In this document: in pieces, positions 1 to 64,000 of the stretch
How the letters are laid out: the number at the start of each line of letters is the position of its first letter
Position numbering within the stretch: the stretch's first letter is position 1
DNA from: Pirellulales bacterium
Lineage (GTDB): Bacteria; Planctomycetota; Planctomycetia; Pirellulales; UBA1268
NCBI GenBank assembly: GCA_016779265.1
Contig: JADHNY010000001.1
Location: 62,001 to 126,000 of the forward strand
Length of the DNA: 64,000 bases
Direction of reading: 5' to 3'
Notes under the pieces: model-generated
The model's database searches: none
The model's input: the letters and a program-made list of their open reading frames with translations, nothing else
Told to the model about the DNA's origin: nothing
Program-made: the position numbers and the translations under genes

Positions 1-1176
1 CCTGTGATGCCGCGTCAGGCCGAGCCGCTGCTGCAGGAGTTGGGGCTGCCCCCATGGGCTGTGGGCACGATGATCGGCGTGCTTTTCTCGGTGTTTTCTT
101 TGATGCAGTTTGTGTTTAGCCCGTTTTGGGGACGGGTCTCTGACATGATCGGGCGACGGCCAATCCTGTTGCTGAGCCTCTCTGGCTCGGTCGTGTTCTA
201 CGCCCTGTATGGCTACGCGGTGACCTTCTCATCACCAAAGCTGGCGATCGGTCTGATGCTTGCCTCGAGAATCGGTGCCGGGATCGCTGGTGCGAGCGTG
301 GGCACCGCGGCTGCGGTGATTGCAGACTGCACGACTCCCGAGAAGCGAGCCCGGGGAATGGCCTTAATCGGCATTGCCTTTGGAGCCGGTTTCACCCTCG
401 GGCCGTTGATCGCCTACTTCGGCTTGGCGGCGTTTGATCAACAGCCTTGGGGAGTCGGAGCCTTAGCCTCGTTGCTGTCGTTTATCGCTCTGTGTCTGGC
501 GGCGACCGTGTTTCGTGAGACCAAGCGGCCCGGCGGCGGCAAGAGTAAAGGCTTCTTTGGGCCCAGCCGGATGCTGAGTGTGCTGCGGATGCCTCAGGTG
601 GGGCTGCTCGTCTTGACCTACTTCCTATCGATCTTTGCCTTTGCGAACTTCGAGGCGACGCTCGCCCGGCTCACAGAGCAGGCTTTTGGCATGACCGACG
701 ACGCCAACTTTCTTGTGTTTGCCTTCATCGGGGCAGTGTTGATGGTCGCGGGTGGGAGTTACCGCCCGCTCGCCTCACGACTCCCCGAGACCAGGCTGCT
801 GCTGGCCGGGGTGACGATGATGACACTCGGGCTGGCTGGCATCGGTGCTGTTGCCTGGGCTGCCACCCGCAGCGAGGCAATGTCAGTCGGCCTCTCGCTG
901 CCGAACTGGCTCTACGTTGCTGCTGCGATCGCGGTTTTCGGCTTCGCCTTCGTCAATCCGTCGGTGTCGGCGTTGATCTCGAAGCATGCAGATCCTGCCC
1001 GACAGGGAGAGGTGCTGGGAGTCAATCAGTCGTTCGCTTCGCTGGGCCGCATCTTAGGTCCCTTTGTCGGTTCGGTGCTCTTCTCGGTACACGCGTCCCG
1101 GACGCTGCCGTTTGCGACCGCCGTCGGCGTTCTGTTCGTGGTGGCCGTGCTGGCTTCACGGCTGAAGAACGACTGA
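1..1176 (+). CDS. MFS transporter, 5' end cut by window edge
   Basis: Drug/metabolite efflux-type major facilitator superfamily permease of the inner membrane, probably a proton antiporter. The frame is open to the first base, and the visible protein begins just after where TM1 would be. The first complete helix is followed by the MFS motif A loop GRVSDMIGRRP, about 43-53 residues from the first visible start codon. About eleven hydrophobic segments follow, separated by a central basic loop (RETKRPGGGKSKG). Order and motif resemble the TetA/Bcr type, but the substrate cannot be told. The gene converges on the propeller gene downstream. The GTG/ATG pair at 4-9 is unlikely to be the true start because it would leave the protein without TM1. 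Confidence 0.85.
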   Translation, partial: PVMPRQAEPLLQELGLPPWAVGTMIGVLFSVFSLMQFVFSPFWGRVSDMIGRRPILLLSLSGSVVFYALYGYAVTFSSPKLAIGLMLASRIGAGIAGASVGTAAAVIADCTTPEKRARGMALIGIAFGAGFTLGPLIAYFGLAAFDQQPWGVGALASLLSFIALCLAATVFRETKRPGGGKSKGFFGPSRMLSVLRMPQVGLLVLTYFLSIFAFANFEATLARLTEQAFGMTDDANFLVFAFIGAVLMVAGGSYRPLASRLPETRLLLAGVTMMTLGLAGIGAVAWAATRSEAMSVGLSLPNWLYVAAAIAVFGFAFVNPSVSALISKHADPARQGEVLGVNQSFASLGRILGPFVGSVLFSVHASRTLPFATAVGVLFVVAVLASRLKND

Positions 1177-1256
1177 GACGGCTGTTCGACGGGCCTCTGG
1201 GTAAGCCGAGTCTTTCGGCACGCCGAGTCTTTGGGCAAGCAAGGACGAGGCCGCGG

Positions 1257-2693
1257 TCACCGGTGTGAGAGATCCGCCGCAAAGAGCCGCTGCTCGCTGC
1301 GGAAGAGGACTCGGCCATCCGCGACTGCCGGCGTGGCTCGGCTCGGCTCTCCCAGCTGACGGCGACCGAGCACTTCAAACGCGTCGGAGTCAGCGATCAC
1401 CACAACTTCCCCTTCGGCGGAGACGTTGACCACCGTATCACCGAGGGCGATGGGCGAACTCGAGTAGTTGCCTCCCACACGACCGCGCCAGTGGGTTTCG
1501 CCGCTGACTGGATTGACGCAGGTGACCACGCCGCGGTCGCCCCAGAGGTAGAGCCGTTCAGAAGTGGCAAGGGGTGTTGGCACATAGGGAGCCACGCCCC
1601 GCTCGAGTTCGTAGGCCACCGCGGGCTCTCCGTCAGCGAGGTCGGCGGGGCGGACGGCAACGAGCAGATTGTTGCCGCCTCCCTCCCCGCAGGTGGCGAC
1701 GAGCAGGTCGCCGACAGTGATCGGAGAGGACACCGTGCGTCGAGGAAAGCAGGAACGTTCCCAGTGGATGCTGCCGTCGCGGGGATCAATGGCGGTCAGG
1801 CCATGGGCCATGCTGGAGAGGATGACCGTGGGCGTATCATGTTCAAGTACCAGCGGGGTGGCGTATGAGGTGCGGGCCGTCTGGCGAGGAATCCGCCAGA
1901 GCTGTCGGCCGGTGTGGATATCGAGGCCCACCACGGAGCTTGGGCCATCCTGATCCATGGGAACAATCAGCACCTCGTTCCAGACTGCCGGCGAGGCGGC
2001 GTAGCCATGCTCCGCCACGTAAGGGCCGGGAGAAATCTGCCAGAGCCGCTGGCCGTTGTGATCGAGGGCTTCGACCCAGAGCCGTTCGCCAGACGCCCAA
2101 CTCCAGTAGACCGCAGCTGCGTCGACCAACGGAGAACTGGAAGCAAGGCTGTTCTGCACGTGGTGATGGTCTTGGGTCGCCTCGCGGTCCACTTGCCAGA
2201 GGAGGCGGCCGTCGCTGAGGGCGTGACAGCTGAGGATCCGGGCGGCGGTCTCTGGATTGGCCGAGGTCACGTAGATTCGTCCTTCATGCACTACCGGCGA
2301 GCCATGGCCGCTGCCTGGTAGGTCGATCGCCCAGGCCCAGCCGGCAGTTTCCAGGTCGCCTGCCAGCGGCAGTTCACCACCCAGGCCAGCTCCTGAGCCC
2401 CCCCGTATCCGTGGCCAGTTGCGTGGTGCGAGCGGACTGCGTTCACCAGTCAGTTTCAGACGGGTGCGAAGCCGCGGAGCAGACTGCTGGGCAAGCAATC
2501 TGACAGCAGGGGGCTCTTCAGCAGGACGGCCCTGCAGCGGGTCGTTACCACGGACCGACGAGTGAGACATGGCTGCGAGACAGAGGCTTGCGAGGAGCAA
2601 TGCCCTCGCGAGGGAGGCGAGATCGGTCAGGCCGCGGCGGCTTTCGAGGGGGCGAAAGTCGTGATGCGGAGATGCCAGAGTTCGTCGGTCCAT
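1257..2693 (-). CDS. Secreted PQQ-like beta-propeller repeat protein
   Basis: Protein of 478 residues with a long N-region, a hydrophobic signal segment (LARALLLASLCLAA) and a mature part of repeated propeller blades. Blade signatures end in patterns such as DGRLLWQV, TGRQLWRI, DGSIHWER and SGETHWRG, the tryptophan-docking pattern of PQQ-binding-like (quinoprotein/BamB-type) repeats. No dehydrogenase active-site motif or cytochrome CxxCH is visible, so an enzymatic role is unproven. BamB-like scaffolding or polymer binding are alternatives. It is monocistronic and convergent with the MFS gene. Such PQQ-like propellers are abundant in planctomycetes, and a second, unrelated copy lies at 34904-36181. 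The start codon is not firmly fixed. Confidence 0.8.
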   Translation of the reverse strand: MDRRTLASPHHDFRPLESRRGLTDLASLARALLLASLCLAAMSHSSVRGNDPLQGRPAEEPPAVRLLAQQSAPRLRTRLKLTGERSPLAPRNWPRIRGGSGAGLGGELPLAGDLETAGWAWAIDLPGSGHGSPVVHEGRIYVTSANPETAARILSCHALSDGRLLWQVDREATQDHHHVQNSLASSSPLVDAAAVYWSWASGERLWVEALDHNGQRLWQISPGPYVAEHGYAASPAVWNEVLIVPMDQDGPSSVVGLDIHTGRQLWRIPRQTARTSYATPLVLEHDTPTVILSSMAHGLTAIDPRDGSIHWERSCFPRRTVSSPITVGDLLVATCGEGGGNNLLVAVRPADLADGEPAVAYELERGVAPYVPTPLATSERLYLWGDRGVVTCVNPVSGETHWRGRVGGNYSSSPIALGDTVVNVSAEGEVVVIADSDAFEVLGRRQLGEPSRATPAVADGRVLFRSEQRLFAADLSHR

Positions 2694-2791
2694 AGCGTTG
2701 GTAAACCGAGGTGTGGAGCCACTCTCACGAGAGACGGCAATGAGAAATCAGTGATGCGTGACTGATCACACGCTGACGAGTACGCCGCCAG

Positions 2792-3841
2792 TTAATCAAT
2801 GCCGCCAAAGCCGTCGCCTGGCGGGCTGAGTTCAATCGTGCTCATGCCGGCGATGTCTTGCTCGGAGGCATGCTTGGTGGACTGCAGCAGCGGCGATCTG
2901 GCGGTGCAGGGCAGTTGGTCTGCGTCGCGAGCACTACCGGTGTGTCCGTCCCAAGCTGCTGTCGCCAGTGTGGCCAGCCCAACCAAGAGGTCAAAGTCGG
3001 AGTCCCGCAGCCGGCCTGTCGGAGCCATGGCCACAACAGCTGCATGTGGCACGCCGCTGTCGAGGAGGGGGATGCAGGCGAGTTCAGAGTGCACGCCAGC
3101 TGCAGGATTGGGCTGCAGCCACACCGCGTGTCCCTCGCGGGAGACCAGCTGATCGATCGTGCTGCGGATCGCCGGGGCGACCAAGGCCGAGGCGAGTTGT
3201 CCGCCAGGAGGAACGACGCAGACCGGCTCAAGGCCGCTCTCTGGCGTAATGCGAAACCAGCCCACACCTGAGGCTGCGGTGTGCTCGATCACAAGTTCGA
3301 GCATGCTGCAGATCACTTCCTGGGATGAACGTGCGGCCAGCAAACGCAGGCTCGCCTGGTAGAGCAACGCACCGCGACGCCCGTCCTCCGAGGCGACTGC
3401 TTGCGACCGACGCATCGCTTCGCCCTGCAGCTGGCCGACGGGGCCAGAGCGGATCACTGTACGGCTTGACGTTTCAGTCGCCGCGGACTCCTTGCTGAGC
3501 AGTTCAAAAACCAGTTCCGTCATCCCGATCCGCACCACACCGCCGTGGCTCAGCATTTCGCGCTGCACGCTGTGGCCGTCGAGCCAGGTGCCGTTGCGGC
3601 TCTCGAGGTCCTCAAGCACCCAGTTCCCTTCGTGCTGACGCACCACCGCGTGCCGGCGGCTGGCCAGTCGGTCCGCCAGCGAGATGTCGATCTCTTCGGA
3701 GCGACCAAGGACGTTCTCGCGGGAAGGGTCGAGCACAAACGTTGGGCCTGGCTTGCCCGCGATCCGCATTACCAATGCTGCGCGGCTGGTTTCTTCGCGC
3801 GACGCAGCCGTCTCGTCAGCAGGTGATGACGCAGTCGACAC
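2792..3841 (-). CDS. FHA domain protein with C-terminal GAF-like region
   Basis: Cytoplasmic protein of 349 residues. Residues about 25-115 form a forkhead-associated domain with the conserved GRS (46-48), SRRH (61-64) and NGT (83-85 in SRNGTWLDG) motifs that bind phosphothreonine. Residues about 155-300 look like a GAF-type sensor fold (LLAARSSQEVICSMLELV onward), which is a weak call. This FHA-plus-GAF layout recalls signalling proteins that read Ser/Thr kinase output; no kinase gene is adjacent. The start is GTG at 3841 with only a weak upstream purine stretch, and an internal ATG at residue 25 is possible. The gene is divergent from the Prc protease gene. Confidence 0.75.
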   Translation of the reverse strand: MSTASSPADETAASREETSRAALVMRIAGKPGPTFVLDPSRENVLGRSEEIDISLADRLASRRHAVVRQHEGNWVLEDLESRNGTWLDGHSVQREMLSHGGVVRIGMTELVFELLSKESAATETSSRTVIRSGPVGQLQGEAMRRSQAVASEDGRRGALLYQASLRLLAARSSQEVICSMLELVIEHTAASGVGWFRITPESGLEPVCVVPPGGQLASALVAPAIRSTIDQLVSREGHAVWLQPNPAAGVHSELACIPLLDSGVPHAAVVAMAPTGRLRDSDFDLLVGLATLATAAWDGHTGSARDADQLPCTARSPLLQSTKHASEQDIAGMSTIELSPPGDGFGGID

Positions 3842-4182
3842 GATGGCAAACTCGTGGGGGGTGTCACGAATGGGGTGGGAAGAACTGACGTGACAGGCGG
3901 GAGCAACGGGGAAAACGTGAAAATAGACCCGGGAAGTATACGAAAAGCCGCTCTGTTTCGGGAATCATTTTTGGGGCTGCGGCGGCATGTCCCTCAGTTG
4001 GAGGGTGGGCTGTAAGGCGTCGTTGGCGCCTAAAGTGTTACGTTGGACGAGATGCGGACAGGCGAGGAGGCTTGCGGACGGTTGTGCTGCCCGACTGTTT
4101 CGACCTCGTCACGGCTGGAGAAAGTCGCCACAATGCAATGTTGGCGAAGGCTCGGGAACGACATCATTTGAGGAGGTCAGGC
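3842..4182. other. Intergenic region between divergent genes
   Basis: About 340 bases separate the FHA gene from the preferred start of the Prc gene. It should hold promoters for both. I see no RNA gene, terminator or clear sigma-70 box pair. The only strong signal is the AGGAGGT ribosome-binding site at 4171-4177. Reading frames extend through part of this stretch upstream of the Prc start, but they lack hydrophobic or conserved content. Confidence 0.5.
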
Positions 4183-6393
4183 GTGGCACGACAGATGAGC
4201 GGTGAGGTAGGCGCCTCCCTGGCGGCAGCTGGCCGGGCAGTATTCGGTGAGAGTCGCGACCAGAACCGTGGCAGTCGGCTACTGGCTGGCTGCATGATGT
4301 TTGCGGTCATCGCCATGCTGGGCCTGATCTGGACGGCAGGCTTTGCCGCGGAAACCGCTGCTCCAGACGAGCTTGAGCCAGGTCCAAACGACCGCCAGAT
4401 TACCCTCGCTGTCCGCAGCTACCTTGAGCGCGAGCATCTGACGCGGCGACAGATCGATGATGAGATCGCTAGCCGCTGGTTCGACATGTTCCTCGGGGCG
4501 CTCGACCCGATGAAGATGTACTTCATGCAGGCCGACATCGCAGAGTTTTCGCAGCGGAAGAACCAGCTGGATGACCTCGTGCGGCGGGGAAATGTCGACT
4601 TCGCCTACGACCTCTATGAGCGGTTTGTCAGCCGCATCGGTCAGCGTCTGCCGCAGATCGAGGAGTTGATTCAGTCAGACCTCGACTTCACGGTGCCTGA
4701 AACCATCGTGGTCGACCCGGATGATGTCGACTGGGCAGCGTCTGAGGAAGAGGCTCAGGGCCGCTGGCGGCGGCGGGTGAAGTACGACCTCTTGGTTCAG
4801 AAGATGGAGAAGACGCCCGTTGAGGAGGCCCAGGATAAGCTGCTTCGCCGCTATCGCAGTTTTGCTAAGCGGATGCAGAAGATGACTGCTGACGAGCTGC
4901 TGGAGACCTATCTCACGAGCCTGACTGCCAGCCTCGATCCGCATACGACCTACATGAGCCCAGGCACACTGGAGAACTTCCAGATCAGCATGCGGCTGGA
5001 GCTTGATGGCATCGGTGCCTCACTCCGGAGTGAAGACGGTTATACGACCGTTGCCGAGATCGTGGCGGGTGGAGCTGCCGACCGCGACGGTCGTCTGCAG
5101 AAGAAAGATCGGGTGGTTGCCGTTGGGCAGGGCACCGAAGGTGAACTCGTTGACGTGGTTGACATGAACCTCAACGAAGTCGTCAAGCTGATTCGTGGCA
5201 AGCGGGGGACGACGGTCCGGCTGAAGGTGATTCCGGTCGGTCAGACAGCTCCAAAGATTCTCGACATCGTGCGGGATCGGATTGAGCTGAAGGACTCCGA
5301 AGCACGCGGGGAGGTCATCGAGGCGGGAAACAAGGCTGATGGCACTCCGTGGCGGGTTGGCGTGATCAACCTGCCGAGTTTCTACATGGACATGGCTGGT
5401 GCCCGTTCTGGGCAGGCTGACTACAAGAGCACCACCCGCGACTGCCGGCGTCTGATTCAGGAGTTCAAGCAGGAACAGGTGGACTGCGTCGTGCTCGATC
5501 TGCGGGACAATGGCGGCGGCTCGCTGCCAGAGTCGATTTCACTGACCGGCTTGTTTATCGATACTGGCCCCGTGGTGCAGGTGAAGGATGCGGACGATCG
5601 CGTCCAGCAGTATGACGACACGGAGCCGGGAGTTGAGTGGGACGGCCCTCTGGTGGTGTTGATCAACAAGTTCAGCGCAAGCGCCAGCGAGATTCTGGCT
5701 GGTGCCATTCAGGACTACCGCCGCGGTCTTGTAGTGGGCGATGAGGCGACGCATGGCAAGGGCACCGTCCAGAGCCTGCTCGACCTCGGTCGACAGCTGT
5801 TCCAGCGTCTGCCGAACGCTCCGTCACTCGGGGCGATCAAGATCACGATGCAGCAGTTCTATCGTCCTTCGGGCGACAGCACGCAGAACGAGGGAGTGAA
5901 GAGCGATATTGAACTCCCGAGCATCACCACCCATCTCGAAGTGGGTGAGTCCGACCTCGACTATGCACTCGCCTTCGACAGGGTGCCCCGGGCGACCTTT
6001 GAGTCGACAGGCCGCGTCAGCGACGAACTCGTCAACGCATTGCGTGAGCGGTCGCAGGCCCGCGTGGCGACTGATGAGGAGTTCGAAAGAGTCGTGAAGG
6101 ACATCGAGAAGTACAAGCTGCGGAAGCAGGAGAAGGAGATCTCGCTCGTTGAGAGTGAGTTCGTCAAGCACTGGAATGACTTTAAGGCGGCTGACGACGA
6201 AGAGAAGAAACTCGAAGAGGGAGACACCCTGCGGCGACCAGTCGTGAAGCAGGACTTCTACTTCGATGAAGCGATGCGGATCACGGCCGACTATCTGCAG
6301 GCTCTCAAGGGCGGTCTTGCCAGCCTGGCGCTGCCAGAGCCGGCGTCAACGACGCCTCCCGAGGATGCTTCCGCAGCGGTGCAGGCTCCGTAG
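4183..6393 (+). CDS. prc: Carboxy-terminal processing protease Prc/Tsp (peptidase family S41)
   Basis: Periplasmic tail-specific protease of 736 residues. The preferred start is GTG at 4183, preceded by AGGAGGT (4171-4177) five bases away; the upstream TTG at 4072 would place extra unconserved residues before the signal anchor. The signal segment is CMMFAVIAMLGLIWTAGFAA. A Tsp-type N-terminal helical domain follows, then a PDZ domain (about 260-350, starting ELDGIGASLRSEDG) and the S41 core. The catalytic Ser is the middle one of SASASE (about S500) and the Lys is in THGKGTVQ (about K526), the dyad spacing expected of E. coli Prc plus one residue. A Lys/Glu-rich C-terminal helical region matches the Prc C-terminal domain. 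Length agrees with Prc (682) rather than CtpA (about 400). Confidence 0.93.
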   Translation: MARQMSGEVGASLAAAGRAVFGESRDQNRGSRLLAGCMMFAVIAMLGLIWTAGFAAETAAPDELEPGPNDRQITLAVRSYLEREHLTRRQIDDEIASRWFDMFLGALDPMKMYFMQADIAEFSQRKNQLDDLVRRGNVDFAYDLYERFVSRIGQRLPQIEELIQSDLDFTVPETIVVDPDDVDWAASEEEAQGRWRRRVKYDLLVQKMEKTPVEEAQDKLLRRYRSFAKRMQKMTADELLETYLTSLTASLDPHTTYMSPGTLENFQISMRLELDGIGASLRSEDGYTTVAEIVAGGAADRDGRLQKKDRVVAVGQGTEGELVDVVDMNLNEVVKLIRGKRGTTVRLKVIPVGQTAPKILDIVRDRIELKDSEARGEVIEAGNKADGTPWRVGVINLPSFYMDMAGARSGQADYKSTTRDCRRLIQEFKQEQVDCVVLDLRDNGGGSLPESISLTGLFIDTGPVVQVKDADDRVQQYDDTEPGVEWDGPLVVLINKFSASASEILAGAIQDYRRGLVVGDEATHGKGTVQSLLDLGRQLFQRLPNAPSLGAIKITMQQFYRPSGDSTQNEGVKSDIELPSITTHLEVGESDLDYALAFDRVPRATFESTGRVSDELVNALRERSQARVATDEEFERVVKDIEKYKLRKQEKEISLVESEFVKHWNDFKAADDEEKKLEEGDTLRRPVVKQDFYFDEAMRITADYLQALKGGLASLALPEPASTTPPEDASAAVQAP

Positions 6394-6447
6394 GCTTCGT
6401 GACCGGTCCACACGGCGAGACGCATCACGCAGATTCAAGCGGCGGCA

Positions 6448-7338
6448 TCAGGAGCTGGCGGTGAGCTGCTCGAGAGCCTCCAGTGCGTTTGGGTAAGCCA
6501 GCCGCGGGGCGAGTTCCGTGAAGAGCCGCGTGACGTCGGCTCGCTTGCTGCCACCTCGAGCAGTAGCACCTCGAGCAGTGGCAGCTGGAGGGTTGAACTT
6601 CGGCGGTGGGCAGCCGTGCAGGTGGGCGAGCTGCCGATACCAGTCACCGCGTCGCAGTGGCATGCCATCTGAGACGACGTAGAGCGACTTTGCGTGTGGG
6701 GCGTCGGCCGCCAGGCAGACCACCAGCGCAGCATCGTCAAGGTGAATCAGGTTCAGCCAGCTATCTGGGTCGGCAGCTAGAGGTGTGCCGGCTCGCAGGG
6801 CATCGAGTCGGGGGAGTCTTTCGGGGCCGTAGAGTCCTGCGAATCGCAAAGACACGCCAGGTCCCGCGGGGTGTCTGCTCAAGAGCGCCTCTGCCTCAAG
6901 CAGGGCTGCAGCAGAGGGACGGGCAGGACAGGCAGGAGTCAGTTCATTCACCGTCTCTCCATCGCCGTCTCCCCAGACTCCAGTGGAACTCGAGAGCACC
7001 ACACGGTCTGGGTTGGGAACCGCTGCCAGCAGCTGTTCCAGGCCTTCGACATGCAGCTGCCGGGGGCTGAGCCCGCTGGATGGATCGAAGCCAACCGCCC
7101 AGAAAACCGTGTCGACCGCGGGCAGCGCTGGCAGCGTGCCTCCGCCGATGTCTGCGACAACAGGCGTGATGCCGACAGACGCGAGTTCTGCTGGCCGGCT
7201 CCGAGTGGTTCCCCAGACCTGATCCCCTGCTGCGAGCCAGCGACGGGCCACCCGCATGCCCAGAGCGCCGCAGCCCACCACCAGCCGTCGCTTCGGCGGT
7301 CGTGATCTGCTGTCGTCCTGAGGAGTCTGGCGACTCAT
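6448..7338 (-). CDS. NAD(P)-dependent epimerase/dehydratase-like protein (YeeZ-type SDR)
   Basis: Protein of 296 residues with an N-terminal Rossmann motif (VVGCGALGMRVARRW) that keeps a GxGxxG-like pattern, followed by extended-SDR strands (TVFWAVGFDPSSG, VVLSSSTGVWG). The region after the SSSTGVWG strand carries no clear YxxxK catalytic pair, as in the YeeZ/YbjT-like atypical SDR proteins, so nucleotide binding rather than epimerisation may be its role. It is the last gene of a minus-strand operon; its ATG overlaps the stop of ruvX by four bases (ATGA). The substrate is unknown. Confidence 0.75.
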   Translation of the reverse strand: MSRQTPQDDSRSRPPKRRLVVGCGALGMRVARRWLAAGDQVWGTTRSRPAELASVGITPVVADIGGGTLPALPAVDTVFWAVGFDPSSGLSPRQLHVEGLEQLLAAVPNPDRVVLSSSTGVWGDGDGETVNELTPACPARPSAAALLEAEALLSRHPAGPGVSLRFAGLYGPERLPRLDALRAGTPLAADPDSWLNLIHLDDAALVVCLAADAPHAKSLYVVSDGMPLRRGDWYRQLAHLHGCPPPKFNPPAATARGATARGGSKRADVTRLFTELAPRLAYPNALEALEQLTASS

Positions 7339-7838
7339 GATGCGTCTTCCTCTGAGGCCGAAGGTGGCGTGCTGGAAGCCACCCGTCGAGCCATCCAGGT
7401 TTCGAGCATGATCTGAGCCGCGACGGCATCGGAGCGTGCCTTCTTCGAGTCGCGGGAGAGGCCAACCCCCGCGAGTCGACCGGCTGCGGCTGCGGAGGTG
7501 TACCGCTCGTCTTGAAGTTCGACGGGCAGGCCTGTGGTCTGTGCGAGCCAGTCAGCAAAGCGTCGGGTTTCGCCCGACATGTCGCTTTCACGCCCATCAG
7601 TGTGCAGCGGGAGGCCAACCACAAACCCAACGAGTTCCTCATCGTCGGCGAGCTTCTGAAAGAAGGCTGCCTCAAGGCGGGAGTTCTTGCCCGGCTGACG
7701 AACCGTGAGAGGGCTTGCCAGGATGCGTTCACGATCACAGACCGCAAGTCCCATGCGGCGGCGACCATAGTCGACTGCGGCCACGCGACCACAGCCAGGG
7801 ATGCCGCCCGGTGAGGCGGTGGCCTCCTCGGCGGTCAT
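7335..7838 (-). CDS. ruvX: RuvX/YqgF family pre-16S rRNA nuclease (putative Holliday junction resolvase)
   Basis: Protein of 167 residues with the RNase H-like fold signature AVDYGRRRMGLAV (metal-binding Asp about 23), the FVVGLPLHTDGRES strand-loop and the DERYTSAAA motif corresponding to DERLTT in E. coli YqgF. In E. coli this protein is needed for maturation of the 16S rRNA 5' end; it was first predicted as a Holliday junction resolvase. Both ends overlap neighbours by four bases (ATGA), so it is translationally coupled within the operon manC, hydrolase, ruvX, epimerase-like. About 20 extra N-terminal residues precede the core. Confidence 0.9.
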   Translation of the reverse strand: MTAEEATASPGGIPGCGRVAAVDYGRRRMGLAVCDRERILASPLTVRQPGKNSRLEAAFFQKLADDEELVGFVVGLPLHTDGRESDMSGETRRFADWLAQTTGLPVELQDERYTSAAAAGRLAGVGLSRDSKKARSDAVAAQIMLETWMARRVASSTPPSASEEDAS

Positions 7839-8875
7839 CGCTGAAGACCCTTCTGCTCAGGCTCAGCTTGACGACGCGTGATCGTGAACTCAGGAAACCG
7901 GCCGTCGCGGAGAAAGCAGACCGCCGCGTGCTGCACGGCCCGGTGTCGCATCATGTCAGCGTGGTGGACTGGTAGCAGAACAAAGTCAGCCGCTCCGTCG
8001 AGACGGGTCTCGTCAACCCGCACGATGGCATCATCATCACCGGTGAGCAGCATGCTCATCCCGCGATCGTCACCGGTGCCGCCTGCGACAATCCCAAACT
8101 CACAGGGAGGCACTGCCAGCAGGTCGCCAACCTGATCCCAGTCAACGCCGAGCTGTCGCGTCGGGCCGTCGGAGAGCATCGCCAGAAACCAGATGCGTGA
8201 GGCGAGGCGGGCGAGCTCCGAGCCCTGGTTTGGAGGGCCGAGCATGACCATCTTCTGCACTCGGCTCAGCGCCGGCTCAGGAGCCATCGTCATCCAACGT
8301 CGAACGACGAGATTACCCAGACTGTGACCGACAAATGACAGCGTCGTTGCCTCGGGCAGCCGTTCGATGATGCCATTGAGTGTCTCAGCATGGACCTCGA
8401 GACCGGCCTGTGGGCTGGCGTAGCCGATCGAGAGCACGGTGGCATCGAGTGTGTTCCGCAGGTGCGTGACGAGGGGCTGCATCGACTGTCGGCCCTGGCC
8501 AAGCCCGTGCAGCACAAGCACTGTTGGGCCACTGACCGTGGGGATGGTGCCTGCAGCCTGGAGTCTTTCGAATGTGGTTTCGCAGTCGCCCTGGTTGCCC
8601 TGCACGACCGTTGCATCCGTGGGGTCGAGCAGACGCCACCGCTCACCACCGCTGTGCTGCTGGATCCGCCAGTCGTGGGCCACACACCGATCAGACCATT
8701 CCAATGCGTCGCGGCCTTCACGAATCTCGCGAAGCCAAAACTCCAGGCTCTCGTTCACGGTCTGTTCCGTCGGTGTCGCATCTGCATCATCGCCTCGGCA
8801 GGATGCAGCCGAGAGCATCCCGCACACAAACGCGGCAGCGAGACACGGACGAACGACTGCGTTAGAGATGCTCAT
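7835..8875 (-). CDS. Secreted alpha/beta hydrolase (lipase-like)
   Basis: Protein of 346 residues. The start chosen is ATG at 8875 (MSISNAVV), with a GAGG upstream and an immediate signal sequence (CLAAAFVCGMLSAASC); longer frames add residues inside manC without a signal. The Cys after SAAS could be lipidated, but the lipobox is weak. The mature part has an alpha/beta hydrolase fold: TVLVLHGLGQGRQSM (oxyanion loop) and the nucleophile elbow GHSLG in LSFVGHSLGNLVVRRW. HHADMMRH near the C-terminus is a candidate for the catalytic His. It resembles membrane-associated lipases of the LipA/PGAP1 type. It overlaps the end of manC by 14 bases and ruvX by four. Confidence 0.82.
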   Translation of the reverse strand: MSISNAVVRPCLAAAFVCGMLSAASCRGDDADATPTEQTVNESLEFWLREIREGRDALEWSDRCVAHDWRIQQHSGGERWRLLDPTDATVVQGNQGDCETTFERLQAAGTIPTVSGPTVLVLHGLGQGRQSMQPLVTHLRNTLDATVLSIGYASPQAGLEVHAETLNGIIERLPEATTLSFVGHSLGNLVVRRWMTMAPEPALSRVQKMVMLGPPNQGSELARLASRIWFLAMLSDGPTRQLGVDWDQVGDLLAVPPCEFGIVAGGTGDDRGMSMLLTGDDDAIVRVDETRLDGAADFVLLPVHHADMMRHRAVQHAAVCFLRDGRFPEFTITRRQAEPEQKGLQR

Positions 8876-9944
8876 GCCAGCCTCGTGACTCAAGTTCTGC
8901 CACAACCTTGCGGACAGCCTCTTCCTGGGTGCGATCAGCGACCAGCGTGGCATCCGGGGTGTGCACTACCAGGATATTCTCCAGGCCGACAGTGACGACC
9001 AGATGGTCATCGGCAGCCTGCACGATCGAGCCTGTCGTCGTGATTCCCAGGTGTTTCCCGGCAATCGTGTTGCCTTCTGCATCCTGGCCCCGCTGGCGAG
9101 CCACAGCTGACCAGCCACCGAGATCGTCCCAGCCAAATGGGGCTTCAATCACCGCAACATCGGTCGCATGCTCCAGCACGGCATAGTCGATCGAGATGCC
9201 CTTGATTGCGGCAAACTCTTCGGCAAACACCTGCCGCTTGTCTGCTGAATCCCAGTGCTGCACGATCTTCTCAAGATGGGCCATGCACTCTGGCTGCCGC
9301 TCCCGCATCGCCTCCAGGATTGTCGCTGCCTTCCAGACGAAGATGCCTGCGTTCCAGAGGAAGGTGCCCGCCTCGAGATACTCCTCGGCGACGCTCGCCG
9401 GGGGCTTCTCGCGGAATCGGCAGACGGAAAACGCTCGCGCGGAGCCGTGAGCCTCAGCCAATGGCTCGCCACGCTCGATGTAGCCAAAGCTCTCTGCGGG
9501 GTACGTCGGTGGAATGCCGAAGGTCACTAGACGTCCCGGAGTCTCGTCGACGATCGCGGCAGCCTGCGAAATCGCATCACGAAAAGCCTGCTCCGGACGA
9601 ATCACATGATCTGAGGGCATGACCACCATGGTCGCGTCAGGATCGTCTCGGCTCACCAGCAAGGCGGCTAGGGCGACGCAGGGAGCGGTGTCACGCTTGC
9701 AGGGCTCGCCCACAATTCCAGCTGCTGGCACGGCTGGCAGTTGACTGCGGACGGCGTCTTCGAGCCGCTCTGCGGTGACGACAAGTGTCCGGTCTGGTGG
9801 GACTAGGCCGTCGAGACGTGCAACCGTGTCTTCAAGGAGTGTCTGGGAGCCCGCAAGCGGAAGGAGCTGCTTTGGCAGCTTGGCTCGGCTGGCTGGCCAA
9901 AAACGCGTTCCTGAACCTCCCGCCATCACGATCGCATGCAGCAT
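8862..9944 (-). CDS. manC: Mannose-1-phosphate guanylyltransferase
   Basis: Enzyme of 360 residues making GDP-mannose from GTP and mannose-1-phosphate for polysaccharide and glycan synthesis. The N-terminus carries the nucleotidyltransferase signature MAGGSGTRFWPASRAK followed by LPKQLLPL, and later VMPSDHVI (metal-binding Asp region), FGYIERG and FREKPP. The length is that of the single-domain GTP-transferase; the C-terminal isomerase domain found in bifunctional ManC/AlgA is absent. First gene of a minus-strand operon with hydrolase, ruvX and an epimerase-like gene. The intergenic space to corA is about 110 bases and holds divergent promoters. Confidence 0.93.
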   Translation of the reverse strand: MLHAIVMAGGSGTRFWPASRAKLPKQLLPLAGSQTLLEDTVARLDGLVPPDRTLVVTAERLEDAVRSQLPAVPAAGIVGEPCKRDTAPCVALAALLVSRDDPDATMVVMPSDHVIRPEQAFRDAISQAAAIVDETPGRLVTFGIPPTYPAESFGYIERGEPLAEAHGSARAFSVCRFREKPPASVAEEYLEAGTFLWNAGIFVWKAATILEAMRERQPECMAHLEKIVQHWDSADKRQVFAEEFAAIKGISIDYAVLEHATDVAVIEAPFGWDDLGGWSAVARQRGQDAEGNTIAGKHLGITTTGSIVQAADDHLVVTVGLENILVVHTPDATLVADRTQEEAVRKVVAELESRGWHEHL

Positions 9945-10053
9945 CTTGCGTTTCTCCTCCTTGATTCGTCACATCTGCCGTGGGCCCCAACTGCCCTTGG
10001 GACCGGAAACCGTGCATGGTACAGATCCCCTCGGTTTTCCGGGAGATTCATTG

Positions 10054-11157
10054 ATGAGCAGTTCCAGCACGCTCCCCGCGAGTGCGGTCGGGCACGAAGC
10101 GGTGCCGTGTGGAGAGATGACGTCTCCAGCGAGGCTGGCGAGTTCTGGTGAGCCTCGTGATACCGCGGGCATTCAGGCGGAGTTTCTCGACTTTCGTGGC
10201 GATGACCGCCAGCACGGGCCGGTGCCGCTCGAGGCGATTCCTGAGCAGCTTCGGGCGGGCAGATTTGTCTGGATCGATATCGACTGTCTGAAGGTTCCTC
10301 CGGAAACGCTCGTTGCCCTTCTGCCTGGCGAGATGCTGCCAGGCTTCGACCCTCGTCTGATCCGACGGCAGGACGTTGGTGATGCAGCGGTCTCAGAGCT
10401 CAAGCTGCGGCGAAACGAGCAGCTGCTCCTGATCTCCCTGGTCGGGGTTGTGGATGGTGCTGCAGGTCTCTGCGGGCAGTCGCTCCATCTTCTGATCGGT
10501 GAAGGCTTCCTCGTCACCTTTCGGTATGGCGAGTCGGCGGTGCTGCGAGAAGTCCGTCGCAGCTACCTGCGTGACTTTTTCGAACATGCCGCGACGCCGA
10601 GTTTCTTGATTTACGAGATCTGGAATGAACAGGTCGATCAGTATCTGCGAATGCAAAACAGGCTTGAGCAGAGCGTGGAGACGATGCGGCAGAAACTCAG
10701 GACCGATGCCTGCGAGGAGACACTGCTGGAACTCGCTGATGTGACGGGCGAACTGCTGGCGTTGCGGAAGCGGGTGATGCCAACCCGTCGCGTGCTTGAA
10801 GAAATTGTGTCTCGCAAGACCTCTCTGGTGAGCGTTGCGACCCTCGATTTCATGAGTGGCATGATCGCGACACTGGAACGGCTGCTCTCAGATATCACCA
10901 GTAATCTGGAAGTCCTCGAGAGCGCGATGAACTTCTCCATCACCGTCGCTACACATCGCACCAACCGCGTGATGAACCGACTCGCGGTGGTGAGCACGAT
11001 CTTCCTACCGCTGACATTTCTCTGCGGTGTGTATGGGATGAACTTTGAGTTCATCCCCGAGCTCGCCTGGACCCACGGCTACAAGTTCTTCTGGGGGCTT
11101 TCCACCTTGATCACTGTAGGCCTGGTTGTCACTCTTCGCCGGGCCAAGCTGCTCTAA
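10054..11157 (+). CDS. corA: CorA family divalent cation transporter
   Basis: Inner-membrane Mg2+/Co2+ channel of 367 residues. The start chosen is ATG 10054 with GGGAGA seven bases upstream; longer upstream frames lie inside the divergent manC gene. A large cytoplasmic domain (about 1-300), rich in helices such as LEQSVETMRQKLRTD, precedes two C-terminal transmembrane helices. The first ends in the family-defining YGMNF motif and the second is FFWGLSTLITVGLVVTL. The short loop FEFIPELAWTHGY between them is acidic and matches the CorA periplasmic loop (consensus MPEL, here IPEL). The gene ends 16 bases before the convergent UDP-sugar pyrophosphorylase gene. Confidence 0.93.
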   Translation: MSSSSTLPASAVGHEAVPCGEMTSPARLASSGEPRDTAGIQAEFLDFRGDDRQHGPVPLEAIPEQLRAGRFVWIDIDCLKVPPETLVALLPGEMLPGFDPRLIRRQDVGDAAVSELKLRRNEQLLLISLVGVVDGAAGLCGQSLHLLIGEGFLVTFRYGESAVLREVRRSYLRDFFEHAATPSFLIYEIWNEQVDQYLRMQNRLEQSVETMRQKLRTDACEETLLELADVTGELLALRKRVMPTRRVLEEIVSRKTSLVSVATLDFMSGMIATLERLLSDITSNLEVLESAMNFSITVATHRTNRVMNRLAVVSTIFLPLTFLCGVYGMNFEFIPELAWTHGYKFFWGLSTLITVGLVVTLRRAKLL

Positions 11158-11173
11158 CAGCAGTGGCCTGGGC

Positions 11174-12613
11174 TCACGAGGCGGGCCTGGCAGGAAGCGT
11201 CAGCACGCGAGGAGTGGTGACCACACGGCCGCCAGCAGCCGCACGCACATCATCGGCATCGAAGATGGCCGGCCCAAGCTCTACGGCGATCTCTTCAGCC
11301 ACATCGATGCCTGCTTCCTCACACCGTCGACGAGCCTGTGCAATCATGGCCTCCTGCACATGCTCCGGTGCATCGGCGGCAGCCCCAGGGGGATTCTTCA
11401 AAGGGGCAAAGCCTTCGGCTGCGTCAATCTCCACGGTCAGCACACGTTCAGCGAACGGCATCAGGTCGAAGATAAACCGCTCAAACTTGAAGGCATTCGG
11501 CTCCGCTGGACGGTGGAGCGTGCCCGTGGCATCGAGGCAGGGCACTGCCTTGCGGGCAAGGTGGAGCGGCAGGCTGTTGGGCTCGGCTGCTGCACGCTGT
11601 AGGAACCCAAGTGTGAACGCGTGGACGGCGATGCTGCCGGCCCGCAGATGGAGTCGGCCGTCGGGATCGACCGCTGAGGCACGCTCGTCGGAGAGGTCGC
11701 TGTACTCGATGACCCGATGCTGCCCGTTGTGTTCAGCGACAACCCCCACACGCTCCGCCGGCTCCTGCTTTTCCACCACCTGTGTGGAGAACTCGGCGTC
11801 GGCCAACAGGTGATACCCTAGAAACTCAGGGTGGAGCGGCAACGCCAGCGGATTGTCGACCTGAAACGACGCCACATGCTCGACCCCGCGGTCCGCGAAC
11901 CATTCCAGGCCGCCCGCAGCGACAAGGGCAGAGAGCAGGCCTCCATGGCCATCGGGAGCGACCGCCACATGGCTGGGGGCATCGAGCAGAAGGTCGAGCG
12001 AGCCCATCGCAAGAGCTGGCAGATCAGCCTGCTGAAAGAACAGCACCTGTTCGGCAGACAGGCCGAAATAGTTGTGCTCCTTCAAGTAGTCGCGGGTCGG
12101 GCCATCCGTGGCTGAGCTGGTCATGATGGCCAGGGGAACTGGGTGGCCGTAGCGGCCGCCGGTTTCTCGTACCCGGCCCAGCAGCAGTTCAAACAGGCTG
12201 GCGTTGGAAACAGGGCCGACGCGGTAGATGCCTTTCGGGCCGTCGCATCGCAGACGCGAGGCCTGCCCGCCAGCCACGAGGATCGCCCCCGCTCCGCCGG
12301 AAGCGAGAAGGGATTCACCGCGGAGGGTGGCGTCGGCTGGAGTGAGTTTGCCTGCGGGGCTTGGGCCACCGCTGCGAAGCCGCGGGCCGGCTGGCGTTCG
12401 CGCGGCCGCCAGCCATGCCGCATCAACCGAGAGGGCCGCTGAGGGATCATCCGTGCGGGCCAAGCTCCGCATGGCACGCACCTGCTGCCAGTCGATCGTG
12501 CTCAGCTGCGTTGCGAGCCGATCCCTCGCCGAGGTCTCGAGCTGGTCGACGTGTGCGAGGAGCTGCTGCTGGCCAAGATCGAAGAGTGTCTGGCGGAGGT
12601 CATCAGAAAGCAT
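11174..12613 (-). CDS. UDP-sugar pyrophosphorylase, eukaryotic UAP/UDPGP type
   Basis: About 479 residues. It belongs to the UDPGP family (as human UAP1 and UGP) rather than bacterial GalU/GlmU. Diagnostic stretches are ILVAGGQASRLRCDGPKG, YRVGPVSNASLFELLL, FFQQADLPAL, VAPDGHGGL, FQVDNPLALPLHPEFLG, KQEPAERVGVV and VIEYSDL, all matching the UAP1 motif order. The usual GGQGTRLG loop reads GGQASRLR, a change in the nucleotide-binding loop. The likely reaction is UTP plus a hexosamine- or hexose-1-phosphate giving the UDP-sugar. The start is uncertain: ATG 12613 (MLSDDLRQ) fits the family, but no strong ribosome-binding site is seen, and frames extend upstream to 12715. Confidence 0.85.
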   Translation of the reverse strand: MLSDDLRQTLFDLGQQQLLAHVDQLETSARDRLATQLSTIDWQQVRAMRSLARTDDPSAALSVDAAWLAAARTPAGPRLRSGGPSPAGKLTPADATLRGESLLASGGAGAILVAGGQASRLRCDGPKGIYRVGPVSNASLFELLLGRVRETGGRYGHPVPLAIMTSSATDGPTRDYLKEHNYFGLSAEQVLFFQQADLPALAMGSLDLLLDAPSHVAVAPDGHGGLLSALVAAGGLEWFADRGVEHVASFQVDNPLALPLHPEFLGYHLLADAEFSTQVVEKQEPAERVGVVAEHNGQHRVIEYSDLSDERASAVDPDGRLHLRAGSIAVHAFTLGFLQRAAAEPNSLPLHLARKAVPCLDATGTLHRPAEPNAFKFERFIFDLMPFAERVLTVEIDAAEGFAPLKNPPGAAADAPEHVQEAMIAQARRRCEEAGIDVAEEIAVELGPAIFDADDVRAAAGGRVVTTPRVLTLPARPAS

Positions 12614-12675
12614 GGGCGAAGTGGGCATGGGCGAAGAGGGGCGTGGAGTGCGGGCTCGGCTGTGATGGGACAGGA

Positions 12676-12789
12676 TCAGCTTCCTTGGCGGACCCACCAC
12701 CACAGCAGGACGCACAAGATCGGGAAGCCGAGGAAGATCAGTGCGTAGGTGAAGACCGTCGTCCAGAGGTGTTCGGGCCAGCGTGCCAT
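12676..12789 (-). CDS. Small single-helix membrane protein (37 aa)
   Basis: The short reading frame starts at ATG 12789 with GAGG six bases upstream and encodes one strongly hydrophobic helix (TVFTYALIFLGFPILCVLLWWWV) after an amphipathic start (MARWPEHLW) and before a short tail RQGS. It lies 40 bases downstream of the 325-residue membrane protein gene on the same strand, so co-transcription is likely. The frame is open further upstream, but the extra residues are unlike a protein N-terminus. No function is recognised; a small subunit or regulator of the upstream membrane protein is one possibility. Confidence 0.55.
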   Translation of the reverse strand: MARWPEHLWTTVFTYALIFLGFPILCVLLWWWVRQGS

Positions 12790-12829
12790 GGGGTCCTCAA
12801 AGAAGTCAGGAAGAATCAGCAATGCGGTG

Positions 12830-13807
12830 TCAGTTGGGAACGCCGCGCGGGGTGGCCGCCCCTGCCGCTGTGGCGACAAAGTCGACAGGAATATCGAAGG
12901 GGTCTTCAGCGGCTTCCTCAAGGCGGCACTCAACACGGATGCCCCAGGGAAGCACCTCGCCGGGTATCACCACGGCATCAAGTTCATCGTACGCAGTGGT
13001 CAGCTGAACGCTGGGGGTTTCTGGGAATGGGGGACAGAAGCCCACGTGGGCGATCGCGATGCGGTCTCCCACGGCAAACGACACGACCACGGTCCCACTG
13101 ACACGCTCCTCTCCGGCTGCCGTGCGACGGCGGGTCTGCTGCTGGAGAAAGCCGGCTTCGTCGATTCCGGCGGTGGCCAACTCGGCTGCTCGTAGGAGCG
13201 GGCGTTCCTGCGACTCATTGGTCATCTCTGGAAGTCGAGCCGGGTGTGTAGTGAGGCCGCCGGGCCGCACAGCAGGGCTCCACCTGCTCGCCATGTCCTT
13301 TCGCCATTGCAGCAGGAAGGACCGCAGCCGCGACTTCGCGGGGAGATGCCGAGCCACCAAGGGAAGGACCGCCACGCCGGCGGCAGTCATGGCAATCAGC
13401 ATCGCAGCTCGGCTGGTCCCTCCGCCGCTGAGGCCCCATGCCGCTGTCCAGAGCCCCAGCCGGGAAAGCAGTTCGCTCCAGAGTATGGCTGCTGGCAGCG
13501 GCTTCGATCTCCTCCGTCGTGACTGGAGCAGGCCGTTGGGACGCACCAGCCAGTCACATGCCACCACGCCGGCGAGCATGCAGGCCATCACCGCGGCCAT
13601 CGCCCCTGGCGAAAGGCCCACAGTAATGCCTCCCGCAAGACGACGACTGCCGATCAGGAGCCCGGCAGCAGCACTGGTTGCTCCTAAGAACGCAGCGACA
13701 AATCCACGGATGTCAGCCGGCAGGATCCCCGAAAAGCCACGGTGTTCCCACCGGTGCCCCACGGCCGAGTTCACCTCGGAAGCGACAGCGACCTCTGCGG
13801 GAATCAC
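12830..13807 (-). CDS. Hypothetical multi-pass membrane protein
   Basis: Protein of 325 residues, GTG start at 13807 with a purine-rich AAGGAGAGG just upstream. About four hydrophobic segments occupy residues 30-165 (GFVAAFLGATSAAAGLLIG, AAVMACMLAGVVACDWLV, LWTAAWGLSGG, AAMLIAMTAAGVAVLPLV), separated by an Arg-rich loop QSRRRRSKPLP. A soluble C-terminal domain (about 195-325) contains VSGTVVVSFAVGDRIAIAHVGFCPPFP and ends in Ala/Gly-rich residues. I recognise no family. It is followed by the 37-residue membrane protein gene and preceded by metK about 60 bases away on the same strand. Confidence 0.6.
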   Translation of the reverse strand: MIPAEVAVASEVNSAVGHRWEHRGFSGILPADIRGFVAAFLGATSAAAGLLIGSRRLAGGITVGLSPGAMAAVMACMLAGVVACDWLVRPNGLLQSRRRRSKPLPAAILWSELLSRLGLWTAAWGLSGGGTSRAAMLIAMTAAGVAVLPLVARHLPAKSRLRSFLLQWRKDMASRWSPAVRPGGLTTHPARLPEMTNESQERPLLRAAELATAGIDEAGFLQQQTRRRTAAGEERVSGTVVVSFAVGDRIAIAHVGFCPPFPETPSVQLTTAYDELDAVVIPGEVLPWGIRVECRLEEAAEDPFDIPVDFVATAAGAATPRGVPN

Positions 13808-13864
13808 CGCGACGCCTCTCCTTACGGAATGGGCCTGGAAGGAAAACGGGCCGAAACGGCCGGA

Positions 13865-15031
13865 CTAGCCGGCTGCAGCAGCGTCGGTCAACGCCTGAGC
13901 CTTATCGGTCTTCTCCCACGGGAACTCGTCGCGACCAAAGTGGCCACCGAATGCCGTGCGACGATAGATCGGCCGCCTCAGGTCGAGGTGGTCGATGATC
14001 CCACGTGGCGAGAGCGGAAATACCTCGCGGATCAGCTGGCAGAGCCGAGTATCGTCGATCTTGCCAGTGCCTTCGGTCTCCACATGCACGCTGACCGGTT
14101 CGCTGACGCCAATGGCGTAGGCGAGCTGGACTTCGCAGCGATCGGCGAGCCCTGATGCCACGATGTTCTTGGCGATATAGCGGGCCATGTAGGCGGCACT
14201 GCGGTCAACCTTGGTCGGGTCCTTGCCGGAGAAGGCACCGCCGCCGTGACGGCCCCAGCCACCGTAGGTGTCGACGATGATCTTGCGGCCCGTCAGGCCT
14301 GCGTCACCGTGTGGGCCACCCACCACGAACCGGCCGGTGGGGTTGATGTGGTAGGTGATGTTGGACGTGTCGATATCTGTCGGCAGCATCGGCTTGATCA
14401 CCTTCTCGGTGATAAAGCTACGGATCTCGTCGTTCTCGACGCTTGGGGCATGCTGAGTGGAGACAACGACCGTGTCGACGCGGACAGGCTTGTTGTCCTG
14501 GAACTCAATGGTGACCTGGCTCTTGGAGTCGGGACGCAGCCAGTTGACTTCGCCCTGCTGACGCGCCTCGGTGAGCCGGTTGAGGATGCGATGCGAGAGC
14601 GCGATCGGCAGCGGCATCAGTTCGGGGGTGTCGTTGCAGGCATAGCCAAACATCAGGCCCTGGTCGCCAGCGCCGATGTCCTTGCCGGAGGTGTCGTTCT
14701 CATCAACACCCATAGCAATATCTGGGCTTTGCTTACCGACGGCCACAAGCACGCTGCATGTGTCAGCAGCGATGCCCATCTCGGCTTCGGTGTAGCCGGT
14801 GCTGCGGATCACATCGCGGACCACCTGCTGGTAGTCGATCGTGCCGCGGGAGGTGATTTCACCGGCAATCATGGCAAGGCCAGTGGTCACGAGCGTCTCG
14901 CAGGCGACGCGGCTCATCGGGTCTTGGGCAAGGAATGCGTCGAGCACACCGTCAGAAATCTGGTCGGACAGCTTGTCCGGATGCCCCATGCTGACCGACT
15001 CGCTCGTGAACAGATACTTGCCTCGTGCCAC
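13865..15031 (-). CDS. metK: S-adenosylmethionine synthetase
   Basis: Cytosolic enzyme of 388 residues forming S-adenosylmethionine from ATP and methionine, with tripolyphosphate cleavage. All signature elements are present: [20 protein letters not shown] at the N-terminus (ATP-binding His and Asp), [12 protein letters not shown] (the MetK hexapeptide region), [21 protein letters not shown] and [19 protein letters not shown] (second signature, phosphate-binding loop). Length equals E. coli MetK (384). Some planctomycetes place metK near ahcY; here the neighbours are waaA upstream and an unknown membrane protein downstream. No SAM riboswitch is apparent in the 105 bases upstream of the start. 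Confidence 0.97.
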
Positions 15032-15136
15032 GTCTCGAACCTCGCTCGCAAAACGAATGAAAAACCGCGGCGACCATCGCCACCGGCGAAGTGCACAGCG
15101 TATCGGCTCTCGTGGCCGGTCGGCAACCGTGCTGCG

Positions 15137-16435
15137 TTATGCTGCGGCAGGCGGGGGCAGGAGGCCGAGGAGCCTTTGGCAGGTGGTCTCGGTTGCTCCG
15201 CGGCCTGAGGCGATGACCGCCGCCGCACGCTGCCCCATGGCGTCGCGTTCGTCCGGGTGCTCAAGGGCCCACCGGACAAAGGTGGTCAGATCATCCTGGC
15301 TCTGCACAACGCGGGCGGCATCGGCAGCCAGCAGGCCGGCAACCTCAGTGCGGAAGTTGCGGGTGTGCGGCCCGAAACTCACAGCTGCCCCGTAGGCTGC
15401 CGGTTCGAGCATGTTTTGCCCCCCCCGTTTGCCGTCGAGGCTACCGCCGACAAAGGCGATCGCAGCGGTACCCCACCAGGCGGCCAGTTCACCGGTGGCG
15501 TCGACAAAGAGAATCCGGGTAGACGCTGACATGCCATCGGCCGCGAGTTGGCTGCGGCGTTGCCAGGCGAGCCCAGATGCGTTGAGGAGCATGGTGATCT
15601 CGTCCGCACGCTCCACGTGGCGGGGAACGATCACCAGCCGCAGTTGGGGGTGACTCGGGGCAAGAGTACGGTAGGTCTCGATCGCGAACGCTTCCTCGGG
15701 AGCCTGAGTGCTGCCTGCGAGAAACACCGTGTCGTCGTGTGTGATGCCTGCGAGGGAAGCCAGCCGGGCCACCTCGGCTGAGCCGCGGTCCCCGCGGGCT
15801 CCGTCGTACTTCAGCGATCCCGCCACGACCACGTCACGTGCGCCGAGCGACCGAAACCGCTCGGCGTCCTCTTCGCTGCGGGCGATGACAACGCTCAGCC
15901 GCCCAAGCATTCGCCGGGCGAGGGGAGCGATCCGTCGGTAGCCACGGGCGCTTCGCTCGCTCATGCGGGCGTTGACAACAGCGATCGGAATGCCGCGAGC
16001 TGCCGTCAGGGCAAGCAGCTGAGGCCAGAGTTCAAGCTCACCGAGAACCAGAAGATCGGGCTGCACCCGGCGGAGGACACGGCGGACCGCCCAGCTGAAA
16101 TCGAGTGGGCATGGAAAGACGCGGTCATCGCCGACACGGACTCGGGCGACTTCCAGACCGGTCGTGGTGGAACTGGAGAGGACGCAGTCGATGTCAGTGC
16201 CGTTGGCGGCAGCCAGCCGCTCAAGCGTCGTCGCCAGTGACGCGAGCAAGGCCGCTTCCCCCACGCTCACTCCGTGCAGCCATATCCGGAATCTCCCCGC
16301 GGCCTTTGGCATGGTCGGGACGCTGCCGGTGAACCGTTGCCAGGGAGCTGCGACCGGCCGCCGGCCTGCGCACCGCCGCCAGAGCACCCAGGGCAGGGCG
16401 ATGGACAGCAGCAGCAGGTAGAGCAGGTCGAGCAT
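15137..16435 (-). CDS. waaA: 3-deoxy-D-manno-octulosonic acid (Kdo) transferase
   Basis: Membrane-anchored GT-B glycosyltransferase of 432 residues that transfers Kdo from CMP-Kdo to lipid A precursor. It has an N-terminal anchor (LLYLLLLSIALPWVLW), the HGVSVGEA motif holding the catalytic Glu, VLSSSTTTGLEVA, PDLLVLGELELWPQLL, AVVNARMSERSARGY and the C-terminal nucleotide-site elements FVGGSL and GGQNMLEPAAYG. This indicates that the organism makes a lipopolysaccharide core. It starts 20 bases after secA stops, so it is likely in the secA transcription unit. The family usually runs about 425 residues, as here. Confidence 0.93.
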   Translation of the reverse strand: MLDLLYLLLLSIALPWVLWRRCAGRRPVAAPWQRFTGSVPTMPKAAGRFRIWLHGVSVGEAALLASLATTLERLAAANGTDIDCVLSSSTTTGLEVARVRVGDDRVFPCPLDFSWAVRRVLRRVQPDLLVLGELELWPQLLALTAARGIPIAVVNARMSERSARGYRRIAPLARRMLGRLSVVIARSEEDAERFRSLGARDVVVAGSLKYDGARGDRGSAEVARLASLAGITHDDTVFLAGSTQAPEEAFAIETYRTLAPSHPQLRLVIVPRHVERADEITMLLNASGLAWQRRSQLAADGMSASTRILFVDATGELAAWWGTAAIAFVGGSLDGKRGGQNMLEPAAYGAAVSFGPHTRNFRTEVAGLLAADAARVVQSQDDLTTFVRWALEHPDERDAMGQRAAAVIASGRGATETTCQRLLGLLPPPAAA

Positions 16436-16455
16436 GGACTGCGGGAAAACGCGAG

Positions 16456-20208
<3,753 letters not shown>

Positions 20209-20392
20209 GGATTCCTATCGTGTCCGCCGGACGGGAAGTCTGGCGAGGTGGGGAAGGCAGTGGGGGCAGAGGAAGCCTCGACACTGCCGAAATCTGGCAT
20301 GCACTATCGATTCTCGCGGGGAAGTCGCGCGGGGGTCAAGGCGAACGCGGCGACTGGGGGACTGCGGAAACAGGGCGATTCAGGGAGGTGCC

Positions 20393-21385
20393 TTAACCCA
20401 GCAGCCAGCGGGCCAGGCAGAGGTAGACGGTGAGCGTCACCATGTCAGTCGCGGCCAAGGAGATGGGGCCTGCCGCCACCTGCGGTTCACGGGACAGCAG
20501 TCGCAGCACATTCGGGATCGAGACGCCGATGATGGCCGCTGCCACCACACCGCCGGTGATTCCTCCCAAGAGGGCGAGCATGACAGGCCCCTGCCCGAGC
20601 CAGGCGAGGGCCACAATGGTCACTGCTGAGGCACTCGCTGCACCGAGGAGGATACCTGTGGCAGCCTCGGTGCGAATGTCGCGAAGCAGCCCTCCAATGG
20701 TTGGACGCTGACCATGCAGCCGTTGCAAGGCGATGCTGACCGACTGAATGCTGACGCTCTCCGCCAACGCGAGAACCACCGGAATGAACATCGCCAGGGC
20801 AACAGCACGCTCCAGTTCCGCCTGAAACAGACCGGAGAGAAAGGCAGCCACCAGGCCACCTGCGATGTTGGCGACCAGCCAGGGGAAGCGGCTGGCAAAC
20901 AGCGCCACCGACGAGCGAGACTGCGACTCCTGATAGTGGACACCGATCAGCTGAAAAAGGTCGTCGAGGTCTTCGTGACGGTCGAGATCAGCCAGTTCGT
21001 TGGTGTAGAGATCGACATCGACGACGCCGAGCATCCCCCGCTCCGCGTCGACGATCGGGAAGGCGAGCAGCCTATGGAGGAGGAAAAACTCGCAGGCATC
21101 CAGCACGGTTGCCGAACTGGGGATCGCCACCACCCGCTGCACCATGATGTCTCGGATCAGAGCCTGCTCATCCGAGAGCAGCAGCTGCCGGGTGGGGACC
21201 ACGCCTACCAGTTTGTCGTCTTGATCGAGCACGTAGAAATAGATGATCCGCCCCTCGGGCGGCTTCTCACGGGCAGCACCGATCGCCTCGCGGACCGTCT
21301 GATCGGGAGCCAGGCGGGCGAAATTGGGCCGCATGTGATGGGCCACAGGATCGTGCAGGTGGGAGCTGGAGCTGGAGGGAGGCAT
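20393..21385 (-). CDS. MgtE-like transporter: CBS pair plus membrane domain, no N-terminal domain
   Basis: About 330 residues (start ATG 21385 preferred; upstream codons run into the divergent promoter). Residues about 15-150 form a CBS pair (VREAIGAARE, IYFYVLDQDDKLVGVV, IRDIMVQRVVAI, LAFPIVDAERGMLGVVDVD). Then comes a connecting helix and five membrane segments of the MgtE integral domain. EPQVAAGPISLAATDMVTLTVYL keeps the pore-region Asp of MgtE TM5. The usual MgtE N-terminal superhelical domain is absent, and the conserved GGNSGSQS motif reads AESVSIQS. The likely function is divalent cation transport, but selectivity may differ. It is divergent from the potassium channel gene 66 bases away. 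Confidence 0.82.
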   Translation of the reverse strand: MPPSSSSSHLHDPVAHHMRPNFARLAPDQTVREAIGAAREKPPEGRIIYFYVLDQDDKLVGVVPTRQLLLSDEQALIRDIMVQRVVAIPSSATVLDACEFFLLHRLLAFPIVDAERGMLGVVDVDLYTNELADLDRHEDLDDLFQLIGVHYQESQSRSSVALFASRFPWLVANIAGGLVAAFLSGLFQAELERAVALAMFIPVVLALAESVSIQSVSIALQRLHGQRPTIGGLLRDIRTEAATGILLGAASASAVTIVALAWLGQGPVMLALLGGITGGVVAAAIIGVSIPNVLRLLSREPQVAAGPISLAATDMVTLTVYLCLARWLLG

Positions 21386-21451
21386 GGAGTGGGCGGGGCG
21401 TGAACAAGGGCGGACGTCACGAAGCGAAGGTGACTGAGGTAGAGTACCGCG

Positions 21452-22714
21452 ATGCACCACTTCGTAGTGTGTGGCCTGGGGCGGTTTGGTCTCAATGTCG
21501 TTGAGGCCCTGCGGCAGTCCGGCCGTCAGGTCACGATCATCTCCGACGCGAACAGTTCACCCGATCGAATCGATCGGGCCAAGGCGGCCGGCGCGCGATG
21601 GGTCGAAGGCGACTTCTGCCACGCCTCAATCCGTCGGGATGCGGGGGTGCCGACGGCAGCGGCGGTGCTGCTGACCTCCTCAAACGATGTGGCCAACCTC
21701 GAAGCGGCGTTGGAAATCCGCGGAGAGGCGGGTGAGATTCCGGTGATCATGCGGCACTCGGACACCCGCTTCGCGAAGCGTTTGGAGGCCGACTTTGGTG
21801 TGGCTGCAGCGATGGCGCCCGCGGACTTTGCCGCCAGTGCGTTTGTGGAGGCGGCCATGGAGGCGACCGCCGATAGTGGGCCGCCTGGCCGTCGCATCCG
21901 ACCGGTGGACCTCCCGCGGCGGGTAGTCCGGGCGGAGTATCTGATCATCCCCGTAATCCTGCTGGCGGTCTATCTGACCGCGATCGTCGTTTTTCAACAG
22001 ACGATGCAACTGGGCTGGATCGACGCGGCCTACTTCACGACCTCGGTCGTGACCACGGTGGGCTTCGGTGACTTCAATCTGCAGGATGCCCCGGCGAGCG
22101 TGAAACTCTTCGGCATCCTGTTGATGTTCAGTGGCATCGTGCTGGTCGCCATCATTGCGTCGCTGCTGACGAACTTCATCGTCTCGGGAACCGCGATGCA
22201 GCTGCGGAATGAGTTTCTTGCCCGTGGGTTGCGTGGTCACGTGGTCGTCTGTGGTCTTGGGCAGGTGGGCGTGGCAGTCGCCCGTGACTTGCAGCGACGG
22301 GGTATCCCGGTGGTGGCCGTCGATCCGGCAGCCTGCGATGACCAGCACCGTGAACTCCACCTCCGCTGTCCGCTGATCAGCAGCGACGCCACCCGGCCCG
22401 TGGCGTTAGTGCGAGCGGGGATCGACCGGGCACGGGCACTCGTGGCCTGCACCTCAAACGACGCCCTGAATCTCGAGATCGGGCTGATGGCCCAAGACAC
22501 GGTGGAGCGACGGCGAGCCGACCGGCCACTCCGACTGGTGCTGCGATGCTTTGATCCCGAGCTCGCACGCCGGATCCACGCGGTCTCCGACGACTACATC
22601 CTGCTCTCCGAAGCCCAGATCACGGCCCCCTTGTTTGTGCAGCGTGCGATCGAAAACGCCATCGAGCCGGAGGAACTTTCACCGGCCGGCGAAGACGCTG
22701 CCGCTGGCAACTAG
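21452..22714 (+). CDS. Potassium channel protein, RCK-2TM-RCK architecture
   Basis: 420 residues. An RCK/TrkA-N Rossmann domain opens the protein (VVCGLGRFGLNVVE, 5-18). TM1 lies at about 163-181 (YLIIPVILLAVYLTAIVVF), the selectivity filter is TTVGFGDF (201-208), and TM2 is at 218-243. A second RCK domain follows (VVVCGLGQVGVAVARDL, 264-280). The GFGD filter indicates K+ selectivity. Most bacterial Kch/MthK-type subunits place the membrane part first; here one RCK domain precedes it and one follows. The first RCK has the GxGxxG motif, so nucleotide gating is plausible. It is divergent from the MgtE-like gene and convergent with gad, 69 bases away. Confidence 0.87.
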   Translation: MHHFVVCGLGRFGLNVVEALRQSGRQVTIISDANSSPDRIDRAKAAGARWVEGDFCHASIRRDAGVPTAAAVLLTSSNDVANLEAALEIRGEAGEIPVIMRHSDTRFAKRLEADFGVAAAMAPADFAASAFVEAAMEATADSGPPGRRIRPVDLPRRVVRAEYLIIPVILLAVYLTAIVVFQQTMQLGWIDAAYFTTSVVTTVGFGDFNLQDAPASVKLFGILLMFSGIVLVAIIASLLTNFIVSGTAMQLRNEFLARGLRGHVVVCGLGQVGVAVARDLQRRGIPVVAVDPAACDDQHRELHLRCPLISSDATRPVALVRAGIDRARALVACTSNDALNLEIGLMAQDTVERRRADRPLRLVLRCFDPELARRIHAVSDDYILLSEAQITAPLFVQRAIENAIEPEELSPAGEDAAAGN

Positions 22715-22783
22715 AGTCTGCTCGTGCCGCCTGGGCCGCGTTTGAAGGCCAAGCGGGCACGCTGGTGCGACGCTCGCCGGCTG

Positions 22784-24199
22784 TTAGGTGTGGGAGTAGC
22801 TGCGGCGTGGGGAGGCATCGGATGCCGGCGGGTGAGCCTTGAGATGGTCGACGGCTGTCCGAATATCACGCAGCAGCAGGTCGGCCATCTCGCGGTTGAA
22901 GTCTCTCCGCACCAGGATTCGCTGGAATGCCTGGTCTGCCAGTTCGCCGGTGAATGGATAGGCAGGCACCTGCCAGCCCCGCATTCGCAGCCGATCCGCA
23001 AGGTCATACAGCGTGAACCCGGGAGCTGCCCCGTCCGCGAGCGTCCAGACCACCGCAGGGATGCCCTTCTCGGCGGCGCCGTCGTGGAGGATACGGAAGC
23101 AGTCGTATCCTGCGAGTTCCTCCGCACAGACTCTGGCAACCGCATGGGCCTGTCCATGAATGGCAGCGTAGCCCTCGCGTCCCAGCCGAACAAAGTCGTA
23201 GTACTGCGCGATCACCTGGCCCGCTGGTCGCGAGAAGTTGATCTGGAAGGTGGGCATGTCGCCACCCAGGTAGCTGACATGAAACACGAGATCGTCCGGC
23301 AGGTCGGTCGGTTCACGCCACATCACCCAGCCAACGCCCAGTGGGGCCAGCCCAAACTTATGGCCAGAGGCATTGATGCTTTTCACACGGGGCAGACGGA
23401 AGTCCCAGGCGGCGGCGTCTGGCGCCGTGAAGGGAGCGAGGAAGCCGCCACTGGCTGCATCCACATGAATCGGAATGTCGACGCCGGTTTTCGCATGATG
23501 CTCATCGAGGGCCGCGGCAATCCCGGCAACATCTTCGTAGAGCCCGTGGTAGGTGACGCCCATCGTGGGCACCACGAAGATCGTGTTCTCGTCGACGCGT
23601 TCGAGAACGTCCGCGGGATCGAGGCAGAGCCGACCTGCCCTCATGCCCACCTCGCGGAGTTCGATGTCCCAGTAACGTGCGAACTTGTGCCAGCAGATCT
23701 GTACGGCACCGCAGACCATATTGGGGCGGTCGGTGGGCTTCCCTGCAGCCTTCTGCTTCTCTCGCCAGCGCCACTTCGCAGCCATCCCGCCGAGCATGGC
23801 CGCTTCACTTGAGCCGACTGTGGAGCAGCCCATCGCCTCGCCGGGAGCATGCCAGAGATCGGCGAGCATCCGCACGCAGCGGCTTTCGATCTCAGCAGTC
23901 TGGGGATACTCGTCCTTGTCGATCAGGTTCTTGTCGATGGCGAGATCCATCAGCTGGTGCACCTCGGGGGCTTCCCAGGTTTGGCAGAAGGTGGCCAGGT
24001 TCTGCTTCGAGTTGCCGTCGAGCAACAGTTCTTCAGCGATAGCCTGATGAATCGCATGCGGCTGCCCACCGCTGACGGGAAAGTGATCCCGCGGCAGTTC
24101 TTCGGTGAGGAGAAACTCCGGCGGAGATGCCAGAGAGGCGGCTGGTGTCTGAGCGGAGGGCTTGCTAGCGGGGCGGGTGGTGGAGCGGTGGAGTGGCAA
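22784..24199 (-). CDS. gad: Glutamate decarboxylase (GadB type)
   Basis: PLP enzyme converting glutamate to GABA and CO2, 471 residues, matching E. coli GadA/B (466). The start chosen is TTG at 24199 with GGAGGT six bases upstream (complement of 24206-24211); the frame stays open to 24580, but that sequence is a Ser/Thr/Pro-rich extension without family resemblance. Very conserved blocks are LDGNSKQNLATFCQTW, VGSSEAAMLGGMAAKWRW, VQICWHKFARYWD, HVDAASGGFLAPF, SGHKFGLAPLG (PLP Lys about K281) and NFSRPAGQVIAQYY. The C-terminal SYSHT resembles the E. coli KHT tail that blocks the active site at neutral pH. No gadC antiporter gene is adjacent. Confidence 0.93.
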   Translation of the reverse strand: MPLHRSTTRPASKPSAQTPAASLASPPEFLLTEELPRDHFPVSGGQPHAIHQAIAEELLLDGNSKQNLATFCQTWEAPEVHQLMDLAIDKNLIDKDEYPQTAEIESRCVRMLADLWHAPGEAMGCSTVGSSEAAMLGGMAAKWRWREKQKAAGKPTDRPNMVCGAVQICWHKFARYWDIELREVGMRAGRLCLDPADVLERVDENTIFVVPTMGVTYHGLYEDVAGIAAALDEHHAKTGVDIPIHVDAASGGFLAPFTAPDAAAWDFRLPRVKSINASGHKFGLAPLGVGWVMWREPTDLPDDLVFHVSYLGGDMPTFQINFSRPAGQVIAQYYDFVRLGREGYAAIHGQAHAVARVCAEELAGYDCFRILHDGAAEKGIPAVVWTLADGAAPGFTLYDLADRLRMRGWQVPAYPFTGELADQAFQRILVRRDFNREMADLLLRDIRTAVDHLKAHPPASDASPRRSYSHT

Positions 24200-24437
24200 G
24201 GGGAGACCTCCGTGAGCGGTGTGCGAGTGGTGCTGAGCCAGTGCCGGCCGCAGCTGAGACTGATTGTGCGGACTTTGCCGCTGATGGACAGGTGGTTTTT
24301 CGGTCTGTGACGAGTGCAGCGGAGATCGCTGCCGAGAGAGGCGGCCAATCGCAGCAGCAGCCGATGAGCGAAGGTAGGGTGGAACATTGAAGCGGTCTGG
24401 TGTGTCGTGGTCTGCCGCCTGAGAAAGGAATGCGAAG

Positions 24438-24923
24438 ATGTTCGTCTCAACGAAGGCCTCGTGCCTGCGTGTCGTGGTGGTGCTGGTGCTGACGGGAGGG
24501 CTCACGATGACGCCCGCCAACGCGGCTGGATTTGGCACTGGGAACTGGGGGGGCAGCAGCATCGGTGTTGGCCCCAACACCTTCTACAACAACGGTCTGA
24601 CCTCTCGACGGATCGGTGGGCATGAGTTCTTCAACAACGGCGTCGTGGGGATGACCTACGGCAACGTCACGCTCTACAGCAACGGCCTGGCCTCGCGTTC
24701 TGGTCATCAGCATGAGGACCGTGGGCCCAACCGCTACTTCAGCAATCTATCGGTTGGTGTACCGGTGCGTTCGGGCGCCGGCTCTCGGGCAACGGTCTAT
24801 GGTGGTGGACAGCCCTATCCACTCGGTCCGGGCCCCAATCCATTCAGCTCTGGGGTGGGTGGGATTCCGGCTACTGGCAGCACCCCCTGGTCGACAACAC
24901 CCTGGTCGCAGAAGCCGTGGTGA
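24438..24923 (+). CDS. Secreted Asn/Gly-rich repeat protein, unknown function
   Basis: 161 residues. A purine-rich ribosome-binding site (AAAGGA) precedes ATG 24438. A signal peptide (VVVVLVLTGGLTMTPANA, cleavage after ANA-A) is followed by imperfect short repeats around an aromatic-Asn-Gly core: FYNNGLTSRR, FFNNGVVGMTYG, LYSNGLASRS and YFSNLSVG. The C-terminal half is low complexity, rich in Pro, Gly and Ser, and ends in repeated PWS/PW units. I know no such domain; a cell-surface or structural role is a guess. It is divergent from gad, and 35 bases separate it from the photolyase gene, so the two may share transcription. Confidence 0.65.
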   Translation: MFVSTKASCLRVVVVLVLTGGLTMTPANAAGFGTGNWGGSSIGVGPNTFYNNGLTSRRIGGHEFFNNGVVGMTYGNVTLYSNGLASRSGHQHEDRGPNRYFSNLSVGVPVRSGAGSRATVYGGGQPYPLGPGPNPFSSGVGGIPATGSTPWSTTPWSQKPW

Positions 24924-24958
24924 GTCGGCGTTTCCTGTCCTGACCATCAAGGCCTGCG

Positions 24959-26602
24959 ATGCCTTCGGCTTTCCATGCACCACCGGTCTGTGTCTGGCTC
25001 AAACGGGATCTTCGCATCGCTGATCACGAGCCGCTGGGGGAGGCGGTTCTGAAGGCTCGTGGTGCTGGTGTGCTGGCGGTCTTTCTCTACGAGCCAGAAC
25101 TGCTGGACCAGCCGGAGTGGAGTTCGGCTCACACGGCCTTCCAGGCCGAATGTCTGCGAACACTTGAACCGCAGCTGGCTCGGTGTGGCGTTCGGCTGGT
25201 GACCCGCCGTGGCGAGGCGGTGGCGGCGCTTGAGCAGCTGCGTCAGGAAACAGGGTTTCAGCAGCTCTTCGCTCACGAGGAAACAGGGACCGCCGTCACC
25301 TACCAGAGAGATCGACGGGTGCGGGCCTGGGCGCGGGCATGCGGCGTGGTCTTTCGGGAACGGTCGCAGACCGGAGTCGTGCGTCGGCTGCGAGAACGCA
25401 ACGGCTGGAACCGACGCTGGGAAGAACGCATGGAAGCGGCGATGCCCTCGCCCTTGCCAACGCGTCCACAGCCGCCATCGCTGGCAGTCGTGCCGAGCTG
25501 TGGCGTGCTTGGGCCCGCTGACCTTGGGCAGCCGCCTGATCGCACAGCTCGTCAGCCGGGAGGCTCGACGGCCGCGATGGAGACACTCGACAGTTTTCTC
25601 ACGCAGCGGGGCAGGGCCTACTCAGGCGGCATCAGCAGTCCGGTCTCTGCAGTGACAGCCTGCTCTCGCCTCAGTCCACACCTAGCCTTTGGCAGCCTGT
25701 CGCTGCGGCAGGTGTGGCAGGCTGCTGAGGGCCGGCGTCTGGAAGCTGTGGCCGCAGGAAGGGCGGGAACCACTCCACGAGAGCGTGCAGCTGCTCGTGG
25801 CTGGCAGCGGAGCCTGCGCGGCTTTCAGTCGAGGCTACATTGGCACTGTCACTTCATGCAGAAGCTTGAAGATGAGCCCGCGATTGAGTTTGACTGCATG
25901 CAACGGGCGGCCGAAGGACTCCGTGAAACGATCTCGCACGAGCATCTGTCGGCCTGGCAGCAAGGACAGACCGGCTACCCGCTCGTCGATGCCTGTATGC
26001 GGAGTCTGGCCGAAACAGGCTGGCTGACGTTTCGGATGCGGGCCCTGGTGGTCTCATTTGCCAGCTACTCGCTGTGGCTGCCGTGGCGGCCGACAGGCCT
26101 TCACCTGGCTCGTCAGTTTCTCGACTTTGAGCCAGGTATTCACTGGTCGCAGATGCAGATGCAAAGCGGGACGACCGGCATCAACACGCTGCGAATCTAC
26201 AACCCGACGAAGCAGGCGATGGAGCAAGACCCGCACGGTGTGTTCATCCGACGCTGGGTGCCAGAACTTGAGGGGGTGCCGCTCGCCTATCTCCATCAGC
26301 CGTGGACGATGCCTCATGATCTCCAGATTCGGAGCGGGTGCGAGATGGGCCGCAGCTATCCATTGCCGGTGGTTGATCATGCCGTGGCGGTGCGGGCTGC
26401 CAAGGCAACATTTGCGAAGCTGCGGCGTGATCCTGTTGCGGTGGCCGAGGCTCGTGACGTGGCCTGGCGGCATGGAAGTCGGCGAGATCGCCGCGGGGCC
26501 ATGCAGCAAGATCCCGTGAGACGAGCAGGGCTTCGCGCGAAGAAGGCCACGCCCCCAGATCCGCAGCAGCGGCTGCCCTTTGCCGACATGGATGAGCCGT
26601 GA
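24959..26602 (+). CDS. Photolyase/cryptochrome family flavoprotein
   Basis: 547 residues. The N-terminal alpha/beta antenna domain begins CVWLKRDLRIADHEPL, typical of photolyases. The C-terminal FAD domain carries SRLSPHLAFGSLSLRQVW, WHCHFMQKLEDEPAIEF, TGYPLVDACMRSLAETGWLTFRMR and QSGTTGINTLRIYNPTKQA. These align in order with the FAD-binding segments of class I photolyases, but FMRALVVSFASYSLWLPW and QMQSGTTGIN differ from the usual WHHLGR-like and WQWAAGTG text. Light-driven DNA repair is therefore likely but unproven, and a cryptochrome-like sensory role is possible. The ATG at 24959 has only a weak ribosome-binding site. The C-terminal tail is Arg/Pro-rich. Confidence 0.85.
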   Translation: MPSAFHAPPVCVWLKRDLRIADHEPLGEAVLKARGAGVLAVFLYEPELLDQPEWSSAHTAFQAECLRTLEPQLARCGVRLVTRRGEAVAALEQLRQETGFQQLFAHEETGTAVTYQRDRRVRAWARACGVVFRERSQTGVVRRLRERNGWNRRWEERMEAAMPSPLPTRPQPPSLAVVPSCGVLGPADLGQPPDRTARQPGGSTAAMETLDSFLTQRGRAYSGGISSPVSAVTACSRLSPHLAFGSLSLRQVWQAAEGRRLEAVAAGRAGTTPRERAAARGWQRSLRGFQSRLHWHCHFMQKLEDEPAIEFDCMQRAAEGLRETISHEHLSAWQQGQTGYPLVDACMRSLAETGWLTFRMRALVVSFASYSLWLPWRPTGLHLARQFLDFEPGIHWSQMQMQSGTTGINTLRIYNPTKQAMEQDPHGVFIRRWVPELEGVPLAYLHQPWTMPHDLQIRSGCEMGRSYPLPVVDHAVAVRAAKATFAKLRRDPVAVAEARDVAWRHGSRRDRRGAMQQDPVRRAGLRAKKATPPDPQQRLPFADMDEP

Positions 26603-26728
26603 GCGGGAGTGCGTGGAGACTGCCTCAGCGGTGTCTGACGGGTAGATGCGGCAGAGCGGCTGCCGGCGGCTGGTTCAGGAAAGTGCCCCTGAGGGCCTGC
26701 GTCTGCCGGGGCTCGGCGATACATTAGC

Positions 26729-27595
26729 GTGGTCGTCGCGTACGCAAGCCCATTGATCTGTTTGTCTCATTGCTGTGCTGCTGTGCCTGTGTCCTCCGTC
26801 CCCACTGCTTTTCGTGATCTCTCAGGACACCTTGTGTTCTTGGGCACAGGGACAAGTGTGGGGGTGCCGATGGTGGGCTGCAGCTGCTCGACCTGTCGCA
26901 GCACCGACCCACGCGACAGTCGGACACGCACAAGTGTCGCCCTTGGCCTGCCCGGCGGCACGGTGTTGATTGACACCACACCAGACCTGCGAGAGCAGCT
27001 GCTGCGGGAGCGGATCGGCAGCATCGACGCTGTGCTCTACACCCACGACCACGTCGATCATGTGTATGGCATGGATGACCTCCGGCCGATCTGCTTTCAT
27101 CGTGGCGGATCAGTGCCGGTCTACTGTGAGGAACGGGTCGAGCAGCGGATTCTGCGAGCCTTCGACTACGCCTTCGTGCCTCCAGCGTCACCGGGAGGCG
27201 GGCTTCCGAAGGTGACCTTCAGCCGGATCGCGACCGCCCCTTTTGAGCTGCTGGGCAGCAAGGTGATGCCTCTGCGGCTGCAGCATGGCAGCTTCGAAGT
27301 GCTCGGCTTTCGCTTTGGGGACCTGGCCTACTGCACCGACACCAACATGATCCCCGACGAGACCTGGCCACGGCTTGAAGGCCTCGATGTGCTGATCCTC
27401 GATTGCCTGCGGGCCAGCCGCCACCCGACCCACTTCTCACTCGACGAGGCTCTCGCTGTGGCTCGCCGTGTGAACGCTCGTCGCACCTTGCTGGTGCACA
27501 TGTCGCATGACATCTGTCATGCCGACGTGGCGAGCACCCTGCCGGCGGGTGTGGAGCTTGCCTATGATGGGCTTATGGTCCCTCTGGCCAAGTGA
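26729..27595 (+). CDS. MBL-fold metallohydrolase, PhnP-like
   Basis: Up to 288 residues; GTG 26729 is the longest start and the true start may lie 15-25 codons later, near SSVPTAFRDL, where conserved sequence begins. The domain shows FLGTGTSVGVP, a CSCSTC cluster as in the structural zinc site of PhnP, the metal-binding THDHVDHVYGMDD (HxHxDH), a distal CTDTNMIP Asp and LLVHMSHDI. PhnP hydrolyses 5-phosphoribosyl 1,2-cyclic phosphate in phosphonate use, but no phn genes are nearby and related proteins act on other cyclic phosphates. The substrate is therefore open. It follows the photolyase by about 125 bases on the same strand. Confidence 0.8.
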   Translation: MVVAYASPLICLSHCCAAVPVSSVPTAFRDLSGHLVFLGTGTSVGVPMVGCSCSTCRSTDPRDSRTRTSVALGLPGGTVLIDTTPDLREQLLRERIGSIDAVLYTHDHVDHVYGMDDLRPICFHRGGSVPVYCEERVEQRILRAFDYAFVPPASPGGGLPKVTFSRIATAPFELLGSKVMPLRLQHGSFEVLGFRFGDLAYCTDTNMIPDETWPRLEGLDVLILDCLRASRHPTHFSLDEALAVARRVNARRTLLVHMSHDICHADVASTLPAGVELAYDGLMVPLAK

Positions 27596-27720
27596 CCTGG
27601 GTGACCCTGGAGACACGCCGGCTTGGTGCTCATCTGGCTGGTACACTCCATCAAAGGACGCGTGTCTGCTCACAGCAGATGGGTGTTGGGTTCACGGCGT
27701 TTTCACGGGAGGTTGCACCG

Positions 27721-28296
27721 ATGGTGACGAGAAGGGCGTTCTTGCCAGCAGTCTGTTGTTTTGTGTTGCTCTCGGTAGCTGCCATGCCCGAGGCCGTGTG
27801 GGCGCAGCGTGATGCAGGTGCCAAAGCCCGCGGCGACTTCACGTTCTATGCCCGTAGCGGTGGCTCGCACATCAATGCGGCTCATGCCCATGCCAGCCAC
27901 TACCACCAGTATCTGAGCCAGTCACAAACGGCATCGCCGCGGATCGTGCGGATGTCAGGGAGTGCGATCAACCATCACATCGACCTGACACAGCAGCATC
28001 TCGAAGGGATGCGGGACCATTTCACAGAAACCGGTGACAAGAAGTCGCTCGCGGCTGTTGACACGATTGAGCAGCATCTCGCCGATGCCAAACACCATCA
28101 CGCGACTGCCGAGAGCAAGGCCCGTGTCTCGCCGGAGGACATTGAGTCGATGCGAGAGAGTGTTGACCAGCTGCGAGTGTCGCTCGACAAGGCGATCACA
28201 GCCTATGGTGACCTACTGTCTAAGCATGGCCTCGCGGAAGAGACCGTGCCGGCGAAGAAGTCGAAAAAGGTCAGGCGGCGAGATGCCAACGAGTAG
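27721..28296 (+). CDS. Secreted histidine-rich protein, unknown function
   Basis: 191 residues. ATG 27721 is preceded by GGAGGT at seven bases and begins a signal peptide (RRAFLPAVCCFVLLSVAAMPEAVWA, cleavage near AWA-Q). The mature protein is helical and rich in His: HINAAHAHASHYHQYL, NHHIDLTQQHLEGMRDHF and EQHLADAKHHHATAES. The tail is basic (KKSKKVRRRD). Spaced His pairs on helices suggest periplasmic metal binding (Cu, Ni or Zn), and the gene stops one base before the convergent copper-ATPase gene ends. The metal link is my inference from composition and position. A four-helix bundle like CopZ-independent copper chaperones is possible, but no Met-rich motif is seen. Confidence 0.6.
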   Translation: MVTRRAFLPAVCCFVLLSVAAMPEAVWAQRDAGAKARGDFTFYARSGGSHINAAHAHASHYHQYLSQSQTASPRIVRMSGSAINHHIDLTQQHLEGMRDHFTETGDKKSLAAVDTIEQHLADAKHHHATAESKARVSPEDIESMRESVDQLRVSLDKAITAYGDLLSKHGLAEETVPAKKSKKVRRRDANE

Positions 28297-28297
28297 G

Positions 28298-30544
28298 CTA
28301 CGAGCGGAGCCGCAGAGCGTTGCCAATCACCGATAGGCTGCTGGCGGTCATTGCAGCTGCGGCGAGCATCGGGCTCATCAGCATGCCGGTGAGGGGATAG
28401 AACAGGCCTGCAGCGACAGGAATCGCCAGCATGTTGTAGACCAGCGAGAGCGCTAGGTTCTGCCGCACGTTTCGCATGATCTGACGGGCGAGATCGATCG
28501 CCTCTGGAAGCCGGCTGAGGCCCCCAGAGAGAAGAGTGATGTCCGCGGTTTCCAGGGCCACGTCGGCTGCCGATCCGACCGCAAGTCCAACATCGGCAGC
28601 GGCAAGGGCAGGGGCGTCGTTGATGCCATCACCAACGAAGGCGATGCTCCGGCCGGCCTGGTGGCGTTGATGAATGGCGTGCAGCTTGTCTGAAGGAGAG
28701 CAGCTGCCGGTCGCGTCGTCGATTCCTACCCGCCCAGCGAGATGACGGACGGCTGCGGTGGCATCTCCTGAGAGCAGGGCAGGGTGGAGGCCGCGGCTCT
28801 TGACGGCACTCACAACCTGCTCGGCTTCGGGCCGTGGAGCGTCTTCGATCGCAAACCAGCCTGCTGCGACACGATCCACGGCGGCATATACCAGGGTGGC
28901 TCCACGGCGGAGGGCAGCCTCGGCTTCTGGCGGATCGCTCCATGCCGAAGTTCGTTCCTCAACAAACGTGCGGTTGCCCACGTCGACATGGTGGCCGTCA
29001 ACGGTACCCGTGACACCCTGACCGACCACCGCATGCACGCCTGTGGCAGCTGGCCAGACGATCCCTCGTTCGCTGGCGGCAGCCGTCAAGGCAGCTGCCA
29101 AGGCATGCTCGCTGGCAGCCTCAACTGCAGCGACATGGTGCAGCAGGTCGTCGCTCGTCAGCAGAGATCCGGGCAAGGCGCCGCTGTCGGCAAGCTGCGG
29201 CTGTCCACATGTCAGGGTGCCGGTCTTGTCGAAGAGCATGGTGTCGGCCATCGCGAGTGCCTGCATGGCGGCAGACGATCTGGCAAGGATGCCTGAGCGG
29301 GCACCACGGCCGATGCCAACAGTCATCGAGAGCGGGGTCGCCAAGCCGAGTCCGCATGGGCAGGCAATCACCAACACACTCACGGCAGAGATAATGCCCA
29401 TGGAGAGGCCTTGTTCGCCACCGAAGATCAGCCAGGTGACGAGGGTCAGGATTGCCGTGGCCACCACGACAGGCACCACCTTGGCGGAGATGCTGTCGGC
29501 CAGCTGCTCAATCGGAGCGCGGGCGGCGTGGGCTTCGCGGACCAGTCGCGTGATTCTGGCGACGAGAGAGCTAACGCTGGCGACCTCGGCTCGCATCACG
29601 AGCGCCCCTGCACCGTTTAATGAGCCCCCCAGCACCCGGTCACCGATCTGCTTGGAGACAGGGAGCGGTTCGCCAGTCAGCAGTGATTCGTCACACTCAC
29701 TGCCCCCCTCGATGATCGTGCCATCGACAGGGATCCGACCACCCGGCCGGATACGCAGCAGATCGTTGGGGCCAACGGCGGCCAGCGGCACGGTTTCGCT
29801 GCGGGACGTGTCCTGGGGATCGAGGCGTTCAGCCTCGGGAGGGGAGAGATCCAGCAGGCTGCGAATGGCAGCAGTGGTGCCGCGACGGGCACGACTCTCC
29901 AGCAGCTGTCCGGCGAGCACGAGTACGACAATCATCGCCGCGGACTCAAAGAACCGTCCCACGCTACCTGAATGCCCCACGCTACCTGAATGGCTGCGGA
30001 AGGCGTCGGGGAAGAGCTGCGGTGCTGCGATCGCGACGACGCTATACCCCCAGGCGGTCAGCACCCCAAGGGTGATCAGTGAAAACATCGTCGGTCGACC
30101 GCGACGAAACGCAGCCAACCCTCCCGTGAGAATCGGCCACCCACCGTAGAAGATCACCCAACTGGTGAGAAGAAGCTCGATCCAGCCAGTCCAGGCCGAC
30201 TGCTCGAGAGAGGCGATCCATGGGAGCTGCTCATCGAAAGAGAGCATGCCGACGAGCATCGGCAGCATGCTCACCACAAACACGATCCCCGCTGGCAGGA
30301 GCGTTCTGGAGAGACGCCGGCGGAAGTCATCCCCGCCATGGTCGTCAGCCTGTCCACCGACAGGCTCCAGAGGCATGCCACAGATGGGGCAGCTTCCAGG
30401 GGTGGGGCTAGTGACCTCTGGATGCATTGGACAGGTCCAGCCCAGCGAGCCCGCTTCATGCCGGGCGCAACATGGGGCAGGAGCAGCGTTCCCCGCTTCA
30501 GCACCGGGTGGCGAGGGGTCAGGCTGAAGGATTGGCAGTTCCAT
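28298..30544 (-). CDS. copA: Copper-translocating P1B-type ATPase
   Basis: 748 residues. A cytoplasmic N-terminal heavy-metal-binding segment [20 protein letters not shown] (about 37-57) replaces the common CxxC HMA domain. Eight membrane segments, the A-domain motif TGEPLPV, the [11 protein letters not shown] transport site and phosphorylation motif DKTGTLT follow, then [28 protein letters not shown] and [11 protein letters not shown] in the last two helices are P1B-1 (Cu+) signatures, so export of Cu+ is expected. Residues HSGSVG occur twice in tandem in a periplasmic loop (18-base duplication at 29958-29992). It overlaps the end of trpD by 26 bases and converges with the His-rich protein gene. 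Confidence 0.93.
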
Positions 30545-31628
30545 CGGTGCTCTCCGTTGCTGTTCGACAGCAGGCAGCGAGCCGTCCTAAGACAACGGCG
30601 GCGTCACCTGAGTCGATAGCCTTTTCGGCAAGTTCACGAGCCTCTGGCAAAGAGTCGGCTCGTCCGGCTGCCCAGAGGACGGCAGCAGCATTGAGGACCA
30701 CGATCTCCCGCCTGGGGCCGCGGCCGCCGGCGAGCACTTCGCGGATCGCCTCCGCACTCTGTTCGGGCCCATCGACCACCAGTTCGACTTCATCGCTGGC
30801 TGGTCGCGTGGCGAGGCCGAAGTCTTCCGGAGTCCAGCGGTGTGACTCGACGCGACCGTTGTGGACATCCAGCACATCGGTGGGGCCGAACAGACTGATC
30901 TCATCGAGGCAGCGGTGTTCCTTACCGGCCACATTGCCGCTGACTACCAATGCACGTGGTACGCCGAGCATCGCCGCCGCCTCAGCGACGGGACGCTGTT
31001 TCGACGGACGTCCAACGCCGATCACCTGCACCGAGGCTGAGGCCGGATTGCACAAGGGGCCAATCAGATTGAAGACGGTGGGCCGGCCAACCTTCTTGCG
31101 GACTGGAGCAACCCGGGCCATTGCGGGATGGTGGCGGGGTGCGTGGCAGTAGCAGATGCCGGTTGCCTCGAGGCTTGCGGCGTTGTCTTCTGGGGAACGG
31201 TCGATGGTGATACCGAGGACTTCGAGCACATCGGCCGAGCCGGTGCGGCTGGTGACGGACCGGTTGCCATGCTTAGCCACGGGCTGCCCAGCTGCGGCGA
31301 CCACCAACGCGGTGGCGGTGGAAATGTTGAACGAACCCGATCCGTCGCCTCCGGTGCCGCAGGTGTCGGCCAGCGGCGTGTCCCCGGATGGCGTCAGGGG
31401 TGTCATGTGAGCCCGCAGGGCGTCGGCAGCTCCGGCGATCTCGGCGGCAGCCTCTCCGCGGTCTGCGAGGGCTGTCAGCAGTGCTGCAAAGGCAGCCTGG
31501 GCGTCGTCATCGGCCACGAGGCCATCAAGCACACCCTCGACCAGCGACCGCATCATCTCGCGTGCGAGTGGCTTGCCTGCCTCAACGTCCTGGAGGGCTG
31601 ACTGAATCTGTGTCGAAAATGCGGTCAT
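30519..31628 (-). CDS. trpD: Anthranilate phosphoribosyltransferase
   Basis: Cytosolic enzyme of 369 residues joining anthranilate and PRPP, second step of tryptophan synthesis. The start chosen is ATG 31628 ([12 protein letters not shown]); upstream extension to 31739 lacks conserved content and enters the nucleoside hydrolase promoter. Motifs are [18 protein letters not shown] (PRPP loop), [18 protein letters not shown], the Mg2+-site EDNA-like [10 protein letters not shown] and GPLCNP. No other trp gene is in the window, so this is a lone copy or part of a split pathway. The last 26 bases overlap copA, which suggests co-transcription with the copper ATPase. Confidence 0.93.
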
Positions 31629-31710
31629 GTCGTGTCCGGCTATACCGAGGATGAGAATGCCGCTTGATTCTAATCGCCCTGATTCCGACGATTGAACAAA
31701 AGGAGGCGTT

Positions 31711-31785
31711 GTGGCCGACTCCCGAGTGATCACGATCACGGCCGCAGTTCTAGGCGAGAGAGCAGGCCCGTGCCGAGGAAGGTAA
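31711..31785 (+). CDS. Possible 24-codon leader reading frame
   Basis: A GTG at 31711 sits five to six bases after a strong AAAGGAGG (31700-31707) and opens a 24-residue frame (MADSRVITITAAVLGERAGP and four more residues). It ends with TAA at 31783-31785, inside the first codons of the nucleoside hydrolase frame. The proximity would allow translational coupling. There is no run of rare or regulatory codons. The strength of the ribosome-binding site is the only evidence, and it may instead reflect an unrecognised frame shift or a chance purine run. Confidence 0.3.
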   Translation: MADSRVITITAAVLGERAGPCRGR

Positions 31786-32708
31786 TTCTCGACGTCGATC
31801 CTGGCATCGATGATGCTGTGGCGCTGGCGATCGCGCTGTTTGATCCGCGGCTCGAGGTGCTCGCCGTGACCGCCACCGGGGGGAACGTCGAGCCCGCGCA
31901 GGCCACGATCAATGCCCGCACGATTGTCGGCCTGCTCGATCCTCCCCGCCTGCCGCGAATCGGCGTGGCGGCCACGGATGTGCCGCTACCGGAGCGTGGG
32001 GCGAGTGTGCACGGCGTGGATGGGCTCGGGGGTGCCGACCTGCCACAGGCTCGGCTGCACGGCGGGAATCCGTCTGAAAAGGTGATCCTGGAGACGGTCA
32101 AGGCCCATCCAGGCGAGGTCACCGTGCTGGCGCTCGGCCCCCTCACAAATCTTGCGAGACTGATTGCTCGTGAGCCTTCTTTTGCAGAGTTGGTGGGGGA
32201 TGTGGTGATTTCTGGCGGGACGGCGTTTGGGCATGGCAGCACGACGCCGGTTTCCGACTTCAACTTTTTCGCAAATCCCACCGCCGCTCAGCAGGTGATC
32301 CGTGAGCCGCTGACGAAGACGCTCGTGCCGCTTGAGACCACGTCGCAAGTGGTGCTCGGCTTCGACCTGCTGGAGCAGATGCCCGACGAGTTTTCTCGGG
32401 CAGGCGCGATGCTGCACCGCATGCTGCCACATGCCTTCCGTGCCCACAGGCAGTTACTGGGCACCGAGGGGATCTGCCTGCATGACGTGGTGGCGCTGGT
32501 GTCTCTGCTCCACCCAGAGCTCTTCGAGCGGACGACCGTCGGGGCCGACGTGGAGACCAGTGGTGAACTGACCACGGGAATGCTTGTGGTCGACCGCCGC
32601 CCGCGCAACCGCTGGAAGCGAAATGTCGACCTCCTGGTCGACGTCGAGGTGGGCGCGGTCCGAGACTGCATCCTCCGCGGACTCGCCAAGGCTGCTCAGG
32701 CGACCTGA
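31770..32708 (+). CDS. Inosine-uridine preferring nucleoside hydrolase family protein
   Basis: 312 residues. The start chosen is GTG 31770, giving MPRKVILDVDPGIDDAVAL, because nucleoside hydrolases begin with this Ca2+-binding DVDPGIDDA motif within ten residues of the start; the frame is open upstream to 31692. Other elements are VHGVDGLGGADLP and VTVLALGPLTNLARL, typical of the family. The reaction is hydrolysis of ribonucleosides to base and ribose for purine/pyrimidine salvage; substrate preference cannot be read. A 24-codon frame with a strong ribosome-binding site overlaps its start. It is convergent with the HtrA gene 52 bases away. Confidence 0.87.
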   Translation: MPRKVILDVDPGIDDAVALAIALFDPRLEVLAVTATGGNVEPAQATINARTIVGLLDPPRLPRIGVAATDVPLPERGASVHGVDGLGGADLPQARLHGGNPSEKVILETVKAHPGEVTVLALGPLTNLARLIAREPSFAELVGDVVISGGTAFGHGSTTPVSDFNFFANPTAAQQVIREPLTKTLVPLETTSQVVLGFDLLEQMPDEFSRAGAMLHRMLPHAFRAHRQLLGTEGICLHDVVALVSLLHPELFERTTVGADVETSGELTTGMLVVDRRPRNRWKRNVDLLVDVEVGAVRDCILRGLAKAAQAT

Positions 32709-32760
32709 AGCCGAGTCTCTGCTGGGGCTGCGTCTGTGGTCTGGGGCAGGCTCTGCTGAG

Positions 32761-33981
32761 CTACTCCTCGAAGGCCGCTCGCGTGCCCACGGGTACCTGA
32801 ATTGTTTCTGAGCGACGCTCGCGAAACACCCGCAAGGCGACCGTGCGATTGGCTGGCGTGGTGCTCACCAGGCTGACCAGGTGGTCGTCGTCCTCGACGG
32901 GCAGGCCGTTGTATTCCAGGATCACATCGTCGATGCGGATGCCCGCATTCTCCGCAGGCCCGCCTTTGGTGACGCCTGAGACGCGAGCGCCCATCGGACG
33001 CACGAGGTCGAGCCGCGTAGCCGTTCGCTGCGAGAAGCGACGGTCAAGTGTGACGCCAAGATAGGCCCGCGACACAGTGCCGTGCTCGACGAGCTGGTTG
33101 GCCACAAACATCACCATAGAGACCGGAATCGCGAAGCCGATCCCCTCGCTACCTCCTGAGTTGCTGGCGATTGCGGTGTTGATGCCGACCACCTCGCCAC
33201 GCATGTTGACCAGAGGGCCGCCGCTGTTGCCAGGGTTGATGGCGGCGTCGGTCTGAATGAAGTCTTGGAAACGAACGCTGCCTTCACCAAGATCGAGATC
33301 GCGACGACCTTTCGCCGAAACAATGCCGAGCGTGACTGAGTGGGCCAGGCCAAACGGACTGCCGATGGCGAGCACGGTGTCACCGATCTGCAGCTGGCCC
33401 TCAGTGGCCACGCGGGCCGTCTGGAGGCGTTCTCCTGCAACTGCCATCACACCGATGTCGGTGGCGGGATCGGTCCAGACACGGGTTGGGCGGTATTCGC
33501 GTCCGTCATCCATGCGGATACGGATGTCATCGAGGCCGGCTCCATGAATCACATGGCGGTTTGTGAGCACGACGGTCTGGCCAGCAACGGTGGTGACCAC
33601 GCCGGAGCCGGACTCATCCTCTGACGCTTCTCCGCTGGAATCGTTGGAACCAGGCTTTTTGGTGTCGATGTGGACCACTGTGGGTGTGACCAGAGCGGTC
33701 ACCTTGCGGAGCAGGCGAGTCCGCCGTTCGAGTTCGTCCGCCTCAATCGCGATCTCAGCGTAGAGCCGATCCCGCTCAGAGTCGGTCAGGCCACGCCCTG
33801 AAAAAGGATCGATCAGCGGCTGCTCACCCTCGAGCACAATCGGCGAGAGGGGCTCCTGGCCGACTGCCTGCGGAGACAGAAAAGGGCCATTGAAGATCGC
33901 GAACGCTGCCACGCCGAAGAGGGTGGCAACTGCAGGGCGGCTGACAGCGTCAGCCCATAACGTCACTGAGAATGAGAGCAT
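32761..33981 (-). CDS. HtrA/DegP-like serine protease with one PDZ domain
   Basis: 406 residues from ATG 33981 (MLSFSVTL), chosen because a signal/anchor segment (PAVATLFGVAAFAIFNG) follows directly; 49 further codons upstream lack such features. The trypsin-like domain holds His about 143 (LTNRHVIHG), Asp about 175 (PATDIGVM) and Ser about 253 (NPGNSGGPL). An N-terminal spacer includes a Ser/Glu-rich linker (SNDSSGEASEDESG). One C-terminal PDZ (about 300-395) contains AYLGVTLDRRF and GPAENAGIRIDDVI. This is the DegS/HhoA class layout rather than two-PDZ DegP. Likely periplasmic, anchored or secreted, in protein quality control. Confidence 0.9.
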   Translation of the reverse strand: MLSFSVTLWADAVSRPAVATLFGVAAFAIFNGPFLSPQAVGQEPLSPIVLEGEQPLIDPFSGRGLTDSERDRLYAEIAIEADELERRTRLLRKVTALVTPTVVHIDTKKPGSNDSSGEASEDESGSGVVTTVAGQTVVLTNRHVIHGAGLDDIRIRMDDGREYRPTRVWTDPATDIGVMAVAGERLQTARVATEGQLQIGDTVLAIGSPFGLAHSVTLGIVSAKGRRDLDLGEGSVRFQDFIQTDAAINPGNSGGPLVNMRGEVVGINTAIASNSGGSEGIGFAIPVSMVMFVANQLVEHGTVSRAYLGVTLDRRFSQRTATRLDLVRPMGARVSGVTKGGPAENAGIRIDDVILEYNGLPVEDDDHLVSLVSTTPANRTVALRVFRERRSETIQVPVGTRAAFEE

Positions 33982-34172
33982 GGCGACAGGGCTCGGGCGG
34001 AATCTGCTCCATACGGAGCATACCCTACAGACCGAGCCCCGGTCGGACCGCATGCGGAGGAAAAACGGAAACCCAGAAAAGACGAAATCCCAGAGGAATC
34101 CGGAAATTCCGCCCGAAGCGAAAGGCACACCCGCGATCGGGTCGCCACGCCACTCACTTCAGGGACGCCTCA

Positions 34173-34655
34173 TCAGGAGACATCGACCTCCTCCTCATCG
34201 GACGCCATCTCTGCTTCTTCTCGCAGGGAGGCTGCAGACATGCCCGTCCGCTCAATTTCCCGCTGGCATTCGATGCAGATGGTGGCGTAGGGCAGGGCAT
34301 TGAGCCGCGTCATGGGGATCTTGCCCCCACACACTTCGCACAGCCCGTACTCCCCGTCCCGCATCCGCTCGAGCGCATGCTCAATCGAGCCGAGTTCGCG
34401 GCTTTCCACCTCTGCCAACTGGGAACTGATTTCATCCTGGGCAGAGTCGAGAGCGGCGTCCATCACGTCGCCGGGCTCTCCGCTGCGAAGTTCTCTCAGC
34501 AGCGTCAAGTCGCCAGCCAGCGCGCTGCGGAGCGCGTCACGACGACGAACGAGAATCGCCTTCAGATTCAGAATCGCTTCTTTGCGTGCCATGGTAGTGT
34601 CCTCTGCGGTGTGCTTCGCTGTCCCCCTTGCCCGTGAAGTTTTTTTCTTTGCCAT
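34173..34655 (-). CDS. DksA/TraR family zinc-finger protein
   Basis: 160 residues. A helical coiled-coil stretch (LVRRRDALRSALAGDLTLLREL) is followed by the C4 zinc finger, with Cys at about 106, 109, 127 and 130 (CEVC and CIEC), typical of DksA/TraR C-terminal domains. Proteins of this type act in the RNA polymerase secondary channel or, in the YbiI/YocK branch, are poorly known. The acidic DxxDA coiled-coil tip of true DksA is not clear here, though DVMDAALDSAQDE is close. The N-terminus is Lys/Arg-rich with a possible second start at residue 22, and the C-terminus is acidic. Confidence 0.83.
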   Translation of the reverse strand: MAKKKTSRARGTAKHTAEDTTMARKEAILNLKAILVRRRDALRSALAGDLTLLRELRSGEPGDVMDAALDSAQDEISSQLAEVESRELGSIEHALERMRDGEYGLCEVCGGKIPMTRLNALPYATICIECQREIERTGMSAASLREEAEMASDEEEVDVS

Positions 34656-34903
34656 GGAGAAGAACCTCGGACAGGTGGCAATCAGATACTACGCAGCGGC
34701 CCCAAAAACAGTTCGCGCTCCGTCAGCGCGAATCCGGATTTTCCGATTGCATCGGCCACGACCGCCGAAAAATCGAGAAAAACTGCATCCGACAGTTGGG
34801 GGGGCTGCCCAGGCTTCCCAGCTTGCCTGAAAGTGGGCGGCCGGGCCTGGTCGCGTGAGCAATGGGAATGCGTGCCCTTTGCAGGGCTGCTCAACGAAGA
34901 GGC

Positions 34904-36181
34904 TCAGCGATCGCTGGCTTCCGAGGCGAAGCACCAAACGGTGCCGTCGTCGGTGGCCATCACCAGGCAGCCCTCGGCCACGGCGGGTGACGCGATGAAG
35001 CCGCTCCCGGCATCAAACTCCCAGAGGATTTCTCCATCGGCGGTCTGTAGCGCGGCAACGTTGCCAGCGGCGTCACCCACAATCGCCACTTCAACAGGCT
35101 CCGAGGAACCGGCGGTTGCCGGCAGCACGACGGGAGATCCGTCGATCCGGCCACGCATCCGTTGCCTCCAAGGCCGACTCCCATCCTCAAGGTGAAACGC
35201 CTCCACAACTCGGCTGCGTGAGCCGACGATGGCCAGCGGGCCAGCGTCGGACATGCCGATGGCGGCGCTGGAGCGATAGGCCTGTCCGCCAGCGGCAGGC
35301 CGCATCTGCCAACGGACATCGGGAGTGGTGACGTTGATCGCGTAGAAGGTGCCCCCTTCGCTGCCGAAGTAGACGTGATCTTCACAGGCCGCCGGTGTGG
35401 TGCCGGTCGGGCCATCGATCATCACCTCACCAAGCGTGGTGCCATCATCAGCGTTGATCACATGCAGCTTGCCATCGCAGCCTGCAAGAAACACCCGTCC
35501 TGCTGCGACCGTGGGGGAACAGCGAATCTGGTCTGCGATCGTGTGGGTCCAGAGGAGTTTGCCGTCGGCCACTGCGAGACATGAGAGCGAGGCATCCTGG
35601 CTCCCCACGAGCACCCGCAGTGGCAGCTCACCTGCAGCAGGAAGCACCGTCGGCCCGCCAGAGATTTCACCGGCCGACTCATGGGTCCAGAGTGTCGTGC
35701 CGTCGGCCGCGGAGAGCCCATGGATCAGGCCATCGATATCCCCCACCACGACCACATCGCCACACACTGCCGCCGAGGCGGTGTAGCCAAGACTGCCGGT
35801 CGTTTCCCAGAGCAGCATGCCATCGGTCAGGCTCAGTGCCGTGAAGCGTCCGTCGAGGTCGCCGAGGTAGATCACTCCGTTGGCGATCACTGGTGTGGCA
35901 TCAAAGCCGAGTTCGGAGACCTGCTGCTTCCACCGCACCTCCAGCGGCAGCGAGAGAACGGTCTTCGATCGGCCTGTGCCTTCAGCAGTGCCTCGGAAGC
36001 TCGCCCAGCTGTCCGCAGAGGCAGCAGCAAGATCGGCTGCCCCTGCAGACGCTGCGGTGATCAGGACAGCCGCCAGGCAGAGCGTTGCGCCCAGGAGCCG
36101 ATCGCTTCTCCAGTGGCTTCGACACGACCGCAAAAGACAAGCATCTGCCCAGCAGTGGAACGCGGAGTGATCAGAGCTCAT
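34904..36181 (-). CDS. PQQ-like propeller protein, last gene of the reduction operon
   Basis: 425 residues. The ATG at 36181 overlaps the alcohol dehydrogenase stop by four bases (ATGA) and opens an N-terminal export signal (LLGATLCLAAVLITAASAGAA). Propeller blades follow, with Trp-docking motifs DGMLLWETTG, DGTTLWTHES, DGKLLWTHTI and DGEILWEFDA. No haem motif or catalytic residues are visible. Since it is fused into the same operon as three cytosolic enzymes, it may sense, bind or further process the product in the periplasm, but that is only suggested by position. It differs from the propeller protein at 1257 in blade text and length. Confidence 0.8.
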   Translation of the reverse strand: MSSDHSAFHCWADACLLRSCRSHWRSDRLLGATLCLAAVLITAASAGAADLAAASADSWASFRGTAEGTGRSKTVLSLPLEVRWKQQVSELGFDATPVIANGVIYLGDLDGRFTALSLTDGMLLWETTGSLGYTASAAVCGDVVVVGDIDGLIHGLSAADGTTLWTHESAGEISGGPTVLPAAGELPLRVLVGSQDASLSCLAVADGKLLWTHTIADQIRCSPTVAAGRVFLAGCDGKLHVINADDGTTLGEVMIDGPTGTTPAACEDHVYFGSEGGTFYAINVTTPDVRWQMRPAAGGQAYRSSAAIGMSDAGPLAIVGSRSRVVEAFHLEDGSRPWRQRMRGRIDGSPVVLPATAGSSEPVEVAIVGDAAGNVAALQTADGEILWEFDAGSGFIASPAVAEGCLVMATDDGTVWCFASEASDR

Positions 36182-37353
36182 CGGGCTTCCTCGTAGAGTG
36201 ACTGAAAGTCGCTCGCGGTCAGAGGGCGCGGATTGAACGAACCGGTCCATTGTTTTGTGGCAATCGAGGCGAGCGCGTCGCTGTCGGCGGTCGCGAGCGC
36301 GAGGTCTGCGAGCGAGCTGGCCATGTCTGCCTGCTGCAGGAGAGCGACAAGCCACTCGGCCAGCTGGGCTGAGCCTGCCGTGGCATGATCTGCATCGGGG
36401 AGCAGTTGGCACAACTCAGCATAGTCGCGCTCGCATGCAGCAGCGTTGAACCGCACCACATGCGGCAGGGCGAGTCCCACTGCCTGACCGTGCGGAATGC
36501 CATGAAGCTGCGTCAGAGGATTGGCCATGGCGTGGGCACCGCCGAGCATAGCGTTTTCGATCGCCACGCCAGCCCAGGCGGCAGCGACCTGCACCGCTGC
36601 CCTCGCCTCCACATCCTCCCCGTCACTGAGAACGCGTGGAAGATGGGTGGCAAGCAGTTGCCAGGACTCCCGAGCGAACAGCCGTGATGCAGCTGTCCCG
36701 GCTGTGCTCACATAGCTTTCCAAGGCATGCGAGACCGCGTCGACACCAGTCAGTGCGGTGACCCGCTCTGGCTGCGTGAGGGTAAGTTCGACATCAAGAA
36801 TGGCCACCCGAAACGCAGCCCGTGGATCTCCGCAAGCCATCTTGGCGCCGGTGGCGGCATCCGAGATGAGCGCAAACGATTGGGTCTCGCTCCCCGTCCC
36901 GGCAGTTGTGGGCACGGCCATCGAAGGCAGCATAGGTCCACGGTTGAGACCAGCTCGTTCACGACCGTGGTAGTCGTGCATCGAGCCTCCGAAGCAGTGC
37001 ACGAAGTTGATGCCTTTCGCGCAGTCCATCGAGCTGCCACCGCCAAGAGCGATCAGGATGTCAGGCTGAAAATCCTCGGCGACAGCCACGCCCGCTGTCA
37101 CATGGTCGGTGGAGGGGTTTTCGGAGAAGTCCTGAAACAGCCGGCAGGCGATGTTGGCAGATGCCAGCAGTTCTTCAGCCTTGGCAGGAAAACCTGTGGC
37201 AACCAGGCCAGGATCACTCACGAGCAGTGCGCGGCTGCCACCGAGTTGTCGAGCGATGTCACCCACCCGCGCGAGCGCCCCTGCACCCACGACCAGCCGA
37301 GTGGCGGCCTGGAACTCAAAGCTGTGAAGGCAGGGCGTCGCAGGAGCGGTCAT
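36178..37353 (-). CDS. Iron-containing (group III) alcohol dehydrogenase
   Basis: 391 residues. The N-terminal domain has a dinucleotide-binding region with DILIALGGGSSMDCAKG and the loop PTTAGTGSETQSFA. The C-terminal helical domain contains the metal ligands of the family: LTGVDAVSHALESYVS (Asp and His) and GAHAMANPLTQLHGIPHGQAVGLALPHVVRFN (His pair). Such enzymes interconvert aldehydes and primary alcohols with NAD(P)H. It is the third gene of a four-gene operon, 16 bases after the aldehyde dehydrogenase and overlapping the propeller gene. The context suggests it reduces the aldehyde made by its neighbour; the substrate is unknown. Confidence 0.9.
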   Translation of the reverse strand: MTAPATPCLHSFEFQAATRLVVGAGALARVGDIARQLGGSRALLVSDPGLVATGFPAKAEELLASANIACRLFQDFSENPSTDHVTAGVAVAEDFQPDILIALGGGSSMDCAKGINFVHCFGGSMHDYHGRERAGLNRGPMLPSMAVPTTAGTGSETQSFALISDAATGAKMACGDPRAAFRVAILDVELTLTQPERVTALTGVDAVSHALESYVSTAGTAASRLFARESWQLLATHLPRVLSDGEDVEARAAVQVAAAWAGVAIENAMLGGAHAMANPLTQLHGIPHGQAVGLALPHVVRFNAAACERDYAELCQLLPDADHATAGSAQLAEWLVALLQQADMASSLADLALATADSDALASIATKQWTGSFNPRPLTASDFQSLYEEAR

Positions 37354-37369
37354 CGCGCGTCAACGGGTA

Positions 37370-38836
37370 TCAGGTCGTTGCCACATCAGCCGCCGCGTTG
37401 AGGCCGGGTGGCATGACACCATCGCCAACCTGCAACGCCCGGGAGCGGTAGAGGAAGTCGATGATGTTGCCTTCGTGGGGCTGCAGCCAGTCGAGTTTCG
37501 TTGTGGGGATCGGCCCAAAGTTGAGTCGGTCAACATGGGTGCTGTCGATCAGTTTTTGCTGGAACTCAGGGTCGTTGCTGAACACCGTGGCCACCAGGGT
37601 GGGGCCGATCCTCTCCAGCATCGCGTTCTGCGGACACTCCACCACGTTCACGAAGGGGAACATGTATTCCGCCCTGGCGATCTCTGGATCGGGTGAGCTG
37701 CAGTGCACGACGGTGGGCCGCAGCCAGCCGCAGCGTTCACCTTCAACAAGCCGTGGGCCGTACTCGGCAGTGGCGTGTGTGACACCATCCGCCGCAACAC
37801 CCTTCTCGATCTGTTCCCAGACGGCCTTGGCTACACCGGGAACGGTGAAGGCTGCCAGCGTCGCCTCTGGATCGTCGGGCTGCTTGACCTCAGCAGGACC
37901 GATCCGAGCAGCAATCGCTGCGGCAATCTCCCGTGTGTGACGGCTAGCGAAGATGGCCGAAGTGTTGATGCAGCCTCGGCCGCTGTTGGCAGCTACGCTC
38001 TCCACCATCACATCAAGATAGTTCTCCCAGTCATCCACGCAGTCGTCGCCGAGAATGATCTTGGAGAAGCCAGGGCCATGCACCTGAACCCGCGGGTCGC
38101 CCGCATACTGCGCGACCGTGGTGGCGCTGCCAAAAATCATGCTGCGGCCACAGCCGTTGAGGATCGCCGCACCGACGTCGGTCGGGCCTGGGTAGAGGCC
38201 AATCGCCTCCGGCGGGATGCCCGCCTCGAGCATCGCTGCCGCCATCCGGTATGGCGTCCACGGCTCCTGCTTGCCCGGCTTGAGCACGAGCCCCACGCCG
38301 AGGGCAATCACCGGCAGCCAGAGCGTGTGGACGCCCGGCGAGTTGGACGGCAGCACGAGGCCGAGCACGGGAGACTGCGCCTGGTAGCTGACGATCACGT
38401 CACGGTGTTCTTTACCGTAGCCCTGCCAGAGAATTTCAGGCGAGAGTCCTCGGGAAAGAGCGTCGAGCATGCGATCCATGTTGGAGAGCACGAAGAGATT
38501 CTTCTTCATGTTTGCTCGACAGAGGCTTTCCGGAAGGCCCGTAGTCGCCGACTGCTGCTGGACAAAGTCGTCGGGCGACTGCTGCTGACCACCCACCTCG
38601 ACGGTGCCGAGGGCGTAGAGGTTGCCGGCTGTCTGCAGCCGTTCCACAACGTCTTCGGGATCCATGGCCATCAGTGCGGCACGAGCGGCCTTGGCTGACT
38701 TGGCGAGGTCACGGCCGACCATCGCACCGCCAACCTGGCTGACTTCAGCCACGGTTTCACCAGTGAGAAAGTGCACGAGCGTCTCACGCTCAAGCGACTC
38801 GTACGACTTGCCAAAACGGAGGGCTTGAAGATGCAT
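37370..38836 (-). CDS. Aldehyde dehydrogenase superfamily protein, acyl-reductase-like
   Basis: 488 residues. The Rossmann core shows LVLPSNSPGVH (oxyanion Asn about 165), LVLKPGKQEPWTPYR (Lys about 186) and the catalytic Cys about 289 in ANSGRGCINTSAIF. Classical dehydrogenases carry a general-base Glu in an ELGG motif; here that stretch reads HGPGFSK (253-259) without Glu. Loss of this base is also seen in CoA-acylating aldehyde dehydrogenases and in LuxC-type acyl reductases. I therefore infer thioester or activated-acyl reduction rather than aldehyde oxidation. It sits 23 bases after an adenylating enzyme and 16 bases before an alcohol dehydrogenase. Confidence 0.83.
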   Translation of the reverse strand: MHLQALRFGKSYESLERETLVHFLTGETVAEVSQVGGAMVGRDLAKSAKAARAALMAMDPEDVVERLQTAGNLYALGTVEVGGQQQSPDDFVQQQSATTGLPESLCRANMKKNLFVLSNMDRMLDALSRGLSPEILWQGYGKEHRDVIVSYQAQSPVLGLVLPSNSPGVHTLWLPVIALGVGLVLKPGKQEPWTPYRMAAAMLEAGIPPEAIGLYPGPTDVGAAILNGCGRSMIFGSATTVAQYAGDPRVQVHGPGFSKIILGDDCVDDWENYLDVMVESVAANSGRGCINTSAIFASRHTREIAAAIAARIGPAEVKQPDDPEATLAAFTVPGVAKAVWEQIEKGVAADGVTHATAEYGPRLVEGERCGWLRPTVVHCSSPDPEIARAEYMFPFVNVVECPQNAMLERIGPTLVATVFSNDPEFQQKLIDSTHVDRLNFGPIPTTKLDWLQPHEGNIIDFLYRSRALQVGDGVMPPGLNAAADVATT

Positions 38837-38859
38837 GCTGGGCTCCTAGGAAGCGACGA

Positions 38860-39978
38860 CTAGTAGACGCCGACAGTCGTTGCTGATGCGAGTTTGTGGA
38901 AGGGGCGAACGCCACTCACGCCGTCCCATGGGTATTTGACGTACGGCAGCTCACGCTCGCCCTCGTCTCGTTCCAGGAACCCAGGAACGAACGTTTCTTT
39001 GGTCAGCGTTGTCAGTTTGACGCGGCCCGTGCCACCGTAGGGAACCACGGAGTTGGTGTCGTCGAAGTCGACCAGTTCGATCACCGCTCGCGGCTGAGGG
39101 GCATAGTAGGCGATCGTGTAGCCGTCCGCAGGGGTGACCGGACGGCTCGCCGCCAGACCCATCAGCGTGTTGCCATAGGTGGGCGTCATGTAGGCACCGT
39201 CGAGCAGTTCTTCAGTCGCGAACCGTGTCCACTGCGGCGTGAACTCGGTGCCCCCTGAGAAGATGCCAGTGATGCCTGCTTTGTGAATCGAGCTGCCCCG
39301 CTTTTCGAGAGCTAAGGCGAGCGACTCAAGCAGCTTCGGAGTGGTGAACATGCAGCGGATGTCATGGCCCGCCTCAAGGATCGTGATCGCCTGATCGATG
39401 CAGTGTTCCTTGTAGGCCTCAAGGTGCTCCATCCAGCCCTTCTTGATCAGCTTCACGACCCAGCGTGGATCGAGGTCGACACAGAAGCAGATGCCACCGC
39501 GATACTGAGCGAGATGCTCAATCGCAAGCCGTAGGCGACGAGGGCCTGACGGGCCGAGCATCAGCCAGTTGGCACCCTTGGGAAAGTATTCCTCTGGCAG
39601 GGTGTCGCTGAACATCTCGTAGTCGGTGCGAAAATCCCGGGAGTTCACTCGCGACTTCGGGACGCCTGTGGTGCCACCGGTCTCAAACACGTAGAGCGGC
39701 TGCCCCTCGAAGCCCTTAGGGGCCCAACGCCGAACAGGGCCACCACGTAGCCATTCATCTTGAAACGGAGGAAACTTCTTGAGGTCGTCGTAGCAGTGGA
39801 CCTCCTTGATCGGGTCGAACGGCAGCGACTGGGCATATTCAAGCCAGAAAGGGCAGCCTGTGGAGGGATGGAAATGCCAGGCCATCATTTCGACGGTGTG
39901 GGCGTCCAGGGTTTCGCGGGCAGCTTTGACAGAGGCGTCGTCAGCAACCTCAAACACCGGCTTGTCAGTCTCGGCCAT
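38860..39978 (-). CDS. ANL-type adenylating enzyme (PaaK/EhpF-like)
   Basis: 372 residues from ATG 39978 (MAETDKPVFEVAD), with GAGGAG about ten bases upstream; a longer frame to 40080 gives a poor N-terminus. The core AMP-binding motif is FETGGTTGVPKSRV (GGTTGVPK about 101-108). An aromatic-Gly motif YGNTLMG corresponds to the second adenylation motif, and the C-terminal part is short, as in PaaK-related or EhpF-like enzymes rather than long acyl-CoA synthetases. It probably activates a carboxylic acid with ATP. First gene of the operon with the acyl-reductase-like dehydrogenase, alcohol dehydrogenase and propeller protein. The acid is not identifiable from sequence. Confidence 0.75.
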   Translation of the reverse strand: MAETDKPVFEVADDASVKAARETLDAHTVEMMAWHFHPSTGCPFWLEYAQSLPFDPIKEVHCYDDLKKFPPFQDEWLRGGPVRRWAPKGFEGQPLYVFETGGTTGVPKSRVNSRDFRTDYEMFSDTLPEEYFPKGANWLMLGPSGPRRLRLAIEHLAQYRGGICFCVDLDPRWVVKLIKKGWMEHLEAYKEHCIDQAITILEAGHDIRCMFTTPKLLESLALALEKRGSSIHKAGITGIFSGGTEFTPQWTRFATEELLDGAYMTPTYGNTLMGLAASRPVTPADGYTIAYYAPQPRAVIELVDFDDTNSVVPYGGTGRVKLTTLTKETFVPGFLERDEGERELPYVKYPWDGVSGVRPFHKLASATTVGVY

Positions 39979-40125
39979 ACGGCAAGAACTCCTCAGGGAA
40001 GAAAAAGAAGGTCGTGGGGTGCGTGGAAACGTGAACGGTGAAAAAACTGCGATGGCTCGTTTCGCAGGGTGCGAGATCACACGCCGGACAAAGACACTAT
40101 TGTCGCGACGGCTGCCGCTGGGGAG

Positions 40126-40587
40126 TCAGTCATCGCCCTTTCGAACGGCCGGTGGGCTGCCGAGCTGAGCGAAGAGCTGCATCACGCCGTTGAAGTGAGC
40201 GATTCGCGGTCCGTGTCGGTCAATAAAATCGCTCAAGGCATACTCGCTATCGACGAAGACTTCAGAGTTTTCGGCAGCCTCTTCGGCCACCGTGGCCAGA
40301 AACTGCGTGTGCACTTTGGTGAGGGCTTCAGATGCTTTTCGGCACGACTGCGCCAGTTCTGGATGCGACTCTTTCCAGGCCTTCAGTTCTGCGGCTCGTT
40401 GCCGCTGCTGCTGGGAAACCTGGGTGAGCAGGTCGCCAAGGAGTTCGCAGGTCTTCCTCTGGAGGATGACCATCTCCCGCAGCAGAGCCGTCTGGTCACC
40501 ACTGACATTTTCCGCTGCCGCAGGCTGCGGAACGGAGCCAGATGAGATGTCGACCTGGGTCGTGTAGATGTGCGGATTGTCAGCCAT
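40126..40587 (-). CDS. Hypothetical helical protein
   Basis: 153 residues from ATG 40587 (MADNPHIYTTQVD), with AAGG eight bases upstream. The centre is predicted long helices with coiled-coil character (LREMVILQRKTCELLGDLLTQVSQQQRQRAAELKAWKE), then SCRKASEALTKVHTQFLATVAEEAAE and an acidic/aromatic tail. No signal peptide and no recognised domain. It lies about 150 bases upstream of the adenylating-enzyme operon on the same strand, so it could belong to it, but the gap leaves this open. Confidence 0.6.
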   Translation of the reverse strand: MADNPHIYTTQVDISSGSVPQPAAAENVSGDQTALLREMVILQRKTCELLGDLLTQVSQQQRQRAAELKAWKESHPELAQSCRKASEALTKVHTQFLATVAEEAAENSEVFVDSEYALSDFIDRHGPRIAHFNGVMQLFAQLGSPPAVRKGDD

Positions 40588-40850
40588 GTGATCTGCCTTG
40601 GTAACAACTCCTTCTAGTGTAGCCCGCTCCCGTTGAGCGTTCACCCATCGGGGGCCGGGCATGCGGTTTTCTCGTTACCACCAGATTTTCTTGCGCACCT
40701 TGCCAAGGAAACGGTGCAGATCGGGCGAGTGACGGCAGATCAAGGGGCAACCGTTCAAGTCGGTTCGCTGGGCACCCGATGGATGAACCGCAGCGGACCG
40801 CTTTTGGCATGGCCATCAGCGGCTGGAATGGCAAGCCAAGGAGGGCAAGC

Positions 40851-41279
40851 ATGCAGCAGCCGGAAGAGGGACGGGCAGCGATCGGTTTTCTCACAACGGT
40901 CGCGTCGGCATCGCATGGGGTCTTTGGGGGCTATCTCCTCGTTGACGAGGTGGGTAGGCCGCTGGAGTTCCACTGCACTGCTCCGGTGCGAGTGTCGCGA
41001 GCCCAGGAAATCCTCTACGGCCCAACGCTCTATGGCGAACTGCATGGACGTCGGATCGGCGGCTCACTGGTGCAGGCCGGCAACGTGAAACCGAGGCTGG
41101 TGCTCGTGGAGAGCCAGCAGATGATGCAGCTTCAGGAAGAGACAGACCTGCCGGTAGCGGTGGTGGATTCCGAGCAGCCGTTGCGGGAACGGTTTGGCGA
41201 TCTGCTGCCAGAAATTGATCTACGCGAGCCGTTCGAACGGATTCGTGAGGCGATCGCTGAGGCGCAGCGGCATGGCTGA
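40851..41279 (+). CDS. Hypothetical protein upstream of SNF2 helicase
   Basis: 142 residues. ATG 40851 follows AAGGAGGG (40838-40845) by five bases, a strong signal that overrides the longer frame to 40779. The sequence alternates beta strands (GFLTTVASASHGVFGGYLLVDEVGRP, FHCTAPVRVSRAQEILYGP) with a helix, and ends in an Arg/Glu-rich helix (PFERIREAIAEAQRHG). There is no signal peptide or known motif. It precedes the SNF2 helicase by 50 bases on the same strand, so a two-gene unit is likely and a helicase-linked role plausible. Confidence 0.6.
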   Translation: MQQPEEGRAAIGFLTTVASASHGVFGGYLLVDEVGRPLEFHCTAPVRVSRAQEILYGPTLYGELHGRRIGGSLVQAGNVKPRLVLVESQQMMQLQEETDLPVAVVDSEQPLRERFGDLLPEIDLREPFERIREAIAEAQRHG

Positions 41280-41329
41280 CGCCGACAGCTCTCACCACTC
41301 TGCTTCCCCGTTTGCAAAGTTCTGCCGCG

Positions 41330-43093
41330 ATGGCCACTCCACCACTGGAACTTCCGAAGACTGTCTCCTCCTCGGCATCGCCACAGGTGCTGTCCTGGGA
41401 TGGGCTCACGCTGCCGCAGCCGGTGCCGGTCTGTCTGCGTCCTGAGCCGATTGAGGTTGAGCGGATGTCGCTGGCGGTGTCGCTGCCTCGCGTGACGGTT
41501 CGCAGCTACGCCTTCCATCTCCCACCTGCTCCACCTTCGAGTCGTCAGCCGCGTGCTGCCGCTGCGTCCCCGCCGACAGTGAAGGGAGATCAAGGGGCAG
41601 AGACGGCCGAGCCCGTTCGGCCACGAGCGCGGATTAAGCCGCCCGGGGATGTCGTCAAGCTCTCGGAGCGAATCTTCTACCTGCTGCAGCCCGATCTCGA
41701 GACGATTCTCGAGACGAGCGAACTGGTTTTCCCGCATGATCCGTATCCCTTTCAGTACGAGGGGATGGCGTTTCTCGCGCCTCGGCATGGGGCCGTGCTC
41801 GCAGATGAGATGGGCCTTGGAAAATCGATGCAGGCCATCTCCACGATTCGGCTGTTGGTTCGCAGTGGCGAGGCGAGGCGGGTGTTGGTGGTCTGCCCGA
41901 AGGGACTCGTCTCCAACTGGAAGCGAGAGCTCGCAGAATGGGCTCCAGAGCTTGTGGTGGCGGTGATCGAAGGAGAGCCGGCCCGTCGTCGCTGGCAGTG
42001 GAAGCTCGAAGACGTGCCAGTCACGCTGGCCAACTACGAGGTGCTGGTCCGGGATGAACGCCTCGTTGAAGAGCTGAAGCTCTCCTACGACCTGGTGGTG
42101 CTCGATGAGGCTCAGCGGATCAAGAACCGCGGCAGCCGCACCAGTGAAGCGGTGCGGGGGCTTCGTCGACGCCGTAGCTGGGCGTTGACGGGCACGCCCG
42201 TCGAAAACTCTGCGGCAGACCTGGTGGGCCTGTTTGAGTTTGTGTCGCCGGGCATGGTGCACGACGGAATGACGCCGCGAATGCTGGGAGAGGCGGTGTC
42301 AGACCATGTGCTGCGGCGAAGCAAAGACAAGGTGCTCAAAGATCTCCCGCCGCGGATCGATCGCGACGCGACACTCGAACTCTCACCGGAGCAACGCGAA
42401 GCCTACCGCCTGGCTGAAGAAGAGGGCGTGTTTCGGCTCACGGAAATGGGCCCCGGGGCGACGATTCAGCATGTCTTTGAGCTGGTTCTGCGGCTGAAGC
42501 AGATCTGCAACTTCGATCCGGCAACGCAGGTCAGCTCGAAGGTTGATCGGCTGGAAGCGGAGCTGGAAGAAGTCGCTGCCAGTGGCCGCAAGGCGCTCGT
42601 CTTTAGCCAGTGGGTGGAGACGCTCGGCAAACTCTCGAAACGTCTCGCCCGCTTCGGACCTCTTGAGTATCACGGTGGGATGCCGACCTCAGCACGGGAT
42701 GAAGCCATCAAGCGGTTCCGTGAAAAGTCTGAGCACTCGGTGCTGATGCTTTCCTACGGAGCAGGGGCTGTCGGGCTCAACCTGCAGTTTTCCGAGTACG
42801 TGTTTCTGTTTGACCGGTGGTGGAATCCGGCGATTGAGGATCAGGCGATCAACAGGGCGCATCGTATTGGCGGCACGGGAGGCGTGACCGTGACACGCTT
42901 TCTGGCCACCGGCACGATCGAGGAGCGGATTGACCGAGTGCTTGCCGGCAAGCGAGATCTCTCGGAGATGATTCTCTCCACGGCCGAGGGGCTTGCTCTT
43001 GATAGCCAGCGGTCGATGAAGGGGTTCACACAGGAAGAACTCTTCAGCCTCTTTAACCTGCCGCCACCTGCACGTCGCGCCGCCGCGGCGTGA
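41330..43093 (+). CDS. SNF2-family DEAD/DEAH-like ATPase (helicase-like)
   Basis: 587 residues from ATG 41330 (the frame opens at 41312). A Pro/Ala-rich N-terminal segment of about 120 residues precedes the two RecA-like domains. Motif I is DEMGLGKSMQA (Ser instead of the usual Thr), motif Ia VVCPKGLVSNWKREL, motif II DEAQRIKN, motif III LTGTPVEN, motif IV KALVFSQW, motif V GAGAVGLNLQ and motif VI QAINRAHRIGG (Gly where SNF2 proteins usually have Gln). This is the single-subunit Rad54/HepA-like ATPase group that translocates on duplex DNA or remodels complexes. Zinc-finger SWIM domains found in some bacterial members are absent. Confidence 0.9.
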   Translation: MATPPLELPKTVSSSASPQVLSWDGLTLPQPVPVCLRPEPIEVERMSLAVSLPRVTVRSYAFHLPPAPPSSRQPRAAAASPPTVKGDQGAETAEPVRPRARIKPPGDVVKLSERIFYLLQPDLETILETSELVFPHDPYPFQYEGMAFLAPRHGAVLADEMGLGKSMQAISTIRLLVRSGEARRVLVVCPKGLVSNWKRELAEWAPELVVAVIEGEPARRRWQWKLEDVPVTLANYEVLVRDERLVEELKLSYDLVVLDEAQRIKNRGSRTSEAVRGLRRRRSWALTGTPVENSAADLVGLFEFVSPGMVHDGMTPRMLGEAVSDHVLRRSKDKVLKDLPPRIDRDATLELSPEQREAYRLAEEEGVFRLTEMGPGATIQHVFELVLRLKQICNFDPATQVSSKVDRLEAELEEVAASGRKALVFSQWVETLGKLSKRLARFGPLEYHGGMPTSARDEAIKRFREKSEHSVLMLSYGAGAVGLNLQFSEYVFLFDRWWNPAIEDQAINRAHRIGGTGGVTVTRFLATGTIEERIDRVLAGKRDLSEMILSTAEGLALDSQRSMKGFTQEELFSLFNLPPPARRAAAA

Positions 43094-43302
43094 AGCTCGC
43101 GGGAATGCGTTTCCAGCCTGCGGGGAGGGGAAGATACTGTGGTGCGAGAGCAGCCAGTCGAACCGAAAAAAGAGGATCGTTTCGATGATGGTACGTTGAC
43201 AGACCCGCCGCAACGCCGATGTTCCACACCCCGAAGTGGGGAGGCAGCTGCCGGAACGGGCTGTCTTGCCGAGTTTTTTCCTCGAGTGCACACGGACCCA
43301 TC

Positions 43303-44433
43303 ATGACTGCTCCCCAGAAACTTTGTGCCCCCGAGTGCCTGCAGGCTGGCCGTGTGTCGAGCCGTTTCCTGACGAGCCTGGTGGTACTGGCCGGGCTCCT
43401 CGCGACAGTCTGCCTTGCCAAACCGGCCTCAGCGATCGAGGCGGGTATGCCAAACCCCCCAGCCTCGCCCACGGAGGTGACCTGCGGGCTGATGATTCTG
43501 GATGTGATCGACATCGATGACGTCAACGAGTCGTTTGAGGCTGAGGTTGTCGTGTTGGCGGAGTGGGATGATCCCCGTCTTGCGTTTGACGCAGAGGCAG
43601 AGGGTGTGGATCGAAAGATTTTTCAGGGTGACTTTCAGTTTGCGGAGGTGTTTACCGGATGGTGGCCGCAGCTTCTGCTCGTCAATGAAGTGGGGGCTGC
43701 GGATCCCAGTGCCGTCAAGATCGAGGTCTATCCCGATGGGCATGTCCGCTATCTCGATCAACACAATGCGGTTCTTGAGACACCGATGAATCTTGAGGAC
43801 TATCCGTTTGACTCCCAGGAACTGCAGGTGCAGCTCGTTCCCTTCGGCGATGTCACCAGTGATGTGGTGCTCACTGTCAACGAAACCTATGCCGATGCGA
43901 CTGAAGACTTTGTCAGCCGAAACTCAACGGTGAACGTCGCGGGATGGGAACTCGAACGGGTTGTGTTTAGCACCGACACCACGTTCCTGAATCGCACCAC
44001 AATCGATCGACAGATCTCGCGGCTGACGGCCACGATCCATCTGAAGCGTCGCAGCTGGCAGCTCGTCTGGCAGATGCTGTTTCCTTTGCTCGTCATCGTG
44101 TCGATGATCTGGTCGATTTTCTGGATCGACATCGATTCGCTCGGGGATCGATTGAATGTGGCCTTTGTCGGTGTGTTGACAATCGTGGCGTATCAGTTTG
44201 TCGTGATCGACAATATGCCGAGGATGAGCTATCTGACCTTCACCGACATGCTGCTGCTGGTGTCGTTCGTGACGATGTCACTGACGATTCCGCAGAGCCT
44301 CGTCATCTATGGACTTGTGCGTGGGGGTGAGCACGAGCGGGCGAAGACGATCGACCACGCCTGCCGCTGGGCCTTCCCGCTCTCCTACATGGCTCTGCTG
44401 GGGCTGATCGTGACCTGGTACGCAGTCAGCTGA
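43303..44433 (+). CDS. Bacterial pentameric ligand-gated ion channel (Cys-loop family homologue)
   Basis: 376 residues: signal peptide (FLTSLVVLAGLLATVCLAKPASA), a beta-rich extracellular domain (about 55-245) and four helices. M1 is about 254-275, M2 about 282-303, M3 about 311-337 and M4 about 355-375. The family hallmark DYPFDSQ (about 166-172) and the M2-M3 linker NMPRMSYLT are present, as in GLIC (NLPKTPYMT). There is no Cys pair in the signature loop, as in other bacterial members. By alignment of the linker, M2 carries Asp at -1', Arg at 0' and Leu at 9', the cation-channel pattern of nicotinic receptors. The start at 43303 has a weak ribosome-binding site. It is monocistronic. Confidence 0.9.
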   Translation: MTAPQKLCAPECLQAGRVSSRFLTSLVVLAGLLATVCLAKPASAIEAGMPNPPASPTEVTCGLMILDVIDIDDVNESFEAEVVVLAEWDDPRLAFDAEAEGVDRKIFQGDFQFAEVFTGWWPQLLLVNEVGAADPSAVKIEVYPDGHVRYLDQHNAVLETPMNLEDYPFDSQELQVQLVPFGDVTSDVVLTVNETYADATEDFVSRNSTVNVAGWELERVVFSTDTTFLNRTTIDRQISRLTATIHLKRRSWQLVWQMLFPLLVIVSMIWSIFWIDIDSLGDRLNVAFVGVLTIVAYQFVVIDNMPRMSYLTFTDMLLLVSFVTMSLTIPQSLVIYGLVRGGEHERAKTIDHACRWAFPLSYMALLGLIVTWYAVS

Positions 44434-44506
44434 GATGTGGGAGCTCAGGATCGAGAACTGGGACTCGGCATGAAAGTGAAGACAAAGCCGTCGAGCGGCT
44501 TCGCCT

Positions 44507-45337
44507 CTACTCGCTGCGGAGGTTCCACCAGCCGAGACGGAAGAGGTCGCGGATGCCCTCGAGCACGGCGGGCAGGTTGGCTTTGCTGCGACCACGCGTT
44601 CGGTCGGTGAAGCAGATCGGCACCTCCATCATTCGACCTCCGGCACGGTGAACCCGCCAGACGAGGTCTTCATGGAAGGCATAGCCCGTGCACATCGGTC
44701 GTTTGGAGAGACGGTCGAGCATGGCGAGCCGCAGGCCGCGGTAGCCACTTGAGCCATCGCGGATCGGTACTCGCAGGATCAGGCGTGTGAACCAGCCAAC
44801 CAGACGGCTGGAGAGATGCCGCGAGAGTGGCCAGCCGACCACCCGTCCTCCTGGCACCCGGCGCGAGCCGATCACCATGTCGAGCGGTCGGCCACCGATT
44901 GGCTCCATCGCCGCGAGCAGCCGCGGCAGGTCGGCAGGGTCGTGACTGAAGTCGGCGTCCATGTTGAACGCGATTTCAAAGCCGTGTGCGGCGGCCAGCT
45001 GAAAGCCCTCCAGGATTGCGGAGCCGAGCCCTTTCCGCCCCCGCCGGATCAGCGCGTGGACCCGCTGAGAGCGAGCTGCGGTGTCGAGTGCAAGCTGCCC
45101 GGTGCCGTCAGGGGATTCGTCATCCACCACCAGCACCTGCACACGATCGTCTGCGGCCAGGATCGCTTCGATCAACGGGCAGACATTGTCGCACTCGTTG
45201 AAGGTGGCCATCACGACGAGCACACGGCCGGACGGCCAGTCGTCGACGGAGGTGAGGTCGTCCATGGCCTCGTAGGCATTGGGGGAAACAGGGGCGGGCA
45301 AGTGCTTGAGTGTACGGAAAACGCTCGCCGTCTCCAT
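44507..45337 (-). CDS. Polyprenol monophosphomannose synthase-like GT2 glycosyltransferase
   Basis: Up to 276 residues (ATG 45337; ATG 45265 is an alternative). A GT-A fold begins VVMATFNECDNVCPLIEAI, followed by VLVVDDESPDGTGQLA, ARSQRVHALIRRGRKGLGSAI and AFNMDADFSHDPADLP (DxD metal motif in MDADFSHDP). The conserved block GSRRVPGGRVVGWPLSRHLSSR and the DGSSGYRGLR region match dolichol-phosphate mannose synthases that lack the GtrA-like membrane half. It probably makes polyprenyl-phosphate mannose for glycan transfer, and manC at 8862 supplies GDP-mannose. Divergent from mnmG. Confidence 0.9.
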   Translation of the reverse strand: METASVFRTLKHLPAPVSPNAYEAMDDLTSVDDWPSGRVLVVMATFNECDNVCPLIEAILAADDRVQVLVVDDESPDGTGQLALDTAARSQRVHALIRRGRKGLGSAILEGFQLAAAHGFEIAFNMDADFSHDPADLPRLLAAMEPIGGRPLDMVIGSRRVPGGRVVGWPLSRHLSSRLVGWFTRLILRVPIRDGSSGYRGLRLAMLDRLSKRPMCTGYAFHEDLVWRVHRAGGRMMEVPICFTDRTRGRSKANLPAVLEGIRDLFRLGWWNLRSE

Positions 45338-45408
45338 GGCCGATCAGGGAGAGCTGACCTCGGCGTACTCCAACTCGGTGCTACACTCGCTCCGCGGAGA
45401 AAAACAGC

Positions 45409-47247
45409 GTGCGAAATGTCTATCACTACGATGTCCTGGTTGTCGGCGGCGGTCATGCCGGGGCCGAAGCAGCAGCAGCAGCGGCGAGGCTCGGGGCGAA
45501 GACGGCCCTGCTGACAGCCAATCTCGATACGGTTGGCCAGATGAGCTGCAATCCCGCGATCGGCGGCGTTGGCAAGGCGCAGCTGGTCCGTGAGGTAGAC
45601 GCCCTTGGTGGGCTGATGGGCCGGGCGATCGATGCAGCAGGTCTGCAGTTTCGCGTGCTCAATCGCTCGAAAGGGCCGGCGATGCACGGCCCACGAGCCC
45701 AGGCTGACAAGCGGCAGTATCAGTCGTGGGTCAAAGAAGAACTCGAGGCCACGCCAGGCGTGGTGCTCAAGCAGGAGCAGGTGGACAACCTGATCGTGGA
45801 AGAGGCGGCGGGTGGCTCAGCCCAGCAGCCTCAGTGGCGGGTGGCCGGTGTGCGGGTGCGAGGGGAGGCAGAGTATCGCGCGGCAGCGGTTGTGCTCACC
45901 ACGGGCACCTTTCTGCAAGCGGTGATGCATACCGGAGAAGCGAAGACGGCTGGTGGACGAGCCGGGGAGGGCACCTCGTCGGGCATCAGTGGTGCCCTGG
46001 CCAGGCTCGGCTTTGGCGTTGAGCGATTTAAGACCGGCACGCCCTGCCGGCTGGCTGCTTCCACGATCGACACTGCCGCCCTCGAGGTTCAGCCGGGTGA
46101 TGCCGCACCGCAGCCGTTCTCCTTTCTGACAGACGCGATCCGTGGCGAACAGCTCGTCTGTTGGATCACACGCACCACGCCAGAGGTGCATGCGTTGATC
46201 CGGGCGAACCTCCATCGTTCACCGATGTACTCGGGACAGATTGCCTCGCGTGGTCCGCGCTACTGCCCGAGTATCGAAGACAAGATCGTGCGGTTTGCTG
46301 ACCGTGAGAGCCACCAGCTGTTTCTTGAGCCTGAGGGGCGTCGCACGCAGGAGATCTATGTCAACGGGATCTCAACGAGTCTGCCCCGTGATGTGCAGGA
46401 GGGCATGGTACGGCTGATCCCGGGCCTCGAGCGTGCCGAGATCATGCGGTATGGCTATGCGGTCGAGTACGACTACTGTCCGCCCAATCAGCTGCAGCTT
46501 TCCCTAGAGACGAAACGGGTTTGTGGGCTGTTCATGGCCGGACAGGTCAACGGCACCACCGGCTATGAAGAGGCGGCAGCTCAGGGGCTTGTGGCTGGAG
46601 CCAATGCTGCCTTGTTGGCGGCCGGTCGCGAGCCGTTCACGCTCTCGCGTGAGGAGTCGTACATCGGCGTGCTGATTGACGACCTCGTCACGCGTGGCGT
46701 TGATGAGCCCTATCGGATGTTTACGAGTCGTGCAGAGCATCGCCTCGCCTTGCGGCATGACAACGCCGACCGCAGGCTGACGCCGCGTGCGGCTGCGGTC
46801 GGGCTGGCTGAGCCTCATCGTGTGGCTGCCTTAAACGCAAAGCAGGCGGCGATCGAAGCTGCTCGTGCAACGCTCGCAGCGTACCGTATGGAAGGGGTGC
46901 CCCTGCTTGAACGGCTGCGACGTCCGGAGATGCAGTGGAGCGACTGCGTGGCCGTTGCGGCTGAGCTCGGCGAGGTCGCTGATGATGTGATCACACAGAT
47001 CATCACCGACGTTCGCTATGAGGGATATCTGGCACTCGAACGGCAGCGGATCGCCAGGCAACGGCAGCATGCTGAGCGGCCAATCCCCGACGGCTTCGAC
47101 TACGGAAACGTGCGGCATCTCCGTGCAGAAGCACGTGAGAAACTCGCCACAGTGCAGCCGCGTACGCTCGGACAGGCAGGCCGCGTCAGTGGGATTACCC
47201 CGGCAGACCTGGCGCTGGTGTTGGTGCATCTTGAAAGCCGTCGCTAG
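45409..47247 (+). CDS. mnmG: tRNA uridine 5-carboxymethylaminomethyl modification enzyme MnmG
   Basis: FAD protein of 612 residues which, with MnmE, installs cmnm5 on wobble uridine of tRNA. The N-terminal [20 protein letters not shown] is the FAD-binding signature, followed by [50 protein letters not shown] and [21 protein letters not shown]. The Cys residues of the catalytic region are present. Start GTG 45409 is preceded by a short purine run. It is unusual in standing apart from mnmE and rsmG, which are often adjacent. The stop is ten bases before the 131-base inverted-repeat element. Confidence 0.97.
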
Positions 47248-47256
47248 GGGTCGCTC

Positions 47257-47387
47257 GGGGGAGCCCGATGCGTCTCCTCCGGGCGTTCGCTCCGGCCTCC
47301 CTGCCTGCGCTCACTCGAGGTTGCTCACTCTCGCCTTCCAGGCTTCGTTCGCAGACCAACGCCGGCGGATCCGCATCGGGCTCCCCC
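47257..47387. repeat. Inverted-repeat element between convergent genes
   Basis: Perfect 16-base arms GGGGGAGCCCGATGCG (47257-47272) and its reverse complement CGCATCGGGCTCCCCC (47372-47387) bound a 131-base stretch. The pairing continues imperfectly inward to about 30 bases per arm (to 47287 and from 47358). The interior contains GC-rich short repeats (GCTCACTC / GCTCACTCT). Transcript folding would give one long stem, which could act as a terminator for mnmG and the lipoprotein gene. The size and perfect ends also fit a MITE or REP-like repeat. No transposase and no clear target duplication is seen. Confidence 0.6.
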
Positions 47388-47451
47388 TCGCTGAAGGAGC
47401 GTGAAGGAGCCCTGGCGAGCTCGGCACGCAGCCGGCACCTCGACTTGGAAC

Positions 47452-48219
47452 TTAGTAGCTCGGGGGTGGTGCGGGCGTGGCGCGGGCTGGAGGGAACTGG
47501 TTCGGGTCGCCGAAGGGCCACCAGCTGCTGGTGGATGACTGAGGCGGATACTGTGCCTGTTGTGGCACCGGCTGGCCAGCCGGTGGGACAGCTTGCTGGA
47601 TGCCGTTTTGCACCTGCTGGTTGGCTTGTTGCCACTGGTTGTTCAGCTGGTTCTGGTAGCCGTTGATCGTGTTGTTGGTGGCCTGCTGAGCCTGGTTGGA
47701 ATATTGCTGAGCTTGGCCCGCCAGCTGCTGCTGATACTGGTTGGCCTGCTGCTGAGCCTGGGCGGTGAAGCTCTGCGGAGGCGGTGCGCCAGCTTGCTGG
47801 AGCGAGGTGGGTGGGGGAGGCGTGTTGCTCGTCTGAGCCCAACTCCACGAGCTGCCCTGTGGCTGTGAGCCTGGTGGAAGGGCGGGGGGCTGCATGGTGG
47901 CAGTGGACGCTGCCGGCGGCATCGTGGCGGTGGACGCTGCGGGCGGAATCTGACCGGGTGGAGGCATCTGCCCAGCTGCCGGCGGTTGCATCGCTGGGCC
48001 GGGCATCGGGGCTGAGCTTGGGTAGCCTGAGCCCTGTGGAACCGCGGCGTTGTAGCCGTAGGGAGCGGGCTGGCCAGCCATGCCTGTGGCGGGTGGTGCG
48101 ACGGTGGTCGCGTAGGGATTGGTCTGAGGTGTCTGGCAGCCGGAGGCCATTACAGCCAGAATCGCTGCTGCAAAGACGGGCCATGGCGACGAGTGGTGTG
48201 GGGTCGACGACGGCACCAT
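47452..48219 (-). CDS. Pro/Gln/Asn-rich lipoprotein
   Basis: 255 residues. ATG 48219 follows AGGAG by eight bases and opens a signal peptide ending in lipobox MASGC (PWPVFAAAILAVMASGC), so outer-membrane or inner-membrane lipidation is expected. The mature part is low complexity: a Pro/Ala/Met-rich section with PPAASTATM in tandem, then a Gln/Asn-rich part (QQANQYQQQLAGQAQQYSNQAQQATNN), and a C-terminal PSSTSSWWPFGDPNQFPP. No domain is recognised. A surface or adhesive role would fit the composition but is speculative. Divergent from queG 60 bases away. Confidence 0.7.
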   Translation of the reverse strand: MVPSSTPHHSSPWPVFAAAILAVMASGCQTPQTNPYATTVAPPATGMAGQPAPYGYNAAVPQGSGYPSSAPMPGPAMQPPAAGQMPPPGQIPPAASTATMPPAASTATMQPPALPPGSQPQGSSWSWAQTSNTPPPPTSLQQAGAPPPQSFTAQAQQQANQYQQQLAGQAQQYSNQAQQATNNTINGYQNQLNNQWQQANQQVQNGIQQAVPPAGQPVPQQAQYPPQSSTSSWWPFGDPNQFPPARATPAPPPSY

Positions 48220-48279
48220 TAGAAATTCTCCTGCCGAGAGTCGCGGCTGGTTGACCAAGCAAGGTCGGGAAAATAGCGA

Positions 48280-49626
48280 GTGACACGCGAGCGTCCAGAT
48301 CAGTTTCCGCAGGGAACGCCCGAACGAGATGCACAGCTGCCGACGGCAGCGGCTCCAGATGGCTTTGCCCATCCTGCCGAGATCGCCCACGCGGTTCGGA
48401 AACAGGCCCAGACGCTCGGGTTTGCTCGCTGTGGGATTGCTCCGGTCACCACGCCACCGCGGCAGGAGGCCTTTGCGACCTGGCTGCAGAACGGTTTTGC
48501 CGGCCCGATGGCGACATGGCTCTCGCGTCACGAGTCGCTGCGGGCCGACCCGCGGATGGTGCTGTCGGAAGCTCGCAGCATCGTGATGCTGGCGACCGAC
48601 TACAGCACATGGCCGTGCTTCGCTGATCGTCATGCCGTGGGAGCGAAGAGCTCTTCGCTGTCTGCCGCAGGCCAGCCCGCAGGTGGTGCACCGGCAACGC
48701 TAGGGCGGGGCCACGTGGCCCGGTATGCGGTGGGCGACGACTACCACGATCTGTTGCGGGAGCGGCTCAACCGGCTGGCCGACTGGCTGACAGTGGCCGT
48801 GCCTGGCTCCACGAGCCGCGGTGTTGTCGATTCGGCACCGCTGGCTGAGCGTGACTTCGGCTGGCTCGCCGGTCTGGGCTGGATCGGGAAAAACACGATG
48901 CTGATCAGCCCGCAGTCAGGCAGCTTCTTTTTTCTCTCGGCTCTGTTGACGAGTGTGGAACTGCCTGCGGACATGCCGCTTGAGGTAGACCACTGCGGCA
49001 CCTGCACCGCCTGCCTCGACGCCTGCCCGACCGATGCGTTTCCCGAGCCGAGGGTACTCGACGCGACGAAGTGCATCGCCACGCTGACCATTGAAGACCG
49101 CGGGCCTGTGCCTGCCGAGCTCCGCGACGGACTCGGCAGTTGGGTCTTTGGCTGCGATGTCTGCCAGGATGTCTGCCCCTGGAACCGGCATGCCCCGCTG
49201 GTGGAAGAACGTGCGTTCATGGCTCGTGATGGCGAGCCCACGCTCCCCTTGGCAGACCTGCTCACGCTCGACCCACAGGGGTTTCGCGAGCGGTTTCGCG
49301 GGTCGCCGATCCTGCGTGCGAAGCGGCACGGTCTAGCTCGTTCGGCCGCCATCGCCTTGGGCAACACGCCCGATCCGGAGGCGGCTGAGGCGCTCGCGGC
49401 GGCGTTGGCTGACCCTGAGCCGGTGGTTCGCGGCGCTGCCGCCTGGGCACTCGGACGTTGGATTCGCAAAGGCGTGTCGGCAGACTGGGCCCGCCGGAAG
49501 CTCGCTGCTCGGCTCACATGCGAAACCGAGCCGGAGGTCTGCGCGGAGCTGCAGGAGGCCGTTCGGACCCAGGAGGCTGAGAACGACATGGGCCCCAGCG
49601 GCCCCAGCGAGCGGCCTACCACCTAG
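48280..49626 (+). CDS. queG: Epoxyqueuosine reductase
   Basis: 448 residues. Corrinoid/iron-sulfur enzyme reducing epoxyqueuosine to queuosine at position 34 of tRNA. Recognised by ARCGIAPV, GRGHVARYAVGDDYHDLLR, DSAPLAERDFGWLAGLGWIGKNTML and two 4Fe-4S clusters: CGTCTACLDACP and CDVCQDVCPWN. The C-terminal HEAT-like repeats (AAIALGNTPDPEAAEALAAAL, VRGAAAWALGRWI) are also seen in QueG. An N-terminal extension of about 30 residues precedes the usual start. It lies next to the dus and mnmG genes and near tRNA-Cys, although no operon joins them. The stop overlaps the convergent dus stop by four bases. Confidence 0.95.
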   Translation: MTRERPDQFPQGTPERDAQLPTAAAPDGFAHPAEIAHAVRKQAQTLGFARCGIAPVTTPPRQEAFATWLQNGFAGPMATWLSRHESLRADPRMVLSEARSIVMLATDYSTWPCFADRHAVGAKSSSLSAAGQPAGGAPATLGRGHVARYAVGDDYHDLLRERLNRLADWLTVAVPGSTSRGVVDSAPLAERDFGWLAGLGWIGKNTMLISPQSGSFFFLSALLTSVELPADMPLEVDHCGTCTACLDACPTDAFPEPRVLDATKCIATLTIEDRGPVPAELRDGLGSWVFGCDVCQDVCPWNRHAPLVEERAFMARDGEPTLPLADLLTLDPQGFRERFRGSPILRAKRHGLARSAAIALGNTPDPEAAEALAAALADPEPVVRGAAAWALGRWIRKGVSADWARRKLAARLTCETEPEVCAELQEAVRTQEAENDMGPSGPSERPTT

Positions 49627-50681
49627 AAACAGTTGACGGTCTCGTCGATGTCGTCATCGGGCACGCGGCCAGGCAGGTCTTCGGCGTAGAGACCCGCGAG
49701 CGCCGTCATCCAGTCGGCCCGCTTCTTGACCTGCACGAAGGCATCACGGGTGGCCAGGTGCTCTGGGTGCAGTCGGGCATACTTGATGGCAAACTTCCGC
49801 ATCACGCGGCAGGCGAGTTCTTCGCCGTGGAGTTCTTCGGCGAGGCTGTAGTGTTCACGCAGCATGTCGGCCTGCTCAAACAGGCTCGGCGGCGTGGGCA
49901 GCTCTTGGCCGGCAAGCAGCCGGCGGAGTCCTGCAAAGATCCACGGGTTGCCGATTGCACCGCGGGCGATGCTCACGCCATCAACGCCAGTCTCCTCGAG
50001 CATCGCCATGCACGCCTGGGCTGAGAACAGGTCGCCTGAGCCGATCACGGTGCGGTCGCCGGCGACCCGCTTCACCTCGCGGAGAAACTCCCACGAACTC
50101 GGTCCGTCATACCGCTGTTGAACGCTGCGGCCATGGACGGTGATCGCTGCCACGCCAGCGGCGAACGCCCCTTCAAAGATCTGCCAAAACTTGTCTGTGC
50201 TCTCAGCGCCTGCATCGATCCCCCGCCGCATCTTGACCGTGACAGGAATCTCAGCGGGCACCGCATCACGCACCCGCGTGACGATCTCCAGAGCAGTCTC
50301 GGGAACACCCAGCAGGAAGCCGCCTCGGCAGCGACCGAGCACCTTCTTCACCGGGCAGCCGAAGTTGATGTCAATGACGTCGAAGCCCGCCTCAACCAGT
50401 TTCAGGGCGGCAGGCGGAAAGTCATCTGGGTTGGCTCCCATCAGCTGGCCGCCGACGGGATGCTCCTCGGGATCGACGGAGATCCGGTTGCGGTTGCGGC
50501 GATTGGCTCCCGCCTCAACGACAAACTTGTCAAGCAACACCTCGCCAATGGTGTAGGCCGCTCCGTGTCGTCGGGCGAGCACACGCATCGCTCGGTCGGA
50601 ATAGCCGGAGAGCGCCGCCTGCACGATGGGGGCATCGAGCGTGATCGGTCCGATCGAAAGCGTGTGGCTCAGTGACGGCAT
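49623..50681 (-). CDS. tRNA-dihydrouridine synthase (DusB-like)
   Basis: 352 residues from ATG 50681. FMN enzyme reducing uridines in tRNA D-loops. Motifs are QAALSGYSDRAMR, INFGCPVKKVLGR (with the catalytic Cys nearby at GRCRGGFLLG), PVTVKMRRG and the phosphate-binding VHGRSVQQRYDG and SIARGAIGNPWIF. The usual Lys/Cys pair is in NFGCPVKK. Last gene of the gnd, SDR, zwf, dus operon; ATG overlaps the zwf stop by one base (TAATG). A longer frame to 50759 enters zwf and is less likely. Confidence 0.9.
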   Translation of the reverse strand: MPSLSHTLSIGPITLDAPIVQAALSGYSDRAMRVLARRHGAAYTIGEVLLDKFVVEAGANRRNRNRISVDPEEHPVGGQLMGANPDDFPPAALKLVEAGFDVIDINFGCPVKKVLGRCRGGFLLGVPETALEIVTRVRDAVPAEIPVTVKMRRGIDAGAESTDKFWQIFEGAFAAGVAAITVHGRSVQQRYDGPSSWEFLREVKRVAGDRTVIGSGDLFSAQACMAMLEETGVDGVSIARGAIGNPWIFAGLRRLLAGQELPTPPSLFEQADMLREHYSLAEELHGEELACRVMRKFAIKYARLHPEHLATRDAFVQVKKRADWMTALAGLYAEDLPGRVPDDDIDETVNCF

Positions 50682-52138
50682 TACGACAGGATCGGGCAGA
50701 TATCGAACCAGCTGCGACCCTGCTCCTCCATCCAGCGGGTGCTCTCGGCAGGGCCCCATTCGCCCGGCTCGTAGAGGTCGATGCGAGGGGCCTCTGGATC
50801 ACGCCAGGCCCCAATGAAAGGATCGATGATCTGCCACGACTTCTCGACTTCATCAGATCGGGCAAACAGGCTCGCGTCGCCCTGCATCACGTCGAGCAGC
50901 AGTGGCTCATAGGCCTCCGGGAGCCGATCACGAAACTCCTCGGAGTAGCTAAAGTCGAGGTCGGTCATCCGCAGCCGCATGCCGGCACCAGGCACCTTGG
51001 TGTGGAAGTGGAGCTGGATGCCCTCGGCAGGCTGAATCTGAATCACCAGCCGATTGCCTTCGTTATAGCCGGGAAGGCCACCGCTAAAGAGCTGGAGTGG
51101 TGGCTGGCGGAAGCCGATCACAATCTGCGTTGTGCGGCAGCTCATCTGTTTGCCACTGCGGAGATAGAACGGCACGCCTTGCCATCGCCAGTTGTTGATC
51201 TCCAAGCGGATGCCACCGAAGGTGGCCGTCTGGCTGTGGTCGGCCACACCCGGTTCATGCCGGTAGCCGACGTACTGACCGCGGACGCTCGCGTCGAGCA
51301 CCTCCTCTGGTGTCAGCACGCGGATCGCGTCGAGCACCTTGACCTTTTCGTTGCGAACGGTGTCGGCCCGATACTTTGCGGGCGCCTCCATCGCGGTGAC
51401 CATCAGCAGCTGCAGCAGATGGTTTTGGAACATGTCCCGCAGCACGCCGGCCGAGTCGTAATAGCCGCCGCGACGGCCAACGGCGACCTCTTCGGCAACC
51501 GTGATCTGCACATGATCGATGTAGCGACGGTCCCAGACCGGTTCAAAGATCGTGTTCGCAAACCGTAGGGCCAGCAGGTTCTGCACCGACTCCTTACCGA
51601 GGTAGTGGTCGATACGAAACACCTGGTTCTCATGAAACACGCTGTGCAGGCAGGCGTTGAGATGCTTCGCGGTGGCCAGGTCGGTACCGAAGGGCTTTTC
51701 GACAACCACGCGACGCGGGCCCTCGGACTCTTCGGTCAATCCGTGGCGGCCAAGGGCCTCCACAGCAGGCTCGTAGAAGCGTGGCGCGGTGGCGAGGTAG
51801 TAAACCCGCGTGGTTGCCGTGCCAGCTTCGATCTCGGCAAGCCTGGTCTTCAGACTGGCGAAGTCGTCGTCAATGTGGATGTCACCAGGCTGGTAATAGA
51901 TGTTCGCCGCAAACTCCCGCCAGCTGTCAGCATCAAAGCGAGATTCGCCTGCAAACTTCTGCGTCGACTCCTTAAGCATCACCCGCCACTGCTCATCGCT
52001 CAGGGGCGTGCGTGACATGCCCACGATGCGGGTCTCGGGCGGCAGTTTGCCGCATCGCATCAGGTTGTAGATCGCCGGCACCAGCTTGCGGCTGGTGAGG
52101 TCGCCGGAGGCTCCGAGGATGACGATCGTGTGGGGCAT
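50681..52138 (-). CDS. zwf: Glucose-6-phosphate 1-dehydrogenase
   Basis: 485 residues. First enzyme of the oxidative pentose phosphate branch, oxidising glucose-6-phosphate to the lactone. The Rossmann motif GASGDLTSRKLVPAIYNL and active-site RIDHYLGKESVQNLLALRFAN (with catalytic His) are intact, and the usual length of 480-510 residues is kept. It lies between an SDR gene (18 bases upstream) and dus (one-base overlap) in a clear operon. No separate 6-phosphogluconolactonase gene is seen nearby, so the lactone would be opened spontaneously or by an enzyme encoded elsewhere. Confidence 0.96.
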   Translation of the reverse strand: MPHTIVILGASGDLTSRKLVPAIYNLMRCGKLPPETRIVGMSRTPLSDEQWRVMLKESTQKFAGESRFDADSWREFAANIYYQPGDIHIDDDFASLKTRLAEIEAGTATTRVYYLATAPRFYEPAVEALGRHGLTEESEGPRRVVVEKPFGTDLATAKHLNACLHSVFHENQVFRIDHYLGKESVQNLLALRFANTIFEPVWDRRYIDHVQITVAEEVAVGRRGGYYDSAGVLRDMFQNHLLQLLMVTAMEAPAKYRADTVRNEKVKVLDAIRVLTPEEVLDASVRGQYVGYRHEPGVADHSQTATFGGIRLEINNWRWQGVPFYLRSGKQMSCRTTQIVIGFRQPPLQLFSGGLPGYNEGNRLVIQIQPAEGIQLHFHTKVPGAGMRLRMTDLDFSYSEEFRDRLPEAYEPLLLDVMQGDASLFARSDEVEKSWQIIDPFIGAWRDPEAPRIDLYEPGEWGPAESTRWMEEQGRSWFDICPILS

Positions 52139-52156
52139 GCGGCACCTCGCAGGTAG

Positions 52157-52948
52157 TTACAGACGCATGCCGGTGAAGCCACCGTCGACATACACTTCGG
52201 AGCCGGTCATAAAACTTCCGCCGACGGAGGAGACCAGCAGGATTGCCGCTCCAACCAGTTCGGAAGGCTCGCCGAATCGGTCCATTGGCGTCTGGCTCAT
52301 GATCGTGGCGATCCGATCGGGTGAGAGCACCTTACGGTTCTGCTCAGCCGGAAAGAAGCCTGGGCAGAGCACGTTTACACGCACGTTCTTGAGCGCGAGT
52401 TCACGTGCCGCGTTCTTCGTGTAGTTGACGACGGCTGCCTTGGAGGCGGAATAGGCAAACACCTTCGAGAGCGGCTTGTCGGCCGAAACGCTGCCGATGT
52501 TGAGAATCGCACCGCCACCGTGCTCCGCCATGTGGCCACCAAAAATCTGGCAGCCGAGATGAGTGCTGGTGAGGTTGGTGCTGATCACCTTCTCCCACTC
52601 GTCGTCCGGGATATCGAGATAAGGGATCGCCGAGTTGACGCCTGCGCAGTTGATCAGGATGTCTGCCTGGCCGGTCGTCTCCAGCGTGGTCTTGAGCAAT
52701 GCCTGAATGCTCTCACGACTGGTGACATCGACACTGGCAAACGCAGCCTGGCCACCCGCCTCTTTGATCGTAGCCACACGGGCTTCACCGCGATCTGCCC
52801 CACGACCAGCGACGATCACAAACGCTCCCGCCTTGGCAAGGCCCTCAGCGATCGCACCGCCGAGTACGCCGGTGCCGCCGATCACGACGGCGGTCTTGCC
52901 AGAGAGCCCGAAGAGCCCGTCGAGAAATGCTGCCGATGTGTCGCTCAT
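52157..52948 (-). CDS. Short-chain dehydrogenase/reductase inside the pentose-phosphate operon
   Basis: 263 residues from ATG 52948, whose ATGA overlaps the gnd stop by four bases. SDR signatures: TAVVIGGTGVLGGAIAEGLAKAG (GxxxGxG-type cofactor loop), NCAGVNSA, the Ser-Tyr-Lys triad in NIGSVSA...FAYSASKAAVVNYTK, and the C-terminal GSEVYVDGGFTG. It resembles gluconate- or mannonate-type sugar acid dehydrogenases. Position between gnd and zwf suggests a sugar or sugar-acid oxidation such as gluconate to 5-keto-gluconate, but this is inferred. NAD(P) preference cannot be told reliably. Confidence 0.85.
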   Translation of the reverse strand: MSDTSAAFLDGLFGLSGKTAVVIGGTGVLGGAIAEGLAKAGAFVIVAGRGADRGEARVATIKEAGGQAAFASVDVTSRESIQALLKTTLETTGQADILINCAGVNSAIPYLDIPDDEWEKVISTNLTSTHLGCQIFGGHMAEHGGGAILNIGSVSADKPLSKVFAYSASKAAVVNYTKNAARELALKNVRVNVLCPGFFPAEQNRKVLSPDRIATIMSQTPMDRFGEPSELVGAAILLVSSVGGSFMTGSEVYVDGGFTGMRL

Positions 52949-54402
52949 CCGTGTACCTCCGAGATAGGCCGCCTGAGTTCGAGCCATTCACTGTGGAAGG
53001 TGCCGTCCCGATCGACTCGCTTGTAGGTGTGGGCACCGAAGTAGTCACGCTGTGCCTGCAGCAGATTCGCCGGCAGGCGGGCATGACGGTAGCCGTCGTA
53101 GTAGGCCAGAGCTGTCATGAAGGCAGGCACGGGAATCCCGATTGTGGCTGCGGTGGCCACCACGTGTCGCCAGGCCCGCTGGGCGTTGGAGAGGGCCTCC
53201 GTGAAGTAGGGGGCGAGCATCAGGTTTTCCAGGTCTGGCTGATCACGGTAGGCCTCAGCGATCCGCTCTAAGAACTGGGCACGGATGATGCAGCCGCCAC
53301 GCCAGAGCATGCTGATCGAGCCGTAGTCGAGCGGCCAGTCGTGCTCTGCGGCGGCGGCGGCCAGCTGCACAAAGCCCTGGGCATAGCTGGCGATCTTTGA
53401 GGCGTAGAGTGCCTGCCGGACCTGCTCGATGAAGGTCTTGGGGTCGTCATGCGTGGGCAGGTCTGGTCCGGTGAGCACGTTGCTCGCTCGCACCCGTTGT
53501 TCCTTGAGGGCCGAGAGGCAGCGGGCGTAGACCGCCTCGGTGACGAGCGTGCTCGGCACACCGAGATCGAGGGCCAGCTGGCTCATCCACTTGCCGGTGC
53601 CTTTGGCGCCGGCGGTGTCGAGGATCGCATCGACCAGATGCCCATCACCATCGGGATCGAGGACGGTGAAGATGTCGCGGGTGATCTCGATCAAATAGCT
53701 GTCGAGCTCGCCCTGGTTCCACTCATCAAAGACGTGGGCGAGCTGGTCGTTGGAGAGGCCCGCTCCGTGCTTCAGCAGCGAGTAGGCTTCGCAGATCAGC
53801 TGCATGTCGCCGTATTCGATGCCGTTGTGAACCATCTTCACGTAGTGGCCAGCACCCCGAGGGCCCACCCAGTCACAGCAGGGGATGTCGCCGTTGGGGC
53901 CGACCTTCGCCGCGATCGCCTGGAAGATCGGCTGCACCAGCGGCCAGGCAGCTTTGGAGCCACCCGGCATCAGGCTCGGTCCCTTGAGTGCGCCCTCTTC
54001 TCCGCCGGACACTCCGGTGCCAATGAACTGCAGGCCTGCCGCTTCGACGGTGGTGGTCCGTCGCTCGGTGTCGGTGTAGAGCGTGTTGCCGCCGTCGATG
54101 ATCACATCACCCGCAGAGAGCATCGGCGTGAGCTGTTCGATGATCGCGTCGACCGCTGGGCCTGCCTTCACCATCAGCATCACCTTGCGGGGAGCCTTGA
54201 GAGACGCCACGAGTTCTTCGAGCGAGTGGCAGCCCACGACGTTCGGCTGGTTGCCACGGGTAGATGTGAAGGCGTCGGTGACGCTTGTGGTGCGGTTATA
54301 GACCGCGATTTTGAAGCCACGGCTGGCAATGTTGAGGGCGAGGTTTTCTCCCATCACGGCCAGGCCAACGAGGCCAATGTCGCAGTCAGCGGAGGGGGGC
54401 AT
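52945..54402 (-). CDS. gnd: 6-phosphogluconate dehydrogenase, decarboxylating
   Basis: 485 residues. NAD(P)-dependent oxidative decarboxylation of 6-phosphogluconate to ribulose-5-phosphate. N-terminal IGLVGLAVMGENLALNIASRG replaces the common GLAVMGRN by GLAVMGEN, consistent with the family. IDGGNTLYTDTERR, VSGGEEGALKGPSLMPGG, GPRGAGHYVKMVHNGIEYGDMQLI (catalytic Lys and Asn) and the C-terminal YFGAHTYKRVDRDGTFHSEW are present. First gene of the gnd, SDR, zwf, dus operon, leading into a four-base overlap with the SDR gene. Confidence 0.96.
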   Translation of the reverse strand: MPPSADCDIGLVGLAVMGENLALNIASRGFKIAVYNRTTSVTDAFTSTRGNQPNVVGCHSLEELVASLKAPRKVMLMVKAGPAVDAIIEQLTPMLSAGDVIIDGGNTLYTDTERRTTTVEAAGLQFIGTGVSGGEEGALKGPSLMPGGSKAAWPLVQPIFQAIAAKVGPNGDIPCCDWVGPRGAGHYVKMVHNGIEYGDMQLICEAYSLLKHGAGLSNDQLAHVFDEWNQGELDSYLIEITRDIFTVLDPDGDGHLVDAILDTAGAKGTGKWMSQLALDLGVPSTLVTEAVYARCLSALKEQRVRASNVLTGPDLPTHDDPKTFIEQVRQALYASKIASYAQGFVQLAAAAAEHDWPLDYGSISMLWRGGCIIRAQFLERIAEAYRDQPDLENLMLAPYFTEALSNAQRAWRHVVATAATIGIPVPAFMTALAYYDGYRHARLPANLLQAQRDYFGAHTYKRVDRDGTFHSEWLELRRPISEVHG

Positions 54403-54795
54403 GCGGTGCTCCTCAGTTCATGGAGCCGCGGGTCACTCAGTTCACACCGGCCGCGGCAAAGGTGGGAAGCGGGTTATACGGGGTTTTTCAGACGGAACCA
54501 AACGCCCTTGCTGCAGCCCGCAGACCACCGCCAGCCGCCTTTTTTCAGGGTTTCACCAGCCGTCGTCTGCCGGTCCGTCGTTTCCCTGGGCGCATCTTCC
54601 CAGAGCCGGCTCAAGCCCAGGCGGTCGGCAGGCCGATACCATCGCCACGACAGGTGCGTCTCAGTCAATCGTCAAGACTGCCAGAACGCGAGGCCACGGA
54701 ACGCTCCGCAGGCTTTGCCGAATCGGTAAACTTGACGTGATCGGCAGAGATGTCCTAGCGTGACAATGCGTGGGTTTGGCCCCCGCAACGGTCAA
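54403..54795. other. Intergenic region upstream of tRNA-Cys
   Basis: About 390 bases between the start of gnd and the tRNA gene. It must hold the gnd promoter on the minus strand and the tRNA promoter on the plus strand. Short frames in it lack codon structure. The stretch at about 54475-54560 is T-rich but forms no convincing hairpin. Apart from the TTGACG/TAGCGT pair at 54732-54761, I see nothing else. Confidence 0.5.
54732..54761 (+). promoter_or_regulatory. Candidate promoter for tRNA-Cys
   Basis: TTGACG (54732-54737) and TAGCGT (54756-54761) are separated by 18 bases and end 34 bases before the mature tRNA 5' end. The -35 is one base from consensus. The -10 is poor, so this is tentative. 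Confidence 0.4.
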
Positions 54796-54867
54796 GGCTC
54801 CGTAGCCAAGTGGCTAAGGCAGCGGATTGCAAATCCGCCATCGTCGGTTCGACTCCGACCGGAGCCT
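54796..54867 (+). tRNA. tRNA-Cys (GCA anticodon)
   Basis: The 72-base cloverleaf has acceptor GGCTCCG pairing with CGGAGCC, a D-arm, anticodon stem GCGGA/TCCGC around TTGCAAA (anticodon GCA) and T-arm GTCGG-TTCGACT-CCGAC. The discriminator base is T, matching the U73 identity element of cysteine tRNAs. CCA is not encoded. A T-rich run follows directly. Confidence 0.96.
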
Positions 54868-54903
54868 CTTTTTTCTTTTCTGGGGCGGTGTCTTTTTCCG
54901 CCC
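54868..54903 (+). terminator. Possible terminator after tRNA-Cys
   Basis: A pyrimidine run (CTCTTTTTTCTTTTC) follows the tRNA directly, then GGGCGG (54883-54888) can pair with CCGCCC (54898-54903). The hairpin comes after the T run rather than before it, so it does not follow the classic intrinsic terminator order. Confidence 0.3.
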
Positions 54904-54998
54904 ACCTTCCTGGCAGACGCGGCAGCACGGTCGCACGCTGAGAGGCCCCCGTCCATACTGGAAAGATTCCTCAGCCACCTGGCAGCTGGAGTCTCCCG

Positions 54999-55187
54999 AT
55001 GGACAAAAAACTTTTTGTCGTGGCGATTGCTGTGGGTGCGGGCCTGAGCGGAACGCTGATTCCGCTGCTCATGCAGCGTGAAGGCCAGCCGCGGCTTTCT
55101 AGGCCCGTGCTGTGGGGATTGCTAGCGGCAGGCGTGGTCGCTTTCCTCTCCGTGCTCGCGGTGCGAATCGCGCGGGGTGGGGGATGA
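54999..55187 (+). CDS. Small two-helix membrane protein
   Basis: 62 residues (ATG 54999, GGAG eight bases upstream). Two hydrophobic segments (FVVAIAVGAGLSGTLIPLL and VLWGLLAAGVVAFLSVLAV) flank a short polar loop, and the basic tail RIARGGG puts the C-terminus in the cytoplasm. No family recognised. Its stop overlaps the next gene's ATG by four bases (ATGA), so the two membrane proteins are coupled. Confidence 0.65.
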   Translation: MDKKLFVVAIAVGAGLSGTLIPLLMQREGQPRLSRPVLWGLLAAGVVAFLSVLAVRIARGGG

Positions 55188-55579
55188 AGCGGCTGCTTGT
55201 CTGGCTGACGTTTGGGGCTGTTCTGGGATCACTCGTCGGCGTTGCGGTGGGCAAAGGGGATCCGCGGGCTTCGCTGTTTGTCGCGGGACTTGGTGGACTG
55301 CTGGCGGTGGCGGGGGGATGCGTGGCTGGCCTGGCAGGAAACACAAAGTTCGGAGTGATCTCCGCAGCACGCTGGCCGATCATTGTGGGGCTTCTGACTG
55401 GCGTGGCGATCGGCGGCGTTGTCGGTGCGACCACGTCGTTTGGTCCGCTCATGATCGCGCTGTTCAATCCCGATCTGCCGCCCCGCGACTTTGCGGCGGT
55501 GTTTGGGGGACTGGGTGGGGGCGTTGTTGGGGCGGCGTGCGGAACCCTGCTCGGTGCGGCGGCTGCCCGGCTGTGGTGA
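55184..55579 (+). CDS. Glycine-rich membrane protein, unknown function
   Basis: 131 residues from ATG 55184 (MKRLLVWLTFG). About four hydrophobic helices with many GxxxG-like contacts (GAVLGSLVGVAVGKG, GLGGLLAVAGGCVAGLAG, VGLLTGVAIGGVVGA, GGLGGGVVGAACGTLLGAA). Such glycine-zipper helices pack closely and occur in oligomeric membrane proteins. Nothing else is recognised. It overlaps the preceding 62-residue membrane protein gene and precedes the lipoprotein gene by about 100 bases. Confidence 0.65.
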   Translation: MKRLLVWLTFGAVLGSLVGVAVGKGDPRASLFVAGLGGLLAVAGGCVAGLAGNTKFGVISAARWPIIVGLLTGVAIGGVVGATTSFGPLMIALFNPDLPPRDFAAVFGGLGGGVVGAACGTLLGAAAARLW

Positions 55580-55681
55580 GCCGTGAACGGTCGGCTTGCG
55601 CAATGCCAATAGTCTGCGGGTAGCATGAGCCACCGTTTCGTGGTCTTTGCTGTTGGCCCATTGTCCTGCTCGAGGCTCCTG

Positions 55682-58207
55682 ATGCGCGTGTCCCGCTTCC
55701 TGAATCGCCCGGTGTTGTGTGGTGTGGTCCTGTTGGCCTGCGGCCTAGTGGCGTGCTCCGCCTCGGCCCACGACGGCGAACACGAGCATGCGCACGAGCA
55801 CGCTGCGGCTGCTCCAGCCCTGTCGCCAGCGATGGTGCTCCCAGAGATGGCGGGGCCAGCTCCGTGGACCACGAAGCCCGTCTTTGACGACCCCGAGCGG
55901 TTTCAGATCGCGATCATGACCGACCGCACCGGTGGCCATCGCCCCGGCATCTGGATGGACGCGGTCAGCAAGCTCAACATGCTCAGGCCGAGCTTTGTGA
56001 TGTCGGTCGGTGACCTGATCGAGGGCTACACCGACGATCGGACTCGGGCGCTCGCCGAGTGGGATGAGTTCAACGGTTTCATCGACCAGCTCGACATGAA
56101 GTTCTTCTTCGTGGCGGGCAACCACGATGTGACCAACCCGATGCTCCAGGAACTCTGGCGGGAGAAGTTTGGAGCCGGCTGGTATTCCTTCGACTACAAA
56201 CGCGTGCACTTTCTCTGCCTGCTCAGCGAAGACCCGCTGCAGCGGATCGGTGAGGAGCAGCTGGCCTTCATTCGTGATGACTTGGCTGCCCATGCCGATG
56301 CACGTCACACGCTGGTGTTTCTGCACAAGCCGCTCTGGAACATCGCCGAACGTGAGCTGGCCGCCGGCAATGAAGACAGCACCAACTGGAAAAAGGTCGA
56401 GGCGATGCTTGCGGACCGGCCCCACACGGTGTTTGCCGGCCATGTGCACCACTACGTGCAGTACAGCCGCAACGGCGGTCGCAGTTACTACTCGCTCGCC
56501 ACCACCGGCGGCTCGTCGCAGCTGCGGGGTGTGCCCTACGGTGAGTTTGACCATGTGACCTGGCTGACGATGGAGAAAGACGGACCGCAGGTAGTGAACC
56601 TCAAACTCGATGGGATTCTGCCGCCAGACGTGGTCACGGAGGAAGAGTCGCAGCGGTTTCGGGCGTTCCTCTCACAGACCGTGGTGGAGGTTGCGCCGAT
56701 CTTGGTCGACGACGCCAACGGCTTTCTCGAGGGTGACGTGCATGTGCGGATGAGCAACAGCTTCAGCGAGCCAGTTGAGTTTGCAGGTGACTTCAACGGG
56801 CTCCCGCTGCGTGGACTATCGGTCGATCCGGAACGGGTGCGGGTGGCTGTTGAGCCAGGCAGTGAGATGACCCAGTCGGTGCGGGTTCGCTTTGGAGAGA
56901 CGATCGACTTCGCGCGGCTCTCAGGTGCCGTGCTGCGGGCCACGCTGCGGACGCCTGGTGCGGAAGGCCTCTCCGCTGAGCGGCTGATTCCGGTGATCAT
57001 CGACCGCCGGCATGTCTGCGGTCCGCTCGCAGGCAAAGTGAATCTGGCCGCCCCGAGTTTTCCGGCAGCGAAAGTCGGTGGTGACACCTATGCCACCGAT
57101 GCCAACGCCCTTGTGCTTGGTGAGGCGAGCAGCTGGAACGGCCCAGAAGACGGCTCGTTTGTGTTCACCACAGGCCACACGAGCGAATCTTTTGTAATCG
57201 ATGTCCGCGTGCGTGATGAGCGGATCGAAGACGGCGATGCTATCGAGTTCTTTATCGATCCGCGGCCAGCGAATGAGCGACGCGGCGACACCCGGTTCGG
57301 CCGCCGCACCGTGCGAGTGTTGGCAACGCCGCCAGACGCTCAGGGCATCTGTGGGGTCGACGCGGTGTTCACGCGACGGCCTTTGGAGAACTGCTCGGCT
57401 CAAGGTGTTCGTGTTGAGGGTGGCTACACCTTGCGGATCGCACTGCCGCTTGAGCCGTTTCGTCGTGGTGAGACGCCGGTGGACGACTTTCTACTCGCCG
57501 GCATGCTCCACGATGTTGACGATCCGAGCGGCCCGGCTGCTGAGATCCTCTGGCGAGGTAGCCGTTCAATCCGTGATCGCAACAGTGGGTATGGGACGTT
57601 TGTGTGGGAAGCAGTTGGTGACAAGTGGGAAAACGACATCTCAGCCTTTGAGGCGAGTGACCGCGAGTCGCCGCCGCCGACCGGGGCCGTGCTGTTTGTC
57701 GGCTCATCGAGCATTCGGCTCTGGAAACTGCCACAGTGGCTGCCCGATCTGACCGCGATCAACCGAGGCTTTGGTGGCTCGCAGATCGCGGACGTCAATC
57801 GCCATCTGAAGCGGATCGTGCTCCCCTACAAGCCGTCGCAGATCGTGTTCTATGCTGGCGACAACGATATCAATGCCAAGAAGACACCGGCCCGTGTGAC
57901 CGACGACTTTAATGCCTTTGTGACTGCGGTCCGCAGAGATCTTCCAGAGACTCGCATTATCTTTGTGGCGATCAAGCCGAGTCTGAAACGCTGGGGCCAG
58001 TTTGCTACCCAGCAGCAGGCCAACGACGCGATCCGTGAGATCTGTGAAGCGAGCCCGCAGCTGACCTACCTCGACGTGGTAACGCCGATGCTCGGTGACA
58101 ATGGTGAGCCAAAGCCAGAGCTGTTTGCCGACGATGGGCTGCACCTCAACGACGCCGGCTATCGGCTCTGGACCGACCTACTCAAGAAACACCTTGCCGC
58201 GAAGTGA
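55682..58207 (+). CDS. Fusion lipoprotein: calcineurin-like phosphoesterase, CBM9-like domain, SGNH hydrolase
   Basis: 841 residues from ATG 55682 (GAGG upstream; a further ATG at 55625 adds 19 residues). The signal peptide ends at lipobox LVAC (Cys25; LLAC at Cys20 is an alternative), then a short His-rich spacer HDGEHEHAHEH. Domain 1 (about 60-320) has metallophosphoesterase motifs GDLIEG, GNHD and GHVHH, but the first DxH reads TDRT. Domain 2 (about 490-645) resembles CBM9-like carbohydrate-binding domains (DAIEFFIDPRP). Domain 3 (about 665-841) is a SGNH hydrolase: VGSSSIRLW, RGFGGSQI, GDNDIN and DGLHLN. The likely substrates are extracellular phosphorylated or acylated polymers; this is inferred. 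Confidence 0.85.
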   Translation: MRVSRFLNRPVLCGVVLLACGLVACSASAHDGEHEHAHEHAAAAPALSPAMVLPEMAGPAPWTTKPVFDDPERFQIAIMTDRTGGHRPGIWMDAVSKLNMLRPSFVMSVGDLIEGYTDDRTRALAEWDEFNGFIDQLDMKFFFVAGNHDVTNPMLQELWREKFGAGWYSFDYKRVHFLCLLSEDPLQRIGEEQLAFIRDDLAAHADARHTLVFLHKPLWNIAERELAAGNEDSTNWKKVEAMLADRPHTVFAGHVHHYVQYSRNGGRSYYSLATTGGSSQLRGVPYGEFDHVTWLTMEKDGPQVVNLKLDGILPPDVVTEEESQRFRAFLSQTVVEVAPILVDDANGFLEGDVHVRMSNSFSEPVEFAGDFNGLPLRGLSVDPERVRVAVEPGSEMTQSVRVRFGETIDFARLSGAVLRATLRTPGAEGLSAERLIPVIIDRRHVCGPLAGKVNLAAPSFPAAKVGGDTYATDANALVLGEASSWNGPEDGSFVFTTGHTSESFVIDVRVRDERIEDGDAIEFFIDPRPANERRGDTRFGRRTVRVLATPPDAQGICGVDAVFTRRPLENCSAQGVRVEGGYTLRIALPLEPFRRGETPVDDFLLAGMLHDVDDPSGPAAEILWRGSRSIRDRNSGYGTFVWEAVGDKWENDISAFEASDRESPPPTGAVLFVGSSSIRLWKLPQWLPDLTAINRGFGGSQIADVNRHLKRIVLPYKPSQIVFYAGDNDINAKKTPARVTDDFNAFVTAVRRDLPETRIIFVAIKPSLKRWGQFATQQQANDAIREICEASPQLTYLDVVTPMLGDNGEPKPELFADDGLHLNDAGYRLWTDLLKKHLAAK

Positions 58208-58228
58208 GGCTTGCAACGCGGCATGCGT

Positions 58229-61200
58229 TCACGCCCCGACAGTCACCACGGGAGCCACTTCACGCGAGGGCAGTGGGGCGGCTTCAGCGGCAGGGGCCTG
58301 GACCGTCTCAAACACGCGGAAGCAGAGGCCCAGCAGCAGCGGCACCAGCACGATCGTGACGAGCGTCGAGACGAGCAGCCCACCTAAGAGCACGCTGCCA
58401 AGGCCGCGATAGAGTTCACTACCGGCACCGGGGAAGAGCACCAGCGGGAGGAGGCCCAGCACGGTCGTGAGCGTGGTCATGAAGATCGGTCGCAGTCGGC
58501 TGCGGACCGCCTCAAGGATCGCCTCCTCACGGGAGTAGCCTTCGTTACGAATCAGGTTCAACGACTGGTAGACGATCAGGATCGGGTTGTTGACCACGGT
58601 GCCAATCAGGATCACAAAGCCGAGCATCGTGAGCACGTCAAGTGGCTGAGAGATGCCAAACGAGGCGCCGAAGACGTTGACCGCGGCGAGCCCGAGGAGT
58701 CCGCCAACGCTGCCCAGCGGCACCGCGGCAATGATCACCAGCGGATAGAACCAGCTCTCAAACAACGCTGCCATCAACAGGTAGGTGATCAGACCTGCGA
58801 GCGCGAGATTGAACCAGAGGGAGTCCCAGGTGTCGCGGAGCTTGTCGGCAGTGCCGCCGAGGTTGATCTGATAACCGCCGTCAAGCTGGCCGGAATCGCG
58901 AAGCGGCTGCACCACCATCGATTGGATCCGCTCTTGCGCCTCCTCCAGCGGCATGCCGGGAGGAGGTGACACCTGCACGGTGATCGCTCGCTCCCGCTCG
59001 CGGTGGATGATCTGCTCAGGGCCGCTGGAATACTCACGGATCTCTGCCACGCTCTCGAGTGGCACAAGCTGCCCGCCCGGGGTTACCACCGGCAGGCTGC
59101 GGAGGTCTTGGGTCCGCTGTACGAAGCGGTCTTCGCCCTTGATCACGAGATCGATCCGGTCGGCTCCGAGGAAGTAGTCGGTCGCGTAGCCTCCATCGAC
59201 CAGGCAGTCGACCATGTAGCCGAGCTGGCGGGCGTCGAGCTGCATGTCGGCCGACTGCTCCCACCGCGGAACGAGCTGAACCTCAGGGCTGGAGAGGTCG
59301 AGCGATGGCTTGGGCAGGTTTTGGCTGCCCGGCGTCGCCTCGCCAAGCAGGCCCATGATCTGACCGCCGATTCCGACGAGATGTTCGAGGTCGGGGCCGG
59401 TGATCTCGACGTCGATCGAACGGCCTGATCCGAGGCCTTGCTCGAACAGGCTCGACTGCTTGGCAATGCCGAACGTGCCGGGGAGTTCTGCCGCAATCGA
59501 ACGGATCAGCGGAATCAGTTTTGACGCGGAGAGCGGATCGAGGGCTCGCAGGCCAAGAAACACGCTCTTGCCACGGGCGACGAAGAAGCAGTCACCGAGG
59601 ATCGGATAGTCGAGAGCTTCGGCTTCGGGGGTGCCAGGGTCAACGTCCCAGTAGGGCAGCAGCCGTTCCTCAACCACATCGCCCATACGGAGCAGCTCGT
59701 CGAGGTTGTAACCAGGCGGCGGGAGCAGGATTCCGAACACGAGGTTCCGGTTTCCTTCAGGCAGGTATTCCACCTTCGGCAGCAGGAGCCAGGTGGCCCA
59801 GACGGCGACCGCGACGATCGCCCCGGCACCAGCGATCTGCCGCACGGGCCCCGCAAGTAAGAACCGCAGTCCGCCGACGAGGCGGTCGAGGAGAAAGCCA
59901 CCGAGGCGGCTGGCCACGTCGTTGCTCTTGGCAGCCTTCGGCTTGCGTCCAGACAGCACCGACGCTGTTGCCGTCGGCACAACCAGCACCGAGACGATCA
60001 GCGAGAGGCTGACAGCCGCGCTGATTGCCAGCGCGATGTCGCCGAAGAGCTGCCCTGCCTCCTGCTTCACAAACAGCACGGGGAGAAACACGGCGACTGT
60101 GGTGAGCGTGCTGGCTAGCACGGCCCCCCAGACCTCGTTGGCTCCACGGATCGCAGCCGAGCGAGCATCGAGTCCTTGATTCCACTTGGTGACGATGTTC
60201 TCCAAGACCACCACCGCATTGTCGACCAGCATGCCGACAGCGAAGGCCATGCCGGCGAGGCTGACCACGTTGAGCGACCGGCCAAAGAGCGAGAGTGCGA
60301 GGAAGGTTCCGACAACGCTGATCGGAATGGCAACGGCGGCCACCAGGGTGCTCCGCAGGCTCCGCAGAAACAGCAGCAGCACGCTGATCGTCAGCATGCC
60401 ACCGATCACAATGTTGCTGCGGACGAGGCCGATCGCAGAGTTGATGTAGTCGGTCTCGTCATAGACCTGCGTCAGCGTCAGCCCGCGTTTTCGCAGCACG
60501 CCTTGATCGATGTCGCGGGCCACCTCCCGCAGTTCGGCCATCGTCTCAAGCACGTTGGCGTTCTGGTCGCGGGTGACACGGATGGCGATGTTGCCCGCTC
60601 CGAAGCGGCGGACGATGCCGTCGGGCTTGCGGGTGCCCAGGCGGGCATAGGCGACGTCCCGGACATAGACCGGCCGACCTTCTCGACGAGCGATGATCAC
60701 CGCCTCAACCTGCTCAGGTGAGCGGAACTGACCGAGCGTACGCACGACATACCGTCGTTTGCCTTCCCAGAAGTCACCACCCGAGGTGTCCTGGTTTTGG
60801 CCGGCGAGGGCTGAGCGGAGGTCTTCAATCGTCAGCTGGCGGGCAGCGAGCTTCTGCGGGTCGACGATGACCTGCAGCTGGTCATCACGCCCACCGACGA
60901 GATCGGCGCTCGAGACACCTTCCACCCGCTCGAGTCGGCTTTCGATTTCATCTTCGGCCATCCGCCGCATCGACTCAATGTCGATCACGGGTGGAAGCAG
61001 GTCGGCGAGTTCGGGATGGGCTTCGGCGAGTTTGGTGAGCCGGAAGAGCTGGAGATCGGGGGTGCGGCCCGAAAGCACGCGGTTGAGGTCGGCGGCCAGG
61101 GCAGGGTATTGCTCGGCGGCCTTCGACACCGCGTCCGGATCTGGTGGCGCCTGGCCAAGCATCAGCCATGCGATGGGGCGGTCGTTGGAGTTTGAGGTTT

Positions 61201-61582
61201 TGATCACCGGGCGATCGGCATCGATCGGCCAGTCGCGAACCTGCTGCACGCGGGTGTTGGTCTTCACCAACACCTGATCCATGTCGACCCCGATGCCAAA
61301 CTCGAGCGTGACTTCGCCGACGGAGTCGCTGCAGGTGCTTGAAAGTTTGGCGAGGCCTTCGACGCTACGGAGCTGCTCCTCCAGTGGCTGGACGATTTCT
61401 CGTTCGATCTCTTGTGGACTCGCACCCCGCCAACGGGCTTCGACGGTGATTGTGGGGATCTGCACCTCCGGCGTGAGCTGGATCGGCATCGTGATCAGCG
61501 CGAGGATGCCGAAGAGGCCGACAAGCAGAACGCCGACAGCCACTTTCACCGGGTTTGAAACGCAGGCCTGGATCAGATTCAT
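58229..61582 (-). CDS. RND superfamily efflux transporter (HAE1-like permease)
   Basis: 1117 residues, proton-driven inner-membrane trimer. It starts NLIQACVSNPVKVAVGVLLVGLFGILAL (TM1) and shows ASPQEIEREIVQPLEE, VGMLVDNAVVVLENIV in TM4 (Asp-Asn where AcrB has Asp-Asp) and the C-terminal helices with LTMLGFVILIGTVVNNPILIVYQ. An extra stretch at about 150-215 (PDPDAVSKAAEQYPALAADLNRV) is longer than in AcrB. The adaptor gene precedes it, with a four-base overlap. No outer-membrane channel gene is seen. Substrate unknown (drug, heavy metal or lipid). Confidence 0.92.
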   Translation of the reverse strand: MNLIQACVSNPVKVAVGVLLVGLFGILALITMPIQLTPEVQIPTITVEARWRGASPQEIEREIVQPLEEQLRSVEGLAKLSSTCSDSVGEVTLEFGIGVDMDQVLVKTNTRVQQVRDWPIDADRPVIKTSNSNDRPIAWLMLGQAPPDPDAVSKAAEQYPALAADLNRVLSGRTPDLQLFRLTKLAEAHPELADLLPPVIDIESMRRMAEDEIESRLERVEGVSSADLVGGRDDQLQVIVDPQKLAARQLTIEDLRSALAGQNQDTSGGDFWEGKRRYVVRTLGQFRSPEQVEAVIIARREGRPVYVRDVAYARLGTRKPDGIVRRFGAGNIAIRVTRDQNANVLETMAELREVARDIDQGVLRKRGLTLTQVYDETDYINSAIGLVRSNIVIGGMLTISVLLLFLRSLRSTLVAAVAIPISVVGTFLALSLFGRSLNVVSLAGMAFAVGMLVDNAVVVLENIVTKWNQGLDARSAAIRGANEVWGAVLASTLTTVAVFLPVLFVKQEAGQLFGDIALAISAAVSLSLIVSVLVVPTATASVLSGRKPKAAKSNDVASRLGGFLLDRLVGGLRFLLAGPVRQIAGAGAIVAVAVWATWLLLPKVEYLPEGNRNLVFGILLPPPGYNLDELLRMGDVVEERLLPYWDVDPGTPEAEALDYPILGDCFFVARGKSVFLGLRALDPLSASKLIPLIRSIAAELPGTFGIAKQSSLFEQGLGSGRSIDVEITGPDLEHLVGIGGQIMGLLGEATPGSQNLPKPSLDLSSPEVQLVPRWEQSADMQLDARQLGYMVDCLVDGGYATDYFLGADRIDLVIKGEDRFVQRTQDLRSLPVVTPGGQLVPLESVAEIREYSSGPEQIIHRERERAITVQVSPPPGMPLEEAQERIQSMVVQPLRDSGQLDGGYQINLGGTADKLRDTWDSLWFNLALAGLITYLLMAALFESWFYPLVIIAAVPLGSVGGLLGLAAVNVFGASFGISQPLDVLTMLGFVILIGTVVNNPILIVYQSLNLIRNEGYSREEAILEAVRSRLRPIFMTTLTTVLGLLPLVLFPGAGSELYRGLGSVLLGGLLVSTLVTIVLVPLLLGLCFRVFETVQAPAAEAAPLPSREVAPVVTVGA

Positions 61583-62949
61583 GGTGTGGGTGCCTTCACA
61601 TACTTCACAGCAGCGCCCGGTCGAAGCCGCTCATTGCCACGCGTGACAACGAGCTGGCCCGGCTCAACGCCGCCGGTGACTTCGACGCTCTGCGCTACCG
61701 TGGCCCCGAGAGTGACAGGAACGGGCCTGACGGTGCCGGTGGGACTAGTGTTCCCGCCTGACGGGCTGCTGTCGACGACATAGACAACGGGAGTGCCAGT
61801 ACCGAGGACGAGGGCATCCTTGGGAACAACGGTGACCTCGCCGCGGGCGCCGACGGGAAGCCAGGCGCGGGCGAGCATGCCGCCACGAAGCACTGGCTGA
61901 TCCTCGACAACCTGGTTCTCCAAGACGACCTGCACGGGAAACGAGCGGCTGCGGAGGTCGGCTTGCGGGATGATGCGTTCGACAGTGCCGATCCAGGTCT
62001 GCAGGGGAGCAGCGTCAAACTCTAAACGGACTTCGGTACCGGGCTTGAGCGAGGTGACATAGATCTCAGGCAGCTGCACCACCACCTCCACCCGATCGAG
62101 TTCGACAATTCGAGCGATCAAGCCGCTGCGAATCACCCACTCACCTTCCTCGGCGTGTCGCTCCACCACCCAGCCGTCAAATGGGGCTCGGATCGTGTGC
62201 TTGGCCAACTGGTCATCGATGCGTTGCACGGCAGCTTCCTGGACCGCTACCGCAGCGGCGGCCTGAGCGACGACCTCTCTGCGAGGGCCCGCTTCGACCA
62301 TGGAGAGTGCGGCCTGTTTGGCGCGGAGCTCCGCTTTGATCTGTCGCAGCTCGGTCTGTCCATCTTGCAGCTCGTCGGTGGTTGCGGTGCCCCGCTCGAA
62401 GAGCTTCTCCAGCCGAGCGAGTCGGCTTTCGGCATAGGTCAAGCGGGCCTCGAGCCCCTCTGTCTCCGCTGAGGCTTGTTCGATTTCCTCAGGCCGGCTG
62501 CCGGCCTCGAGTTCGGCGAGTTCTTGGCGGCGTTTGTCGAGCTCGGCGACCGCTCCAGACCGCTCGATTTCCAGCAGGCCACGCAGCAACTCGGCCAGGG
62601 TGTCACCTTTGCGAACCTGTTGGCCATCTTCAATCGGCAGGCTCACCAGCCGTCCGTCGACGGCGCTGCCGACATCGCTTTCCCGGAATGGGTAGACGGT
62701 GCCGACAAACGATTGACCACGGGAGAGTTCCATGCGGCTGACCTCAGCCACAACGACAGGGACGGCCTCGGAGCTTGTCTGTGCAAGCACCCGACTGCCG
62801 GGCAGCCATGGCAGCGTCGCGAGCAGGAACGCGACTCCCAAGAGTCGCTGGACGACTGCCGTTGTTCCGCGTGCCACTCTTCCTCGCTTTGCCACAGCCT
62901 CTTCCCCGCAGGTATGCATGCAGCCAACACACCGCTGGCAGACGCTCAT
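61579..62949 (-). CDS. RND efflux periplasmic adaptor (membrane fusion protein)
   Basis: 456 residues. N-terminal signal segment VVQRLLGVAFLLATLPWLPG, then the HlyD/AcrA-type fold: barrel-sandwich VGSAVDGRLVSLPIEDGQQVRKGDTL, a long alpha-hairpin (AVAELDKRRQELAELEAGSRPEEIEQ to VQRIDDQLAKHTIRAPFDGWV), beta-barrel and membrane-proximal domains. The four-base overlap with the pump gene shows coupling. The first 20-odd residues include several Cys (CQRCVGC), and the true start may be a later Met (MHTCGEE). The promoter lies in the region shared with the 23S rRNA leader, divergently. Confidence 0.88.
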   Translation of the reverse strand: MSVCQRCVGCMHTCGEEAVAKRGRVARGTTAVVQRLLGVAFLLATLPWLPGSRVLAQTSSEAVPVVVAEVSRMELSRGQSFVGTVYPFRESDVGSAVDGRLVSLPIEDGQQVRKGDTLAELLRGLLEIERSGAVAELDKRRQELAELEAGSRPEEIEQASAETEGLEARLTYAESRLARLEKLFERGTATTDELQDGQTELRQIKAELRAKQAALSMVEAGPRREVVAQAAAAVAVQEAAVQRIDDQLAKHTIRAPFDGWVVERHAEEGEWVIRSGLIARIVELDRVEVVVQLPEIYVTSLKPGTEVRLEFDAAPLQTWIGTVERIIPQADLRSRSFPVQVVLENQVVEDQPVLRGGMLARAWLPVGARGEVTVVPKDALVLGTGTPVVYVVDSSPSGGNTSPTGTVRPVPVTLGATVAQSVEVTGGVEPGQLVVTRGNERLRPGAAVKYVKAPTP

Positions 62950-63093
62950 TTATACCTCGGGCAACCGCCGCTGGGCGGCCAGGATGGGCTCAAAATCGTT
63001 TCGATCAGGAGATGTGTCTGGAAGGAAAAAGCGTTCAAGACTCGGGGAAAACCGGCCGAAAACATGTTTCTTGGCGTTGTTTTGATGAGCCGC

Positions 63094-63122
63094 TTGACGA
63101 CCCCATCGAGCTTCGCTAACTT
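63094..63122 (+). promoter_or_regulatory. Promoter of the 23S rRNA unit
   Basis: TTGACG (63094-63099), a 17-base spacer and TAACTT (63117-63122). One mismatch in -35 and two in -10 from consensus. Transcription would start near 63129, giving a leader of roughly 540 bases. Confidence 0.6.
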
Positions 63123-63381
63123 TCAACCATCGCGAGGCCGGTGCCGCATCAGACGGACGCCGGTTCCCTGGCGAGGCTCGTGGCGGTTGCCGTGGGTTGA
63201 GGCTCGGTTCGGTTGCTGACTGGAGAAACGTCTCCACTGAAGCAGTCGAGTTGAGCCTCTGTCCATGACAGAAGTCACGAGCCGGCTCCCTGAGGGCAAC
63301 GACGTTGCTGTTGAGGGTGGTTTGCGTGTTCGCACGCGGGCCTCTCGATGGTGATGCGGCCTTTAAGGTGTCGGCTTGTGT

Positions 63382-63393
63382 TGTTCTTTGACA
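63382..63393 (+). promoter_or_regulatory. rRNA antitermination boxA
   Basis: TGTTCTTTGACA resembles the boxA element of bacterial rRNA leaders (consensus TGYTCTTTRAACA; Bacillus TGTTCTTTGAAAAC). It lies about 280 bases upstream of the mature 23S end and should recruit NusB/NusE to the transcribing polymerase. The included TTGACA lacks a good -10, so I do not read it as a promoter. Confidence 0.65.
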
Positions 63394-63631
63394 ATTCGGT
63401 TGTGGTAACTGGCATCTTGTATTGAATGCCGTTGAGTGCTGTTGTTTGAGGCTTTGGTCCTTTGTGGCTTTTGTCTCGTGGGCAGTTATCTCGACGGCGT
63501 TCTCCCAAGGCTTAAGAACGAGAAAAATACGTTACACCCTGAATGGTGTTTCTGGCGGACTTGCGGTGCTTTGCGGCATCGTGTTTCCGGCAGGGGCGAT
63601 GATTTAGGGGGTGGCGGCCTCCCGTTCGTCT

Positions 63632-63651
63632 CTCGTGAGTTTACTCGCGAG
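63632..63651 (+). other. Leader hairpin just upstream of 23S rRNA
   Basis: CTCGTGAG (63632-63639), loop TTTA, CTCGCGAG (63644-63651): eight pairs including one G-T. It ends about 15 bases before the mature rRNA and could take part in 5' processing. Confidence 0.5.
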
Positions 63652-63665
63652 CATTCGATTCGGGT

Positions 63666-64000
63666 GGTCAAGCTACCAAGGGCACATGGGGGATGTCTTG
63701 GCATTAGGAGGCTTTGAAGGGCGCGGAAGGCTGCGATAAGCCTGGGGTAGCTGTCAAACAAGCGATCATCCCGGGATTCCCGAACTGGCATGTACTGAAT
63801 TCATAGGTGCATGCAGCCAACGCGGCGAACTGAAACATCTTAGTAACCGCAGGAAAAGAAAGAAAAATCGATTTCCTCAGTAGCGGCGAGCGAAAGGGAA
63901 ATAGCCCAAACCGTGGTGGTTTCCACCGCGGGGTTGTAGGGCCCTCCACCGGAGTTATCAAACAGTTGGTTAGCGGAACGATCTGGAAAGGTCGTCCACA
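63666..64000 (+). rRNA. 23S ribosomal RNA, 5' part (runs off window)
   Basis: The sequence GGTCAAGCTACCAAGGGCAC opens the 23S 5' end (E. coli GGTTAAGCGACTAAGCGTAC). Further conserved blocks follow: GGATGTCTTGGCA, GAACTGAAACATCT, AGTAACCGCAGGAAAAGAAA, CAGTAGCGGCGAGCGAAAGGG and TCTGGAAAGG near the window end. It shows the mature 5' helix, and only about 335 of the approximately 2900 bases are visible. Confidence 0.95.

Follow-up and report, generated by a model that had tools for sequence, protein, structure and literature searches.

In a 64,000-nucleotide stretch of DNA from a Pirellulales bacterium (hereafter the window), a single open reading frame encodes both a calcineurin-like metallophosphoesterase (MPE) domain and an SGNH hydrolase domain. 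The two-hydrolase fusion proposed in an earlier note on this DNA is genuine: the domains share one frame in two genomes (G000, which contains the window, and G002) and are encoded by adjacent genes in a third (G003). Both the fused and the adjacent-split state thus occur within one genus of uncultured planctomycetes, and comparison of these loci indicates that the fused protein arose by the natural joining of two neighbouring genes. We think it somewhat probable that the product of this gene fusion is an exported phosphoesterase and O-deacylase on one chain that presumably acts on a glycan. Every part belongs to a known family, which limits the surprise, and the novelty of the combination is real but modest. 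The system is of interest because in sister genera the SGNH partner has also been joined to a phosphatase of another, unrelated type, because the planctomycete MPE subfamily carries a metal-site motif unlike the textbook one, and because it offers a testable pair: do a phosphatase and an O-deacylase act on one glycan?

The fused coding sequence (55682..58207, + strand) has 841 codons from the ATG at 55682, with its stop codon at 58205-58207; an in-frame ATG at 55625 is an alternative start that would give 860 codons. A homologous fused frame is present in G002 (L003/L035). Pfam detects Metallophos in the window protein (E 4e-8, residues 98-258, 34.3 bits versus a gathering score of 21.5), as well as Lipase_GDSL_2 (E 2e-21; 1.7e-21 for PF13472; residues 685-829) and Lipase_GDSL (E 1e-8), both above their gathering scores. 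The motifs GNHD, GHVHH, GSSSI, GFGGS, GDNDIN and DGLHLN that had been reported for this protein were all located. Of the three domains assigned originally, the MPE, CBM9-like and SGNH domains are retained, but the count is four, with a probable Ig-like domain that had been overlooked.

The protein begins with a signal peptide, recognised by eye (residues 1-29, ending ASA/H; 55682..55768, + strand), and export of the fused protein is very likely, judging by this N-terminus and those of its relatives. A lipobox-like LVAC (55745-55756, + strand) overlaps the signal peptide. This element, from which a lipoprotein had been proposed, occurs in the window, but the sister species G003 and the two next relatives (L045 and L046) do not have it; G002 lacks the N-terminus on its contig and is therefore uninformative. 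Among 34 informative N-termini, comprising those of relatives and of the window protein, a strict lipobox fits only 4, including the window protein itself. By comparison, a small residue followed by His occurs at the likely signal-peptidase-I end in 30 of the 34 (Ala-His in 22), and the window context ASA/HDGEHEH has the same arrangement. Because the closest relatives whose N-terminus is known do not have the lipobox, lipid anchoring of the fused protein appears doubtful; as a conserved trait of this family, in which the lipobox is rare, it is unsupported. The His-rich stretch at the mature N-terminus (HDGEHEHAHEH; 55769..55801, + strand, read from the sequence) is, as noted earlier, real and also common to the family, 22 of the 34 MPE-family N-termini having at least three His within 12 residues. 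In these it lies directly after the signal peptide, often as AHEGHEH... The stretch may bind metal.

The MPE domain (55862..56617, + strand) was delimited by PF00149 and family-conserved motifs, namely D81-x-T83, G-D111-x-x-E114, G-N147-H148-D, H215 and G-H254-x-H256. Blocks II-V of PF00149 (GD, GNH, H, GHxH) are all present. In the block scheme of calcineurin-like MPEs, block I is D-x-H, though some family members deviate; the window protein has D81-x-T83 instead. The TDRT sequence at this place had been taken as a sign that the metal site of the window protein may be altered. However, D-x-T is the norm of the subfamily, as all 35 rows, which represent 33 distinct proteins, carry it, 34 of them by pattern and one, L021, read separately. 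Likewise, among the 32 rows of a second alignment (A3) that cover block I, the last position is Thr in 31, Ser in 1 and His in none. Block I TD[RNH]TGGHRPG and block II GDL[IV]EG occur together in 34 of the 35 rows; the 32% relative L021 has GDRTGG and GDLING instead. In a 33-row alignment, D81, T83, D111, E114, N147, H148, H215, H254 and H256 show little or no variation, with Glu114 not conserved in three distant relatives (L088 and L090 of that alignment, and L021). A one-off loss of a metal-binding His is ruled out by the sharing of D-x-T across the whole subfamily. That D-x-T is a subfamily trait argues for a working site over a decayed one, and the "altered metal site" would be better described as a subfamily-wide variant.

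Among solved structures, the MPE family profile matches purple acid phosphatases best (PDB 2qfp and 1kbp; 1.7e-9), and the match spans only profile positions 155-258, the C-terminal part of the domain. Purple acid phosphatases have no block-I His and carry a Tyr at the third position past the Asp of block II (G-D-x-x-Y). The window protein resembles them in lacking the His but differs in block II, where GDLIEG places a Glu at the position of the Tyr. The site could hold two metals, as in enzymes of the calcineurin/purple-acid-phosphatase type, with Thr in place of the usual block-I His throughout the subfamily. We hypothesise that Glu114, at the expected position of the Tyr, may take over as a compensating metal ligand. 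We know of no characterised calcineurin-like enzyme with D-x-T plus a compensating Glu. Two models, one of the whole protein (mean pLDDT 62.9) and one of the MPE domain (mean pLDDT 55.1), are both weak in the MPE domain and too poor for metal-site geometry. They were built on shallow alignments (11 and 4 rows) because a scan of viral contigs found no relatives. A Foldseek search with the second model gave no match at E<=0.001, and SbcD nucleases were among the best matches above that value.

Between the MPE and CBM9-like domains, the model places beta-sandwich strands at residues ~333-442, with low to moderate pLDDT, and a profile search weakly matches designed Ig-type chains (profile positions 335-382). 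Together these suggest a probable Ig-like domain (56678..57010, + strand), a model-based assignment of low to moderate confidence. The CBM9-like domain that follows (57017..57607, + strand; approximate bounds) owes its assignment to the family and not to the window protein, in which Pfam detects no CBM9 even at E<=10. Of the 33 proteins in the family alignment, 19 match CBM9_1 (PF06452) at E<=0.1, the best at 9e-8; in the relative L036 the match covers 479-634 (1.7e-4, slightly below the gathering score). The relatives make the CBM9-like region described previously probable.

The SGNH domain (57620..58195, + strand) is identified by PF13472/PF00657, by structural matches and by alignment to 7pzg. 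Under the block definitions given in the accessible part of PMC9063846, this alignment locates the Ser of block I (Ser676), the Gly of block II (Gly699), the Asn of block III (Asn728) and the Asp-x-x-His of block V (Asp818 and His821). The catalytic Asp and His, singled out beforehand as decisive for the earlier reading, are intact. All five residues are identical in 48 of 48 aligned SGNH domains, which were selected by BLAST similarity to the window domain. The fold is also recovered, as model residues 651-840 have a pLDDT of 83-96 per ten-residue block and yield Foldseek matches with E values down to 1.3e-13. The top structural match is a putative streptococcal PAF enzyme, and sialate O-acetylesterase entries (target TM 0.82-0.86) and PAF-acetylhydrolases come next.

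By sequence, the closest solved chains are those of the sialate O-acetylesterase of Phocaeicola vulgatus (7pzg and 6njc; 5.6e-12 and 6.8e-12). According to the accessible part of PMC9063846, this enzyme deacetylates mucin and pNP-acetate by using Ser52/His202/Asp199 and Gly75/Asn103, a triad and oxyanion residues that match the five SGNH positions of the window protein. The P. vulgatus sialate 9-O-acetylesterase (7pzg, 7pzh and 6njc) has the same fold and the same Ser/Gly/Asn/Asp/His set, but the identity of ~20-22% is too low for transfer of its substrate. It is described as an SGNH-fold dimer, and that part of the source reports no phosphoesterase fusion (PMC9063846). Removal of acyl groups from glycans by the SGNH half is favoured, indirectly, since the solved relatives include sialate O-acetylesterase and several fusion partners of the module are of glycan type.

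The junction between the two halves (FVWE-AVG-DKW; 57599..57625, + strand) was defined by comparing G000 and G002 with G003 (L034), within a genus sample of four genomes (these three and G001). In the fused species it reads FVWEAVGDKWEND and FVWEAETDKWEDD. In G003, a metagenome bin with a coverage of 2.15 according to its contig name, the phosphoesterase ends at GYGTFVWEE-stop, and the SGNH gene starts 6 nt later with a signal peptide of its own (MRHPRFCRRWFPVIVSTALLGASSQVSLGLAAEP..., by eye) and reads through the SGNH domain. There, 40 codons that include the stop and the second signal peptide replace the 3 codons AVG of the fused form, such that the fused and split states differ by one block of 37 codons net. 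A same-looking RND-type gene (by eye) borders all three loci at their end. The G002 contig starts inside the fused gene, and G001 (74% complete) contains a weak SGNH match only.

A join made during assembly, or a frameshift, could in principle merge two genes; the draft assembly that contains the window has 190 contigs, and both halves of the protein occur separately elsewhere. However, the frame is unbroken across the junction, the same junction is present in the separately assembled G002, and the split form in G003 has adjacent genes and differs by 37 additional codons that include a stop and a signal peptide, and not by one base. An artefact, which the earlier note had raised as grounds for doubt, is contradicted by these data; we regard it as highly improbable and have rejected it.

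Most relatives of the N-terminal half lack the SGNH domain. Across the first 640 residues, planctomycete proteins with the MPE-Ig-CBM9 arrangement (for example, L034, L036 and L004) are 45-79% identical among close relatives, and they have the same motifs as the window protein and mostly the same His-rich start, but they end after the CBM9-like domain whereas the window protein continues into SGNH. We scanned 296 genomes of the order, scoring the best three or fewer candidates per genome. In 37 genomes (G002 included) the arrangement is complete or nearly so, a count that omits partial rows (G090, G282:C366 and G093:C56) and relatives matching the first 400 residues only. It is fused to SGNH in 2 genomes, adjacent to it in 1, ends before any SGNH in 33 and runs off the contig in 1 (G132); with the genus set aside, the frame ends before SGNH in 33 of 34 genomes. 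Outside the genus, the DNA available around 35 distinct MPE loci contained no SGNH open reading frame; for 29 of these loci it included at least 1 kb downstream. Across 392 genomes of the phylum, no further fused row was recovered at E<=1e-60 among the best two candidates per genome. A scan of named genomes gave 11 loci, with both halves only in two sister records and one locus (L037) running off its contig. Among the literature matches listed (titles, abstract openings and open-licence texts), no description of an MPE-SGNH fusion was found.

Gene trees of the genus (supports given as bootstrap/SH-aLRT) conflict over the history of the junction. The MPE tree pairs G000 with the split G003 (85/88), and the SGNH tree does likewise (93/82). 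One synthetase-family tree instead pairs the fused species G000 and G002, with supports of 91/89 when a wrong-frame row (L133) is included and 74/70 without this row and with fewer rows. A second synthetase-family tree pairs G000 with G003 (83/88), and the two families combined pair the fused species weakly (77/72). As a species marker, rpoB gave no match in G002 or G003. Because the gene trees conflict and their support is modest, they do not decide among one fusion, a fusion that was later split again, and two fusions.

The SGNH family is fused to other partners in planctomycetes: HAD, Ceramidase_alk, Beta_helix, AXE1-like (acetylxylan-esterase-like), BNR_4 and Laminin_G_3 (lectin-like) domains. 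Ceramidase_alk (PF04734) is joined to SGNH in 6 of 6 frames scanned (L075-L080), all from one family of the order, Beta_helix is joined in 4 of 4, and there is one fusion each with AXE1-like, BNR_4 and Laminin_G_3; these composite frames were chosen by length and by eye, and the counts are not frequencies. In the beta-helix, AXE1-like, BNR_4 and Laminin_G_3 fusions (L069-L071 and L150-L153), SGNH lies after or before the partner, and in L074 the Laminin_G_3 domain is downstream of SGNH. Three long frames (L072, L073 and L023) have no clear partner by eye, and the frame of L081 is only 392 aa within the fetched DNA.

Of 72 genomes from the window's family, 23 encode a HAD phosphatase and SGNH in one frame (~610-1100 aa), with the HAD identity (PF12710) established by Pfam on one such frame. 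The HAD-SGNH loci are L013, L014, L016, L019, L020, L026 and L083-L086. Additional to the 23 is G188:C27:38058-39919, where HAD-SGNH extends over two overlapping frames, possibly through a frameshift. Proteins such as L013, L014 and L083-L086 resemble the window protein in that a phosphatase-type domain precedes the same SGNH family in one chain, but they carry HAD where the window protein carries MPE, and their SGNH domains belong to a different branch. In the SGNH tree, the domains of the window's genus form one clade with the Laminin_G_3 fusion L074 (100/98), the sister of this clade is the AXE1-like fusion (91/85), and all ten HAD-SGNH rows are in a separate branch (97/89). This split rejects derivation of the window SGNH from the HAD-SGNH proteins of sister genera, and the separate branches indicate that MPE-SGNH and HAD-SGNH are separate phosphatase-SGNH joinings. 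None of the four genomes from the window's genus showed a HAD-SGNH fusion. At E<=1e-30, a HAD-SGNH query matches the window genome, G002 and G003 in the SGNH part only, whereas many other genomes of the family match it, and G001 has a stand-alone HAD relative; a search of the window genome for a HAD domain, run without a positive control, gave no match.

In the mechanism that we propose, the signal peptide would take the fused protein across the inner membrane, and the N-terminal half would function as a planctomycete MPE-Ig-CBM9 phosphoesterase while its CBM9-like domain holds a glycan. The SGNH domain would remove O-acyl groups, most likely O-acetyl, by means of its Ser-His-Asp triad. Most likely, phosphate and acetyl would thereby be stripped from an extracellular or envelope glycan, for breakdown or for phosphate recovery. 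The computations show the fusion, the domain identities, the intact SGNH residues and the family-wide MPE motif; from these we infer that both enzymes are active, that the acyl group is acetyl, that the substrate is a glycan and that one substrate serves both.

The fusion by itself says little about a shared substrate, because ceramidase-like and HAD domains are also found joined to the SGNH module, whose partners are thus not solely glycan-pointing. The range of partners cuts both ways, which makes it a live, if rather unlikely, alternative that SGNH is a mobile general esterase that joins many exported proteins, so that the two halves share export and not a substrate. Seven partner types, MPE included, would fit such behaviour, as would the separate signal peptides on the two halves in G003 and the lack of an SGNH gene beside the MPE genes seen elsewhere. 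Nevertheless, the junction and the downstream neighbour are conserved in the two fused species, both of which keep the SGNH catalytic residues, and the MPE motifs are kept in G000 and in the on-contig part of G002.

The substrate might also be a lipid. A lysophospholipase-like or PAF-acetylhydrolase-like SGNH domain could work with an MPE that cleaves a phosphodiester head group, and phosphate would be freed from lipids. The leading structural matches of the SGNH domain, with the putative PAF enzyme at the top, are compatible with this possibility, as are the ceramidase-like partners and a weak similarity of the MPE to 3',5'-cyclic-AMP phosphodiesterase (NCBIfam, 27 bits versus a cut-off of 225). 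However, the MPE family has a CBM9-like domain, the nearest solved SGNH chains by sequence are of sialate O-acetylesterase, and other partners of the module are of glycan type. We consider lipid scavenging unlikely. Also counting against a glycan, no polysaccharide-degradation gene was seen among the immediate neighbours of the fused gene.

A broader proposal builds on the glycan reading that we prefer. SGNH has been joined repeatedly to phosphatases of unrelated fold (MPE and HAD), and the resulting one-chain enzymes might act on a single envelope or exopolysaccharide glycan that carries both modifications, clearing its phosphate as well as its acyl groups. The MPE site would be built on D-x-T and a compensating Glu. 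We offer this as speculation and judge it quite unlikely in its full form.

The genes that neighbour the fused gene in the window appear by eye to encode 6-phosphogluconate dehydrogenase, glucose-6-phosphate dehydrogenase and an RND pump. A tRNA-Cys (gca) is located upstream of the locus in both G000 (window positions 54796-54868) and G003 (L034, 4768-4840).
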